A stretch of DNA of 64,000 bases from Panaeolus papilionaceus (taxonomy: Eukaryota > Basidiomycota > Agaricomycetes > Agaricales), in contig JADNRZ010000018.1 in NCBI GenBank assembly GCA_015501605.1, positions 992,001-1,056,000 of the forward strand, written 5' to 3'. Shown one piece after another: positions 1-64,000 of the stretch. Position 1 is the first letter of the stretch; every line of letters begins with the position of its first letter. The position numbers were made by a program, and so were the translations under genes. The notes under the pieces are model-generated. The model did no database searches. It was not told where the DNA came from and saw only the letters and a program-made list of their open reading frames with translations.

Positions 1-362
1 ACAAATTGAGGCTATGGATCATAGGAGATGATGATGCACCATCTGATGAATAAGATACCGACTCCGACAACTCAGATGAGTCCTCAGATGAGGGGTCCAA
101 TGCCTAGTGTAGTTTTCTCCCATTTTTCAACTTCAATGTCCAAAATTGTTGTGAATTTCACTACATACATATGTGGCAGTTGTTCTATTCACTTTAACAA
201 TATTATTACACTCTCCAGGCCAAAAAAAATGACTCAAATCGATGCAGAGCTTGAGATATGCAACTGATTCAACTTTGTGATGAGAGGAGGAGGGTGTGAC
301 GGTTGTTACCGGGCCGCGACTGTTACAGTGATTGTGCATCACCATAATTAATTAATCCTCCT
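1..362. other. unassigned AT-rich sequence
   Basis: No coding region, RNA gene or recognised repeat is supported here. The short open frames on both strands have no recognisable motif and overlap each other. The segment directly precedes a copy of the AAAAAAGCGG repeat family. Confidence 0.5.
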
Positions 363-722
363 CCCCAAATATTGCAGCATTAATTGCACTGCTTTTTAGC
401 TATTTTTTATTATAAATATATATATCACCAGAAAGCTACAAATGTCTACTTTCAGGATCTGAAGACAGAATGGAAATGTTGTGCTTGTGGGGGAGCAATT
501 GCATTTCGCATTTTGGGTACTAGAGCGTGGGAACACCCCTTGATCCTCCTTCTCCTCCTCCTCCCTCCGCTTTTTTGGCTTCATTCCTCCACTACCCCTG
601 CAGCTACCACTCTGAAACTTGGCACATCTCTACATATACTATATATGTGTATATACCTCCGCTTATATGCAAATTGACATGGTTCCACTCATTCTATTTA
701 CCAATTACATATTAAAATACTA
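363..722 (+). repeat. partial copy of the AAAAAAGCGG repeat family
   Basis: This stretch matches 62890-63200 closely in the same orientation, including the AT-rich start, the segment beginning CAGAAAGCTACAAATGTCTA, the TTGCATTTCGCATTTTGGGTAC block and a pyrimidine-rich tract ending CTCCGCTTTTTTGG. The same block forms the centre of the palindrome at 18429-21642. It is non-coding; the short ORFs across it are frame accidents of the repeat. Confidence 0.8.
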
Positions 723-1369
723 ATTTGCACCATATATACCTAATAAACCATTCTTTTGGCTCCTCTACTGCTGCCAAAACTTTTGAATATTGCTCATTGC
801 ATGTAAAAGCATTGAACTTGACACTCAACTGCTTCAAAAGTTCACAAAATCGTCCAAATTTCCACTGATAAGCTTATGACAGAGGATCAGAGACAAAATA
901 ATTTAATCAGAACATACAAATAGATGGAGAGACATGATATGTAATGTTCACAAAAGGTTTGAAGTGATTTGGATGATTGTGGAAGGGTAGAGCCTCAAAA
1001 AAGCGGTCAGAACTAGTTTGATGTAGTGATGATGGTGTGTATTCTTGAAACACCTAGCATCAATTATGATGGTTGTCCACCATATTGAACCTACAGATGG
1101 CTATACTTGTCCAAATCACTTAGGGTTTTTTGCATTGTGTAACTAGAGTTCATATATTCGTTTCCTACCATTTATGAAGCATAAATAATGTTGCTATGGT
1201 ATGGTAAATTGCAGAATATGTATTTTAAGCCCAGCATATACATATGGCTAATATTACAAATGTGGTTCAATATATCAGGTGGTGGGCTGTGTAGAACATT
1301 AAATATGATGTATATGAACGCTTGGACAATGCTAGAGATGTGTATATGGAGTGAAATACTAATAGATAA

Positions 1370-2230
1370 AGCCATAGGAGCCCAGACTAACAGAAATATA
1401 CAATCTGGTAATTCTACATGCAAATATAGGGATATATAATGCACTTCTATTGAATTTCAAATCTCCAGTATGCAATATTGATATATAAATATCATCTACT
1501 AGCATAAACCATGCAGAAGCATTATACTTTGGTGCGCTTTTTTGGGAATTTGAGGGAATATGTATTAATATGGTGATAGAATTCAAGATAGTGTGTATTT
1601 TCACTGTTGGGCTGGTGAGAGCCATTGCTGGTACAATTTGGCAGATCGGATGGTGGGATCATATAGAGGCTGTTATTAGCTTTCTAACAATATATAGATC
1701 ACCCAAAATAATGCCCAGAGCAGTGCAATATTGAGCAGGATACTGTTTGGGCCAAAGATAGGGGCTTTTCAAGTGACCCATGTAAAAAAACATTTTTTAA
1801 GGGTCGATGGGGATCATATGCGGAAGGCTGCGTTCAAAATTTCAGCCCAATCGGAGCAAAAATGAGCGCGCTATTTGCGATTTATATTATTTTTTCGATT
1901 TATTTTGATTTGTGTCTGGCTCTGAGAGAGTATTTCCTTAATTGCTCGCCAACCACTCATCCCCCCACCCCGAAAATACCCATTCCGGGATCCTGATTTT
2001 TTTCTCTACACCCCCATACCCATATCATATCTATCCGACAACATTTGCCCAACCCCCACCCAGCCAGATAAGCCATCAGCCCCTATCCAGTATCCCCCCA
2101 TCCATCCCCCCTATCCCCAACCCCCTACCCATCCTCCTACCCCCGGAATATGACCTATTTCACCCCCTATATACCCCTACCCATCCCCCACCCCCGGAAA
2201 TCGTCCCAGAAATCATCCCCTACTGTTATT
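1370..2230 (-). repeat. internally deleted, inverted copy of the AAAAAAGCGG repeat family
   Basis: Read on the minus strand, 2230 to 1626 matches 61930-62540 and 1625 to 1370 matches 63205-63330, so about 660 bp present in the 62-kb copy are missing. The part at 1740-2100 also matches both palindrome arms (18660-19010 inverted, 21065-21420 direct). It carries the pyrimidine-rich CCCCGGAAT tract near 2140-2200. It lies beyond the 3' end of the SPT5-like gene on the minus strand and may have truncated it. Confidence 0.75.
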
Positions 2231-2310
2231 CTACAGTGGACTGTGGTTGTACAACTATGGTTTGGACACATAACCAGGGACTGTACAAGTACATTCCCTC
2301 ATACATAAAT

Positions 2311-4440
2311 CTAGTGTCTATGGCTGGTGGGCAAGGCTGTTACTTGTGTCGGTGAGCTGGGTTCTTGTGATAGTGGCATCAACGAATTTGGGTCCCAGGT
2401 GGGGCTTGGTGATGATGTATTGATGACATGCATGGGCATGTTCATTGAAGTTTGATGGGAGGACACTGAGGCAACTTGGTCTTGAGATCCATCAGCAAGG
2501 TCAGAAGCTTTGGTGTTGAGTGGTGTTGCGGTCGATGGATGAGGTATATACATGTGGCGTGTCATGAAGTACTCTCGCAAGTTCTTTAGAGACCTGTGTC
2601 AAATAAAAATCAGATTCCACCAACATCTTTCAAGTTTATCATTGAGCGAGATGCATACTCTGCTTCAACAACGTCCTCATATTCAAGTGTGATGTTGTGG
2701 AATGGCGCATTGGGGTTGTACTCCTCGATGTGCACTATGAGGCCATAATCTTCTCCTTGGTTGAACCAATTGTGGATTGTCCTGTGGCGTCCTTTGTGAG
2801 CTGTCTTCACAATCAAGATGCATTGACCGATCCACAGTAGATGTTCCTTCGGAAGTATTGAACCTTTTGAGGACTGATTTGTACGGCTGACGAAAGGCGT
2901 GGATGATATAATTGACATGAGCCTCAACATGCTATGCAGAGATAGGTGTCAGTATGCCCCAGGCCATTGGTCATAATAGCTGTGTTTCTTACTGAAACAT
3001 CATGATTCTGGGTGTTTACTATTGCAGCAATGTCGCCTTTCAAACTAACAACCCACCCACTTCTCTCTTTCAAGGGTCCATTGACAATCTCGACATAGTC
3101 ACCAGTCTTGATCTCTTTACGAAGGGCCTTCCACAGCACAGAGAAGATACTGCTTTCATCCTCTGCCTCCATCTCAGCAAATGTCAGTTCAATCTTGCGA
3201 ACACGTCCCCGTCTTCCTGATTCAATGTCCATGATGAGATTGTTGAGACGAATGGCCCATTCCTGAGGCTTGGGAGAACGATATTGTGTAGTCACAACTG
3301 CTGGATGATTGCTGGAGGCAAAGTGAAAGAATGCCGACGAGGATATGAGAGGAGGGGAGGGTTGAATTCCAAAAAAAACTACAGCAGCCTTGCAAGAGTC
3401 CATACTCAAACTTCGACAAGCCCACTTTGTAGCAATGGGCCGACAATTCCTCAATGTCCCACCCACGCATCTTGGCTTCCTCTGGCTCTAGCCACAGTTG
3501 TGGTTCAGGTATATTCTGCAATGGCAACCACTTTCGTTTTTTCAGGACACGCCCTCCATCTAAAACCTGCTGATTGGTAATAACACTTGGGATTCGAGGT
3601 ACAACTAATAATTCCACACCCCATGATTCAACCCATACCACCAAACCAACATCTCCTTCATATATCGATCCATCCCGAATTGTCACCCACTCTCCAGTAA
3701 CCGCTCTTTCTGCCCTCCCATTCATACTCAATAGTTTGCTCCAGTCCCCTTGCACTATTCCCTCCATCACTGGGCCATTTCTAGTCTTTCTAACACCTGG
3801 TGTCTTCATCAAAATCGCCTTCACGTCTTCGTCCTGCATTCCTTCGATATACATGTAACCCACGATGGTTGGGCGAACAATGATGCTTGCAATCCTTTCG
3901 TTTTGAATCTTCTGGTAGAGATAGAAGACAACATTTTCCTCGTGTCCTGGCTGCATGGCTGTTATGAGTGTGGTTTTATAGATGTAGATATGTGTATACT
4001 CACCCGACATGTGATGTGGTAGATGGGATATGCTGGTGTTGAAATTGTACCATCAGCTGATCTCCCTGCAACAATTGTCATATTGGTGGGGCGTTGGTTT
4101 AGGCGATTTTGAAGATGCCATAGAAAAGAAACTGTTTCTTCTTCCTGCTCAAGTTCGTCTTCGCACATCAAATCTGCCCAGGTCTTGAAAGCAGTGAACT
4201 CATTGTCGTCTTCAACTTCATCAGGGATGAAGTAACCTACACAATATGACTGTTAGTCCTGTGAGCCCACATAAAATAAATAAATAACACAACTCACCTA
4301 GACTCAACTCTGTATCTTCTGGTTCACTGTCGGAATCTACGACCTCGTTGTCCACCTCGGCTTCAATGTCAATGAAGGGATTGACCTGATGAAAGAGAGG
4401 TATCAACTGAACAGATCTCCATCAGCATGAAAAAGTTGAG
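2311..4440 (-). CDS. SPT5-like transcription elongation factor paralogue (NGN + KOW repeats)
   Basis: Spliced minus-strand gene resembling SPT5, the eukaryotic NusG homologue that binds RNA polymerase II. In order it shows an acidic N-terminus (4400-4300, with DSDSEPEDTE), a short linker exon (about 4170-4020), an NGN-like segment with PGHEENVVFYL and GYMYIEGM (4000-3780), KOW 1 with GEWVTIRDGSIYEGDVG (about 3700-3600), KOW 2 with GDYVEIVNGPLKERSGWV (about 3110-3040) and a third KOW-like stretch with WIGQCILIVKTAHKGRHRTI (about 2850-2770). The C-terminal part after 2600 is Ser/Pro/Thr-rich. Donors such as the GTGAGT at about 4297 and 4011 support splicing; the first exon and exact start are not resolved. 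Expanded SPT5-like families occur in agaricomycete genomes, and this one is unlikely to be the essential SPT5. The 3' end abuts repeat DNA, so the C-terminus may be truncated. A decayed relative is at 26286-38640. Confidence 0.72.
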
Positions 4441-5071
4441 ACTTATGCGATGTTTTCGTGGCATACGGAATCAAAGACTGTAGTTACTGAGGGTTTATTA
4501 GCAAGGGGAGCCTTGTCATAGGTGCAAGATGCGACACATTAGGGTGTTCAAGGGTGCCACCCATCGTCTGCGTATCCTCTCCCGCTGACTGTTGTCCTCC
4601 AACGCAGCATCGACTCAACTGCAAGAAACAAGGTATTTCTGGTCTCTGAAATGCAGCGTATAGGGCATGTACATACCTTATGGAAACGCAGGGGTTAATG
4701 GATATGACAGTGGTTGCAAAGAAAGAGCGAAAAGTTGAAACCGTCCCACATCACAGCCTGATTTACTGCTGCAATCACTGATGGGATGGATTTGAAATTC
4801 AAAGTCCGTCTAAATCCCGCCATCAGTGATTTCGCTCACATATGGTGTGCTGATGTGGCAATGGTGACCTCTTTCCCTTTCTCCTTCCTCCCCTCATTTC
4901 AATATTGCATATCCTCGTTGCCGCACTTTGACTCTTTCACTTTCACTGACTTGCTCTCATCTCCCCGTTATCAGCCACACTCTCCTTCCACAACTGCCAA
5001 ACCGGCCTATGCTGTATTTCACTATCTAGTTACATAGACCTACACAACATGATTATTGCCCTGAATGGACT
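4441..5071. other. intergenic region, no gene supported
   Basis: This stretch lies upstream of the minus-strand SPT5-like gene and may hold its promoter. The open frame at 4786-5037 (+) is Ser/Pro-rich, lacks recognisable motifs and is not called. No repeat copy was recognised. Confidence 0.5.
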
Positions 5072-5400
5072 CTAGAGTGTTGCATAGACATATCTGTCCG
5101 AGAAAACGTTCACATAGAAATGCTCCGATTCATCCAACACCTTACTGGATGTCCAACCAACAGGGGCTTGAGGGCCGAATTTGGGGAAAAGGTGGATGCT
5201 GGACTTGATTAATTCTATTGGAATGATGCTCGATTTTCTGCGACCATCCCCATCCACGAGCCGACAAATTTTAAAAAGTTGATTGTTTGGATCCCTTGGT
5301 GCACGATTAAGAGGCAAGAACCATTCTACATACGCCAAATGGTGGAATGGAAAGCCTTGAGGGAACAACATCTTCTTGCCAGCCTCAGTTAATTTGAAGA
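5072..5400 (-). pseudogene. Plavaka-type (CACTA-like) transposase, C-terminal fragment
   Basis: A single minus-strand open segment of about 105 residues matches the characteristic C-terminus of basidiomycete Plavaka transposases. It shows FHHLAYVEWFLPL, SSIIPIELIKSSIHLFPKFG, then SSKVLDESEHFYVNVFSDR. The catalytic domain is absent: upstream on the minus strand (above 5400) the sequence is occupied by the oppositely oriented DUF6532-like gene. It is therefore a remnant rather than a functional enzyme. Plavaka is known as a CACTA-superfamily DNA transposon group in fungi; assignment to it is from motif recognition only. Confidence 0.75.
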
Positions 5401-5449
5401 CACATTGGATACATCGTAGAAGTGAGCTACGTGCTGCACAAGAGGAAAT

Positions 5450-8156
5450 GGATCAGCAGACCATCGCTGCTGGACAAGGTGAGTTAATTCATATACACTC
5501 TTACATATTCTTAAATATCTTCTCTCAGGCGAACGGCAAGCAAAAAAGAATGCCAATGAAAAGGCAGGTAAGTTAATATTTGGCAAGATGGCATGATAAA
5601 ATTTTCAGTCTTTGTCAGTTTGGCGATCAGACAGGCCATCGCAACAAAGACATACACCTAGTTGCTCACCATCTCCAGTTCCCAAAAAAAAAAGAAAAGG
5701 TATGACTTTCCATTCAAATCAAGCACAATGCCAGTACTTATAATCCAGATAGACACTGCTAGCCAGAAAAAAAACTACAACAGTGGTTCCCAAAAAAGTT
5801 CTTGTTTCTATCCATGCTTTTTTTTTTTTTTGAAAGTGACAATTTTTATCAGGTTCTTCTCAACGCATAGCCTCGTCACATAAGAGCCTTCAAGTCGCTC
5901 GCTGAAAAAAAGCAAGCTTCTCTGACAATTCTGATGCTGCTGCAATGGATGAAGATGCATTGGAAGATACTTCTGACAAGGAAGTATCAGATGAAGACTA
6001 CCGTCAAGGCGAGGCAGAACCTAGTGATGAAGATGATGAAGACCAGGATTTTTCAGATAGCAAGCTCCAATGCCAGCGAGATGAAGAAGTATTTTTTTTT
6101 CTCATTTTAAATGATATGGCTGATGGATGTCACTCATCTAGATGCCTGCCTTTGGGAGTGGAGACGTTGAAGATATTTTCAACGATGACAAAAACGTTGA
6201 ATTCATCAAACGGCCACATCATCGACCTTCTTCCCCAATGGAGTACCCTTCTTCCGTGTCTGAACAAGAATCACGCGAACCTAAAAGGGCCAACCCAGCT
6301 GCTTTTCCTTCTAGGAAGGAAAAGGGCACATCTTCCAAAGTAAGTGATCCAACAACGAGCTCATAACTTGTCATCGTTGAAAATGATCCACCATGACATT
6401 TATTACTGCAGAAGGCAAATAGTAAACCATACATTGTGAGTTTGATTCAAACCTGAGACCCTGAGCTGAGATGTTATCATACAGGACATGGACGGTGTAA
6501 GTGGCAACTTGGATTCTTCATTGCCACTCAGGATCCTTCCAGACCGACTCATGAAGCCCAAGAAAACCAAGAATAGGAAGGTACGACAGAAGTCATATAT
6601 TGGTCGTCTATCTATCATGTACTAACACCACTACTTCATGATCTAGCGGTCCGAGGTTCATATTAAAAAGGTATTTGCGTCTCTCGTTGAGTAAAACCCA
6701 TCCTGATAATAGTCTTTTCTGCAGCGCGATGCAGCTTTAATATCAGAGGTATGTGCTCATTCTTGTATTAAAAAACATTACTTAATTAGAAGCATCCTAG
6801 TGCACGTCCTCTGTCACATTGACATCTACTTGGACATCCAAAGTGTCCAAAAAACAGAGGCAACATGAGGCCTTGAGCAAAACCATAAATATTTCCAACT
6901 TGGACGACGACAATGAAGGCGACCACAATCTCACTGACACAAGTATATCAGAACTGCCTGTAGATGAAGAATCTGAATGGCCACGTGTTGCAAGACTCCG
7001 CCTAGGGAAAGGGATGGGTATGCTCAAGCAAAACTGGCACATCCTCGCGCTTGTGCACCTCGCAATCGACATTGTGACAAAAAGGATTCACCTAGAACAC
7101 CCATGGCCTGAACATAAGCAGTATGCCGCATACCGACTGGAGGTGTTGTTGGAAGCCACCAAAAAACTCGCCAAGAAAGACAACTCCTACACGACCATCC
7201 TTACATGGGCCAAGCTCGACACGAAGTTTACTCACAGAGTTGGGAAATGGGTACGTTGATAACAACCACTGGGAACATTCTCTAAAAAATACCTTTAGTT
7301 CACAGATTGCATATCCAACATGCGCAATCACGTTATGGCATGTGCACGACATGAAATTTGTGCCTATCGTTTGGGAAAGGGTGAGGATTGCATTGAACAT
7401 GTTAGACTACTGATGCAGGATGACATGTACTGCCACCCTGGAGGATTTGTTACAATGGGACCCGAAAAAAGGGTGTGTAGCGGTTCAACCTTCAACATTC
7501 CTCCTCATGGCTTACCAAATGTTGATTTAGCTTGAGTATATATCCGAAAGCACACCTGCGAAGAGCATGAAGTTCCTCAATTCAGCCATAGTCGACACAC
7601 TCATTGAAGCCTTTTTCGTCAATTCCACTTCCTTGGGATGGAAGTACCATGACATGTATGTTATGTCCCTTCCAGATAGGCCCGAGTATCCAGATCCGGA
7701 GATTCCGATGTGTATGCTTGCTTTGGCCGCAACTGCTGTAAGTCTTCGGTGTTATGTCTCCCTGTATTCATCATTCTGATTAAAAGGTCAAAGGTGCAAG
7801 CTGCAATATGGGAGATGTGTGAGGGCAAGGTTCCAATCCCCCAAAAGCAAGCGAAAAAGACAGCATCAGAGGATGAGGTTGTTCAAGACTAGTTCACCGC
7901 AGAATCAGCTGTTGGAGTGTACCAAGGGCACATCGATCACCTCGAGGAGCTGAAGAAAAAGGGCAAAGTTACTTATCACAAGTTGATGGCTGGGATCTTC
8001 AAGCGCGCAAAGTAAGCAGATGTTTTTATTATCACAACATTACTAATTCATGCTTTCTTCAGGGCTCGTGTCAAGGGTGGATCTTCGGTACCAGAAGGAA
8101 GTACACCAGTGCTCCTCTCGCTGGAGTGGATACTAGTTTTTTGGAGAATTAAATAC
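5450..8156 (+). CDS. DUF6532-domain-like protein, multi-exon
   Basis: A plus-strand spliced gene whose parts read in the order known for the basidiomycete DUF6532 family (function unknown). The N-terminus is basic/acidic and low-complexity: ATG at 5450, a DEDDEDQDFSDS tract near 6030. The core exon at 6880-7255 carries EWPRVARLRLGKG and YTTILTWAKLDTKF. Next come YCHPGGF (7430) and FLNSAIVDTLIEAFFVNST (7570-7630). Then EIPMCMLALAATAV precedes the donor at 7739. The last part is VYQGHIDHLEELKKKGKVTY (7915-7975). Introns are short with GT..AG ends, for example donors at about 5478 and 8011. Two places do not join cleanly in frame (about 7470-7560 and the last exon, where AGVDTSFLEN ends at 8156 in another frame), so the locus may already carry frameshifts. 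DUF6532 genes are strongly expanded in Agaricomycetes and often lie near transposons, as here. Confidence 0.65.
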
Positions 8157-8885
8157 TTGAATGTTCAGTTGTATCCAGTCAATGAATTAAAACCCCCCTC
8201 TCTCGCTACTTGTTTGATATTATAAGAGCTTAAGGATGAATTTTTGCACATTATATTGTTCATTTTTATACTTTTGATGCGCTTACATTTAGCTAAACTT
8301 GACTTATTGACCTTGAATAAGGTGCATACATTCTGGGACCTACATTATCCTAGCGTATTGATCTTATTTGACTTGCTACAGCTTAAATCATCTTAATGTA
8401 ACTTATATCTACTTATGTACCTGCATAAGAAAAACCGGTTTTGCCTGATGTTGGTGCGGGTTGCTGGCTGCGAGAGCGGCGAAGACCTTTGTGCCTGTTT
8501 CAGCTGCAGTCGGTCCCAGAGTGCAATAGTGTCAAATGGGTTAGACATAGTCACTCCGATATTCTGTAATAGTGGGTAATAAGAAATAATGAGAATTGTG
8601 TGCTCAGAGCAGGAGTTCACAAGTGCGATCATGTGCCAAGAGATGCTTTGATTGTAATGATGTGATATGGTAACAGTATACGTGCAAATTAAGTCGCGAG
8701 ATTTTAATGCAACACGAAAATAAAGGCTGGTAGCAGAATAGTGTTTAAACTATGATAAAGCAGTTATGAATAATAATAAAGTGCATGCGATGAGGATGAT
8801 AAAATGCAAGTGACGATGATATGAGTGCAATTGATGTCGTGCGTGATGATAAGCATAAAATAAAGTGGAATCGTTAAATGAGCAA
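8157..8885. other. AT-rich region, probably including the 3' end of the DIRS-like element
   Basis: No tyrosine recombinase, tRNA or other gene was recognised. From about 8640 to 8880 the sequence is rich in GATGATAA-like words. A DIRS element would normally place its recombinase and terminal repeats around here; neither is visible. Confidence 0.4.
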
Positions 8886-10734
8886 TTAAGGGATAATAAA
8901 AAATGGAGACATTTCTTTTGGGATTGCGAAAGGCAGGTCCATCATGTCATGCGGGCGACCGAGAATCCCCCTTGAGATGGGGTCAGCTGGATTCTCGGTA
9001 GACGCGACATAGACAAGAGTGGGTACAATAAAACGAGAGAGCAGAACCGCATATGCTCGGCGGACTGATAGATTGATGTACATGTTAGAGCTGCGACCCT
9101 TCAACATCGAGCCGATGGTGCCCTGGTTGTCGGAGTGGAGGATGACCTCGCAGTTGCGAATATCTCTAGCCTCCAGGTAATATATGGCCAACTCGATGGC
9201 GATCGTCTCGAGCCAGCAGATACCTCGACCAGAGGCGTCATCGTGCCAGTTGTCAACGAGCTTGAAGGCCCGCCAACCGTGATCAATGTAGATACCAATA
9301 CCCCAGGAGGTACTAACATCTACAAAGATCCTGAGCGACGATGGAGGTCCCCGAGGTACGAGCTGACGAAAGAAGTCCCTCCTCTCCAGTTCATTCAGCC
9401 ACCAGCGTAGGTCTGAGAAGAGACGGGGTGGGGCGCGACGCCTTTTAACCTCATTTCCCTTGAAAGAGGCAGCGAAATTAGATAGCGAGGGAAGGCGAGA
9501 TCGTCCTTCCAGGTAGACAACGGTCAAATAGCAGAGTGAGCCGTGGATTTTATTGATGTCAGAAAGCTGACATCCCATCTTCTCGAAGTTGTGGATGAAG
9601 GTAGTAACGCGATGAAGGAATTTTTCCCGTTTTTTATCGGGGAGAGAGACACGATGCAGATCGAGGTCCCAGAAGAGACCGATGAATGTGGTAGTGCTGG
9701 AGAAGGAAGCATCACCCTTTTCAGGGTGCCACGGAATAGAGAGGGGCGATGCGAGCGAGCATGTCGGCGCGATCATAGTGATAACGGAAAGGGCCGTCTG
9801 AAAATGCCCCATCTTCGACCGGATACCGGAAGATTTTGAGGTCATCCTAATATTTCAGCACCAGCTGGACACCTTCGGCTATCCAAATGTCCACAGCTGC
9901 GTTGGCAATCATGCCGGCGTTGCTACTGGCACTGGAAAGGCCGAAAGGGATGGCGTGGTCAATATAGAATTGGCCAGCGACATTCCCTTGAAGAACCACC
10001 CAGCCCTTGCGATCCGGAACGACCGGGCAAGTGCGGTGGAACTTCTCGATGTCGAGAGTGCAGGCCTGCGTGCCAGGTGGCGCAACGGCGACCTAAGATG
10101 ATAATAGAGTCAGCAAGAGTGCCAACGATAGGATAGAATGACATAGGTGTCATGAAGGATATGAGACCAGAGTGCAGAGCGCGTGTCGCTCATTTTGACA
10201 CTCAATAATATATAGGCGCAGAGCATAGTCGCTCATTTGGACGCAAGGAACGTAGAGCAGTGCTCATTTGGACGTCCGAAATAATAAAATATGGAGCCAG
10301 TGTAAGAAATTTTAACTCACTATATCAGCGACGCGACAGGCAGTGTCGAATCGGGTAGGAAAATTGTCCTTCTCGATGAACGAGTTGACAGATGCGACCG
10401 TCTTGGACTCCTTGGACAGATGCCGACAAATACGATGTTTGTCGGGTTCATCAGGTCCTTGGGGCTGAATGGCGACGATGAGGGGCGACGACTGGAAAGG
10501 ACCACGTAGAATCGCCTCCACCTCTAATCTGGTGAAGGGGCCCGACATGCGTCCTGACTCTACTTCTGCTGCAATATATTTCTTGACATCTTCTGGAAAC
10601 TGCGAGACTGATACATGGTTGTTGATGATGGATGTCGTTGTGATATCTGGCATACGACCTAGGGGAAAACCTGCACGAAGGTTACTGACGAGGTTGGGGT
10701 AAAATTCTATGAGACCGTGCTTGTGGAGGTACAT
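8886..10734 (-). pseudogene. DIRS-like reverse transcriptase-RNase H
   Basis: Exon 1 (10734 to about 10314) encodes the RT fingers with VSNLRAGFPLG, GPFTRLEVEAILRGPFQSSP and VASVNSFIEKDNFPTRFD. A GTGAGT donor at about 10313 opens a roughly 220-bp intron that ends with CATCTTAG at about 10094. The next exon has TLDIEKFHRTCPVVPDRKGW and HAIPFGLSSASSNAG. The catalytic YxDD motif reads Y-stop-DD, with TAG at 9849-9847. A frameshift near 9750 separates this exon from the RNase H part, which continues to 8886 with STTTFIGLFWDLDLHRVSLP, a VDVSTSWGIGIYID segment, WLETIAIELA and LHSDNQGTIGSMLKGRS. The copy therefore cannot make active RT from this frame. Stop and frameshift are seen directly; the intron is inferred from splice-site words and frame. 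Confidence 0.78.
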
Positions 10735-10884
10735 TTCGAAAGCGTTAGCATTATATGGCGTGATGATTCTGGAAAAGAGGTCGGGGCAAGTATGTTAGAG
10801 GGGGTTGAACTGGGGACGGGGTATGATAAAGTCGGATAAGGGGGGTATGTGAGTTTGCAAGGGGTGGCCAGTCTAACGAAATCC

Positions 10885-12342
10885 TCAGGAGGACTGAATG
10901 TTCTTGCATCGTCCGGAATGGGCGTGGTGGTTAGAGTCTCCACAGAAGGAGCAGATATGCAACCTGGCGTCGCCGTGGCTGCAAGGTCCACGAGGCATGC
11001 TGTCTCCGTGGACGTTCCAGATGATGCAGATTTCTTTGTTACCAGGGGTGAGGAGCTTGGAGTTCTCGTATTTGGCGTAGAGGTCCTTGCCAGAGGCCGC
11101 AAACTTCGTGGTGCTGGCTGGGTGAGCGTGGAGGGTGTGGTTTGAGTCGTGACAGAGGATACACGACGCGCCTGTCTTCCGAAAAGGCTGTGCGTTACCG
11201 TTTGTGGATTTACCCTTGCCTTTCGCACCAGCATTACGGCCCTGAGTCTGAGCCGATGAGCCACCGCTGGCCGCATTCAGGGCGGCACGCAGCTCCTCCT
11301 GGGCTATCTTCAGCTCGTGAGTCGCGGTCATGGAGATCCACTTTGTCACGTAGAACGCGGTCGACTCGCGAGATTGCGTTGCGCACCAGTTGAAACGCAT
11401 CTCGGCTTCAATTGTCTTCCAGGATGGATAGTACTTCTCGGCATCGTCCTGAGAAGTGAAGAAACCGAAGTGCTCCTTCCAGAGCGCGGTCCAAGATCCA
11501 CCGTTAGGGTCCTTGTCGCGGAGCCGTTGGAACTCGATCATGTTGTCCTTAGCCTCGAGGAACTGGGCGTAGGTCAGACATCCTTTTGTGGTTCCGAGTT
11601 CCTTGTGGAGGGCGTCGATATCGATGATACTGGGATGCTTCCCAGTTTCACCTTCAAGGAGGATCCCCTTTGTGGTAGGAATACCACCCGCCTGATTGGC
11701 CGAAATATAGAGAAGGCAGCGACGTTGGAAAAAAATCGACTGGGAGGTTGGATCGCGCTTCCGTGACGAACATGATATCCGCGAATTTGATAGCCGTTGC
11801 CTCTCCAGGATTCCGGATTTTGATCTGATCGCCGTCCATACACTGTCGCTTGTTGAGCTTATCGGAGCTGTCGTTCTCGGATTTTCTTTTGTTGGCAGAA
11901 GCTGCCTCTCTGGAAGCGATAAAACTCGAAATCCTGGCAGCAATCGAGAACGGGATGATGTTCCTGAGGTGTTCGAGCATCCCAGGCTTGGCAAGCTCCT
12001 CGATCTCCTTGTCTTCGATGGTGACGAGTGAGGCGGGACGCGAAGGTGGATTTTGGAAATTTTGATCGTTTGGATCCGTGATTCCGTGATAAGGGCAGCC
12101 GGGCGCATTACTGCGTACTCGAGGCGCGCCTCGTTTTCCTCTTCGATCTTCTTGTTCTTCTGCAGACGTGCCTTCAGGCTGAGATCCTTGAGAGCCTCGA
12201 TCACTTCATTGCTTGTGTGTGTCTTCCGTGCTGGGGGCGTTGGCGGATTAGGTGGTGGATTAATAGTAGATGGTGGAGTAGGTGGTGGCCCTGGATTCTG
12301 TGGACCCTGTGGGTTTTGCGAACCGCCTGGACCGCCTTGCAT
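10885..12342 (-). pseudogene. DIRS-like gag-type protein with two compensating frameshifts
   Basis: A 485-codon frame stays open from 12342 to 10885, but its middle third (about 12060-11690) is Arg/Ser-rich nonsense. In the alternative frame the same DNA encodes a plausible gag body with EHLRNIIPFSIAARISSFIA, KRQCMDGDQIKIRNPGEATA and FADIMFVTEARSNLP. So two opposite frameshifts bracket this segment. The N-terminus is Gly/Pro-rich with ALKDLSLKARLQKNKKIEEE. The C-terminal part holds FQRLRDKDPNGGSWTALWKE, KYYPSWKTIEAEMRFNWC and two Cys/His clusters: CILCHDSNHTLHAH, and RLHICSFCGDSNHHAHSGRC near the end. These resemble the zinc-knuckle-like tail of fungal DIRS gag proteins. The RT gene follows about 150 bp downstream on the same strand. 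Confidence 0.7.
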
Positions 12343-12345
12343 TGA

Positions 12346-12860
12346 TGCTTGGTGTTTTGCTTGTCTGAGAAAAAGAAATCGGAGCCCTGGACTGGCTCTT
12401 GAGAGTGCGCGATATTTTTTGCGCAGGGAGAAAAGTTCTGATAAGAAATCTTGGGGAGGAGTGGCGCGAGACGGCGTATCACCGCTCTGCGCGCACGTTA
12501 TTTGGTGCTATCGCTACCAATAAACATGGCACGCTTTGCTCATCACTACATCTTATCCTTTGATGAGGCTGCGCCTCATCACGGAGCGAGACTGCTGTCG
12601 TCTTCGAGAGAACAGGTGAGTGGAGACACGAGAAAGAGAGTTCACGTGTCTACCCGTTCGCTCAAGACGATGTTCTAACCTTTTCGCTCGCTTGCTCGCT
12701 TCCGGGTAGAACTGCACGCCTCGTAAGCCTTCTTGTACAGGACTGAGCACCCTGCCACCCCGCTCGCCGTCTGCCTCGTGCTCTTACTTCATTTCTCAGG
12801 TCCGTTAGGGACTGTTGTTTCATATTTTCCTTCTCATCAGCCTCTTGAACACCCACCATC
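12346..12860. other. spacer between the DIRS-like element and the aminopeptidase gene
   Basis: The region lies between a minus-strand retroelement and a plus-strand host-type gene, so it should contain the start of both transcription units. A pyrimidine-rich stretch (12780-12860) immediately precedes the ATG at 12861. No TATA box is obvious. No repeat copy or RNA gene was recognised. Confidence 0.4.
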
Positions 12861-15800
12861 ATGTCGCCTCCTCCTCCTCCACCTCCTCCCCCCATCTGCT
12901 TCCCCTTTGGCAGCTCAAAACCAAAGCGACGTCTCTCCTGGTCGCAATCTCCTCTTCCCATACCTCGTGAACACAAGGAAAAAGTCATAGACCGAAAAAC
13001 TTTACTCCTGCATCCACAGCTGATTCCCTTACCTTGCATTCAGATTCCGAAAAGTACGACGACTTTGGCGAAAACCAGCCCATTATCAGTAAACAGGACA
13101 ACTAAAAAGTGGGGTTATGGCTGGGGCTTTGGAAAGAAGGACAAGGAGAGGGAGTATGAAGAAGAGTCAGCACAGACGTATCGGAGTGGAGGCAGTCACT
13201 CTACTGCTCCCAAACCACGCCCACCATTAGGTGGACATACTCTCACCCCTCAACACCCAACGTCTACCCTTGTTGGGTCTGTCCTCAACAGGAAGATGGA
13301 CGAGCCCGACACTGTCCGCCCCAAAGTCGACACAACAGCTCGTATTGATGAATTGAGACATCTGATGGCGAAGGATAACTTGGACTACTAGTACGTTTCG
13401 CTTCGTGCACTCAATCCACCCTACATCTACTAACAATTTTTCTTCCTGTAGTGTGATTCCCAGTGAGGATGCTCACGGCTCAGAGTACGTCGCCGCGAGC
13501 GACAAACGCCGAGAGTTTATCTCAGGGTAAGCCCGTGCTCAAAAATGTTCATTTCCGGCTTCTGCTAAGTATATCAAATTTCTCTCGCTCTAGGTTCACT
13601 GGGTCAGCTGGCCAAGCTGTCGTCAGCAGAAATTCTGCTTACCTGTTGACTGACTCGCGTTACTGGATCCAAGCTCAACAGGAGGTCGATAACAACTGGA
13701 CCCTCGTCCGGGTCGCCGGTATCAACCAACCTCAGGATTGGATCGAATGGATCGTTGTAAGTCTCTCACTTTGTTCATTATTCAACGAAGCTCCATATTT
13801 AATTCATATGTGATTCTCTAGGCACGGAGCAAAGGTACAAAAATCGGTATTGATGCTCGCATGATCTCTCACGAGAAGGCAACGCTCCTCAACTCCAAAC
13901 TTGCACCCCTGGACTCAAAGCTCGTTTACCCACCGCAGAATCTCATCGACGTGGTCTGGAAGGACAAGCCACCGAAGTCAACTGACAAGGTTTACGTGCA
14001 CAGTCTCGAGTTTACGGGTGTCGGCGCCGATTTAAAGCTTGCCAAGGTTCGGGAGTGGATCAAGGCTCAGCCTCCTGCTGTTCCTTCGTATTCCAAGTCA
14101 GAGCCTACTGCTGCCCAGAAACATGTTGGCACACTCGTTACTTCCCTTCCGTGCATTGGTGCGTTATTTTCTCTTTAGTCTCTCACGCGGCATGAAGTGA
14201 CGATTCTATTCCAAAATAGCCTACGTTCTCAATCTCATAGGATCCGATATTCCCTACAACCCCCTATTCCACGCCTACCTCTTCATCGGTACCACCAGGG
14301 CGATCCTCTTCGTGGCAGAGGGCAAGCTGGTCAATAATCAAACCGGAACTCTCGTGAAGGACTACTTGAATGATCTTGGAGTTGAGCAGCGACCGTATAC
14401 GGATCTATGGCCATTCCTTCGCCGTAGGGAATGGGGTGAAGGGAAGGTATGTTACTCCTTCATGTCCGCTGAGAGTTTTGTGCTGATTTCACCGGTCAAT
14501 CTTGTTAGGTCCTCATTACACCCCAAACATCGCATGCGATCTCACTCATGCTGACGCACTTCCGCTATACCATTGCCACCTCACCTATTGAGACAATGAT
14601 GTTAATCAAAAACGAAACCGAAATCGACGGGATGAGGCGTGCTTACCTTCGCGATGGCGCAGCATTCGTAAGTAACCTTTGGCGTCATTAACTGCGGCCC
14701 ACTAATATTGTTATCTCTTTTTTTATGTTCCGTTCCTATATAGGTCAAGTTCCTGGCGTGGCTCGACGCCAAATTCCCAGAAGGGTGTGACATCACAGAG
14801 TGGGAGGCTGCCTTCAAGTTGATCGAAGTCAGAAGCAAGGACAAGAACTTCATGGGACTGGCGTGTGAGAACACCTCAGCCACCGGACCTAACGCTGCGC
14901 TTCCCCGGTACTCGCCAAAGAAGGCTACAGCAGCCGTTATCCGCAAGGATGTCCCGTACCTCAAGTAAGTCGATCTCCCAATCCTGTTTTGCCTGTTTAG
15001 CTCAACACACTTCATTGCCCGCGACATTTAGTGATTCTGGTGCTTGCTATTGGGGTGGAACCTGCAAAACAACGCGAACGCTGCATTTCAGCCGGCCCAC
15101 GCCTGAGATGTGTGAGGCGTATACACGTGTATTGCAAGGACATGTGCGTTTCATTTCTTTTGTCCTGCTCAGCACCCAATTCAGTCCTACTGATCTTGCA
15201 ATTATCTGTTTATCCTTTACCCAATTGTCCGTAAACTCCATGTCTACAGATTGCCATTGATAGCAGCATCTTCCCTGAGGGTACGTCAGGAAAGCAGCTT
15301 GATGTCCTTGTATGCCAGGCTCTTCGGAAGGGCGGCTTGAATTACAATGTGAGTCCTGCCCCTTACAGTCGCCAAGAGGACAGCTGCAGGCCTTGGATGT
15401 CTGCAATTGTTCTTTGACAATCCTTTTTGGAGTAATGATAACTGACTTGGTTGTTTGACCTGAGCAGCACGGAACTGGTTATGTGTTTAGAGCGTTCGTG
15501 ACTATGCATGAAGCTCCTCACGAATTGTCAAGCAACATTGCGCTAACCTCTGGGCACATTGTCACCAATGAGACAGGTTTCTGTGAGTAGAACTTTCCCA
15601 TGTCTGATCGCTTTTCTTTTCTGTGTTCTGTCCCTTCACAGCATTAAGACTCTTACTGACTTGGAATTCCTCTTTCTCTACCTTGCTTTTAATTAATCAG
15701 ATCTTGAAGGCCAATGGGGAATGTGCATTAAGTCTGCCCTACTTGTGAAGCGCATTAAGGTAAGCTTGTTGATGTCCCTTTATGGCTCTTATGGTCTTGT

Positions 15801-16223
15801 ATTCTTATGTTTCCCCTCTCCTTCTATATTCTAGTCACAAGGCAAATTAAATGGCGATATTTTACTTGGCTTTGAACGTTTCACTTGTGTGCCCATCCAA
15901 ACCTGCATGGTTATGGAAAGCATGCTGACTAAGGAAGAGAAGCAATGGCTCAAGGTATATCAATATTCCTACCTTGTTGTTTTGGGCTCCCATGCCTTCA
16001 CTGGGCTTCCTTTTGTCTTATTTCTCTTCATGTGTGGATGTGACCATGCTTATTAGACATATTGACTTAAAACTCTTTTTCCTTGTGGCTTCTTGTGGTG
16101 TATTGGAATGTTATACTGACATGCTTTATTCTGTAGGATCATAACCAGAGGTGCTGTGAGCAACTAGCACCTTATCTCAAAGATGACAAGCGGGCCTTGA
16201 AATGGCTGAAGAGGCAGGGCTGA
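12861..16223 (+). CDS. aminopeptidase P-like protein (M24B family), probably catalytically dead
   Basis: Thirteen exons join in frame with GT..AG introns. Exons: 12861-13390, 13452-13526, 13594-13756, 13822-14158, 14220-14446, 14509-14667, 14744-14964, 15032-15143, 15250-15348, 15468-15582, 15701-15759, 15835-15954, 16137-16223. The start could also be the ATG at 13296; the first choice adds a Pro-rich extension with GWGFGKKDKE. The protein follows cytosolic Xaa-Pro aminopeptidase along its whole length: DYYVIPSEDAHGSEY, FISGFTGSAGQAVVS, LTDSRYWIQAQQEVD, the YLNDSGACYWGGTCKTTRT block, SIFPEGTSGKQLDVL, HGTGYVFRAFVTMHEAPHE, VTNETGFYLEGQWGMCIKS. Active enzymes use Asp, Asp, His, Glu, Glu to bind two metals. 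Here the DSGA Asp and NETG Glu remain, but the TTDVTR Asp is Lys, the GTGHGVG His is Tyr and the GIRIE Glu is Lys. It should not hydrolyse Xaa-Pro bonds, although the frame is otherwise intact. A moonlighting or scaffold role, or early pseudogenisation, are the alternatives. Confidence 0.9.
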
Positions 16224-16250
16224 ACCTAGTATTGGTCTCACATCTATGGC

Positions 16251-16911
16251 TGTTAGTATCTCAATTGACTGAGTCCAGAGACTTAGACACCCATCACAAT
16301 CACCCTAGTCTCCTATTGATGCTCTTTTTTTCATCATTATTCTCTTTGCATATTCATCTCTCCCTTTCCACAGTGACAAGGAAACACACATTCCCACTCC
16401 ACCCTGCAATATTGCTAGTTGTATATTTTCTGTCAACTAACATATTGTTATGATCATTGGTTAGTCATATATTCCACCATGTTCTTTTTCTTTCCATACC
16501 ATGCCTTTTCATTTACTTCTTTCATGAGGCAAGCCTCATGTTGATCACTGATCCCTATTTATTCACTGCGCGTCTACCTTGCATATTTACACCAACTTCT
16601 ATGCTACTTACTGTCTACTTTCATGCATCGTTACATGCTTTTACCCCTATTATGATCTGTTTCACAACCATGCATATTTTGCCTGTATTTCTTATCTTGG
16701 ACTCTCTACTTGTATATAAGGACCTTGTACTTTGTTGTAGTTCTTTAGCTAGTTCTTTGTGAACAATACAACTAGTAACCTTGTCTCTAAAGTCGTACTT
16801 GCTTTCACTAAGACTCTGTCTCTTGATGAGATATTCTTTGTGTTAAAGAACTACTGAACTTGAACTCATAACAACTGTTGAACTAGCATCTTAGTTCTCA
16901 AAGTTGTAACA
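16251..16911 (+). repeat. probable solo LTR 27 bp after the aminopeptidase-like stop codon
   Basis: The segment begins TGTTAG and ends GTTGTAACA, so it has the TGTTA..TAACA ends of the Gypsy LTRs at 25716 and 57863. It contains TATATAAGGACC at about 16714 followed by GTTCTTTAGCTAG-like words, matching the TATATAAG..TTCTTTAGCTAGTTCTTT core of those LTRs. The rest of the sequence is diverged. No clear target duplication was found. It probably supplies the 3' UTR and poly(A) signals of the upstream gene. Confidence 0.55.
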
Positions 16912-17323
16912 CATATGACTTAATTACTCTTTTTAAAATTATATTTTCAGTTGGTCAATTGAGTGATGGTGCAAACAATCCTGGTCTATGACCAAGCATT
17001 TCAAGAGAAGAGCTATCAATTAGGATAGCAATTCTTGAGTGGCAATCTATTCTCTATAGCATATGTGCACAAGAGAATGACATTTTCTCTTACCTCCCTG
17101 GTAAGGTTGCACCCCCTGTTTGAGATTGGTCTGTTACATGGAGATGTGAGGTCTCAGTGTACTGTAGTCTTATTCCATTTGACCATCACCTCAATATTTT
17201 TGTCACTAATTTGACTTTGTCTATTGAAACTCTCATTCCTCAATAAATATCTTATTATGTCCATGTCCTCCCACAATGAATCCACCCAATGATCTACCTC
17301 TGAAACTCAGTGTACTTGTCACT
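16912..17323. other. unassigned sequence between two LTR-like segments
   Basis: No gene is recognised. The words after the LTR-like segment could be the first part of an LTR-element internal region, but no primer-binding site or gag motif is clear. A direct repeat of CTGGGGGAGATCCAAAGA lies just beyond, at about 17350 and 17410. Confidence 0.35.
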
Positions 17324-17728
17324 TGTAAGGGCACCTCAGACACACACAAGTCCTGGGGGAGATCCAAAGATATATATCAGCTCTACATAAATACAGGAAG
17401 TATACTCACCTGGGGGAGATCCAAAGAGAAAGAGGTAAAGGATCAAACCCAGGTGGAACAGCTATTTAAGTGATGAGCTGGCATTGGCATCAGCCTTGAT
17501 GCCAAACAATGCCTTTGGGAATAAACAAAGGGAAACACAAGGGAATGACTATGAAACAGTGGCAACAACTAAATAATGAATGAGTGGCAACTAAAGGAGA
17601 GTGTAATATAATATATATGAGTCCATGGTATGTCCAGATAATGAGATAGAGCAAAGGAAATAGAGAAAGGAGAGACAGAGAGACAATAATAAGGAAAACA
17701 ATAGGAGGTAGCAGGAGATCCCCTGACA
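17324..17728 (-). repeat. putative LTR of a second Gypsy family
   Basis: On the minus strand a polypurine-like AAGGGGGGTAA (about 17740-17730) is followed immediately by TGTCAGGGGATCTCC. This is the normal junction between internal region and 3' LTR. The other edge is placed at TGTAAGGGCACC (17324) only because it gives plausible LTR ends. The sequence differs from the LTRs at 25716, 56946 and 57863, so it belongs to another family. Confidence 0.45.
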
Positions 17729-17734
17729 TTACCC

Positions 17735-18420
17735 CCCTTCTAGGATTGCTTCGCCCTCGAAGCATGAAGTCCAGTCTGTTTGTAAGGAATGTGAGCATAA
17801 GTGGTCCTGATAACCTTTGGAGCCTTAGGATTCTCTGCATAGAAGTCCCTGATGAGGTCAGGAGCATGGACATCGTCAGCTGGTTCCCAAGAATTCCAAC
17901 CAGCATCATATTCTTCCCATTTGATCAGGTATCAAAGTTTGCCTCTGATGAACTTGCTGTTCAAAATCTTCTCCACAACAAACTCTTACAAGCACAGGAG
18001 GTGGGGGTAGCTTGGCTCTTCAACCAGAGATGGGGTCATAAGGAGCAGGAGTGAGTCTGACAACATGGAAGACTGGATGGATGTGGGAGAGGAATTTAGG
18101 AAGTTGAAGACAATAGGCATTCTTTCCAACACTAGAGATGACTGGGTAAGGACCAACTCGCTTGTGGGAGAGCTTCTTGGATGGCCAAGTGGTTTGGATG
18201 TCTGAAGCATCAAGGTAGACACAATCTCCAGGCTTGATCTCAGGAGCCTTGGTGCAACGCCAGTTGTAGTACCTAGCCATGTCCTCCTTAGCAGCTGCTA
18301 AGGCAGCATGAGCTTCCTCAAGGGCAGTCTTCATCCTGTCAGTGAAGTCATTCACAGTCTCCATCCAAGAGGGAGAAAGAGGTTCGAAGCCCATGTGAGG
18401 ATGCTGACCAGACACCTCTA
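17735..18420 (-). pseudogene. Gypsy integrase C-terminus and chromodomain (second family)
   Basis: The minus-strand frame from 18415 encodes the end of a chromovirus integrase: SGQHPHMGFEP, ARYYNWRCTKAPEIKPGDCV, HKRVGPYPVISSVG and HIHPVFHVVRLTPAP. A frameshift near 18020 leads into a chromodomain with VVEKILNSKFIRG, YLIKWEEYDAGWNSWEPADD and APDLIRDFY, broken by a TAG inside the first strand. The integrase catalytic core is missing because the palindrome begins at 18429. This family is distinct from the three Gypsy copies elsewhere: its chromodomain, linker and LTR all differ. Chromodomains in such elements are known to steer integration toward heterochromatin. Confidence 0.8.
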
Positions 18421-18428
18421 TCAGTCAT

Positions 18429-21400
18429 GATGAAGCTTCAGCTAAGGCTAGTTGGCACAAGAGGTTGAAGCTTCCACAGTGCTAGTGAGCACAAAAGACC
18501 TGCTGTTGTTGCAATAGGGTTTAGGATGGGGTGGAGGGGGGGGGGACTAGTATAGGGGGTATAGGGATAGATATAGGTGAACCTCCAGGGGTAGGAGGAT
18601 GGGTAGGGGTGTTGGAGATAGGGGGGAAGGATGGAGGGATGCTGGATAGGGGCTTGGGGCTTATCTGGCTGGGTGGGGGTTGGGCAAATGTTGTCGGATA
18701 GATATGATATGGGTATGGGGGTGTAGAGAAAAAAATCAGGATCCCAGAATGGGTATTTTCGGGGTGGGGGGATCAGTGGTTGGTGAGCAATTAAGGAAAT
18801 ACTCTCTCAGAGCCAGACACAAATCAAAATAAATCGAAAAAATAATATAAATCGCAAATAGCGCGCTCATTTTTGCTCCGATTGGGCTGAAATTTTGAAC
18901 GCAGCCTTCCGCATATGATCCCCATCGACCCTTAAAAAATGTTTTTTTACATGGGTCACTTGAAAAGCCCCTATCTTTGGCCCAAACAGTATCCTGCTCC
19001 ATATTGCACTGCTCTGGACACCATTTAGGGTGATCTATATATCGTTAGAAAGCTATTTAAAGCCTTTATAAGATCCCACCATCCGATCTGCCAAATTATA
19101 CCAGCAACCCAGCAGATCAGGTTCGCTTTTTCCGCTTTTTTAGCCCCTATTCCCCCTACTACAACTATTTCCTCAATATTGCTTCGCTTTGTGCACCAAT
19201 TGGGGGGGATATATATACCATTAGAAAGGTATACACTATATCTATCTATTCATGTGGTCCAATCTGCCAAACGTGGCTACAGAAGCAGCAGATCTGCTCT
19301 GGTTATTGTGCATTAATTAAATGAGCCCCTATTTACAAATCAAATCTTCGTCCTGATCAGGAATATCAGTGTGATGTCATTGATCCCAATTAATCTCATC
19401 AATCCTCATTAATTAGCTTCGCTTTTTTGGGAAATTGGCATCACTGATCTGCTCTCAGGCACAAATGACATCACACTAATTAATGTTCCTCCTCCACCAT
19501 TATTGCAGCATTTATTCCACCGCTTTTTTGGCCCTTTTATCCCAACATATCTATATCAATAGAAAGCTACAGCTGCCTAGTATTTGAATATGAATTTTAT
19601 TTATTTAATTTCTTGCAGGAGATCACCCAAAACAGCTCCGCTTTTTTGATAATCAATTGCCCCTATTTATTAATAGCATTAATACTGCTGCATTTTCCAC
19701 CGCTTTTTTGGCACCTTTTCTGCACACCATACATACCAATAGAAGGCTATAAGTGTCTAGTTTAAGAATCTGCCCTTATATCATCACTATCCTCACTGGG
19801 GATTGCACCATTCAATTTCGCTTTTTTGGTAATTAAATTAGCCCCTATCTTTAATGACATTTCTTTGTGCACCATTTATATTTATTCCCTTTATTATTTT
19901 AATTGACATGTATATATCACTGGAAAGCTACAATTGTCTACTTTCAGAATCTGAAAACAGAATGGAAATGTTGTGCTTTTGGAGGAAGCAATTGCATTTC
20001 GAAAAAGCGGAGGGAGGAGGAGGAGAAGGAACATCAAGGGATGTTCCCACGCTCCAGTACCTACAATGCGAAATGCAATTGCTTCCTCCAAAAGCACAAC
20101 ATTTCCATTCTGTTTTCAGATTCTGAAAGTAGACAATTGTAGCTTTCCAGTGATATATACATGTCAATTAAAATAATAAAGGGAATAAATATAAATGGTG
20201 CACAAAGAAATGTCATTAAAGATAGGGGCTAATTTAATTACCAAAAAAGCGAAATTGAATGGTGCAATCCCCAGTGAGGATAGTGATGATATAAGGGCAG
20301 ATTCTTAAACTAGACACTTATAGCCTTCTATTGGTATGTATGGTGTGCAGAAAAGGTGCCAAAAAAGCGGTGGAAAATGCAGCAGTATTAATGCTATTAA
20401 TAAATAGGGGCAATTGATTATCAAAAAAGCGGAGCTGTTTTGGGTGATCTCCTGCAAGAAATTAAATAAATAAAATTCATATTCAAATACTAGGCAGCTG
20501 TAGCTTTCTATTGATATAGATATGTTGGGATAAAAGGGCCAAAAAAGCGGTGGAATAAATGCTGCAATAATGGTGGAGGAGGAACATTAATTAGTGTGAT
20601 GTCATTTGTGCCTGAGAGCAGATCAGTGATGCCAATTTCCCAAAAAAGCGAAGCTAATTAATGAGGATTGATGAGATTAATTGGGATCAATGACATCACA
20701 CTGATATTCCTGATCAGGACGAAGATTTGATTTGTAAATAGGGGCTCATTTAATTAATGCACAATAACCAGAGCAGATCTGCTGCTTCTGTAGCCACGTT
20801 TGGCAGATTGGACCACATGAATAGATAGATATAGTGTATACCTTTCTAATGGTATATATATCCCCCCCCAATTGGTGCACAAAGCGAAGCAATATTGAGG
20901 AAATAGTTGTAGTAGGGGGAATAGGGGCTAAAAAAGCGGAAAAAGCGAACCTGATCTGCTGGGTTGCTGGTATAATTTGGCAGATCGGATGGTGGGATCT
21001 TATAAAGGCTTTAAATAGCTTTCTAACGATATATAGATCACCCTAAATGGTGTCCAGAGCAGTGCAATATGGAGCAGGATACTGTTTGGGCCAAAGATAG
21101 GGGCTTTTCAAGTGACCCATGTAAAAAAACATTTTTTAAGGGTCGATGGGGATCATATGCGGAAGGCTGCGTTCAAAATTTCAGCCCAATCGGAGCAAAA
21201 ATGAGCGCGCTATTTGCGATTTATATTATTTTTTCGATTTATTTTGATTTGTGTCTGGCTCTGAGAGAGTATTTCCTTAATTGCTCACCAACCACTGATC
21301 CCCCCACCCCGAAAATACCCATTCTGGGATCCTGATTTTTTTCTCTACACCCCCATACCCATATCATATCTATCCGACAACATTTGCCCAACCCCCACCC

Positions 21401-21642
21401 AGCCAGATAAGCCCCAAGCCCCTATCCAGCATCCCTCCATCCTTCCCCCCTATCTCCAACACCCCTACCCATCCTCCTACCCCTGGAGGTTCACCTATAT
21501 CTATCCCTATACCCCCTATACTAGTCCCCCCCCCCTCCACCCCATCCTAAACCCTATTGCAACAACAGCAGGTCTTTTGTGCTCACTAGCACTGTGGAAG
21601 CTTCAACCTCTTGTGCCAACTAGCCTTAGCTGAAGCTTCATC
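18429..21642. repeat. 3.2-kb near-perfect palindrome
   Basis: The outermost words GATGAAGCTTCAGCT (18429) and AGCTGAAGCTTCATC (ending 21642) are reverse complements. The sequence stays reverse-complementary inward to about 20001 and 20069, giving arms of about 1.57 kb. The 66-bp centre (20002-20068) is asymmetric: it begins GAAAAAGCGG and contains a pyrimidine tract and the block that occurs singly at 63070-63130, as though one arm had been joined to the other a little off centre. The arms carry at least seven CGCTTTTTTGG or CAAAAAAGCGG words and long mononucleotide and CCCC tracts. Both arms encode the same 88-residue open frame (18736-19002 minus, 21069-21335 plus), which has no recognisable domain. 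Nearly identical arms imply recent formation or ongoing gene conversion. Confidence 0.92.
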
Positions 21643-21668
21643 CCCGCTGACATGGCTGAAAATACACC

Positions 21669-22367
21669 AAACAAGTACTCCAGATCATGAAAGAAAAAGA
21701 CCTCTACCTAAAACCCGAAAAATGCAAGTTCAACAAGACCAAGATCACCTATCTAGGATTCATCATCGAACACAACAAGATTTCCATGGATCCTGCCAAG
21801 ATCTCATGGATCAAGGATTGGCTGACACCGAAGACCCTCAAACCAGTCCAATCATTCCTAGGCTTTGGAAACTTCTACTGAAAATTCATTCGACACTATG
21901 CCAACCTCGCCTGGCCTCTGAACGACCTACTCCGAAAAGACTGACCCTTCCTATGGACCGACACCCACCAACGCACATTTGACAACCTCAAAGACCAATT
22001 CAGCAAAGAACCAGTTCTTGCCATGCCAGATCAGAACTGACCATTTGAAATCGAAGCTGATGCATCCCAGTACACCTACGGAGCTGTCCTAACCCAGACT
22101 GACAGCAATGGAAAACGTCACCTGGTCTGTTTTCTCTCACATTCATTCTCACCTGCTGAACAGAACTATCAAATCTTCGATTGAGAACTCCTAGGAGTTA
22201 TCCAAGCTCTCAAAGAATGGAAACACTACATCCTGGGATCCCCTCACATGACCACTGTCTACTCCGATCACAAGAATCTCACATATTGGCGTTCACCCCA
22301 GAACCTTAATCGACAACAAGCATGATGGTTCCTTATCCTTTCCAAATACAATATCAAACTCAAACAC
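21669..22367 (+). pseudogene. Gypsy copy 1: RT C-terminus and RNase H with five TGA codons
   Basis: The frame is continuous with the integrase gene downstream. It carries YLKPEKCKFNKTKITYLGF, SFLGFGNFY and the RNase H segments FEIEADASQYTYGAVLTQ and [10 protein letters not shown]. Five in-frame TGA codons interrupt it, at 21879 and at about 21942, 22038, 22182 and 22323. At 21879 copy 2 reads CGA, so this stop arose by CG to TG. The others are consistent with CGA to TGA or TGG to TGA. No frameshifts are needed, so the decay is purely by transitions. Confidence 0.88.
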
Positions 22368-23957
22368 ATGCCGGGTCACAAGATGATTCAGTCAGATGCC
22401 CTCTCACGACAACCAGACCTTATGCCAGAAGGAGATAACGAAGAAAACACCGACATCACTATGCTCCCCAAATCCCTACTTATAAATCTCATTGACACTG
22501 AGCTCCAGAAACAGATAGCCAACGCCAAACCACTAGACAAGAATGCCATGGAAGCCCTGGAAACCCTGCTCAAAAATACAAACATAACCACTGGAACAAC
22601 AATCAATGATTGGTCCTTTGAAGAAGGAGAACATGGGAAATTGCTCTTTTACAAGAATAAGACCTACATTCCCAACGACACAGAGCTCTGCAAGTCAATC
22701 ATCATGCACTTCCACAATCCCATATCTGCTAGACACCCTGGACAGATAGAAACATATAATGCTGTGGCCCGATCATATTGGTGGCCAGGCATGAGACACT
22801 TCATTTCCTCCTACGTCAAAGGATGCGCCACCTGTCAACAATTGAAGATCGATAGGAACCCTGCCAGACCCACCTTAATGCTGATTCCTGCTCCTGAATC
22901 ACTGAAACCCTTTGCCCAAACCTCAATGGACCTTATCACCGACCTTCCACCATCCCTCAGATATGACTCTATCCTGTCTGTGGTGGACCACGGCCTTACG
23001 AAGGGGGTAATTCTTATCCCTTGCTCCAAAACGATCTCTGCCGAAGGCGTCACTAAACTTTTACTCGACAACTTGTACAAACGATTTGGACTCCCAGACT
23101 CCATCACCTCAGATCGTGACCCCAGATTCGCTGCTCACGCCTTCAAAGAACTCCTCAGACTCCTCAACATCGAATCCAAACTCTCTACTGCCTATCATCC
23201 CCAAACCGATGGAACCACTGAACGCTTTAACCAGGAAATTGAAGTTTACCTCTCCATATACTGTATCACAAATCCTGATTCTTGGCCTGACGCTCTCCCC
23301 ACTCTTGAATTCACTCACAATAATCGACGACACTCTGACAGACTTCACTCTCCTTTTGAACTCATGCTAGGTATCAACCCCACATCTATTCCATTAGCTT
23401 TCAAGCACACCATCTACCCTTCAGTCAATAAGAAACTTGCTTCTCTCCTCAAGATCCAACAAGAAGCGATTGCCGCTCACACATTCGCTAGGAATAGAAT
23501 GATCAACACCAGCAAGAACCCCTTCACCCTGTTCAAAATCAGAGATCTTGTATGGCTCAATTTCCGAAACCTGAAACTTGGTAATGACAAGAAGATTTCA
23601 ACGAAGCGAGAAGGACCCTTTCCAATTACCAAAGTACTGGGACCAGTAATGTACCACCTCAAGCTCCCTCAGTACTGGAAAATCCATGATGTCTTCCATG
23701 CCACCCTTCTCTCCGAATACTCCAAAACAATAGAACATGGACCAAACTTCCCACAGCCACCACTGGACATCATCGGAGGAGAAGAAGAATACGAACTTGA
23801 CCGAATTCACAAGCATTGTGGAAAACTGGGCAACAGAGAATACTTCGTATCGTGGAAAGGTTTCCCACTGTTCCACAACTCATGGGAACCAGAAACCAAT
23901 CTCACCAATGCCCCTGAAATCCTCAAACCCTATAAGAAGCAGCACAAACTTGCTTGA
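22368..23957 (+). CDS. Gypsy integrase-chromodomain polyprotein segment, open
   Basis: An uninterrupted 529-codon segment of pol. Residues 1-20 are the RNase H end (MPGHKMIQSDALSRQ). The zinc-binding H2C2 motif uses His116, His123, Cys153 and Cys156 (KGCATC). The integrase core has Asp188 (SMDLITDLP), Asp249 (TSDRDPRF) and Glu285 (DGTTERFNQ), a complete DD35E triad. The C-terminal domain follows with DLVWLNFRNLKLG and REGPFPITKVLGP. A chromodomain at about 472-521 contains EYFVSWKGFP and HNSWEPETNL. In the living element this would be released from Gag-Pol and insert the cDNA; here the upstream pol has stops and there is no 5' LTR, so autonomous activity is excluded. A long open frame in a dead copy suggests recent inactivation. 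Confidence 0.93.
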   Translation: MPGHKMIQSDALSRQPDLMPEGDNEENTDITMLPKSLLINLIDTELQKQIANAKPLDKNAMEALETLLKNTNITTGTTINDWSFEEGEHGKLLFYKNKTYIPNDTELCKSIIMHFHNPISARHPGQIETYNAVARSYWWPGMRHFISSYVKGCATCQQLKIDRNPARPTLMLIPAPESLKPFAQTSMDLITDLPPSLRYDSILSVVDHGLTKGVILIPCSKTISAEGVTKLLLDNLYKRFGLPDSITSDRDPRFAAHAFKELLRLLNIESKLSTAYHPQTDGTTERFNQEIEVYLSIYCITNPDSWPDALPTLEFTHNNRRHSDRLHSPFELMLGINPTSIPLAFKHTIYPSVNKKLASLLKIQQEAIAAHTFARNRMINTSKNPFTLFKIRDLVWLNFRNLKLGNDKKISTKREGPFPITKVLGPVMYHLKLPQYWKIHDVFHATLLSEYSKTIEHGPNFPQPPLDIIGGEEEYELDRIHKHCGKLGNREYFVSWKGFPLFHNSWEPETNLTNAPEILKPYKKQHKLA

Positions 23958-24134
23958 ACTCCCCAACAAACGCTTTCCCTTCTCAAATACAAATTGCTAC
24001 CCAACTTCTACAACAGGACCTCCTCCATCCTCAAATCCACCCCCATCCTCTTCATCTTCTTCTGCTGCAAAAACTGTCTGCATCCAGTCTGCATCCTCCT
24101 CCTCGTCCTCCTACATCTCCTCTGTGCACATAGG

Positions 24135-25680
24135 TAAGTCACACTGTATTGACTGAGTGTGGTCCATGGACTGGTGTGGATTTCCTTCATTTGTAGTGTA
24201 GTGTATTAATAGTTTAATCATTAGATCTAATGTAATGAATTTAACTTTTGTAGTAGTGACTGGGGTGACTGGGAGGGGAGTATGGGTAGAATTCCAGGGG
24301 TGGGTGGGTATGGATAGTAGGGTGAGCGGGTACTAGGTGGTACTGGTAGGGTAAATGTGATTCCGGGGGGAGTGGTAGGGAATATAAATATATGACCAGG
24401 TATGCCAGTGGGTTTAATTCCAGGGGTGGTGGTATTGACTGGGGGTGGGTGGGTATGGATAGTAGTAGGGTGAGCAGGTAGGTGGTACCATGGTAGGGTA
24501 AATGTGATTCCGGGGAGAGTGGTAGGGAATATAAATATGACTGGGTGAGGGTGTAGATGGAATTTCCGGGGGTGATGATGGTGAGTGGGTTGGGTAACCA
24601 TGCAGGGGGTAAATGAGTGGGTGGTAGGTACAGTGGGGAAATAAGAATGGTTGGGGGGATATGCATGTGTAGTAAAATTCCGGGGGTGCATAATTTATGG
24701 AAAAAAAAAAAGTGTGTTTCTGGGGGTGACTATCAGAATTTTGTTTTGCCAAAAGTGGTTTCCTAGGGTGGATGCATAATTCAAGGGAAGAATTCACCCG
24801 CGGGTGGTTCCGGGAGTACATGAATTAATTCTTGAATTTCTTATTTTTCTGCAGGACCATATGGCAACCTTGTACATAAGTAATGGCCCATGGGTGGTTC
24901 AAGATTCATGTTGGCTAATTCTGTAAACCCGCAGGACAGAAAACAAAAATGAAAAATATTAATGTGCCTAGCTTCTGAGGGAATTGTGTATGAGATGGTG
25001 TCTTATTGACAAATTATAACCTGAGGGTGTTGTAAATGTTGTTAGCAAATAAGCAAAAGTAATTAACTCCCGCAGGTTGGGAAATAATTTTCTGATTAAA
25101 TTCTAACCCGGTACCATGTACCTGCGGGTATTCATTACAAAATGAATCCAAAATCATCCGAAATGAGCAACATTTGGCAGAGATACTAATATTTCGAGCA
25201 TTTTCTGCTCAATTTTACACCGTTTCGGGCGCTCTTGGACCCGTTTTGAAGCCCGCGGGTACACCAACTTTCATTCCCGACCCGGTACCATGTACCTGCG
25301 GGTATTCCGCTCGAAACAAGTCCCAAATCATTAAAAACAGCTGTCATTTAGCTGAGATATCCATGTTTTGAGGATATTATGCTCAATTCCGGACCGTTTT
25401 GGGCGCTCCGGGGCTTGTTTTGAAGCCTGCGGGAACACCAGCATACAACCGGAAACATATCAGACTGTTTACTTCATCCACCCCCGGGTGGAAAAGCAAT
25501 ATTGATTGAGGAAAAGGCAGAAATCACTCATACCCGCAGGTAACAAGGTGTAGTTAGGCATGTTTTCCCGCGGGTATCAATAAGCGCCCACATTTCATCA
25601 AACAACACCCTATCTACCATTGGCATAAATACCAACTACAACAACGACATGTGCAACGAAGCCATCCACAACATCAACAC
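24135..25680. other. 1.5-kb unusual spacer before the LTR of Gypsy copy 1
   Basis: Copy 3 has only about 190 bp between the end of its chromodomain frame and the LTR, while copy 1 has about 1.75 kb. The extra DNA has two parts. At 24270-24560, G-rich sequence with ATTCCGGGG and TATGGATAGTA words forms a roughly 144-bp imperfect tandem duplication. At 24790-25580 the palindromic word ACCCGCGGGT and its relative ACCTGCGGGTA recur at least nine times. No coding function is supported; the Pro/Thr/His-rich minus-strand open frames at 24227-24821 are by-products of the G-rich repeats. Confidence 0.7.
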
Positions 25681-25715
25681 CTGATTGAGGTCAATCAGGC
25701 TTAGTAAGGGGGTAA

Positions 25716-26285
25716 TGTTATGTCGACTCTTTTCCTCCTATCTTTTCCTATCTTATCTTGTATCATCATTCCCTCTTATCTTATCACTGTGTACTATCAT
25801 CTCTCTTTGTACTTGTATTTCGCCTTATCTCTCTTATCTTCCTTCTCTCACCCCACTTCCATTTCCGTTGTCGCTCCACCTCATACTCCTATCTATGACT
25901 CACATCCTGACTCATTCCTCTCACACTTATGACTCGTTTGTACTTGTTCTCTCATCCTTGCCCCACCTTGACTCCACCATGACTCATGGACTTCACACCT
26001 TATCTACACTACCTTGTACACGCATAGCCACTGTAGATACTTATATAAGCTGGTAGTTTATACCCTTGTTCTTTAGCTAGTTCTTTAACTACGAATAGAA
26101 CATCAATCCTTCTACTCTTAATCATCCACATACTTGCTCTCTTCTAAGACAATACCAGTGTAGCGTGTGTACACAGTGGCATTCTTAGAACAATACTCAA
26201 ACTCAGACACACAAAGACCTTCTTCGACAATGATCAGACAAGCTCAAAGGCCTTAACCGGAAGTGCCTGTCGAGCTATTGTAACA
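25716..26285 (+). repeat. LTR of Gypsy copy 1 (3' LTR)
   Basis: Bounded by TGTTATGTCGAC after a polypurine AAGGGGGTAA and by CGAGCTATTGTAACA. The TGTTA..TAACA ends, TATATAAG at about 26043 and the following GTTCTTTAGCTAGTTCTTTA mark the core promoter region. It is homologous to 57863-58400 and 56946-57378. The downstream flank is SPT5-like coding sequence, so the right-hand integration site is preserved. Confidence 0.9.
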
Positions 26286-27616
26286 GGCAGATCAGAAAAG
26301 GCAGTGGCTGGAGAGTGGGTGACCATTCGTGATGGGTCAATTTATGAAGGAGACGTTGGTTTGGTAGTGCATGTTGAATTGTGGGGGGTGGAGCTATTAG
26401 TTGTACCTTGAATCCCAAGTGTTGTGACAGACCCCTTCTTGTTGGATGGAGGAAGTGTCCTAAAGAAATGGAAACGAAAGGCAACACTGGATTTACCTGA
26501 AGCATGACTCTGGCTGGAGGCCAAGGAAGCAAAATCTCGTGGGTGGGATGTCAAAGAGACATCCCCTCATTGCTACAAAGTGGAAAGAACATTGTTGGAG
26601 TACAGCCTACTACAAGGATTTTGCAGTTTTTTTGGAATTCACCCATCCCCTGCATTTATACCATTGTCAACATTCTTTCACTTCACTTCCAGTCACCACC
26701 CATCAGCAATACTTGCACAACACTGTTCTCTGTGACCCCAGGAATGGTTCATTCAACCTGATGACATTGTTAGAGATATTCATTCAGGACAACAAGGCCA
26801 CGTATGCAACATTCAAGCCACATGCATTGAGATGGAAGCTGAAGACGGAAGCAGAAACTGGTCTGTATCATGGAAATCTCTTTGCAAATATATTAGAGTG
26901 GGTGACTCTGTGGAGATTATGAGTGGGCCATTCAAGGAGAGGGGAGGCTGGGTCATGAGCTTGAATGGAGACATTGCAACGATTGTTGCTACCCAGAACC
27001 ATAATGTTTCAGTGAGTCAGATTTATTCTAACATCAGGAGGTCTGTGATCTAAAAGCTTTCTATTTTTTACAGCATATGGAGGCACACATCAATTGGATG
27101 GGAGTCATGTCCACGCCTTTCATGGCTTCTGCAAGGTGCCCATCACCAACTTCAAGCTCAATGACCTGGATTCCAAGAGAAGGCCATCTACCCTGGGCTG
27201 GATTACAAGTTTTGTTAGTGAAGAGTGCATTTAAAGGTTGTCATGGGATCATCCAAACATGGTTCATGCGAGGAGATGATTACAGCATAATAGTATGCCT
27301 TGAAGATTATAACCCTAACATGCTTTTCCACAACATCACATTGGACTAGAGGATATTGTTGAGGCCAAGTAAGCTCTTCTTCAATTTCAATTTCAATTAC
27401 TTTCATAATTTTTTCAATGTCTTGCATGAAGGACAAGGGAGCAATTATGGGAATATTTCAAAAAGCAACACACACATATCCCTTGACAACACAGACATGC
27501 TGAAAGCTCCAAGGCTCCCAGTGCTGCCTCTCAAATGCCTGTTCATACACCCATGCATGCAACATCACCAGCCTGGGACCCAAATTCATCATGGTCCATC
27601 AGCCTTGTAAGCTAGA
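26286..27616 (+). pseudogene. SPT5-like pseudogene copy 2, 5' piece
   Basis: Starts inside the segment equivalent to NGRAERAVTGEWVTI of the copy at 3222-4010, directly after the Gypsy LTR. It then shows KOW 1 (GEWVTIRDGSIYEGDVG), a TGA in place of the CGA Arg codon at about 26409, KOW 2 (GDSVEIMSGPFKERGGWV, about 26900) and the third KOW-like stretch (AFKGCHGIIQTWF and CLEDYNPNMLFHNITLD, ending near 27349). Another TAG follows where copy 1 continues with YEDVVEA. The intron after NHNVS (GTGAGT at about 27013 to TTTACAG at 27074) is retained, so this is a DNA-level duplicate and not a retrocopy. It is interrupted at 27617 by an inverted-repeat element and resumes at 38287. Confidence 0.82.
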
Positions 27617-28624
27617 TTCATACATGAACCACTGGGTTTAGGCAGTCCGCCCTCATGTGTCAGGACTGGGTTTTGGCAGTGGGGTCTTAGGCAGTCAATC
27701 TGCTGGAGGAATGTAGATAGTGGACCTTTAGAATAGATAAGAGTGAAGAGCATAGATAATGGTCCGGGTTCTTAGATTTCATGGGTAAATACATGTAAAC
27801 AATCCTTCAGCCTAGATTTAGCAGGGGAAACCATAATTATGCATTTCTGGGACACCACACCTAGATATCATAGGTGGTAGTGCTATAACATATTTCTATA
27901 CATAGATATACACCTTCCTAGATAGTTTCCCCCCCAGAAATACAAGGGGAATGGGTGGATGCAGGAGGATGCATCTGGATGTAGTTTTGATTTAATAGTG
28001 GTGGAATAAATGCTGCAATAATGGTGGAGGAGGAATATTAATTAGTGTGATGTCATTTGTACCTGAAAGCAGATCAGTGATGTCAATTTCTTAAAAAAGC
28101 GAAGACTAATTAAGGAGCTATTATTAGATTTAATGGAATCAATGACATCATCCTAATATCCCTGATTAGGATGAAGATTTGATGTGCAAATAGGGGCTCA
28201 TTTAATTAAATCAAAACTACATCCAGATGCATCCTCCTGCATCCACCCATTCCCCTTGTATTTCTGGGGGGGAAACTATCTAGGAAGGTGTATATCTATG
28301 TATAGAAATATGTTATAGCACTACCACCTATGATATCTAGGTGTGGTGTCCCAGAAATGCATAATTATGGTTTCCCCTGCTAAATCTAGGCTGAAGGATT
28401 GTTTACATGTATTTACCCATGAAATCTAAGAACCCGGACCATTATCTATGCTCTTCACTCTTATCTTTTTTTTTTTTTTTTTTTTTTTTGTGGAGCTTTA
28501 AGGCATTTGACAGTCAGTAAAATCATCTCTGTTTGCCAGCATGTAGTTCAGGAGTTTCACCTGTGTGAGTAGGGACAGGCAGGTCCACAGGGGGAAATGC
28601 TTTTATGCACTTCAAGTGTGGGGC

Positions 28625-31600
28625 TCACATTATTGGCACAATACCCACTAAAACCCCCAGTTTTGCCCAGTCCTCTACCAAGTTATGTTCATTATCAAGT
28701 GTTCCTGACCATGTATCCATGACCATGCCTCTGCTGAGGGCTTTACTACCATATTTTTTGCAATTTGTTAGGAGACAGTCTATTTTAAGTCTAGAGTTTA
28801 TCACCGAGTGCCATTTATTTAGTATTTCATTTTTGCTGTGTAGTTTTGTGGTGTCCTCATTTCGGCCTATTTGCCACTTGCATCTCAGCTTCCATATGAG
28901 ATGCATAGTCTCAGTTATGATTATGGTCATGAATCTTTGGGTGCTCTTTTCCTTTTTATTCAGTTTACTCTTTGAGTTGGGGTGGGTATAGCCTTGTGCT
29001 AGCATTCACCCAAGAGAGATGTTGTGATTCCAAGTTGGGATTTTCTTTTTTATAATCATCCTTGCCATCTTCCAGGCTGTCTCTTGGCCTGTACTTTGGC
29101 ACTCAGTTAGGATGTGTTCCAGTGATTCAGTTGTGTCACATGTGCAGCACTTACTGTGGTGTTCGTAGTTCGTTTTATTCATCCAGTATTCACCAATTCT
29201 TTGTGCATTGTGCATTGTTGTCCACAGGAAGGCTCTGATTTTCTTTGATATAGCAGGGTTATGTATAGAGTCCCAGATGTATTTATCTGCTGGTAGCATT
29301 CCATATTCTTCCTGTATGCTGTACCTCATAATGTCTAGTCTTCTCATTGTGGCTGTTCTAGTTGAGTTTCCAAATTCATCCACATCCCTCTGGTTGCGTG
29401 TTTCTCTCTCTGTGCTCTGCCCATCATTGTCACTCATCAGTATTCCATGTTTTCTTTGTTTCTGTCTCTTCTTGAAGTTGATTATTCCTTTGTATAGTTT
29501 TGCTTGTGTCATATCCTTGAGGCGTGCACCAGTTATTTTGAAGTTTGGTGGATAGTTGAGGTTAGTTACACTGATTGTCCTTGTTGGTGCTCTCTGGCTT
29601 ATTCTGTTTCTTAGCATTTTTTGTGCATTGGAGCATCTCCTTTGTTTCATTTTAAAGCTACCTGATCTTACTCTCAGGTTAGCAAGGGTGGCGTTAAGTA
29701 ATTCATTTTCATAATGTCTTGTTGCATTACTTATAATGGTTTTTTCTGCATTATCAGTGATCATTAGGGCTATCTGGTTTGTTCTTGTCACCATGGTTAG
29801 ATTTCCATGCCTTTGGTCCTGTGATAGGCAGTAGACTGCAGCTATTTTGCCGCTTGTTGCATTTATGTATCCGTTTTGTAGCTCTACTACATAACCTTCA
29901 AGTCCTGTGTGTTCCGGAAACCATATTGTGGTGAGTACTTTGACATCTTGTCTGTGTTCGTTCTCACATAATGATGCTATTTCTACAGTTAGTGGTTGGG
30001 GGTGTTTGTCTGGTGGGGTTTTGTATCTATTTGCTGGTTCGTGCCAGGAAATAGCATCTGGTTCTCTGAAAATCCTGTATTCATCTTTGATTTTTACTGC
30101 CAGGATGTTGGGGTTGAAGTATGTCATTTCTGGGTTCGTTCTCCCCATTTGTTGTTGGGATGCACTTGGGGCATGGGCCAGGTGCTGTGTTTGGTTCTCA
30201 ACTTCTGCAGGGTTCTCGTCTTGGGGTTTCCATTTTGCCGTTATCTTCTCAAGCCATTTTTGCATGAGGGTGACACAGTCGTTTGGGTGTTTGCACCCTA
30301 GTGTTTTAAGCCTCTTACATTCCACACATTGGCATTGGGTTAGGTATTCGTGGTCATCAGGCCATTCTAGTCCAGCCAGTTTCATTGCTTCACCTACACG
30401 GTATATTTGGTGTGTTTTCCTTACACAGTTGGCAATTTTGCTGTTTGTTGCGGGGAGCCTGCCCTCCCTGTTCACACTGGGGTGGTGCCATATTGGCATC
30501 TCTTCTTTCATAGTTTTTGATATAACTGGCGGATTGAGCGTTAGGTTGTATTTTTTTGCTGTTTTGACCATTCTGATAAGCTGTTTTGGTAGCTTACTTC
30601 TTTTTTCGATTAGGTTTACGTTCCATGTTTGTAGGAAGTATTCTGTCCTAGATTTGGGGTCACTGTGGTGCTGCTGGTTTGTTGCGGCATTCCTAAGGAG
30701 TATGTCCACTATCTTGGTCCATGTTGGTCTGTTGTCACCCCGTTTTAGGTATGTCTTCAGTCTCATTAGGTCTATTGCTTCGTTTCTTACTTGGATGTCT
30801 ATGACTTTTCTGCCTCCCAGGGACATATCTTCCCTAAGGGTGGTCATTCTTATTGGTGGTGTAACCTTGTTGTTTTCTTCTTTTCCCCACATGAATGATC
30901 TTGTTAGTTTTTCACATCTAGATTGTGGGTTTGGTTCCATGCCTTGGGCCCTTGTTAGGTACTGTGTCATTCCTGGTAGGTACATGCCCAGGATTAGCCT
31001 CCTTCCTTCTTGGGTTGGATGTCCTTTGTCCCACCTCTGGAGTATGCTGTTTATTTTATCTATTACCACATTCCATATTGCATCCTTGTCTATTTTATAT
31101 CCTACCCAGGTTCCTAGGACTCAGGTGGGTATTCCTTCATCTGCGATTTTTATGTCTGGTTCAAGCCTTGCTTGTCCCTCTTCTAGCACTCTTTGTTCTC
31201 TCATTTTGTTTCAGTAAGTCTCATCTTCTAGGGGGATGATTTCCGTTTTGGATCTGTTAAATTTAGCTCCAGCAGCTATGCACCAGGCATCAAGGATTTT
31301 GAATAACTCGTTTATGTTGTCTCCTTCTGATGGGTACACAGTTGTGTCATCTGCAAAGAGTGATACTATAATTTTTTCTATGTTGCTAATCTGTATGCCT
31401 TTTAAGTCTGATTTCCGTATCTGGTCTGCTAACGGTTCTATGGCCAGGTTGAATGGTAGGCAGGATAATGGGTCCCTTGACATACTCCTCTTGTGACCTT
31501 GTATTTTTTACTCTGAGTTCTGTTTATTATGACCATGGTTTCTGCATTTCTGTATAGGTTCTGCACTGTTCTTATGAATGATTCAGGTAAGTTATATTTT

Positions 31601-33860
31601 GCCAGTGTCTTCCACAGGTAGTCATGTCTGATCTTGTTGTACACTTTTTCTTGGTCTAGGCATACAATTGCCCCATTTATCTCTGTTGTTTCACATAAGT
31701 GGGTCAGCATGTGGACTAGGTCTGTGTGGTCAGCTATGTGACAGTTCTTTATGAAGCCTGCTTGGTCTGGGTGTATTATTTTTGTTACTATCTTTCCAAG
31801 CTTTGTTGTGAGTGCCCTTGTCATAATTTTATAGTCAGTATTAAGTACCGTTATTGGTCTATAGTTAGCGATGTCAGTCCTATCATTTTTTTTGTACAAT
31901 GGGCACATCCATCCTTCTGAGAAGTTCGAGGTTTCCGTGGGGTCAGTCTCGGATATGTGGTTATAGAGGATTCATAGGTATTCAATTACATCAAATACTG
32001 GTTGTTCATTGTCTCCTTCGTCTTGTTTGTGTTGGTCATTTTTTAGATCTTCTGCTAGCTTTTTATCAAACTCTGTTGTTATGCTGTCTAGTCCTGGCAA
32101 TTTTCCGCTTGGGAGCATTCAGACTGCTTCCTGAACATTTATCCAGCTCAGCTCTTTATTCATGAATTCTTTGTCTTCATCATTCAACTTCCTTTCATTC
32201 AGTGCCATATGGGCATTTATTTGGTACTCTCAATCAGCTAAGTTGTGTGTGTTGAGGTCTTTATTTTGCAGCTCCTCATGGTATTTAGCAGCTAGGTTTG
32301 TCATTTCTCTAGATTCTGTTGTGTATTGTGCCAGCTCCATGTGCGGGATTCTTAGTTTATATATGGTTTCCCTTGGTTTGACATCTTTATTTACATTTAT
32401 CCAGGGTTTGCCTATTGTGTCAGCTTCTCACCAGAATTTCGCTTTCATTTCGTCCTGGCTGTTTTGGTGCCTTGTCATGTGGAGTTGTATTAGCTCCTCT
32501 TCCAGCTTCTTTGCCTCTGCCATGATGTATGCAGGTCTTAGCCCTTTGTTGAGTTCACTCTCTTTTTGGGCTTCATTCAGCCTCTCCTTCAGTTCTATGT
32601 CTTTCTGTGCTATGAGCTTCTCTAGTTTCAGGATTGCTGTTCATGCATATTCTCGGGATTTGTTTTGTATTGTCTTTTTGAATTTCTCATGTATGTCCTC
32701 AGGATTGATCTCTTTCAGTTCATTTTTCTCGATTGCCTTCTTGAGGTTGTTTAGAATTTGTTCACCTTCCCTCCTAATTTTGTCAATGAGTTTGTTGTTT
32801 CAGAGGATGAAATGTGGCATCGCCCACCTTCCTTTATCTATAAAGGGCATCATGGGATCCTCTATTCGAACTGTTATCAGTTTGTGGTTGCTCTTAATTC
32901 CTGAGTGTCTGCTTATCCAGTCATAGCAGAGGTTTGTCGAGTTCCCTTTAATATAGATACAGCCAATTCTTGATTGTGATTTGTTTGTTGTATTCTGGAA
33001 CTGGAGGTATGTGAAGTTGATTACTTCTGGGTTTTCCCTCCTCCAAAGGTCTTGTAGGTCGTATTTGGTGTGAAAGTCTTGTAGTTTCTTGACTGCTGCT
33101 TGTGGGTCTTTATGTGGTGGGTCACAGTCCATCTTATTCTCTACTAAGTTAAAGTCACCCAGCATTACATCAGGTTTCGGTATGTTTCTAGGATTAAAGA
33201 TCTCTTCTAGCGTTTCCCAGAAGTTTATTTGTGCTTCTGTTTCATTTGGGGCATATATTGCAAATATGTTTAATGTTTTGTCCTGTTTCCAGGGTATTGT
33301 GACAATTATTGCTCTTCCTTGGATTAGTTCAATTGTGCATGTCTCTTCCCATTGTGTTCTATGTTTGTTCATTATAATCACTACCCCTTTTGCGTTTATC
33401 TGTTCAGGGTCATAGGAATTGATAATATGAAGTCATTTGTACCTCGTTTGGAGGTCTTCAGCCCATTCAGTGGTTAGGTGAGTTTCTTGGACTGCAAGTA
33501 TGTCAACCTTGCCTTCTCTCACAATTTGGTTTACATGTTCCCATTTTGTGCACATTTGCATTGAACCCCCTCTGTTTGTATTGAGGGATCCTATAGTCAA
33601 GTAGGCCCATGTTCTGGTAGGACACTTATGTGGTTTACGTTTTCTCCTGTCTTTCTGATGGTTATTGTTGTTTAGGTTCTGTTCTGGTTCTCTTGGTAAT
33701 GTGGATGCATACAGGTCAGGCAGTGGGCGCTGCTCCTCATTATCCCCGTTCAGTGGTGTATGCTGTGTATTAATTATGTCCCTCGCTCTGCTACCGATCT
33801 CCCCAATCTCATCATTGAAGGTAAAGTCAGCAGTCAAAACCTCACCTTCTCTGATACTGG
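28625..33860 (-). pseudogene. LINE ORF2: endonuclease, reverse transcriptase, zinc-binding tail
   Basis: N-terminal endonuclease-like (EEP) segments come first: LTIGSLNTNRGG and ILAVQETHLTTEWAED at 33600-33470, then IFAIYAPNETEAQINFWETL and DVMLGDFNLVENK at 33260-33130. RT begins about 31910 with DIANYRPITVLNTDYKIMTR, HPDQAGFIKN, GAIVCLDQEKVYNKIRHDYL, TRGVCQG and, after a frameshift near 31485, LPFNLAIEPLADQIR and the catalytic FADDTTVY. The 687-codon frame 31069-29006 is the long C-terminal part. It ends with FLWTTMHNAQRIGEYWMN and a Cys/His stretch (SKCCTCDTTESLEHILTEC) typical of RT-associated zinc-binding tails; the frame continues after a TGA to about 28625. The linker at 31910-32800 has several TGA codons whose context suggests former TGG or CGA. 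The copy is inactive. Confidence 0.9.
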
Positions 33861-33899
33861 AGAGGTTTGACCCAAAACTGTTATCTTCAGCCCATTCCG

Positions 33900-35394
33900 A
33901 TGTTATTTCCTGATTTGTAGAGATTGTAGCAGTTGCAATACTGTCTAAGGCACAACCATGAGCTCAGACAGGTAAGTCTTAACCCAGACTTACAGGGTAG
34001 ACTATGCAAGCAAGATTTCCCAGATGCTAATGGGTTTGTGAGGGTTGTCTCAAGTGCTTCAGCCTCTTGGCACGGCTTGTCTGATCCTAAATAGGATTCC
34101 ATTTGGGTTTTAAGTGTGTTTCAAGGGTTTGGTGCATTTCCCATCCCAGTAATTTACACCACTGACTGGTATATTTGGTGCACCCTTACCTTCACAACTG
34201 GGTCCCATTGCCCTTATGTGCATTCTGTAGTTTAGTCTACTCAACTTCATTGGGGGTTCTTTTTAGATTAAAGGATATCATGTATATTTGGTATGGTGTG
34301 GAAGGGATTCATGAGCTATTCGTAGAATTAATCAATTATTTTATTTCAATATTATTTTCTTTATTATTCCAAAACGCGCTCAACTGCTGCATACACGTCG
34401 CGCCCAACCGCGATCAATTAACGAAGCTACCTCATCTTTAGATCATCCACGCCAAGAGTCGCGCCATCACTCAGCTCCAGTCGACTTCAAGAACCTCAAG
34501 CGCGACACTTGAAGGAATGGTTTGGTCCTAGTACGTTACTCGTGTTTCGTTTCTCATACACCCTCATTCGACTCTATTCCCATTCTCATTTCTCATTCGT
34601 TATCTCTCTCTCGGTCTCTTGTATATGTCCACATGTTCATTTACTTTCAAATTACACTATCGCGACAGCCGCGTTTTCCTTATTTAGTCATACGCACCAT
34701 CATTCCACAATCCCTTTTATTTCTTCACCCCTCCTCCTATCGTGCTGTAATCTTTCAGGCATTTCAATGCACTCCGCTCCCCATAGTGGAATGGGCACCC
34801 ACTAGTGAGACTCGTCACCTCACGGAGGAAGCGTAGAGCGTGTGTTGTCTGTCTGAAGGATTGACAGTCGCGTGAAAGAGAAGTGGGACTGATTTATTTT
34901 ATTTCAAAAAGGACAATTAACTACGAATTTCAAATCTTATATCTTATCTCTCATTTTCACCACATGTTTTATTCTTGGTAGTTACAAGAGATGTATGATG
35001 CGCAGACCGGGCGACGCAAGAGCACGCGTGCGCTCAGGAGCCAATTCTCACATATACCTACAAAGTTCAAAAATACAGATGATCTTTCTTACCTCCCCTT
35101 ACTTCGAGTTTTGAGCCTATCGCTACACTGAGCACACGCGAGACCTCAAGAGCACAGAGAGCATCTGTAATAGTCACCCAAACCTTACTTCACAAAACTC
35201 ACACTGTTCCCTCGCTTGGGAACTTTATCTATTCAATCGCCACCCCTTCACCAGTCTCACTCTCTCACCAAACTATTCACATCCTACAAGGAACCACCTT
35301 TCTCCTCCACAATGGGTTATAGGGCAGGGTGGTTAGTTGGTTATTCTAGGTTATATGTCTAAGAGTGGGGGGTAGAGAGAGCATCTATAGAGTT
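33900..35394. other. unassigned 1.5 kb between LINE ORF1 and ORF2
   Basis: LINE ORFs normally overlap or lie close together, so this gap is long. From about 34370 to 35240 base composition changes: CpG and GC-rich words appear (CACGTCGCGCCCAACCGCG near 34400; GCGCAGACCGGGCGACGCAA near 35000) that are absent from the decayed LINE on both sides. This suggests a separate, younger insertion, but I found neither termini nor coding capacity. Confidence 0.45.
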
Positions 35395-37470
35395 TTATGT
35401 TAGGCAGGTATGGGAATGGTATATATGTGGGTGGGAGAAACTAGAGCTAGAGGTGGAGGGATTGGCTTTGCAGTGAGGAGATGAGTTGTAGTCATGGAAA
35501 TTGGTTGTGCACCCTTTACCCTTGTGGTCCCAGCCCTGGAATTTCCTGAAACCTCCAGTGGGGTTGGGTCTTTGTTGCAATGGTGCGAAATCTCCTGGGC
35601 CGGAGGGGGAAAAAGTGGAGTGTCCATTGGCAGGGCCACCACAGAAGGCAGTGTTCTTGTTGCATGGGTTGTTCCGGGTGTTCTGAGGACACCCAGACCT
35701 ATCTGCAGATTGTGATGGCCATCCAGGGATTTGCTTGAGGGGGCAGCGACTAGCAACATGGTCTATACCTTTGCATTCACCACAATTCATAGTGGGTTTG
35801 ACCTTGGCTTGTCCAGTCTCATCTTCGAAACAGACTTTAGTGCAGATTAGGTTTCAGAATTTGGCATGTTGTTCGGGGACAAGGGTTGGGGCAGTGATGT
35901 AGAGACAAAATATGGGTTGGGGGTCTAGAGTTGCGCCAAGGGCAGGTATGGTCATCATCTCCAAGCATGAAGCTTTTGACTCTGATGGTTCCAAGGACAT
36001 GTTGGAGTGCCTCTTCAACACAGCTCATCCTATTGGTTGGGATGTTGTCATAGAATTCTGATGCAAGGTGTAGGAGGTCGATCCAGATGTCGTGGACAAT
36101 GGAGTTGTGAGCCATATCAGCTACTTGGGCATTGCCTTCGGGTGTGGGGTCGATGTTAAGGTGTTGGAGACAACAGATAAAGTCGTTGAGGGGGATTTGT
36201 GGAGGATAGAAGAAGATGACTTGTTGGGTTGTGGCAAGGATTTTCTCTCAGATTAGGAGTTCTGCTTGCTTTTTGGAGAGATGTTTGATGAGGTATGGGA
36301 AAGCAGGTGAGAACTCTAGGGTATCATGGAAAGTTGGGATTGGGTGGCAGGCACATGCAGGGTGGTCATCTCCAAATTTGAGACAGATCATTTCCTGGAT
36401 GATCCTTGTGTCATTGTATCTGCTGACGCTAGGTCTAACCCCTTTGATGACAGCTACAATTTGTGGGGTTGCCACAGTGTTCCAGGTGGTGGAGGTTTCG
36501 TGGTTTACTGCAAGGTAGAGGTGTTTGGTGTTGATAACAACCGTGTGGAGGTGGTCAGGGATATCCAGGAAGGGTGACTGGGAGCTGCTAAAACCGGTTG
36601 TAAATGGGGAGGCACCCATGGATGGGAAGAGGAGTGAGGATGCCTGGAGTTGTAATTTATTAAGGGTTGCTATGATAATGTGTGATTGCAGGTTTACTCA
36701 CCAGAGTTTTTTGCACTGGGTGTGGGTGTGTTTCTTGTTGGATCTCACTTTCCATACAGGCAGTCTCTGTCCTAGAAGACTCAGCTGCGTTGGCCTGTTC
36801 TGGGTTGCATCTAGCATGAGGGGTGTAGGTTTGGGAGGGAGGTTGGGTACTTCTGCGTGGGTGGTTCAGGGAGCCATTTTGTTCGTACTGGAACTGTACA
36901 GGTTGTAGAGTTCCTTGAAAGTATGGTCCTGGTATTGGGGCAATGGGGTTTCAGGTGTTTGGGGTCTTTGCAGTTGTTGAGGTTTGGTGGGGCTTTGTTC
37001 TGACATGTCTATGTTGTTCAGGATAGGGGCTGGTGCAGGGTGTGGGGTGTGGGCAGGGACAGCGGGCTCTGGCTGGAATTCCAGGGTGGGTAGTGGGTTA
37101 GGGAGTTGTTTGTGGTTCTGTGAGCCTTGTGGTCCCTGCGAGCTGGGGAAGATTTTCTTCTTTGGTTGTTTGGACAGTAAGAGGGGTGGGTGGCCTTCCT
37201 GGTCCTCTGGTAAAAGGGGGTCAGCACAGTTGGGCTTTGCATAAGGTTGGGCTTTGTCCTTGGCTGCTTGCAGGTTGGTCGTTGCAGTCCTTTGGACTCC
37301 TGTCTGGATTTGTTCCCAGTTAGGGGCAGGTGGTGGTGTGTTCTTGTAGTAGAGGGTTTTGGCAAGATCGTCCACCAACTCAGAAGGGACAGGGCAGCAT
37401 GTTGCAGTTGGGTAAGGGTTCTTGGGTCCTCCAGCACAGCCTCTCTGTTATCATTGCCAGGTTGCATTGC
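35395..37470 (-). pseudogene. LINE ORF1 (gag-like, CCHC zinc knuckle)
   Basis: Minus-strand segments in order. The first has TLTQLQHAALSLLS followed, after a frameshift near 37380, by LVDDLAKTLYYKNTPPPAPN. A Pro/Gln-rich linker runs from 37200 to 36870. The body (36619-36248) contains VVINTKHLYLAVNH and RYNDTRIIQEMICLKFGDDH, and the next piece (36115-35837) contains FYDNIPTNRMSCVEEALQHV. The last segment (35790-35395) carries CGECKGIDHVASRC, a CX2CX4HX4C knuckle. Stops separate the pieces. A nucleic-acid-binding ORF1 with a knuckle is usual for fungal LINEs. Confidence 0.78.
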
Positions 37471-38161
37471 AGTGGATGATGTGTAGAAAGTAGAGAGGTT
37501 GGGGGCTAATGTGAGTTAGGATGAGATTACGCATCAATTATGTCTCTTTTTATGCTCACTTATGTGCAATTTCCTTGTTCGCTTTGGGCTGAGCTAGTTT
37601 TTTGTTGGGGGTGGGCCTGTTATGCCGCCGTGCCTCATATTCCAGGTCAGGGCAGCATTTGCAGTCTGTTCCTGGCGTCGTTATTTCCTGCTTTGTCTAT
37701 TTCTTTGTGGTTTTTGTTGGACCAACTTCAATCTGTTGACCCTCCTGTTCTTATTGCATGTTGAAACCCAGTTTGGGTGTTCTACAGTGCTTCTGTTGGG
37801 GCTGCTTGTCCTATTTTGCTGGGGTAGGGACCTCTGGCTGGGGCAGTTCTGACGTGGTCTTTCAGCTGTGTGGTTGGGAATGGGGGTAGCATGTTATTGT
37901 ATAGAGGGGGGTAGTGGAAGATGTAGGTAGGTGTTGTCAGTACACGCGTTTTTGTGCAGGTGAAGGTGAAGGTTACTTTTTTCTGTGTTCTCTGTCATTA
38001 CAGTGCGAAGATATATGGTGGGGAGGCAGCTCTTTGAGCCTACAGCTTCTCATTCCCATGGCATGGTGCTTTGTGGCACAAATGAGTGTTATTAGTCATT
38101 GTCCTTGCCCCAGTGTTGGTGTGGGAAAATCATCCATGGTGGTGGTATGAGAACAAGGGGC
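37471..38161 (-). other. LINE 5' region upstream of ORF1
   Basis: This lies between the upstream target duplication and the first ORF1 segment, so it corresponds to the LINE 5' untranslated and promoter region. It is T/G-rich on the plus strand and has no supported coding sequence. Confidence 0.55.
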
Positions 38162-38286
38162 CTTATCTATTCTAAAGGTCCACTATCTACATTCCTCCAG
38201 CAGATTGACTGCCTAAGACCCCACTGCCAAAACCCAGTCCTGACACATGAGGGCGGACTGCCTAAACCCAGTGGTTCATGTATGAA

Positions 38287-38640
38287 GGTGGCTCATAGAG
38301 GTGGGTCCATATCAGGAGAAATCTCACCAACACAACTTACATCACCCCCCTCTCCTAGACATGAACTCCTGGATCGCCAACTGTTGGGACTTAGCCTTAA
38401 GGTGAACATACACAGAGGTGGAATACCAGGAACTGCAATGAGTATCACTATATTGGAACAGGACTCGGAAGACCAAGGCCTAGGATTTCGAGGAACATGT
38501 CAAGGGAAGGCAGGTTGGTTTAACCCCAGTTGGGTTTATCTGCGGTGACCAGTTCCCAACTGTGGTGACAATGGGCCAATGGTGGTGACAAGTGGGAGCC
38601 TATGTGGTACGCATGTACAGCGTATTGCCAGCCACTATAA
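38287..38640 (+). pseudogene. SPT5-like pseudogene copy 2, 3' piece
   Basis: Resumes after the inverted-repeat element with EISPTQLTSPPSPRHELLDR, comparable at the DNA level to copy 1 near 2360-2290 (CTCACCGACACAAGTAACA against CTCACCAACACAACTTACA). It then carries a KOW-like end with LKVNIHRGGIPGTAMSI and GKAGWFNPSWVYL, in the place where SPT5-family proteins have their last KOW. Copy 1 loses similarity just before this point because repeat DNA lies there, so this piece shows the fuller original C-terminus. Confidence 0.6.
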
Positions 38641-38955
38641 TGGCAGTTCGTGTATCATGTGATGCATGGTAGTGGACTATAGTGTAGACCAGGCCGACAA
38701 AGAGACAGAGGCGGAACTTTTTTTAGAGGCGGATAAAGTGATATTACAGTCAGAAACAGCAGTAGAAAAGATTCGCAACAAGGCAATTATCTCCAGGTTA
38801 TGTATGAGGGCTAAACAATAATTCTTTAATTCTATTTCAATTTTATGACTGAAGTTAGTATCTTTTTGAACATGTGCATGATGAAACAAGATCCATCAAG
38901 AAGAAATTCATCATAGCAGACATTGGATATACATGTAGTGAGTAACACCTAATCT
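38641..38955. other. no gene recognised
   Basis: AT-rich spacer between the SPT5-like remnant and the minus-strand hypothetical gene. It includes the A/G-rich tract AGACAGAGGCGG and a T-run at about 38720. Nothing further can be supported. Confidence 0.4.
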
Positions 38956-39690
38956 CTACTCTAATTTGCACTTTTTTGAACACAGAGTGTTTGCAGATTT
39001 AACATATGTACCACCTAGATCACCCAACAGGAAGGCTTCCTCCAGTGCATTGCATGCAGAGTCAAGCCACTCTGCCCTTTTGAGTGAGGCATGCATAACC
39101 CTGAACTGTGAAATGGCAGCAAGCTCATCCCCCACCCTCTTCTGCTTGATCAATCCCTTCTCAGCTGTGTTCAAAGGCAATGCCTCACGCTTAACATGAG
39201 GAGCCGACATGGAATAGAATGATTGAAGTACAGCTTGGGGGTGATGGGGAGTAATTGGTTTGTCCACATCACCTTGTTCATTTGGATCCCTTTCTGAGTC
39301 ACTCATCCAGTCATCGCCAGCAGGTACACCAGTGTCATCACCAGGTGGTATGTCTCCAGTGTCACTAGCACCCTCTCTTCCACCTGGGCTGTTGTTGCTA
39401 TATTCTCTGCCTCCAGGACCCTTCTGCTCCGTCAACACAACTGCATGTCCATCACCATCAGCTGGTTCTCCAACACCACTGTCATTATCTCCCAATGCCT
39501 GTGTGAATGACTGTTCTATGAAAGGATTGGGATGCTGCGGCCTAGGAAGTCTTAAATAACAAGCTTGCCAATACTTGTCCTTGATTCTGTTTCGCACTGC
39601 ACACTCAAAAAATGTGTGCTTGCCATTGTGCAAGGAATGAACATCCTGTTCACAAGCATCCTCAATCTCCTCGATTTGTTCCTGCATCAA
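38956..39690 (-). CDS. hypothetical protein, acidic low-complexity middle
   Basis: Open for 244 codons on the minus strand. The N-terminal part contains HTFFECAVRNRIKDKYWQAC and LRLPRPQHPNPFIEQSF. The middle is Gly/Asp/Glu-rich with a GGREYSNNSPGGREGASD tract and DDWMSDSERDPNEQ. The C-terminal part is more ordered: AISQFRVMHASLKRAEWLDS and ALEEAFLLGDLGGTYVKS, ending in a Lys/Cys tail. I do not recognise the family. The start is uncertain, and further exons upstream (above 39690) are possible because a minus-strand frame approaches the edge. Its position in a transposon-dense stretch suggests a transposon-carried gene, but no termini were found. Confidence 0.45.
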   Translation of the reverse strand: MMQEQIEEIEDACEQDVHSLHNGKHTFFECAVRNRIKDKYWQACYLRLPRPQHPNPFIEQSFTQALGDNDSGVGEPADGDGHAVVLTEQKGPGGREYSNNSPGGREGASDTGDIPPGDDTGVPAGDDWMSDSERDPNEQGDVDKPITPHHPQAVLQSFYSMSAPHVKREALPLNTAEKGLIKQKRVGDELAAISQFRVMHASLKRAEWLDSACNALEEAFLLGDLGGTYVKSANTLCSKKCKLE

Positions 39691-40004
39691 GGGAATTTCA
39701 TCAAAAGAGAAGGAAGAGATGGTTTGTCAATGAACGTGCAGCTCCTCCAACCCTTCTTCAGTATTGCACAAGATCTCTGCAGAATATCCTGTTAAGGAAT
39801 GGCATTCGAAACAGCGACGGGGTCAAGCACTTGGGGTCAAGTTTGCTATTGTGAATGAAGACTCAGTTACTGAAACATCAGTGAAGTGGTGAGGTACATA
39901 CCTGATCATCACAGGTGGATTTTTTGAATCTACATTAATTATTAGTGAGTAAATCTCATTTAGTCTATGAATGCTTAAACTACAACTCACTTAAGTTTAC
40001 CAGG

Positions 40005-40262
40005 GATTGCTGGCTTCATCAGGAAAAGGGCCTCGGCTGCCAGGTCACTACAGGTTTCCGGAGGAATCCTCAGGTCACTCAGGTCACTCAGATCACTCAG
40101 GGTGTCAGGTATCTTTATTTTGCCCACAGGTGCACGTGTTCAGCTCAGGTAGCATGCAAGGATTCTCTGGGGAATCCTCAGGATGCCCTGGAGTGACCTG
40201 TGGATGCCCTGGGGGGCCCTCAGGGCACAAGCGGACGCTCTCAGGTCACTCAGAACATCTAA
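40005..40262 (+). repeat. AGGTCACTC word tract
   Basis: Within about 250 bp the word CAGGTCACTC and close variants recur, including CAGGTCACTCAGGTCACTC at about 40071, together with CAGGATGCCCTGG and CCTGGGGGGCC palindromes. A second tract of the same kind is at 41885-41990. The spacing is irregular, so it is not a simple tandem repeat. Confidence 0.7.
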
Positions 40263-40439
40263 ATAACTGAGCACTTATAATTTCCTTCAATTCAATAAAA
40301 TATCAAAGTCTGCATTTATTTGCTATATAATACAAACACAGTATCTAAGTAACTAATACATATCAAGAAAAGCTATAGAAGCATAGACTAATGGGAGAGG
40401 AACAGGGAGAACAAGAGGACAGAACAGGAGGATTACAGC

Positions 40440-40985
40440 AGAAAATACCAAAAAAGCGGAGCAAAGGGCACCCAGAGAAATGAAGACAGTGATATTAAGG
40501 AATAAAGGAAGGAAAAGAGGAATAGGATAATAGCAAAGAGGGAACAGGCAATGAAAAGAACATGCAGGACAAAAATATCATCAAAAAAGCAGACTAAATG
40601 AAGAGGAAGGAGGGGAAAGGAGATGAGATGAGGCATAGTGAGAAGGAGACAAGAAAGGTCAGAGAATAAATACAGGGAATAGGTCAAAAAAGCAGACAAG
40701 AGGAGAAGGAATGGAGAGAATAGAAGCAACCAGTGAGAAGAAAGCTACATGGAGGACAGAAAATATGAAAAAAGCGGACCAAAATGTAGGGGAAAACAGC
40801 AAAGGGGGGGTTAGACATCGGTGGAAGAGGTATAAAAGTGACACATGCAAAAGAAAAGAAGAGAGGTCAGAGAATAAAAGAGGGAAAAGGTCAAAAAAGC
40901 GGACAAGAGAGGAGCAATGGAGAGGAATCAACCAGCAGAAAGATAGTCAACAGCAGAAAAACCTCAAAAAAGCGGAATAGACTCA
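40440..40985 (-). repeat. tract with six regularly spaced CAAAAAAGCGGA words
   Basis: The word ACCAAAAAAGCGGA or TCAAAAAAGCRGA occurs at about 40448, 40580, 40684, 40768, 40891 and 40965, at intervals of roughly 75-130 bp, in purine-rich sequence. The same word marks the palindrome arms and the 62-63 kb repeat, but the intervening sequence here is different. No coding function is supported; the Lys/Arg-rich and Phe/Leu-rich frames are composition effects. Confidence 0.75.
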
Positions 40986-41155
40986 CCAATAACCCTATAC
41001 CATCCCATCCCATCCCTCCCAACAGATGAATAAAAAGGAAACCATGAAATGTGGTGAGTGCAGAGGTGGGGATGGTGGTGGAAGGAAGGAAGGAAGTGAT
41101 GATGTGGCAGTTGCTGGCATGGTCCGATGTCAAACCCAGAGTGTGGGAAATGGGA

Positions 41156-41409
41156 CTTGCACTGCACATAAAATTATGATTTATATATCAAAATAAAGGT
41201 AAAAATGAGTAGAGTTCGATTAAATTTAGAGTGCTTATGTGCAGTCATTTTATCGGCCCAGATATTGCAAATTGTGGTTTGACAAAACACTATAGCTGCT
41301 ATTTTTGGGGAATAAAAGCGCGCACAGGAGCACTGTAAATATATTTGGATTCCACTCATTTTTAGCTTTATTTTGATATATAAATCATAATTTTACATCC
41401 AGTGCAAGA
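41156..41409. repeat. MITE copy A (~254 bp)
   Basis: Terminal inverted repeats start CTTGCACTG and continue with TAAAATTATGATTTATATAT then CAAAATAAAGGTAAAAATGAG; the right end is the reverse complement. The interior is AT-rich with a GCGCGCACAGGAGCACTGTA word. Copy B lies 70 bp downstream in the same orientation. Confidence 0.85.
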
Positions 41410-41479
41410 GGTGCAACTGAAAATGCTGTTGATTTAAATACTTGATCTGGCTTTTCACTGTATTTATTCGATTGTGACG

Positions 41480-41731
41480 CTTATACTGCACCTAAAATTA
41501 TGATTTATATACCAAAATAAAGGTAAAATAAAGTGGAATCCAACTGTATTTATGGTGCCTTTGTGTGGTCAATTTTTAGGCTGAGATATGGCAAATACAT
41601 CTTCTTAAAACACTATAATTGCCATTTTGGGAAAACAAAAAAGCGCACAAAAGTGCTGTGAATGTAGTTGGATTCTACTCATTTTTAGCTTTATTCTGAT
41701 ATATAAATCATAACTTTAGGTGCAGTGTAAG
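41480..41731. repeat. MITE copy B (~252 bp)
   Basis: Same family and orientation as copy A, with ends CTTATACTGCACCTAAAATT and the complement CTTTAGGTGCAGTGTAAG. The interior matches A with scattered substitutions (AAAGCGCACAAAAGTGCTGT against AAAGCGCGCACAGGAGCACT). The two copies with 70 bp between them suggest duplication or insertion into the same target. Confidence 0.85.
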
Positions 41732-41884
41732 AGATGCAACTAAATATACTGTTCAAGTTAAATACTTTGAAATGTACAAGTCCATTTTCCCACACTCCGA
41801 CTTTTTAGTCACTAATAAAAGGCATGAAAAAAATGCTTTTGTGACTTTTTTTTAATGTACACCATAGGCCAGGTTTTCAAATGA

Positions 41885-41995
41885 TTTTACAGAGTGACCT
41901 AGAATGCTTGGTGGGCAGCCAGGAAACCACAGGTCACTCTTGGGTGCTCTGAGGGCATCCAGATCACCCCAGGTCACCTGAGGAAACTATTTTGA
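41885..41995 (+). repeat. second AGGTCACTC word tract
   Basis: Contains GAGTGACC, CACAGGTCACTC, GATCACCCCAGGTCACC and GGGTGCTCTGAGGGCATCC, the same vocabulary as 40005-40262. It is not flanked by obvious inverted repeats. Confidence 0.6.
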
Positions 41996-42375
41996 ATCCT
42001 TGCAAGTTAAGTTCAATGTCAGATCTCACTGAATGACCTGGGGCCCAAGGCCATTTTCCTGATGTTGATGATTCTGGTCTCAGGCTTGGGGTTAAATACA
42101 GGTGTAACAGGATCGACATTGACTTTGGTGTCAAAATCAGAGGAGACAGTGTCCATTGCAGGAGGCTTATTGGAAGAGTCCTCGCATCTGAAGTTGACTT
42201 TCAGAATCACTAGCAGATGGTGGTGAAAAAATTTCAGCAGGACAGCAAAAGCAGTAGTCAGCAGCAGTCCAGCATTTGCCATTCCAGTTGGTAAACTCCA
42301 CTCACCCACCTGACTGTAATCCCTTCGACCACTCCTTAGTAACTCTGACCACATAATGCTCATAATTTTTATAGG

Positions 42376-43260
42376 ATGTCAGATCCCGTGCCAGAGGACG
42401 ATGGAGGGCATGTCACCAACAGCAAGGATGATGAAGAAGGGACTATGCAATGTCATTCAGATAGCAATCACCACAACCAGGCCAATAAAAGTGCTCTGCT
42501 CGCAGATGCGGTAAACTTTTTTTTTTTCCCTTGTTATTAATGCGCAACAGGCTAACTTGGCCAATCAGGCTCCCTCAATGTCTATGACTCAAGCCCCTGG
42601 CAGGCACAATGTCATATGGCAGCCATCTACCTCTTGCAGCAAGGTAGAATACCAATATTATCCTCCCAACAAGTTTTGGTCAACTGATCTTGCTTTTCTG
42701 TATTCAGACATTGTCTCCAAGGAGCCGGTTGTATTCTTGGTCTCGAAAAGGGGTAAAATTTGAGAGAGATCTGAGTCCTACTGTGCTGTCTTGCCAGATG
42801 ACAAGGAAAAGGCTGCAGTTCTTAAAAGCCAACAGTCTTTCAAGCATGAAGTAAGTATATCAACAACTCAATTTTTCATTCTTTTTCATATTAATTTTTA
42901 TTACTATAGCCTTCTTCTGCAAATTCAAATTCAAGTTTGTCCCCAAGTCCATATTCATCTGGCTTTGCAAGGTCACCCATCAGCACCGTAACGTCCACTC
43001 ACCAGCCAGTTCCATTGCAATCTTTGACTGCCCTAGGTGTTCCACCTTGCCTATCTACTCCAGCTTGTCAAACTGCACCACGCTCAGAGTTTCTGTCTAG
43101 GGTCCCCTCCCCTTCGAGCATCACACATTATGAGGCCTATGAGCAGGCTCAAATTCTTGCTGCTCAGTGTCTGGATTTGGAAATAGAGATACCACAGACA
43201 GAAGAACTTCTCAAACATATGACCAAGAAAGCAGGTAAAGGGAGGGCTAAAGAAGAGTAA
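42376..43260 (+). CDS. hypothetical protein, four exons
   Basis: Four exons join in frame. Exon 1 is 42376 to about 42510, starting MSDPVPEDDGG. Exon 2 is about 42551-42752, with HNVIWQPSTSCSKVEYQYYP and FLYSDIVSKEPVVFLVSKRG. Exon 3 is about 42799-42850 (KEKAAVLKSQQSFKHE). Exon 4 starts about 42910, is Ser/Pro-rich (SLSPSPYSSGFARSPIST) and ends in a charged segment, ILAAQCLDLEIEIPQTEELL, then KKAGKGRAKEE. Introns have GTAA donors and AG acceptors. No known domain is recognised. The helical C-terminal segment could mediate dimerisation. It lies between MITEs and a Gypsy fragment, so transposon origin is possible. Confidence 0.5.
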
Positions 43261-43853
43261 ATACACTCAACTTATAGATAAAGAATACATTGACCTTTTT
43301 TACTTAGTATTGTGCTGAGATGCAAATTTGAGCGAAATATGATGTATTTCATATATATGACCATAAACGGCAATTATGTCTCAATAAGTAAATTGCATTG
43401 CTATCATCATTCAGATAAGTGCAGCATAATGTGGATAAGCTTCAATAATATACAGGCCCACTTATTCATACTTATTATATGTTATCCTGCATTATAATCA
43501 ATTCCGGTTTTTCCTGATGTTACTCCCTGGGATCCCCTCACACAACCACCATCTACTCCAATCACAAAAATCTCACATATTGGTGTTCACCTCAGAACCT
43601 TAATTGAAGACAAGCTTGATGGTTCCCTATCCTTTCCAAATACAACATCAAACTTGAACACATGCCAGGTCACAAGATGATCCAATCAGACACCCTCTCA
43701 CGACGACCAGACCTTATGCCAGAAGGAGAAAATGAAGAAAACACCGACATCATGATGCTTCCTGAATCCCTATTCATTAATTAACCTCATTGACACCAAA
43801 CTCCAGAAACAGATAGCTGATGCAAAACCCCTAGACAAGAATGCCATGGAAGC

Positions 43854-43936
43854 ACTAGTTATTGACAAGCTCCAATCATTTATTTCTGGCAATGCCCCAG
43901 CTAATCAATCCATTTTGCCATGGACAAAATATCATT
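43854..43936 (+). repeat. left terminal inverted repeat of the KDZ transposon
   Basis: Begins ACTAGTTATTGACAAGC and continues CCAATCATTTA, GGCAATGCCCCAGCTAATC and CCATTTTGCCATGG. The right end read inward gives AGTGGTTATTGATAAG, CAATCATTTA, GGCAATGCCTCAGGTAATC and CCATTTTGCCATGG. The match runs for about 82 bp with a few mismatches and one short gap. Confidence 0.9.
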
Positions 43937-44017
43937 AAAGGCCAGTATAAAGACACACAAATCATTGACTCAGGCACAATCATTCAATTTAGATGCACAA
44001 CATCATTCATTTCAAGG

Positions 44018-44470
44018 TGCGAAATCATTCCGAAATCATTCTTTTTCGAGCCACGAAATCATACAGATCTGTGGTGCGAAATCATTCACTTTTGAGGCGC
44101 GAAATCATGCATTTTTGGTGTGCGAAATCATACAGATCTGAGCTCCGAAATCATACACTTCTGAGCTGCGAAATCATACAGATCTGTAGTGCGACATCAT
44201 TCACTTTTGAGGTGCGAAATCATTCACTTCTGAGCTGTGAAATCATTCAGCTACAAGCCACGAAATCATACAGATCTGTGGCGCGACATCATTCAGTTTT
44301 GAGGTGTGAAATCATTCCCTTTTGAGGCGTGAAATCATGCATTTTCGAGGTGCGAAATCATTCACTTCTGAGCCGCGAAATCATACATTTTCGAGGTGTG
44401 AAATCATACAGATCCGAGCTGCGAAATCATACATTTTCGACTTGGAGGTGCGAAATCATTCACTTTTGAG
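44018..44470 (+). repeat. left subterminal array: about 20 copies of CGAAATCAT
   Basis: The word (C/T)GAAATCAT is repeated about 20 times with a spacing near 23-24 bp. It is followed by alternating TCACTTTTGAG and ACAGATCTG words. The variants GTGAAATCAT and GCGACATCAT are single transitions or substitutions. Because the period is close to a multiple of three, open frames with CEIIQ/RNHS repeats cross it; these are not considered genes. It lies about 80 bp inside the left terminal repeat. Confidence 0.88.
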
Positions 44471-45530
44471 CCACGAAAGGGTTTTGCAACAGGTGGGGAG
44501 ATGTCTATCCCAACCCGTACCCTGACACACCCCTACCTGCAAACCCGGCAGGTTCTGTCACGGGTTCGAAAACCATGTCCATCACTAGTTATGAACGCAC
44601 CAAATCATTCATTTACGAGGTGCAAAACCATTCAAATATTAAGCGTACAATGACTGATTTTTGACTGGAAATCATTCATTTTCATGGCACAATGTCCATG
44701 AACAAAATTATAATTGTCTGGCATAGAGGGGGATATCACATTTAAAATCCCAAATGTTGGCTCACCTGTTCAGTTGATGACTTGTTGATGACGCTGATGC
44801 GCAGCGAGACGGTGTGGGAACATTGCTTGGCAGTGCGCGCGAACACAAGCTGTGAAATTGCCATACTAAGCATTTTGTGTTGATGTGGCAGTGAAGTCGT
44901 GCCCTCCTTCTTCCCTCCATTGTCACTAGCCCTGCCTGCGTTCTCCTAGGTCAGCAATTTACTATTTTGTGAGTCTTTCGTTCGTTCATGTGTTTTCACA
45001 GTCGACCAGTGGCATGTGTGCTCCATGTAGCACTGTGTTAAGGGCATGGTCAGTTGTTTGCCCACCCATGTTCTCCTAGGTAAGCAATTTACAATTTGTT
45101 GTGTCTCTCATTCATTCGTGTGTTTCATAGTTGACCGGTGTCATGTGTGGTGTGGTCACCAGTAACTTGGAGTGACACTCAGGACACTGCAGCCTTGTTC
45201 TAACTTTATCAAGAGGTTCGAAGATGATCAATCAGTGGTAAAAGCTGGAGTGTCTGTGTGTTCTTGGTCATTCAATGGTGAGTTAACAGTGTGTATTATC
45301 TTGAAAACCAACTGACTTGCTTGTGTGGATAGCCAACTTGCCACCGAATGTGAACCCTCTCACATCTCTCCCCAAAGACCTAACCCGCTAGTGTGCATCA
45401 TTTCTCCTTCCACCACTCACCCCGGTTCCACATACTACCACTTACCTGCGCCTGACTTGTTACTTAATATTGCTATGTCAACAATAAATATTATCCATTG
45501 CCTGTCCTCGAAAAGTGATGCGCCCTTGTG
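44471..45530. other. spacer between the left array and the KDZ gene, with an 85-bp direct repeat
   Basis: No gene is supported. Segments at about 44938-45020 and 45064-45150 are direct repeats (GTTCTCCTAGGTCAGCAATTT against GTTCTCCTAGGTAAGCAATTT, then CGTTCATGTGTTTT-like words, GACCAGTGGCATGTGTG against GACCGGTGTCATGTGTG). CpG is relatively frequent here compared with the flanking Gypsy DNA. Confidence 0.55.
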
Positions 45531-48500
45531 CTAAGTTCTAATCATCGTCTGAATCAATATTGGAGGAACACGACCATCAAAATCATCAGGACTATCCGAC
45601 TCTGAACTGCTCCCCTCTGTCACTCCCTCTGAACTCAACTCAGCTTCTGATGGTGGCGATGCCTCTGTTACTGGACAGGATGTTTTCACAGACCCTGTAG
45701 GTGGCATATTCGGACCCAAAGAGTGGTGTGGCTTTGATGGTGGCGACGTGAACGGTATGTAGTTCATACACCACCCATTTCCAAACCCAAGTTCATGGAG
45801 AAGCAGGGCCCAGTACACTGCACAGGCTCCTGCCAAACGTCGTGCATAGTCGGCCTGCTTCAAGGCATATGCTTGCAGTCCTGATTGAAGATGTGAACCT
45901 ACCTCTGTCCGCAACCCAACACATCGTTCCCACCACCTCACCCTCCACTCTAGATAGGCAATACACCGCCGCATCTCCTCTACAATCAACTTCAACTCTT
46001 CCTCCCAGCGCAACGCTCGTGTGCGAGCCTTTGCCCACTGCACCTGAGCGGTGACATCTAACTTGGCTTCATCGTCAAGCTTTTTCGTGTTCGGGCCAAT
46101 TACGAGCCAAATCCAGGGGATAAGGTGATGTGTTTTCAACTTCTTCTTCCGATTTTCCTTTTCTGTATCATTCAACCCTTCCAAGGGATCCTCTTTACCA
46201 AGTGGTCTCATATCCTCGTCCTTCAACTCCAAGAGCCGAACAGACCAGTCTCCTTTTGGATCCAAAATTAGCAGGGCATCTCTTGCAGATCGATATCGCG
46301 CTGCCGCGTTATGTTTCTTCTTGGTCAAGCGATCGTACAGTGTGTGGGCACGGGTATTAGCTTTGTTCCCCTCCCCTGCAAGATTTAGTTTTTTGAAGGT
46401 TGAGAGATTGGTTTCTGCACGGAGTAAACACTGAATCTCCTCAAGCACGACTTCAGCCTGAGTGACCCATGCACGGGTTCAATGCTCCCAAGCCGGTTCA
46501 CAGTGAGGTGTAAGGTGTCAGGGAGAGATGAAGGGAGGAAAAGCTTGGTGCATTCGGGAGCAGGGGGTTCAGAAGCATTCTCCACCTCAACAAGAGGAGT
46601 TACACACGGCATGTAGCTCTTCTGAACATCACACCAACCATTCAGCCTCTGTAAGAGTGCTGTTCGTTTCTGCTGAAGATCAGCAGAATCCTGTGTTGTT
46701 GGCTTTGAGCTCTCCAACAATTCATCTTTTAACAGTCGTCTATCCAATTGTAGAAGTGACCTTGAATAAAATGTGTATTCAGGTAATAAATGCGACATAC
46801 TGCTGATCCTCAATCTCGAGGCCTGTTAAGAGAAAACTTGACATCGAAATCTTGTGAGCCGGAACCTCCCCTGCACGAGCCGCCGTTTCTTCTTCAGCTG
46901 CAAGCTGCAACTGAACATCCTGAAGAGTCAACCCTGGGTTTGTGTGAGTGTGATCAGAAATATGACAGCTGAAACAGATCAAAGGAGATGGCTCAACTCA
47001 CCTGGCTCCTTCTCTTCGTATGGGTTGGGTTGGGTTTGATCTTGCTCCCACGCCAGGGTCATTTCCTCCCATTGTGCGACTGCTTCGTCATTGAAGGTCG
47101 CCGAGAACTTCTCAAAGTTCTCTTTATGAAGCTGACTTAACCTGTCTGCTTCCTTCAGCTTTCGAGCAAAGCGAAAACCTAGAATATATGATAACTAGTT
47201 AGCAGTCACCAATAGCCGCACTAAGCAAAGAACTCACGAAATCCAACGATCTTGCAAATGTTGAAGTAGTTCCAGTGATCGTTAATGACCTCATGACGGG
47301 CGGGGGAGGACATTTCCCAGACACTGACTCCCAAGCCATTTGTTGTCCACCACATTTGCTCAATCTCATCTCCACATAGCCTCCCAACTTCAGGCATGTA
47401 ACCGACATTATATCGTTCCTGACAGCTTTTCCCATGGCCATTGATGTGCCAAGAAGGAACAGCTACTTGAACGTCAACATGATCAGGAATATGAAGCCGT
47501 GTTGGTAAATCCTGCATTCTGGTTTGAAGACAGTGTGACCACTGACACGCAATATCGTATGTGATAACAACGTGCTGAAGGTTAATCCCTGAGAGTGAAG
47601 AGAATAAAATGTAATCCATATTGCAATATCTGAAAATTGTGAATTTTGTTACCTCTGAGTAAACACGAAGCTATTCATCACTTTGCATAAACCACTTACT
47701 TTTCACCCTTCTGTAGATCACCAGCACCATTACGACAAATGAGACAGTGACGTGAACAAATAACAAGACCAACACCCGATACTGAATAACCAGGGGTGCT
47801 GCGAGTGGCCGCACGCAAGATTGCGTCATGTTCTGAATTACAGGTGTTAATCTATGAATCCGGATGAACAATCTAAATTAGTATTTGAATTATTAGATCG
47901 TTGAAAGCTAACCTCCGGCTCATCAACCTTTGCTGCTATGTGCTTCATGTATGGCTCTTGCTCAACAAAGGCACCCCATCCTGACCCAAGTTCAATATCA
48001 TTGAGACCGCGATCCTTTTGTTTGAGTTTGAAATTCACATCAATTGCAACGAACAATGTGTAAAGAAATCTATCAGATTATGTCATGAGTCATGATGTCA
48101 AGATATGATAATAAGTGCAAGTACGCATGCATCTGCTGTGTCTGCATCCCAATCACTGGGCAGGTTCTTTTCAGGATGTGGACATAGTGGGCATTCCACC
48201 AATGTCCCCCCTAGCTCAGTTCCCGATGTGCCAGATGGTGAGTGTGCACAGCCAGACCTCTTTAGTCCCATCATGTGCCTCCAAATCCGTATTGTGCAAT
48301 TAAAGTTATTAAGCTGTGACTATATGTAGGCATCAGATTTATTTTAGATCTGCTATTGAGTGTTGTGACCGTACCGGCTGCTCTGCCAACTCGAGGAAAT
48401 CAGTCTTCTGTAGAATGTGGTTGTAGTAGTCATAACTGGTGATTTTCCCATCCAAATTAAGGGAGTGGAATGTATCAAGGATGTCAAACGTGAACACACT

Positions 48501-49483
48501 GCGAATCCGCCGTAGTGAGGCTGGAAATAAGCGCTCACGCAAAAGCTGTCGGTATCTGGGAGCCATGTTTGGGCGACACCCACAGTAACGAACAGAAAGC
48601 TTGAAAACACCGGTTGTATGAATGACTTGCAAAGTCTGAATATCTCCATCCAACAGTTTCTCGGCGCGATTAGGACAATCGCTCCCTTCATGTCCTAGTT
48701 GGCGTACAAGACCAAGCTCATACAGCAATGACTTGACAAAAAAGGTCCCATTCCATTTCTAGAAAGTGTTTAATGACAAAACACAAATGAGATATCAGAC
48801 GCACAGGTGTGGCGTAGCAGTCTACATACCTCAATACAGTGGAAAGGAAGGTGTTTGTGCTGGTGAAGGGAACATGATTGACAGAGGACCTGGCTAGTAT
48901 TGAAGCAGTCCAAACATCGGACCACTGACTGACCCTCTGTTGTTGGAGATGTTGGAAGACCACAGTTACTACATGCCGGATCGCGACAGCCATCTGGAAT
49001 GCCCTCATGTTGGAGGATAATATCAAGAAACTCATCGCGCACGTGCAGCCAATCTGCAAGTTTGTCCTAGTGTTCTTTACTATTTGGATTTTGGAATAAC
49101 ATATTTACATATGTACGCACTGTATTACTGGACCATGTTCGACTCCGTTTCTTCAGTGGCTCCTCTCCAGATAATGATCTTGACTCCTGATCATTGGATG
49201 TTGGGACTGCAGTCTGAGAATCATCTTGTCCACCTGTATCTGCTTCATGGTTGTTGGCAGTATCGAGAGATGTGGATGTCTCGCCATTGTGCTGAGATGC
49301 AGGTGTCAACGTAACTTCACTGTGTCTTGCACCCTTCACTGATGATCGGCCCCTGGTTTTCTTCCCCATTGTCACCACTTCGGTCTTCCCGTGATTTCTT
49401 TCAGTAGTGGCAGATGGACTTGCATTGCGAAAGGTGACATTCCTTGTTCGTGCTTTTGTTTTGGAGCCAGCAGTGCACTTCAT
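45531..49483 (-). CDS. KDZ (Kyakuja-Dileera-Zisupton) transposase with Cys-rich CxC-type domain
   Basis: Minus-strand gene with about nine exons, starting at the ATG at 49483. The first 130 residues are basic and Ser/Thr-rich. A Cys/His zinc-binding region follows at 49042-48770 (GCRDPACSNCGLP, RCLDCFNTSQVLCQSC) and continues at 48728-48339 with LYELGLVRQLGHEGSDC, FKLSVRYCGC, LLRERLFPASL and FDILDTFHSLNLDGKITSYD. This is the CxC2-like module known to accompany KDZ transposases. The nuclease-type core holds FVAIDVNFKLKQKDRG (48050), GVGLVICSRHCLIC (47740), VVITYDIACQWSHCLQTR (47580) and GRLCGDEIEQMWW (47370). The Asp of IDVNF, the Asp of YDIACQW and the Glu of DEIEQMW are the likely catalytic acids. 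The C-terminal part (46979-45531) contains KARTRALRWEEELKLIVEEM and YLEWRVRWWE. Exons are open and splice sites plausible, so the gene may be functional. The last codons can be read in two frames. Confidence 0.88.
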
Positions 49484-49671
49484 GATAAGAACTTGAAAAG
49501 GACAAGGGGTGAAATGATAACGATTAGAACTATATTTGGAAACTCAGGGTTCGGAACACAACTTGCTAGATTGTCGGATCTCCAATTACTGTTTGGAATA
49601 TAGTATTATCATTGACGTGAATTATAGACTTGGATTTGAAATGAACTAAGAAAAACAAACAAAAAATCTAA

Positions 49672-50520
49672 TTATTGACCACTACACTTAGCACTAAGAT
49701 GAGCATTATAGGTCTGCATATTCGAATAAGGGACATACAACATTCTCGGACCATACTTGTGTTTGTCACCCCGAACACGGCCCGTAAACTCAACTGTGCC
49801 ATGTGTCAATCCCTTCAGAAAGGTGTCAAGTGCCTCTGCATAGGTAGTGTATGACTTCCACTGACTTTCGTCAAGAGGGAGGCCACTGATCAAGAAACGT
49901 GCCCAGTCTCTAGGTAATGTAGATTGGTTAATAAAAATAAATGTTCAGCCAGGATAAACGCACAAGTCGCTGTAGATGCCAGGGCATCGGCCTTTGATCA
50001 CTGTATAGAAGGTGCAAGAACTGGGATTAAACTCAGGTTGGGTGCTAGCCACTTCAGGTTCTTCATCGTCATCGTTATCAGGAGGGGGTGTAACACCATT
50101 AGAAGCCAATTCGAAGACCAACGCTTGAATGGAGCGGAGCATGTCCATTGTTTCTTCGTGCTGGGCTTGAAGAGTCGCGTTTTGAGCATTCAAGGCGCGC
50201 GTGAGGCTGTGGAGAGCGGCAACTTCATCTCGGAGTGCTTGCAGCTCCATAGCGAGTGTGTCATGTCGCACAGAAGGCTGAGGGCTTGGGATGGAGTCTC
50301 TGCTATCAAAAACCAAGGTATGATTCTCAACTGGAGAGAGTGTCAGACATGCACTAAACAATGGGAATGAAAGTAACCCACAATTCCTAAAGTGGACAAC
50401 AGGTTTTTTGGATTTAGATGGGCTAGCGAGTTCTTGAGAACCTGTTCCGCTTGCGAGGGCGCCTGGCAAATGTTCATGTTGAGAAGAAGTAAAACCAGAC
50501 GGATTTTGACTGGCCTTCAT
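49672..50520 (-). CDS. coiled-coil protein with RNase H1 N-terminal/viroplasmin-like motif
   Basis: The start is the ATG at 50520 (KASQNPSGFTSSQHEH). An intron probably removes about 50380-50330 (GTGGGTTACTTTC .. TCTCTCCAG). A leucine/alanine-rich coiled coil follows (LQALRDEVAALHSLTRALNA and LQAQHEETMDMLRSIQALVF), then an acidic linker (PPPDNDDDEEPEVAS). The motif FYTVIKGRCPGIYSDL matches the opening of the RNase H1 N-terminal (hybrid-binding, also called viroplasmin) fold. After a second intron near 49960-49920 the domain continues with WKSYTTYAEALDTFLKGLTH. In known proteins this fold binds RNA-DNA hybrids or double-stranded RNA. No RNase H catalytic domain is attached. The gene follows the transposase's orientation and lies about 190 bp upstream of it. 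I infer that it belongs to the transposon. Confidence 0.65.
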
Positions 50521-50863
50521 GCTGAAGGGCAATATTCAGAGCGCTGTAGGAGGAGAGAGGTAAAGGGGTGTAAAATAAAATTTTACTCTACTTGAAAGGA
50601 ACTATTTGCTCTACAAACACACAACGCCTGGCTGTCAGACACCGCAACCCGACGCTAAAATTCCAAATGAAGAATTCATCAGTCGACTCGACTCGACAAA
50701 TAAATAAATAAAAAATCATTTTCCATACCAAAATACTCAATCAAACTGAAAGTGAGGGGGAGAGGGACAATTCAACCTTCCTACCCCAACCACTTGCTGT
50801 TCACCTCCATCCCATCCACCCCACCTACAACCTCTCCACTCTGTGAACTCTTCTCATTTCAGC
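50521..50863. promoter_or_regulatory. divergent promoter region between two KDZ cargo genes
   Basis: A 343-bp region separates the ATG codons at 50520 (minus) and 50864 (plus), so it must contain start sites for both genes. It holds ATAAATAAATAAATAAAAAA at about 50697, which could act as a TATA-like element, and a pyrimidine-rich tract (50780-50840) just before the plus-strand start. The sequence TCGACTCGACTCGAC at about 50680 is a short repeat. Confidence 0.5.
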
Positions 50864-53800
50864 ATGACTAGAGCGCCCTGGACTACCAAAGAGCAACGTA
50901 CCTTTCTAAAACAGCACCTCATAAAGTGGAAGGTCACAGATTCAAAGAAACGTATCGTGTTATTTCACACCCTTGTCAACGAGTGGATTGAACGGTGGCC
51001 AGCAGGCTATACCCCACCTTCAGAGGCCGACATCGAAAGCTATGTTGATGCCAATACACCGCGTAGTCTGGCAGAAGCAATGGCCAAGGAGGTTGCCCTC
51101 ACTCCCATAGCTAAGGCTGAACTTCTCAGTCCCCCTGGAGTACCATAGGGAGTCCCTAGGGACTCTCCGGACTCCCTATGGACTTTTTACATATATTACC
51201 TAAATTTGATGTTTTGATAGGTTTCAGACAAATCCATATACGGAGTCCCTAGGGAGTCCCTACAGACTCTGTAGGGAGTCCCTAGGGAGTCCCTACAGAC
51301 TCTGTAGGGACTCCCTAGGAACTCTGGTGGACTCCATCAGGACTCCACAGGAACTCCAGGAAAATTGGATAATGCAAATGCAGATGACTCTGATGTAGAT
51401 AATAATTAGTCATTACAATATATGGACAAATGTACTCACAGTATTTCCCATAATCACCTTGTATTACTGCTGGAGTCCCAGGGAGTCCCTAGGGAGTCTG
51501 CACAGAGTCTGTAGGGACTCCCTAGGGACTCTGTATATGGATTTGTCTGAAACCTATCAAAACATCAAATTTAGGTAATATATGTAAAAAGTCCATAGGG
51601 AGTCCGGAGAGTCCCTAGGGACTCCCTTGGGACTTCTGTCACTCTAGCACATATATTACAAATTTCTCGTAATACAAGGTAATTTTGCCTTGTTTTTTTG
51701 TTTGTTTGCACTGTCCTTGTATGCTGGTGTTGCAGTTGAGGGTGTCCACAGTTGTGTTAGGTGACAATGCTGTGTTTTTTGGCAGAGAGTCCCTAGGGAG
51801 TCCGTACAGTACTCAGGGGGGACTGACAAGTACTCAGCTAAGGTATGACATTTGTCAACGTCTGTATGCGCTGTCATTCCATGTTTGACTTACATTTTAT
51901 ATTCAGAGGCTCTGTCAATGGCTCAATAATTACACCAATTGACTGACAGACTCCGACCTGGAAGAAAATGCTGATTCAAAATCATCCAAGAAGACCAAAC
52001 GAGCGAAGGGTTCCAACAAACAAACCAACAGAGCTTCCACCGCACCTCAGGTGGAACTGACTCTTGGCCCTAAATGTCCTCTTCAGGTGTGGCAGGTATT
52101 CTGGAACAAGCATAGAGACACACTCCAGCCTCTTGATAATACAGCATGGAAGGAAGAACACAAGGGAAAGGACCCTAAGAAAACACGGGAGAATGGATGG
52201 CTCGCCTTCCTCCAGCGTTGGGTGATCAATAAATACAAAACCCTCGACGACAATGCGAAGGCTTGCATAGAAGCGGCTTGCAAGTTAACCACTGGATACG
52301 AAGTCTTGGACGAAACCATCCAGGAACGCAACCAGCGTTATGAGAGGTAATTCTTCCTGTCGTACTTTAGTCTTCCCATGGCTAATTGTGGTTCAACTAG
52401 CTGCATAGCCCAGCTCCCTACAACTCTCGACGATATTTGTGCTTCCATCTACAGGCAAACTGAATGGTCAGGATTGATAATTTTCGGTGGTCCTCGACTG
52501 ATCCTGGGTGGAAAACGTCAGATTGTAGTGTAAGTGAACCTTTATTGACCCTCACGCCAGCAACTTGTTCTGACATCTCCCTTATTAGGTCGTTTGGAGG
52601 CAAAAGACAGAACCTGGAGGAATGGATGGGGAAAGAGAAGTTTGCAAACACTATTCATCAAGTCGTTTCGGATTATTTGTTGGACATGTACGGGGGTGAG
52701 TACTCTTGATTTGACATTTGTCCTGGATCGTGCTGATGAGGTCCTCTAGACGGTGAAGCACTCGAGAAGTGGTCCCTTGATTATGAGCCACCCAGTTGTT
52801 CAGAGTCTGAATCTGAAGATATTGAGAGTAATGATGACAGTCATGGCAATGAGGGCACGTCGGTCACCGAGGAAGGTGCCCATGTAGCATTGGGCGAAAA
52901 AGAGAGGTTTGTTTTTTCGGATCTTATCTATTAGGGAACTCTGTCTCACGATATTTCGTTGCAGTCCACATGACATGTTGGGCTCGTCTGCTCTTCCATC
53001 ATGCCCTGTCACCGCTCTTGAAATAATCAAGAATGTGTTAGAAACGACCTCACACACTACGACCACCTCCACAACCATCTCCACCATTGATTCTATGGAA
53101 TCTGTTGCAGATCATAACAACAATGATGCTCAAGGTTAGTACCTCCATAGAACTTGAATACATTAGAAAGCATTAACCAACTCTATTTTAGAGCACGATG
53201 CACATGCGTTGCCCCATCCAACAACCAACTTGCAAGGACAATGTGAGGAGGATGCTTCTGTTGAAGAGAGCAACAACAAGGGAATAAGTGGTAAGTTGAA
53301 TGTTACTTGGTTCCATAAAACGACTAACACCTTGCTCTATCGATGATTTAGGTGAGATGCCACCTGGAGATGGGGCGATTATCGATACATCCAATGTCAC
53401 TGGACTTCCTCAGCTGCCTCTCGAGGATCTGGACAAAGCTGTTACCGACTCAATCAATGTAGATGCTCCAGATCAGCCAGAAGAGCGTCCTGGCTCGCAA
53501 CAAACACGAGAGCAGATGGGCAAAGATTCTGATGCAGATAACAGTGAGATCAAGTTTACACTACTCATGCTATATAGTCACTGACGATCTACTAGACATT
53601 ACCATGGCCCAGGACGAGACTCTGCCTCTACAAGATCAAGGCAGAGCAAGTGCTATCGACACATCACTTACCCTATCAAAACCTGCCACGTCATCACCCA
53701 ACATACCCTTTAAGGCCAGTCCAACTCAACATAACGTCTCCAACAACTCCACCATATTGTCTATTTCTACGCCTTGCATTACTCCAGCTATTCCAGCTTT

Positions 53801-54551
53801 GCCATCCTCATCTCTGTCCACAAATACACCATCAGCTACTCCTGCATCGCCATCCTTATCTGTGTCCAACCACGCACCATTGGCAGATCCCATCACCACC
53901 ACAGCACCAGTCGGAACACAGGCAGCTTGGGATCTTGTGCGGAATGCATCACAAGATCCACGATGGCACTCCTTTGTCAACGCATTTGTTGACTTTGAGT
54001 CTCAGGATCCTATCACAGGAGTAAGTCCAATGCGTCATTTGACTTGTGGGTCGTCATGCTAACCAAATGTCTAGCAACTCTCTGTGGGCCTTGCAAAGCG
54101 CCCAAAAATTGTTACGGAGTGGATCAGATCCAAGAAGAAGCATGTCATACCTGAGATTTCCTTCAACTCAGCTGTGACTCAAATGATAACGTGGTGGAAA
54201 GCCTTGTGTCCTGATCCCGACGATGCAACCACATTTCCATCCTTCACTAAAGGGGGTACCTCTGGTATTTATACCGTTGTTGTCCCATTAGCCTGGTGTA
54301 TATCCCTCATCAATGCCAGTGCGGACAACACACTTGAGGAGGAACTGTGGCAAACTGTCGGAATACTTGGGCGCATCTTGGCATTCTTTGCTGCTGAGAG
54401 CAAGAAACCTCAGCATGCCTCTAAACGTTCCGTCGCATCAGTTGATGTGACCTCCAATGAGAATGGTGGCCGAAAGCAGTGTGTCATTTGAATTGGACAT
54501 CTTTGATTTTAAAATTACTGACTAACAGTCTACAGGTTAAGGAAGCGTTAA
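50864..54551 (+). CDS. cargo protein of a basidiomycete-expanded family, multi-exon
   Basis: The ATG at 50864 opens with TRAPWTTKEQRTFLKQHLIK and FHTLVNEWIERWPAGYTPP, the N-terminal signature of a large agaricomycete family of unknown function. The next exon (about 51949-52350) is basic (KSSKKTKRAKGSNKQTNRAS) and then reads LQVWQVFWNKHRDTLQPLDN and GWLAFLQRWVINKYKTLDDN. Several small exons follow at 52456-53580, with donors such as GTGAGT at 52696 and 53136. A Ser/Thr/Pro-rich stretch runs 53600-53950. The C-terminal domain (54075-54480) has GLAKRPKIVTEWIRSKKKHV, MITWWKALCPDPDD and GIYTVVVPLAWCISL. The likely last exon ends GGRKQLRKR at 54551. The 51143-51630 palindromic element lies in the first probable intron (donor GTACCATAGG at 51142). 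The gene ends about 150 bp before the right subterminal array. Function is unknown; its place inside the element suggests a role in transposition or regulation. Confidence 0.62.
51143..51630. repeat. foldback element built of GGGAGTCCCTAGGGACTC words
   Basis: The left arm (51143-51262) and right arm (51508-51630) are reverse complements. The matching core runs from AGTCCCTAGGGACTCTCCGG through TTTTTACATATATTACC and AAATTTGATGTTTTGATAGG to GACAAATCCATATAC. The arms and the loop next to them are packed with the self-complementary word GAGTCCCTAGGGACTC and variants (TCCCTACAGACTCTGTAGGGA). A single extra word occurs at 51786-51810. The element lies in the first probable intron of the plus-strand cargo gene. 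Confidence 0.88.
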
Positions 54552-54659
54552 ACGAGGTCAACACTGTACCTTCCTTCATGCTGCTTCTCCATCACATGTG
54601 TTACACCCCTCCCAATGCTGTTGTTCATCTGTGTGTCCAACCCATTTCGCTTGTGCCGT

Positions 54660-55345
54660 TTTCCACCCGGTTTTTATCATTTCGCCCTCGCTCGTCATCC
54701 TTTTCATGATTTCACTCTCGCTTTTTGCCTGCATTTCTCTTGCTCTTTTTATTTGTCTTTCCCAATGATTTCGTCCTTCCATTCTAGCTTATGATTTCGT
54801 CACACCTGTCCCATAATTTTAATCACCCGTTTAGTTTTGACTTTATTGTCTTTTTCAATGATTTCGCTGTGCCTATTCCATGATTTCGCCGCACTTATTT
54901 TATGATTTCGGTACCGTTTAGTTTTGATTACATTGTGTCTTAATTATTGATTTTGTCATCATTCATTCTCTGTCACTTCCACATTCCAATGATTTCGTAG
55001 CACCTATTTTATGATTTTGTCGTTACACTCTCTGTCCCTTGCAATGATTTTGCCCAATATAGATATGATTTAATTATTGTTGATGTGTGAATGACTTCGT
55101 GCCAGAATGATTTGATTTCACTCCAGAATGATTTATATTCTATGATTTTGCTCCATACAGTTAATGATTTGGGCCAATGATTTGGCTGCTTGAGACTTAT
55201 GATTTGCACAAATGATTTGATTTGCTAGGCATTGATTATGATTGCATGCACCTACTATACATATTGGTTATGATTTTTGACCCATGGCAAAATGGAATGA
55301 TTACCTGAGGCATTGCCATGTTAAATGATTGCTCTTATCAATAAC
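54660..55345 (-). repeat. right subterminal array of ATGATTTCG words
   Basis: ATGATTTCG, the reverse complement of the left-array word, recurs at about 54704, 54764, 54787, 54859, 54880, 54902 and 54991. Further inward to outward come many decayed forms (ATGATTTTG, ATGATTTGG, ATGACTTCG) up to about 55335. Spacing is looser and CG is more often lost than in the left array. Opposite orientation at the two ends is what transposase-binding subterminal repeats would show. Confidence 0.82.
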
Positions 55346-55350
55346 CACTC
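55270..55350 (-). repeat. right terminal inverted repeat of the KDZ transposon
   Basis: Read inward from 55350 it gives GAGTGGTTATTGATAAG, CAATCATTTA, TGGCAATGCCTCAGGTAATC and CCATTTTGCCATGG, aligning with 43854-43936. The Gypsy sequence resumes with the duplicated ATGGAAGC at 55351. Confidence 0.9.
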
Positions 55351-56936
55351 ATGGAAGCCTTGGAGACCCTACTCAAGAATACTAATGTAACTACCAGAAC
55401 CACCATCAACAACTGGTCCTTGAAGAAGGAGAACATGGGAGACTGCTCTTTTATAAGAACAAGACCTACATTCCCAATGATACAGAGCTCTGCAAGTCAA
55501 TTGTCATGCACTTCCATGATCCTGTCTCAGCTTGGCATCCCAGAAAGATAGAAATGTACAATGCCATTGCCAGATCTTATTGGTGGCCAGGCATGAGATG
55601 TTTCATCTCCTCTTATGTCAAAGGATGTGCTACCTGTCAACAATTCAAGATCAATAGAAACCCTGCTAGACCTACTCTACTACTGATTCCTGCTCCTGAG
55701 TCACTAAAACCCTTTGCCCAAACCTCAATGGACCATATCACCAACCTTCCACCATCCCTTGGATTTGACTCTATTCTGTCTGTGGTGGACCATGGCCTTA
55801 TGAAGGGGGTAATTCTTATCCCTGCTCCAAAACAATCTCCACCAAAGGCATCGCCAAGCTTTTACTTGACAACCTCTACAAACAATTCAGACTCCAGACT
55901 CCATCACCTCAGATCATGACCCCAGATTCACTGTCCATGCCTTCAAAGCACTCCTCAGGCTCCTCAACATTGAATCCAAACTCTCCACTGCTTATCATCC
56001 CCAAACTGATGGGACCACTGAATGCTTTAACCAAGAAATCAAAGTTTACCTCTCCATCTACTGCATCACAAACCCTGAATCTTGGCCAGATGCTCTTCCC
56101 ACCCTTGAGTTCACTCACAATAACAGATGACACTCTGACAGACCCCACTCTCCTTTTGAACTCCTGTTAGGCACCAGTCCCACACAAATTCCACTAGCCT
56201 TCAAACACACCATTTATCCTTCAGTCAACAAGAAACTCACTTCCCTCCTCAAAATCCAACAAGAAGCAATCACTGCTTACACATTTTCCAGGAATAGAAT
56301 GATCAACCTCAGCAAAAACCTGTTTACCCCATTCAAAGTTGGAGATCTTGTGTGGCTTGATTCCCAAAACCTGAAACTTGGACACAACAAAAAGATCTCA
56401 ATGAAACAAGAAGGACCCTTTCCAATTACCAAAGTACTGGGACTGGTAACATATTGCCTCAAACTCCCACAGTATTGGAAAATTCACAATGTCTTCCATG
56501 CCACTCTTCTCTCTGAATACTCTGAGACAATGAAACATGGACCAAACTTCCCACAACCACCACCAGACATCATCGGTGGAGAAGAAGAATATGAACTTGA
56601 CGGGATCCACAAGCACTGTGGAAAGCCAGGCAATAGAGAATACTTTGTGTTGTGGAAAGGCTTCTCACCATTCCACAACTCATGGGAACCAGAATCCAAT
56701 CTCACTAATGCCCTGACATCCTCAAACCCTATAAAAAGCGACACAGGCTCACCTAGAACCCCCAACAAATGCCTCTCCAATGCAAACCACCATCCAACTT
56801 CTACAACACAACCTCCTCCATCCTCAAATCCATTCCATCCTCTTCATCATCTTCTGCTGCTGAAACTGTCTGAATTCACTCCCTGTCTTCTACATTGCAT
56901 GACTGCAAGACAAGTTTACTGTTGTTGATAATTTGT
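55351..56936 (+). pseudogene. Gypsy copy 3 integrase and chromodomain, CpG-depleted
   Basis: Homologous to 22550-23957 of copy 1. H2C2 is recognisable (SSYVKGCATCQQFKINRNP), as is SMDHITNLPPS, in which the first catalytic Asp region persists. Frameshifts occur near 55430, 55500, 55850 and 55900. The TSDRDPRF motif is decayed to SDHDPRF, and TTERFNQ has become TTECFNQ, losing the Arg codon CGC to TGC. The chromodomain (about 56575-56730) keeps EYFVLWKGFSPFHNSWEPES. The stop at about 56127 replaces CGA by TGA. The copy is dead; most differences from copy 1 are CG to TG or CA. Confidence 0.9.
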
Positions 56937-56945
56937 CTCAATTAC

Positions 56946-57378
56946 TGTTATGACATATCCTTTCTTTCCATCTTATCTTGCTATTATCTTATCATTGTGT
57001 ACTATCATCTGTCTTTGTACTTGTAGTTCACCTTATCTTTCTTATCTTTTTCTCTTCTCACTCCACTTCCATTCCTGCTGTTGCCCCACATATAACTCCT
57101 ATCTATGACTTGTTGTCTTACTCATCCCTCTCACACTTCTGACTCATTCTTGCTTCTTTCTCTCATGCTTGCTCCATTCTGACTCATGGACTTCACACCT
57201 TATCTACACTGCCTCTTATACACAGCCAATGTAGATATTTATATAAGCCAGTAGTTTATACCCTTGTTCTTTAGCTAGTTCTTTAACTACAATAGAACAA
57301 TAACTTCTACTGGACTTCTTTTACTTGCTCTCTGCTAAGACAATACCATCAAGTGACTCTCAAAGTGGCATTCTTAGC
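56946..57378 (+). repeat. truncated LTR of Gypsy copy 3
   Basis: Begins TGTTATGACATATCC and follows the LTR at 25716-26285 (TATATAAG at about 57240, GTTCTTTAGCTAGTTCTTTA) until GTGGCATTCTTAGC. There it is cut off by a run of T. The last ~110 bp, with the TAACA end, are missing. Confidence 0.88.
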
Positions 57379-57862
57379 TTTTTTTTTTTTTTGAATCCGG
57401 TTTATTGTCTGCTAAAGACTATGTTATGTAGGACATTGACTTGTTTTTAAGTATTCCCATCAGGAAAATGCTATTTGCATCATTCGACACTGATTTGGCT
57501 TAATGTCTCTGATTATGGGGAAAGGTGGAAAAACGATGAGAATTAAGCCGATTATTGCACTTGCCACTATTCTCAACCAATTAATTGTGTAAAAAAAAAG
57601 TGTTGAATCATGGAGAGTGATGTTGCCAAATTATAGCGGATTATAGGTGAATGTGTAGGAATTTTGACAGCCATCTCACCAAACATTCGGTGAATAGTGC
57701 ATATTATTGTTCATTTTTGAGCTTATATATTCAAATTATGTTGATTAATATCGTGTTTGACTTCACTCAGTTTAGTAGTTATTCACAAAAGGATTATATT
57801 TATCTAGGAGTATAGTAACTAATGAGGTGGGGTGATAACTAAGAGGTCAAATGTAGTGTAAG
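57379..57862. other. unassigned insert starting with a T-run
   Basis: A run of about 13 T at the junction with the truncated LTR suggests the poly(A) end of a minus-strand retroposed sequence. No ORF motif or similarity to the LINE at 28467 was recognised. It ends where the LTR of Gypsy copy 2 begins (57863). Confidence 0.4.
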
Positions 57863-58400
57863 TGTTACGTCATCTCGTCTCCCTCCTATCTTTTCCTATC
57901 TTAACTGGACTACTATCTTATCTTTGTGTATCATCATCTTTCTTTGTACTTTTACTTTGTATACTTCTTACTCCGACTCCCACTCCACATTCGTTCCTGC
58001 TGTTGCTCCACTTCATTTTCCTATCTATGACTTGTCTTCTTACTCATCTCTCTCACACTTATGACTCATTTCTACTACGGACTATATCTCTGACTCGTAT
58101 ATTTCTCACCTTATCTACTTGGCGTTTACACGCACAGTCTCACTAGATATCTATATAAACACTGTAGTTTATACCCTTGTTCTTTAGCTAGTTCTTTAAC
58201 TTTGAATAGAACAACACTTCTACGACGATCTTACTCTTCTTGCTCTCTTCTAAGACAATACCAGTGTGACGCATGTACGCAGTGGCATTCTTAGAACAAT
58301 ATCGAACTTATCACGCAACGAACGAACGAACGTTCTTCCGAACCCGATCCCAATGAGCTCAAAGGCCTTAACCGCAAGTGCCTGTCGAGCTATCGTAACA
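57863..58400 (+). repeat. 5' LTR of Gypsy copy 2
   Basis: Begins TGTTACGTCATCTCG and ends CGAGCTATCGTAACA. It contains TATATAAAC (about 58151) followed by GTTCTTTAGCTAGTTCTTTA, the same core as the other LTRs. It retains more CG dinucleotides than the LTRs of copies 1 and 3 (for example the ACGAACGAACGAACG stretch near 58320). Confidence 0.9.
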
Positions 58401-58449
58401 AAAGAACTAGCTATCTCCAGTACACTATCTGTCGTTGACACGATAGTCC

Positions 58450-60708
58450 CCACGCCTACTCAAGACGGCTTTTCCACTGAAGAAGACTTTCCAACTGCGA
58501 TCCGGATCCTCAGCTATCTCTCCAAGCAACACTGTTGGACAAAAACTCGCACCCAGACCTGTCCCTAAAGGACCTGAACCGTCAAGCAAGAAAGGCAAAG
58601 CAAAGGCCACTAAAACTGAACAACCCGAACAAATCCCAGAAGATTTAGAACCTGATTCGCCCAAAGAAGAGGAACCAGAATTTTATCAAAGTCTTGACAA
58701 CCCCGATATTCCTCGCAAACAAGAACCTGAAATAACACGAACCCCGAAATTCAGCACTGAAATCACCTCTCAAATGGCCACCGAAACCACTACCGAAACT
58801 ATTGTCCAACCTGAGGCCCACATTCAATCTTGGGATACCCCTGTTCAGACCCCGTTCACTGGAGAACCTCGCTACCTTACAGAAAATCAACCCCTCTCTG
58901 CGTCTCAACTCCCTACTATCGAATCTGCAGTCCGATACTCTTCAGTAGAAGGAAACACTAGCCTCTTCCAAAACAGAGGATCCTTCAAAGGAGAGCAACG
59001 TGATTCAGACCAAGGGACTCAGATCATCAGACCAGCACCCTTCGATGGAATTGGAATACAGAGAGAAAGATTCGCAGAAGGTCCTAACCCTGACCTTCCT
59101 CGAGGACGACCTCCTTACAGACAGCCAGGCTCTGGTAACAGATCGGGAAGAACCCCACCAGATTCTCCAAGACGTGGTCAAGACCTGCCAAGATCCCCGA
59201 CTCCACCCAGTCCTCCTCGCCGAAACTACTCCCCTTCCTCTTCAGGCTATGGCCGAAGTTCAAAGGAGCTCAATCTTGGAGCACCAGAGAAATTCACCAG
59301 AAACCATACCTGCGCCCAACACTTCCTCACTGATTGCATGTCCTAGCTTGTCATCAATGACCACATCTATGACACCGACAACAAGAAGATTGCCTTCGTT
59401 CTCTCTCACTTCGTGGAAGGAGAGAAAGGAGACCGCGAAGCATTGGAATGGAAGAGATGTTTCCTTAACCAGAAATTCAAGGAATCCACAGACAACAACC
59501 GCCCCATTTCCTACGGAACGTACAAGGATTTCCTTGAATACTTCAAACAAGAATTCGCTCCATGACTCGAGAAGAAGCATGCGAGAAAGGCACTCAAAGA
59601 TGTTAAACAAGAAGGAACGGTCGAAGCCCATAACACTGCCTTCAAAAACGCCATGTTTACAGCAGGATACACCTTCCCCAGGACCAGACCAGGACAAGAA
59701 GTAGGAGAAGCCAAAGATTTGCTGATTGGACTCTACACCGAGTCCTTAAAGAAACCGATTGTCAATAAACTTATGACTGAGAAAGACGCACCAAAGACCC
59801 TGGCCGAATGGATGGACCGAGCAGCTGAAGCCGACGCCTTATGGAGAGAAACCTTCCCTTTCCTCGACAAGAAACCCACCAAACGCTTCACCTCTAACCA
59901 GATGGGGTTCAGATTCACCAAACAAATCAACCTCACCGAAGTCAAGCGTGCCGACCACATAAAAAGCAGTGCTTGTTTCTGCTGCCACCAAACCAGCCAC
60001 ATCTCCAAGTTTTGTCCCAATCGCGATTCCAGGAAACAGAACCAGAACCAGAACGCCCCGAACCATTACAACGGCCCGACTAGAAACCCAAAAGACTTCG
60101 CCAAGCACATCTGTGCCTTCTATCAAGATCTCAACGAAGAAGAACACTCCCGAAATGCAAGAACAAGATTTTTCCTAAAAGGTTTTGCCTCGACGTCTAA
60201 ACCTTATGTATCAGTTTGCTCCGCTTTGATAGCCCACAATGAATCATTTTCTGTCCCTGTGACTATCAAGTGTGAACAACTGAGAACCGCCAAACCCTTG
60301 CATACCCAAGCTCTCCTTGACTCCGGAGCAGCTGGCATTTTCATCGACCAATTGTTTGTCAAGACCCACGGATTTCCCCTGACACCTCTCCGAACCCCGA
60401 TTCTAGTCCGAAATGTAGACGGCACTGCAAACAAGAAGGGTACTATTACCCACCGAACGACACTGAACCTGAAGATCTACGACAAGATCAAGAAGACCGA
60501 TTTCCTAGTTACTGGGTTAGGAAATCAAAAGATTATCTTGGGGCTACCCTGGTTGCAGGACATGAACCCCGAGATCGACTGGAAGAATGCTTTCTTAAAC
60601 TGGCGGACACCTATCGAGGACGAAACCAACAGAGAAGAACACATAAATGGCACGACGAATCCAATACCCGACTGGTACCCGACTGACTCGATTATTATTG
60701 AAGAATGA
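58450..60708 (+). pseudogene. Gypsy copy 2 gag and aspartic protease
   Basis: One reading frame runs from about 58450 to 60708, with a TAG at 59344 and a TGA at 59563. The N-terminal part is Lys/Pro/Glu-rich, then Pro/Arg/Ser-rich (PSPPRRNYSPSSS). The gag body contains FVLSHFVEGEKGDREALEWK, GTYKDFLEYFKQEF and EAKDLLIGLYTESLKKPIVN. The nucleocapsid knuckle is CFCCHQTSHISKFC (CX2CX4HX4C) at about 59970. The protease has ALLDSGAAGIFID at about 60315 (DSGA active-site triad) and ends near the TGA at 60706. The stop at 59344 fits CAG to TAG and that at 59563 fits TGG to TGA. No frameshifts are needed. Confidence 0.87.
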
Positions 60709-61833
60709 ACCATCTCTCAACTGGAACTCCATGTCAAGAAGATGCTTGGAAAGAACACGACCCTGACCTGACCCAACCGACTAACCACCGATGACCTAAT
60801 CATCTTCTTTATGGAAGGAGAACCGACCGAAGAAACCAAAGAAATCTGGATCGACACAACTCTGACGCATTCTCAAGCCTTTGCTCAGAAATTCGACAAG
60901 AAGACCAAAGAAACTGACACGATCAAGATCGTTCCCCCCCAATTCCACCCCTGGATATCTGTTTTCAGCGAAGAAGCCTCTTCAGCTCTACCTGCCCGAA
61001 AACCCTGGGACCACGAAATCAAGCTCAAGCCCGACTTCGTTCCGAAATCCGCAAAAGTTTACTTGCTCTCACGGGAACAAGACGACGCCACCAAGAACTT
61101 CCTTGAAGAACATCTCAGTAAAGGAACTATTCGTCACAGTAACTCTCCGCAAGCAGCAGGATTCTTCTACGTCGCCAAGAAAGACGGCAAGCTACGACCA
61201 TGCCAAGATTACCGACACCTGAACGAAGGAACCATAAAGAACGCCTACCCTCTCCCTCTTGTCACTGACCTCATGGACAAACTCCAAGGCGCCAAGTACT
61301 TCACCAAGCTTGACATTCGATGGGGTTACAACAATATCCGCATCAAGGAAAACGACGAGTGGAAGGCAGCTTTCAAGACCAAGTATGGCCTCTTCGAACC
61401 TCTAGTCATGTTCTTCGGTCTTTGCAATTCCCCAGCAACTTTTCAATCGATGATGGACAACCTCTTCATCCAGCAAGTTGAAAACGGATACATTATCATC
61501 TACATGGACGACATCCTGATCTATGCCACGAATGAAGAAGACCTCAAGAAATATACCAAAGAAGTACTCCAGATCATGAAAGAAAACAACCTCTACCTGA
61601 AACCTGAAAAGTGCAAGTTCAACAGAACCAAGATCGCCTACCTAGGATTTATCATCGAGCACAATAAAATCTCTATGGACCCAGCCAAAATCTCCGGTAT
61701 TAAAGACTGGCCGACCCCGAAGACCCTCAAACAAGTCCGATCGTTCCTAGGCTTCGGCAACTTCTACCGAAAATTCATCCGACACTATTCCGATCTCGCT
61801 AGACTGATGAACGACCTGCTCCGACAGTCATAG
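60709..61833 (+). pseudogene. Gypsy copy 2 reverse transcriptase, open but truncated
   Basis: Same frame as gag-protease. A TGA at 60769 lies in the linker; from 60811 the frame is open to the end at 61831-61833. RT motifs are complete: LLSREQDDATKNFLEEHLSK, SPQAAGFFYVAKKDGKLRPC, QDYRHLNEGTIKNAYPLPL, KLDIRWGYNNIRIKE, MFFGLCNSPATFQ and the catalytic IIYMDDILIYA (about 61495-61525). The thumb and connection follow with LKPEKCKFNRTKIAYLGFII and SFLGFGNFYRKFIRHY. The frame then stops at TAG where non-Gypsy DNA begins. RNase H and integrase are absent, so it cannot work alone. Confidence 0.9.
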
Positions 61834-63330
61834 AGGCTAGATTTCCATATCACGACTGTCTGTGGCCAGTCTCCCCTCATCAGTCCAGACTGTCCTTGGA
61901 CAGCACTGTCCACAGGCAGTGGGGGCTGGGGGAGCACTGCTGGGGGGATTTCCAGGGGTGAGGGATGGGTAGGGGGGTGGGTAGGGGTATATAGGGGGTG
62001 AAATGGGTCATATTCCGGGGGTAGGAGGATGGGTAGGGGGTTGGGGATAGGGGGGATGGATGGGGGGATGCCAGATAGGGGCTGATTGCTTATCTGGCTG
62101 GGTGGGGGTTGGGCAAATGTTGTCGGATAGATATGATATGGGTATGGGGGTGTAGAGAAAAAAATCAGGATCCCGGAATGGGTATTTTCGGGGTGGGGGG
62201 ATCAGTGGTTGGTGAGCAATTAAGGAAATACACTCTCAGAGCTGGCGATAAATCAAAATAAATCGAAAAAATAATATAAATTGCAAATAGCGCACTCAAT
62301 TCTGCTCTGATTGGGCTGAAATTTTGAACGCAGCCTTCCGCATGTGATCCCCTTCGATCCATATAAAAATGTTTTCTTACATGGGTCACTTGAAAAGCCC
62401 CTATCTTTGGCCCAAACAGTATCCTGCTCAATATTGCACCGCTCTGGGCACTATTTTGGGTGATCTATATATTGTTAGAAAGCTATTAACAGCCTCTATA
62501 GGATCCCACCATCCGATCTGCCAAATTGTACCAGCAACCCAGCAGATCAGGTTCGCTTTTTCCGCTTTTTTAGCCCCTATTCCCCCTACTACAATTATTT
62601 CCTCAATATTGCTTCGCTTTTGGCACCATTTGGGTGGATATATATGTCATTAGGAAGGTATACACTATATCTATCCATTCATGCAGTCCGATCTGCCAAA
62701 TTTGACCACAGAAGCAGCAGATCTGCTCTGGTTATTGTGCATTGATTAAATGAGCCCTTATTTACAAATCAAATCTTCGTCCTGATCAGGAATATTAGTG
62801 TGATGTCATTGATCCCATGTAATCTCATCAATCCTCATTAATTAGCTTCGCTTTTTTGGGAAATTGGCATCACTGATCTGCTTCCAGGCACTAATGACAC
62901 CACACTAATTAATTAATCCTCCCCCACAAATATTGCAGCATTAATTGCACCGCTTTTTAGCTATTTTTTATTATACATATATATATCACCAGAAAGCTAC
63001 AAATGTCTACTTTCAGGATCTGAAGACAGATCATAAATGTTGTGCTTGTGGAGGGAGCAATTGCATTTCGCATTTTGGGTACTATAGCGTGGGAACACCC
63101 CTTGATCCTCCTTCTCCTCCTCCTCCCTCCGCTTTTTTGTCTTCATTTCTCCACACCCCCTGCAGATATCAACCTAAAACTTGGCACACCTCTTCATAAT
63201 CATTATTTAATGGCTCTCACCAGCTGAATAGTGAAAATACACACTATCCTGCATACAGGGGATCTGAAATCCAATGGAAGTGCATTATATATCCCTATAT
63301 TTGCATGTGGAATTAGTAAAATGCATACAG
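61834..63330 (+). repeat. longest single-orientation copy of the AAAAAAGCGG repeat family
   Basis: From about 61930 to 63190 it matches the left palindrome arm (18590 to about 20035) in the same orientation, and 63205-63330 matches 1625-1370 inverted. The first ~90 bp (61834-61925) is different: it contains GACTGTC/GACAGT palindromic words (GACTGTCTGTGGCCAGTC, CTGTCCTTGGACAG). Words TTCGCTTTTTCCGCTTTTTT (62550), GCTTCGCTTTTTTGGG (62846) and CTCCGCTTTTTTG (63128) are conserved. A partly frameshifted version of the 88-residue palindrome frame lies at 62165-62431 minus. No gene is supported. Confidence 0.85.
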
Positions 63331-64000
63331 TGTTCCACCGTCATGTGATACACCACTGTGCTGTGAAACACTTTGACATTAAACACTGACGCGCATCTGC
63401 ATTCCAGAGCGCACAAGTATGTTTTAGCACACGTTTTGTAGGTATAAATAGTGTTGATACAAATATGATTTAAGCAAGGTCAGATAGTGTTGCTGTGGTG
63501 AGATACAGAGCATATAATGCTCTGTTCAGGTGACCATTTTGGGCATTTCAAAAATGTTTGCCTCTGCCAAAGAAAGGGTGTTTCACTATGTGCTACACTT
63601 TATATACCAATTGAAAGGTATGAATAAGAGCTCTCAAACGAATGTAATATCATGTTCAAAAGTGTACTGGATGGAATGTAAGATCCATAACAAATGTGGG
63701 TTATATTTAGCACATAGGTAAGAAATGTGTATAAATACATCTTCAATACTACCTACATAGGCATGATGCCTCCTGGTAAAAAACACTTTCCTCCTCCCTA
63801 TACACATCCTGCTTCTGATGAGGTCCATGACCTTCTCATGAATCACACTGTGCTGCTCTACAAAGCAGAGCCAAAACCCTGTACATGTGTCAAATCTTGT
63901 AATACTTCCATGGGCTACCACACTGTTTAAAACATCACCCCAAAGGAAAATTTCCTCAAAACTGGTGTATTAATTGTGCTTTTACACTGTATGCTCCGAA
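63331..64000. other. no gene or repeat recognised
   Basis: AT-rich sequence to the window end. The overlapping short frames at 63634-63921 (minus) and 63727-63930 (plus) contain PGKKHFPPPYTHP-like words but match no family I know, and neither has an intron or context to support it. Confidence 0.45.

What the first reader, a model, noticed from the sequence alone, without database searches (positions are those of the whole stretch)
43854..55350. Complete KDZ transposon with three spliced genes, caught in a Gypsy element
Both ends can be fixed to the base because the Gypsy coding sequence continues on each side. An 8-bp duplication (ATGGAAGC) flanks the insert and the ends are ~82-bp inverted repeats. 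The element carries a CxC-KDZ transposase, a coiled-coil protein with an RNase H1 N-terminal-like motif, and a divergent gene of a large unexplained agaricomycete family. Termini and target site of such elements are rarely clear, and this one gives a natural definition of what the family mobilises. The 8-bp duplication agrees with Zisupton; the cargo assignment is inference.
Basis: partly seen in the sequence, partly recalled or inferred. Interest (0 to 1): 0.88.

Follow-up and report, generated by a model that had tools for sequence, protein, structure and literature searches.

The report
Mushroom KDZ transposon with three genes
An 11.5-kb mushroom DNA transposon sits in an old retrotransposon with its exact insertion site readable, and other copies indicate that it moves three genes together, one of which belongs to a larger gene family that usually sits beside transposases of this kind.

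Summary
The insert is real. It is an 11,497-bp KDZ-class DNA transposon of Panaeolus papilionaceus at window 43853-55349, one base left of the stated ends. The target duplication is CATGGAAG (8 bp). A sister Gypsy copy at 22232-24089 keeps the empty site with exactly those 8 bp once. Of 7 genomic copies with both ends found, 4 have perfect 8-bp duplications, one 7/8, one 6/8, one none. At E <= 0.001 the RNase H1-N gene and the divergent gene were found at the same four loci only, beside a KDZ transposase in the same order and orientation, three times between both ends. So the cargo inference is supported. The window copy is decayed: a frameshift in the transposase tail, and a nested 719-bp insert plus an in-frame stop in gene 3. 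Gene 3 belongs to a family of at least 31 loci here; 23 lie within 10 kb of a KDZ locus, and 24 of the 28 within 20 kb are head-to-head with the nearest one. A second KDZ element on C5 with unrelated ends carries the same pair. Gene 3 thus looks like a conserved second KDZ gene; its function is inferred only.

The parts
43845..43852 (.). left target-site duplication CATGGAAG
   Evidence: empty site 22547-22554
55350..55357 (.). right target-site duplication CATGGAAG
43853..43935 (+). left terminal inverted repeat, begins CACTAGTTATTGACAAGC
   Evidence: 81% to the right end over 78 columns; 8 exact copies of the first 18 bases in the genome, this one included
55270..55349 (-). right terminal inverted repeat, begins (inward) AGTGGTTATTGATAAG
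43978..44700 (+). left subterminal array of the GAAATCAT unit (23-bp period)
54754..55240 (-). right subterminal array, mirror orientation
45531..49483 (-). gene 1, CxC2-KDZ transposase, multi-exon; candidate catalytic residues present (AIDVN 48033-48047, YDIACQW 47539-47559, GDEIEQ 47356-47373)
   Evidence: the catalytic role of these residues is recalled, not tested
46385..46478 (-). gene 1 last exon splits here into two overlapping frames; one frame in the other three copies (frameshift in the window copy)
49672..50520 (-). gene 2, region with weak coiled-coil-type hits plus Cauli_VI (RNase H1 N-terminal) domain, open in this copy; deposited as BJ165DRAFT_1531803
50864..54491 (+). gene 3, divergent gene on the strand opposite to genes 1 and 2; broken in this copy
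51117..51835 (.). nested 719-bp insert absent from the C43 copy, flanked by AGCTAAGG (51109-51116 and 51836-51843), at the apparent gene 3 exon 1 splice donor
   Evidence: the donor position is read from the sequence, no RNA data
51940..51942 (+). in-frame TGA in gene 3 exon 2
   Evidence: models of the C10:28782, C65 and C43 copies are open here
43526..43852 (+). interrupted Gypsy copy, left part
55358..56925 (+). interrupted Gypsy copy, right part (Integrase_H2C2, SH3_Tf2-1, Chromo)
22232..24089 (+). sister Gypsy copy with the empty target site (22547-22554)

Best explanation
An 11.5-kb KDZ-class cut-and-paste DNA transposon that inserted into a Gypsy retrotransposon and duplicated 8 bp of target. 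Shown: ends, target duplication, empty sister site, inverted subterminal repeat arrays, the three-gene content and its conservation in four diverged copies. Inferred: the CxC2-KDZ transposase binds the subterminal GAAATCAT arrays, pairs the ends and cuts with its catalytic core; gene 3, transcribed divergently, is a second element-encoded protein used by KDZ elements (a transposition cofactor or a protein that keeps the element from being silenced), because it accompanies KDZ genes in a fixed head-to-head layout across diverged families; gene 2, with an RNase H1-type nucleic-acid-binding domain, fills a slot that holds other ORFs in other KDZ elements. The window copy has lesions in genes 1 and 3 and would probably have to be moved in trans.
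For: 8-bp duplication with empty sister site. Of 7 copies with both ends found, target duplications are 8/8 in 4, 7/8 in 1, 6/8 in 1 and absent in 1. Genes 2 and 3 at the same four loci, all with KDZ in the same order and orientation. Subterminal arrays: 18-31 copies in the left 1 kb of the 6 assembled elements with that end, and 11-24 in mirror orientation in the right 1 kb of all 7 assembled elements (C4 was not assembled). Constraint between copies: dN/dS of gene 2 is 0.28 for the closest pair; dN is 0.22-0.42 with dS at or near saturation in the other 8 pairs, poorly aligned codons left out. Gene 3 family: 23 of 31 loci within 10 kb of one of 83 KDZ loci (at most 3.4% of the genome); nearest KDZ head-to-head in 24 of 28; without the four copies of this element, 19 of 27 and 20 of 24 (subset counted from its rows). 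A second KDZ element, C5:339710-350128, with unrelated ends (18/18 terminal match, 8-bp duplication), carries the KDZ and gene-3-family pair; its KDZ protein is mostly 28-35% identical to ours.
Against: No function of gene 2 or 3 was tested and no known fold was found for gene 3. The link between gene 3 of this element and the C5-type members is indirect: through an intermediate C43 member and one short exon of C5 that matches the profile (E 7.4e-5 in a search of that element alone); pairwise BLASTP is at chance level (best E 0.026) and the direct C-terminal profile comparison is weak (E 0.024, probability 2%). Three of 31 gene-3-family loci have no KDZ locus within 20 kb, and 4 of the other 28 have a different nearest orientation. 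One two-ended short element (C67) has no target duplication. One end of the C43 three-gene copy was not found in the stretch read. Only one C5-like pair was opened, so that test is one of one. No RNA data.
Confidence: 0.87

Rival explanations
1. Genes 2 and 3 are host genes picked up once as passengers; they ride along but do nothing for the element.
For: KDZ elements in fungi are known to carry host-like TET/JBP genes (PMC12730594, passages). The gene-2 slot holds different ORFs in the C5 element and beside a second KDZ gene on C43.
Against: No close copy (E <= 0.001) of gene 2 or gene 3 was found outside the element in this genome. Both are constrained between diverged copies. The gene 3 family recurs head-to-head with diverged KDZ genes.
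Confidence: 0.2
2. Composite region: a transposase-only KDZ element lies next to other mobile genes, and the two outer ends belong together only by chance.
For: The region has nested insertions (the 719-bp insert) and a second Gypsy copy nearby.
Against: Exact 8-bp duplication plus empty sister site, and three separate locations with the same ends and the same three genes.
Confidence: 0.02
3. The association of the gene 3 family with KDZ only reflects that both sit in transposon-rich regions.
For: Only a genome-wide density control was run, not one that keeps transposon clustering; several loci lie on small contigs.
Against: Clustering does not predict strand: the nearest KDZ lies on the 5' side and opposite strand in 24 of 28 (25% expected, binomial 2e-11, near-duplicate loci and the four copies of this element included; 20 of 24 without those four), and the pair lies between the ends of a second, unrelated-ended element.
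Confidence: 0.05

Closest known systems
Zisupton / Dileera KDZ transposons (PMC12730594, passages)
   Same: KDZ transposase, 8-bp target duplications; Zisupton has TIRs; some families carry a TET/JBP gene as cargo
   Different: Cargo here is a Cauli_VI-domain gene and a gene of another family; no TET/JBP hit in the exons scanned; which KDZ branch the transposase belongs to was not tested
Cryptococcus KDZ1, KDZ2, KDZ3 (PMC12810828, passages)
   Same: about 9-11 kb elements with TIRs and KDZ + CxC transposase; 8-bp duplications for KDZ1, 4-8 bp for KDZ2/3; mobility shown experimentally
   Different: CxC1 instead of CxC2, TIRs of 139-241 bp, no accessory gene in the passages seen
Kyakuja (PMC12730594, passages)
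   Same: KDZ transposase; the TET/JBP-carrying type found in all five Agaricomycotina orders of that study
   Different: 7-bp duplications, CA..TG ends and no TIRs in the two characterised families; here 8 bp and TIRs
Marasmius oreades KDZ/Plavaka elements (PMC8290104, passages)
   Same: TIR motifs of such elements of another agaric were characterised in its supplement (not seen)
   Different: cargo genes not mentioned in the passages seen
Giant DNA transposons of Ectocarpus, KDZ included (PMC12477816, passages)
   Same: accessory genes, nested insertions, broken transposases implying movement in trans
   Different: larger (up to 30 kb for KDZ), other host

Membership tests
KDZ superfamily | KDZ transposase domain (PF18758) | tested here: met
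   109.1 bits in the window exon; 198.3 bits, nearly the full profile, in the C10:28782 copy; cut-off 26.6
KDZ superfamily | CxC-type cysteine cluster before the KDZ domain | tested here: met
   CxC2, 106.5 bits, cut-off 27
KDZ superfamily | catalytic acidic residues (positions recalled, from no call) | tested here: inconclusive
   AIDVN, YDIACQW and GDEIEQ are present in the window copy, but that these are the catalytic positions is recall; activity not tested
Zisupton/Dileera-type | 8-bp target duplication | tested here: met
Zisupton/Dileera-type | transposase falls in that branch of the KDZ tree | not tested
   no reference transposase sequences were compared
Kyakuja | 7-bp duplication, CA..TG ends, no TIRs | tested here: not met
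   8-bp duplication and about 80-bp TIRs
RNase H1 N-terminal (Cauli_VI) domain, gene 2 | over the curated score once spliced | tested here: met
   26.6 against 21 bits; under it while split by the intron (16.1 bits)
HMG-box, gene 3 middle region | sequence or fold match | tested here: inconclusive
   no Pfam HMG hit; no PDB sequence hit; fold search with a weak model (pLDDT 56) gave no match at E <= 0.001, a Sox9 HMG domain being fifth at E 7

The most novel reading that the evidence does not exclude
KDZ transposons of mushrooms are two-protein systems: besides the transposase they encode, head-to-head, a conserved second protein (the gene 3 family, at least 31 loci here, otherwise unexplained) that is part of the transposition machinery. 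A large orphan family would thereby be explained as transposon machinery and not as host genes.
Probability: 0.5. Interest if true: 0.72.

Novelty: new variant of a known kind. Interest (0 to 1): 0.6.

Why it matters
It fixes, to the base, what one mushroom KDZ element moves, and gives several copies at different divergence with matching ends. It also turns an unexplained multi-copy gene family into a testable part of the KDZ machinery, relevant to the annotation of mushroom genomes (KDZ and Plavaka together are about half of the DNA elements of Marasmius oreades; PMC8290104, passages). The GAAATCAT arrays give a concrete binding-site hypothesis.

Tried and rejected
Registers ATGGAAGC (finding) and 9-bp CATGGAAGC were rejected in favour of 8-bp CATGGAAG because C45 and C10:28782 have unambiguous 8-bp repeats in that register.

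HMG-box idea for the middle of gene 3: resemblance seen by eye only; not supported by Pfam or by a PDB sequence search. A Sox9 HMG domain ranked fifth at E 7 in the fold search, which is chance level. The structure models were too weak to use (pLDDT 56.3 and 41.5).

PDB sequence match of gene 2 to a viral capsid chain (E 0.078): taken as chance.

Cauli_VI as a general KDZ companion: not supported. The genome search with PF01693 gave 3 hits at two places (C12, C56), neither being our element, in which an intron splits the domain; the search would also miss other intron-split copies.

Gene 3 outside this genome: two protein searches (7995 and 3186 candidates scored) gave only the own-genome copy. 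Gene 2 gave four proteins: three named Panaeolus papilionaceus, and P0005 from a 3,932-base contig without a name, whose letters are those of the C65 copy (compared by eye). Sensitivity is limited, so absence elsewhere is not shown. No comparison with other mushroom genomes was possible.

The 2-mismatch hits of the AGTGG-end pattern were not used as ends, except the one that closes a pair on C65, because the backward control gave 6 and 13 against 10 and 15 observed. The far end of the C10:28782 copy was found by reading its flank. One-ended matches at C13 (two), C29, C16, C10:1070659, C14, C40 and C18 were not paired; a C12 match is probably chance.

Dropped or flawed rows: the C43 (E4) row of the gene 3 profile was in a wrong frame, so that comparison is weaker than it looks; the link of this element's gene 3 to the larger family rests mainly. 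In one search the automatic gene 1 model of the window copy bridges its frameshift with a false intron and misses an exon; it entered no count. Automatic models of the C65 copy keep likely introns. One search left out codons in poorly matching stretches. In one search the C43 copy lacks its left end (left count 1), and C31 has 1235 unread bases in its middle. Of the 134 KDZ exon hits behind the 83 loci, 6 are under the family's cut-off.

Print: eight paper searches and passages of eight papers were seen; none of these described the gene 3 family as part of KDZ elements. The founding paper (Iyer et al. 2014, PMC3918813) is not held, so this is not a claim that it is unpublished.
Full report
What is there. 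The window is contig C10:992001-1056000 of a 50.85-Mb genome. Deposited proteins on contigs of the same length name it as Panaeolus papilionaceus, an agaric mushroom. The finding's insert is real. The stretch shared by its two flanks is 9 bp, CATGGAAGC, so the flanks alone cannot say which 8 bp were duplicated. Two things settle it. A sister Gypsy copy in the same window (22232-24089; 86.5% and 83.9% identical to the two flanks) has no insert, and the two flank alignments overlap on it by exactly 8 bp, 22547-22554. Copies on C45 and C10:28782 have unambiguous 8-bp repeats (ACAAGACA, CCCCCTGC) with ends CACTAGTTATTG and AGTG(G/C)TTATTG. Read in that register the window copy has CATGGAAG on both sides and runs from 43853 to 55349, 11,497 bp.

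Ends. The terminal repeats are about 80 bp, 81% identical over 78 columns. Inside them lie arrays of a GAAATCAT-type unit, pointing inward at both ends: AAATCAT occurs 21 times forward and 0 times reverse in the left 1 kb, 0 and 18 times in the right 1 kb, and less than once per kb between; the mean of 500 single-base shuffles of the left 1 kb is 0.13. The other assembled copies show the same wherever they have the end in question. This is the layout expected of transposase binding sites; binding is inferred.

Other copies. Searches for the ends and reading of one flank gave seven copies with both ends, the window copy included: window, C10:28782-40498, C65:1226-11881 (10.7-11.7 kb, with KDZ) and C31:158169-162515, C45:25054-29702, C4:8017-12426, C67:1414057-1418548 (4.3-4.7 kb). 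Target duplications, read: 8/8 in window, C10:28782, C31, C45; 7/8 in C65; 6/8 in C4; none in C67. In the two short elements read in full (C45, C67) 1.66-1.73-kb inverted arms are 99.5-99.8% identical, and no open frame exceeds 130 codons: likely non-autonomous derivatives. The middles of C31 and C4 were not fully read.

Genes. Gene 1 is a CxC2-KDZ transposase. Gene 2 has a Cauli_VI domain (RNase H1 N-terminal type) that passes the curated score only when the intron inside it is removed. Gene 3 has no Pfam family above its cut-off. At E <= 0.001 gene 2 and gene 3 were each found at four loci: window, C10:35-37 kb, C65:7-9 kb, C43:56-58 kb (for gene 3, where weaker hits begin at E 0.004). All four have KDZ hits, KDZ and gene 2 on one strand, gene 3 on the other, in the same order. 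In the three longest aligned blocks the window and C43 copies are 76-81% identical in DNA; the window copy is 65-73% identical to the other two outside the terminal repeats. The proteins are constrained: dN/dS 0.28 for gene 2 in the closest pair; dN 0.22-0.42 with dS at or near saturation in the other 8 pairs.

State of the window copy. The last exon of gene 1 is split into two overlapping frames where three other copies have one. Gene 3 carries a 719-bp insert absent from the C43 copy, with AGCTAAGG on both sides, lying at the apparent first splice donor, and an in-frame TGA at 51940-51942. Gene 2 is open. So the copy is complete in its ends but not in its genes. The C43 copy lacks 797 bp of the KDZ region, and its CACTAG end was not found up to C43:66500.

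The gene 3 family is wider. Next to another KDZ gene on C43 a divergent member was found (C-terminal exon, E 2.5e-8 to the profile of the element copies in a search of that 21-kb stretch). Searching the genome at E <= 0.01 with that exon, and with a further member, gave 31 loci together, the four element copies among them at E 0.001 to 0.006. Against 83 KDZ loci clustered from 134 exon hits, 23 of 31 lie within 10 kb (at most 3.4% of the genome is that near) and 28 of 31 within 20 kb; in 24 of those 28 the nearest KDZ is on the 5' side and opposite strand. Without the four copies of this element the numbers are 19 of 27, 24 of 27 and 20 of 24. Some loci are near-duplicates (98-99%), so binomial probabilities (2e-11 for orientation) are too small. 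As an independent check one such pair, on C5, was opened, the only one tried. It lies in an element C5:339710-350128 (10,419 bp), found by scanning the two flanking stretches for 8-bp duplications next to inverted ends: duplication ACTCGAGT, first 18 terminal bases identical (next best 11 of 18), about 560 bp of inverted repeat at 80%. The shared stretch there is 10 bp, so the 8-bp register rests on the symmetry of the ends. Its KDZ protein is mostly 28-35% identical to ours, its ends are unrelated, the slot of gene 2 holds a 351-codon ORF that does not match the gene 2 profile, and the gene-3-family gene is head-to-head. Similarity between its gene 3 and ours is weak: one short exon matches our profile at E 7.4e-5 in a search of that element, but BLASTP is at chance level and the C-terminal profile comparison gives E 0.024; the main link goes through the C43 member.

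Reading. My further reading is that gene 3 is a standing second gene of KDZ transposons and gene 2 a variable one. What gene 3 does (cofactor at the ends, or protection from silencing) is not shown; attempts at fold recognition failed.

Known work. Zisupton and the Dileera family of Puccinia make 8-bp duplications; the two Kyakuja families described make 7 bp, have CA..TG ends and no TIRs (PMC12730594, passages). Cryptococcus KDZ1-3 have 139-241-bp TIRs and moved in culture, with 8-bp duplications for KDZ1 and 4-8 bp for KDZ2/3 (PMC12810828, passages). TIR motifs of KDZ and Plavaka elements of Marasmius oreades were described (PMC8290104, passages). KDZ elements are said to carry accessory genes frequently in fungi (PMC12477816, passages, citing Iyer et al. 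2014, which is not held). So complete KDZ elements are not new; this family, its gene set and the genome-wide pairing were not met in the passages seen.

Noticed in passing
window 22232-24089: Second Gypsy copy of the same family, 84-87% identical to the interrupted one, holding the empty target site.
   Followed up: yes
window 51117-51835: 719-bp nested insert with 148-bp inverted arms, 96% complementary (51147-51294 and 51480-51627), and AGGGAGTCCCT repeats, flanked by an 8-bp AGCTAAGG repeat; looks like a small non-autonomous element. Its genome copy number was not searched.
   Followed up: partly
L045/L046/L044 (C67:1414057-1418548) and L038/L048 (C45:25054-29702): 4.5-kb foldback elements sharing the KDZ ends, with 1.7-kb arms that are 99.5-99.8% identical, far closer than the arms of the full elements; recent origin or homogenisation unexplained.
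   Followed up: partly
L067/L074 (C43:66071-67324, minus): Open 418-codon ORF resembling a Tc1/mariner-type transposase (by eye), between two gene-3-family genes.
   Followed up: no
C33:190442, C11:902615, C10:1104858: Three gene-3-family loci without a KDZ hit within 20 kb: solitary remnants or host copies.
   Followed up: no
C10:1070659 (minus-strand end; L005, L042): A CACTAG-type end of this element family 14.7 kb beyond the window, whose partner end was not found in the stretches read.
   Followed up: partly
C12:1325571-1325745: Strongest Cauli_VI match elsewhere in the genome, perhaps the host RNase H1.
   Followed up: no
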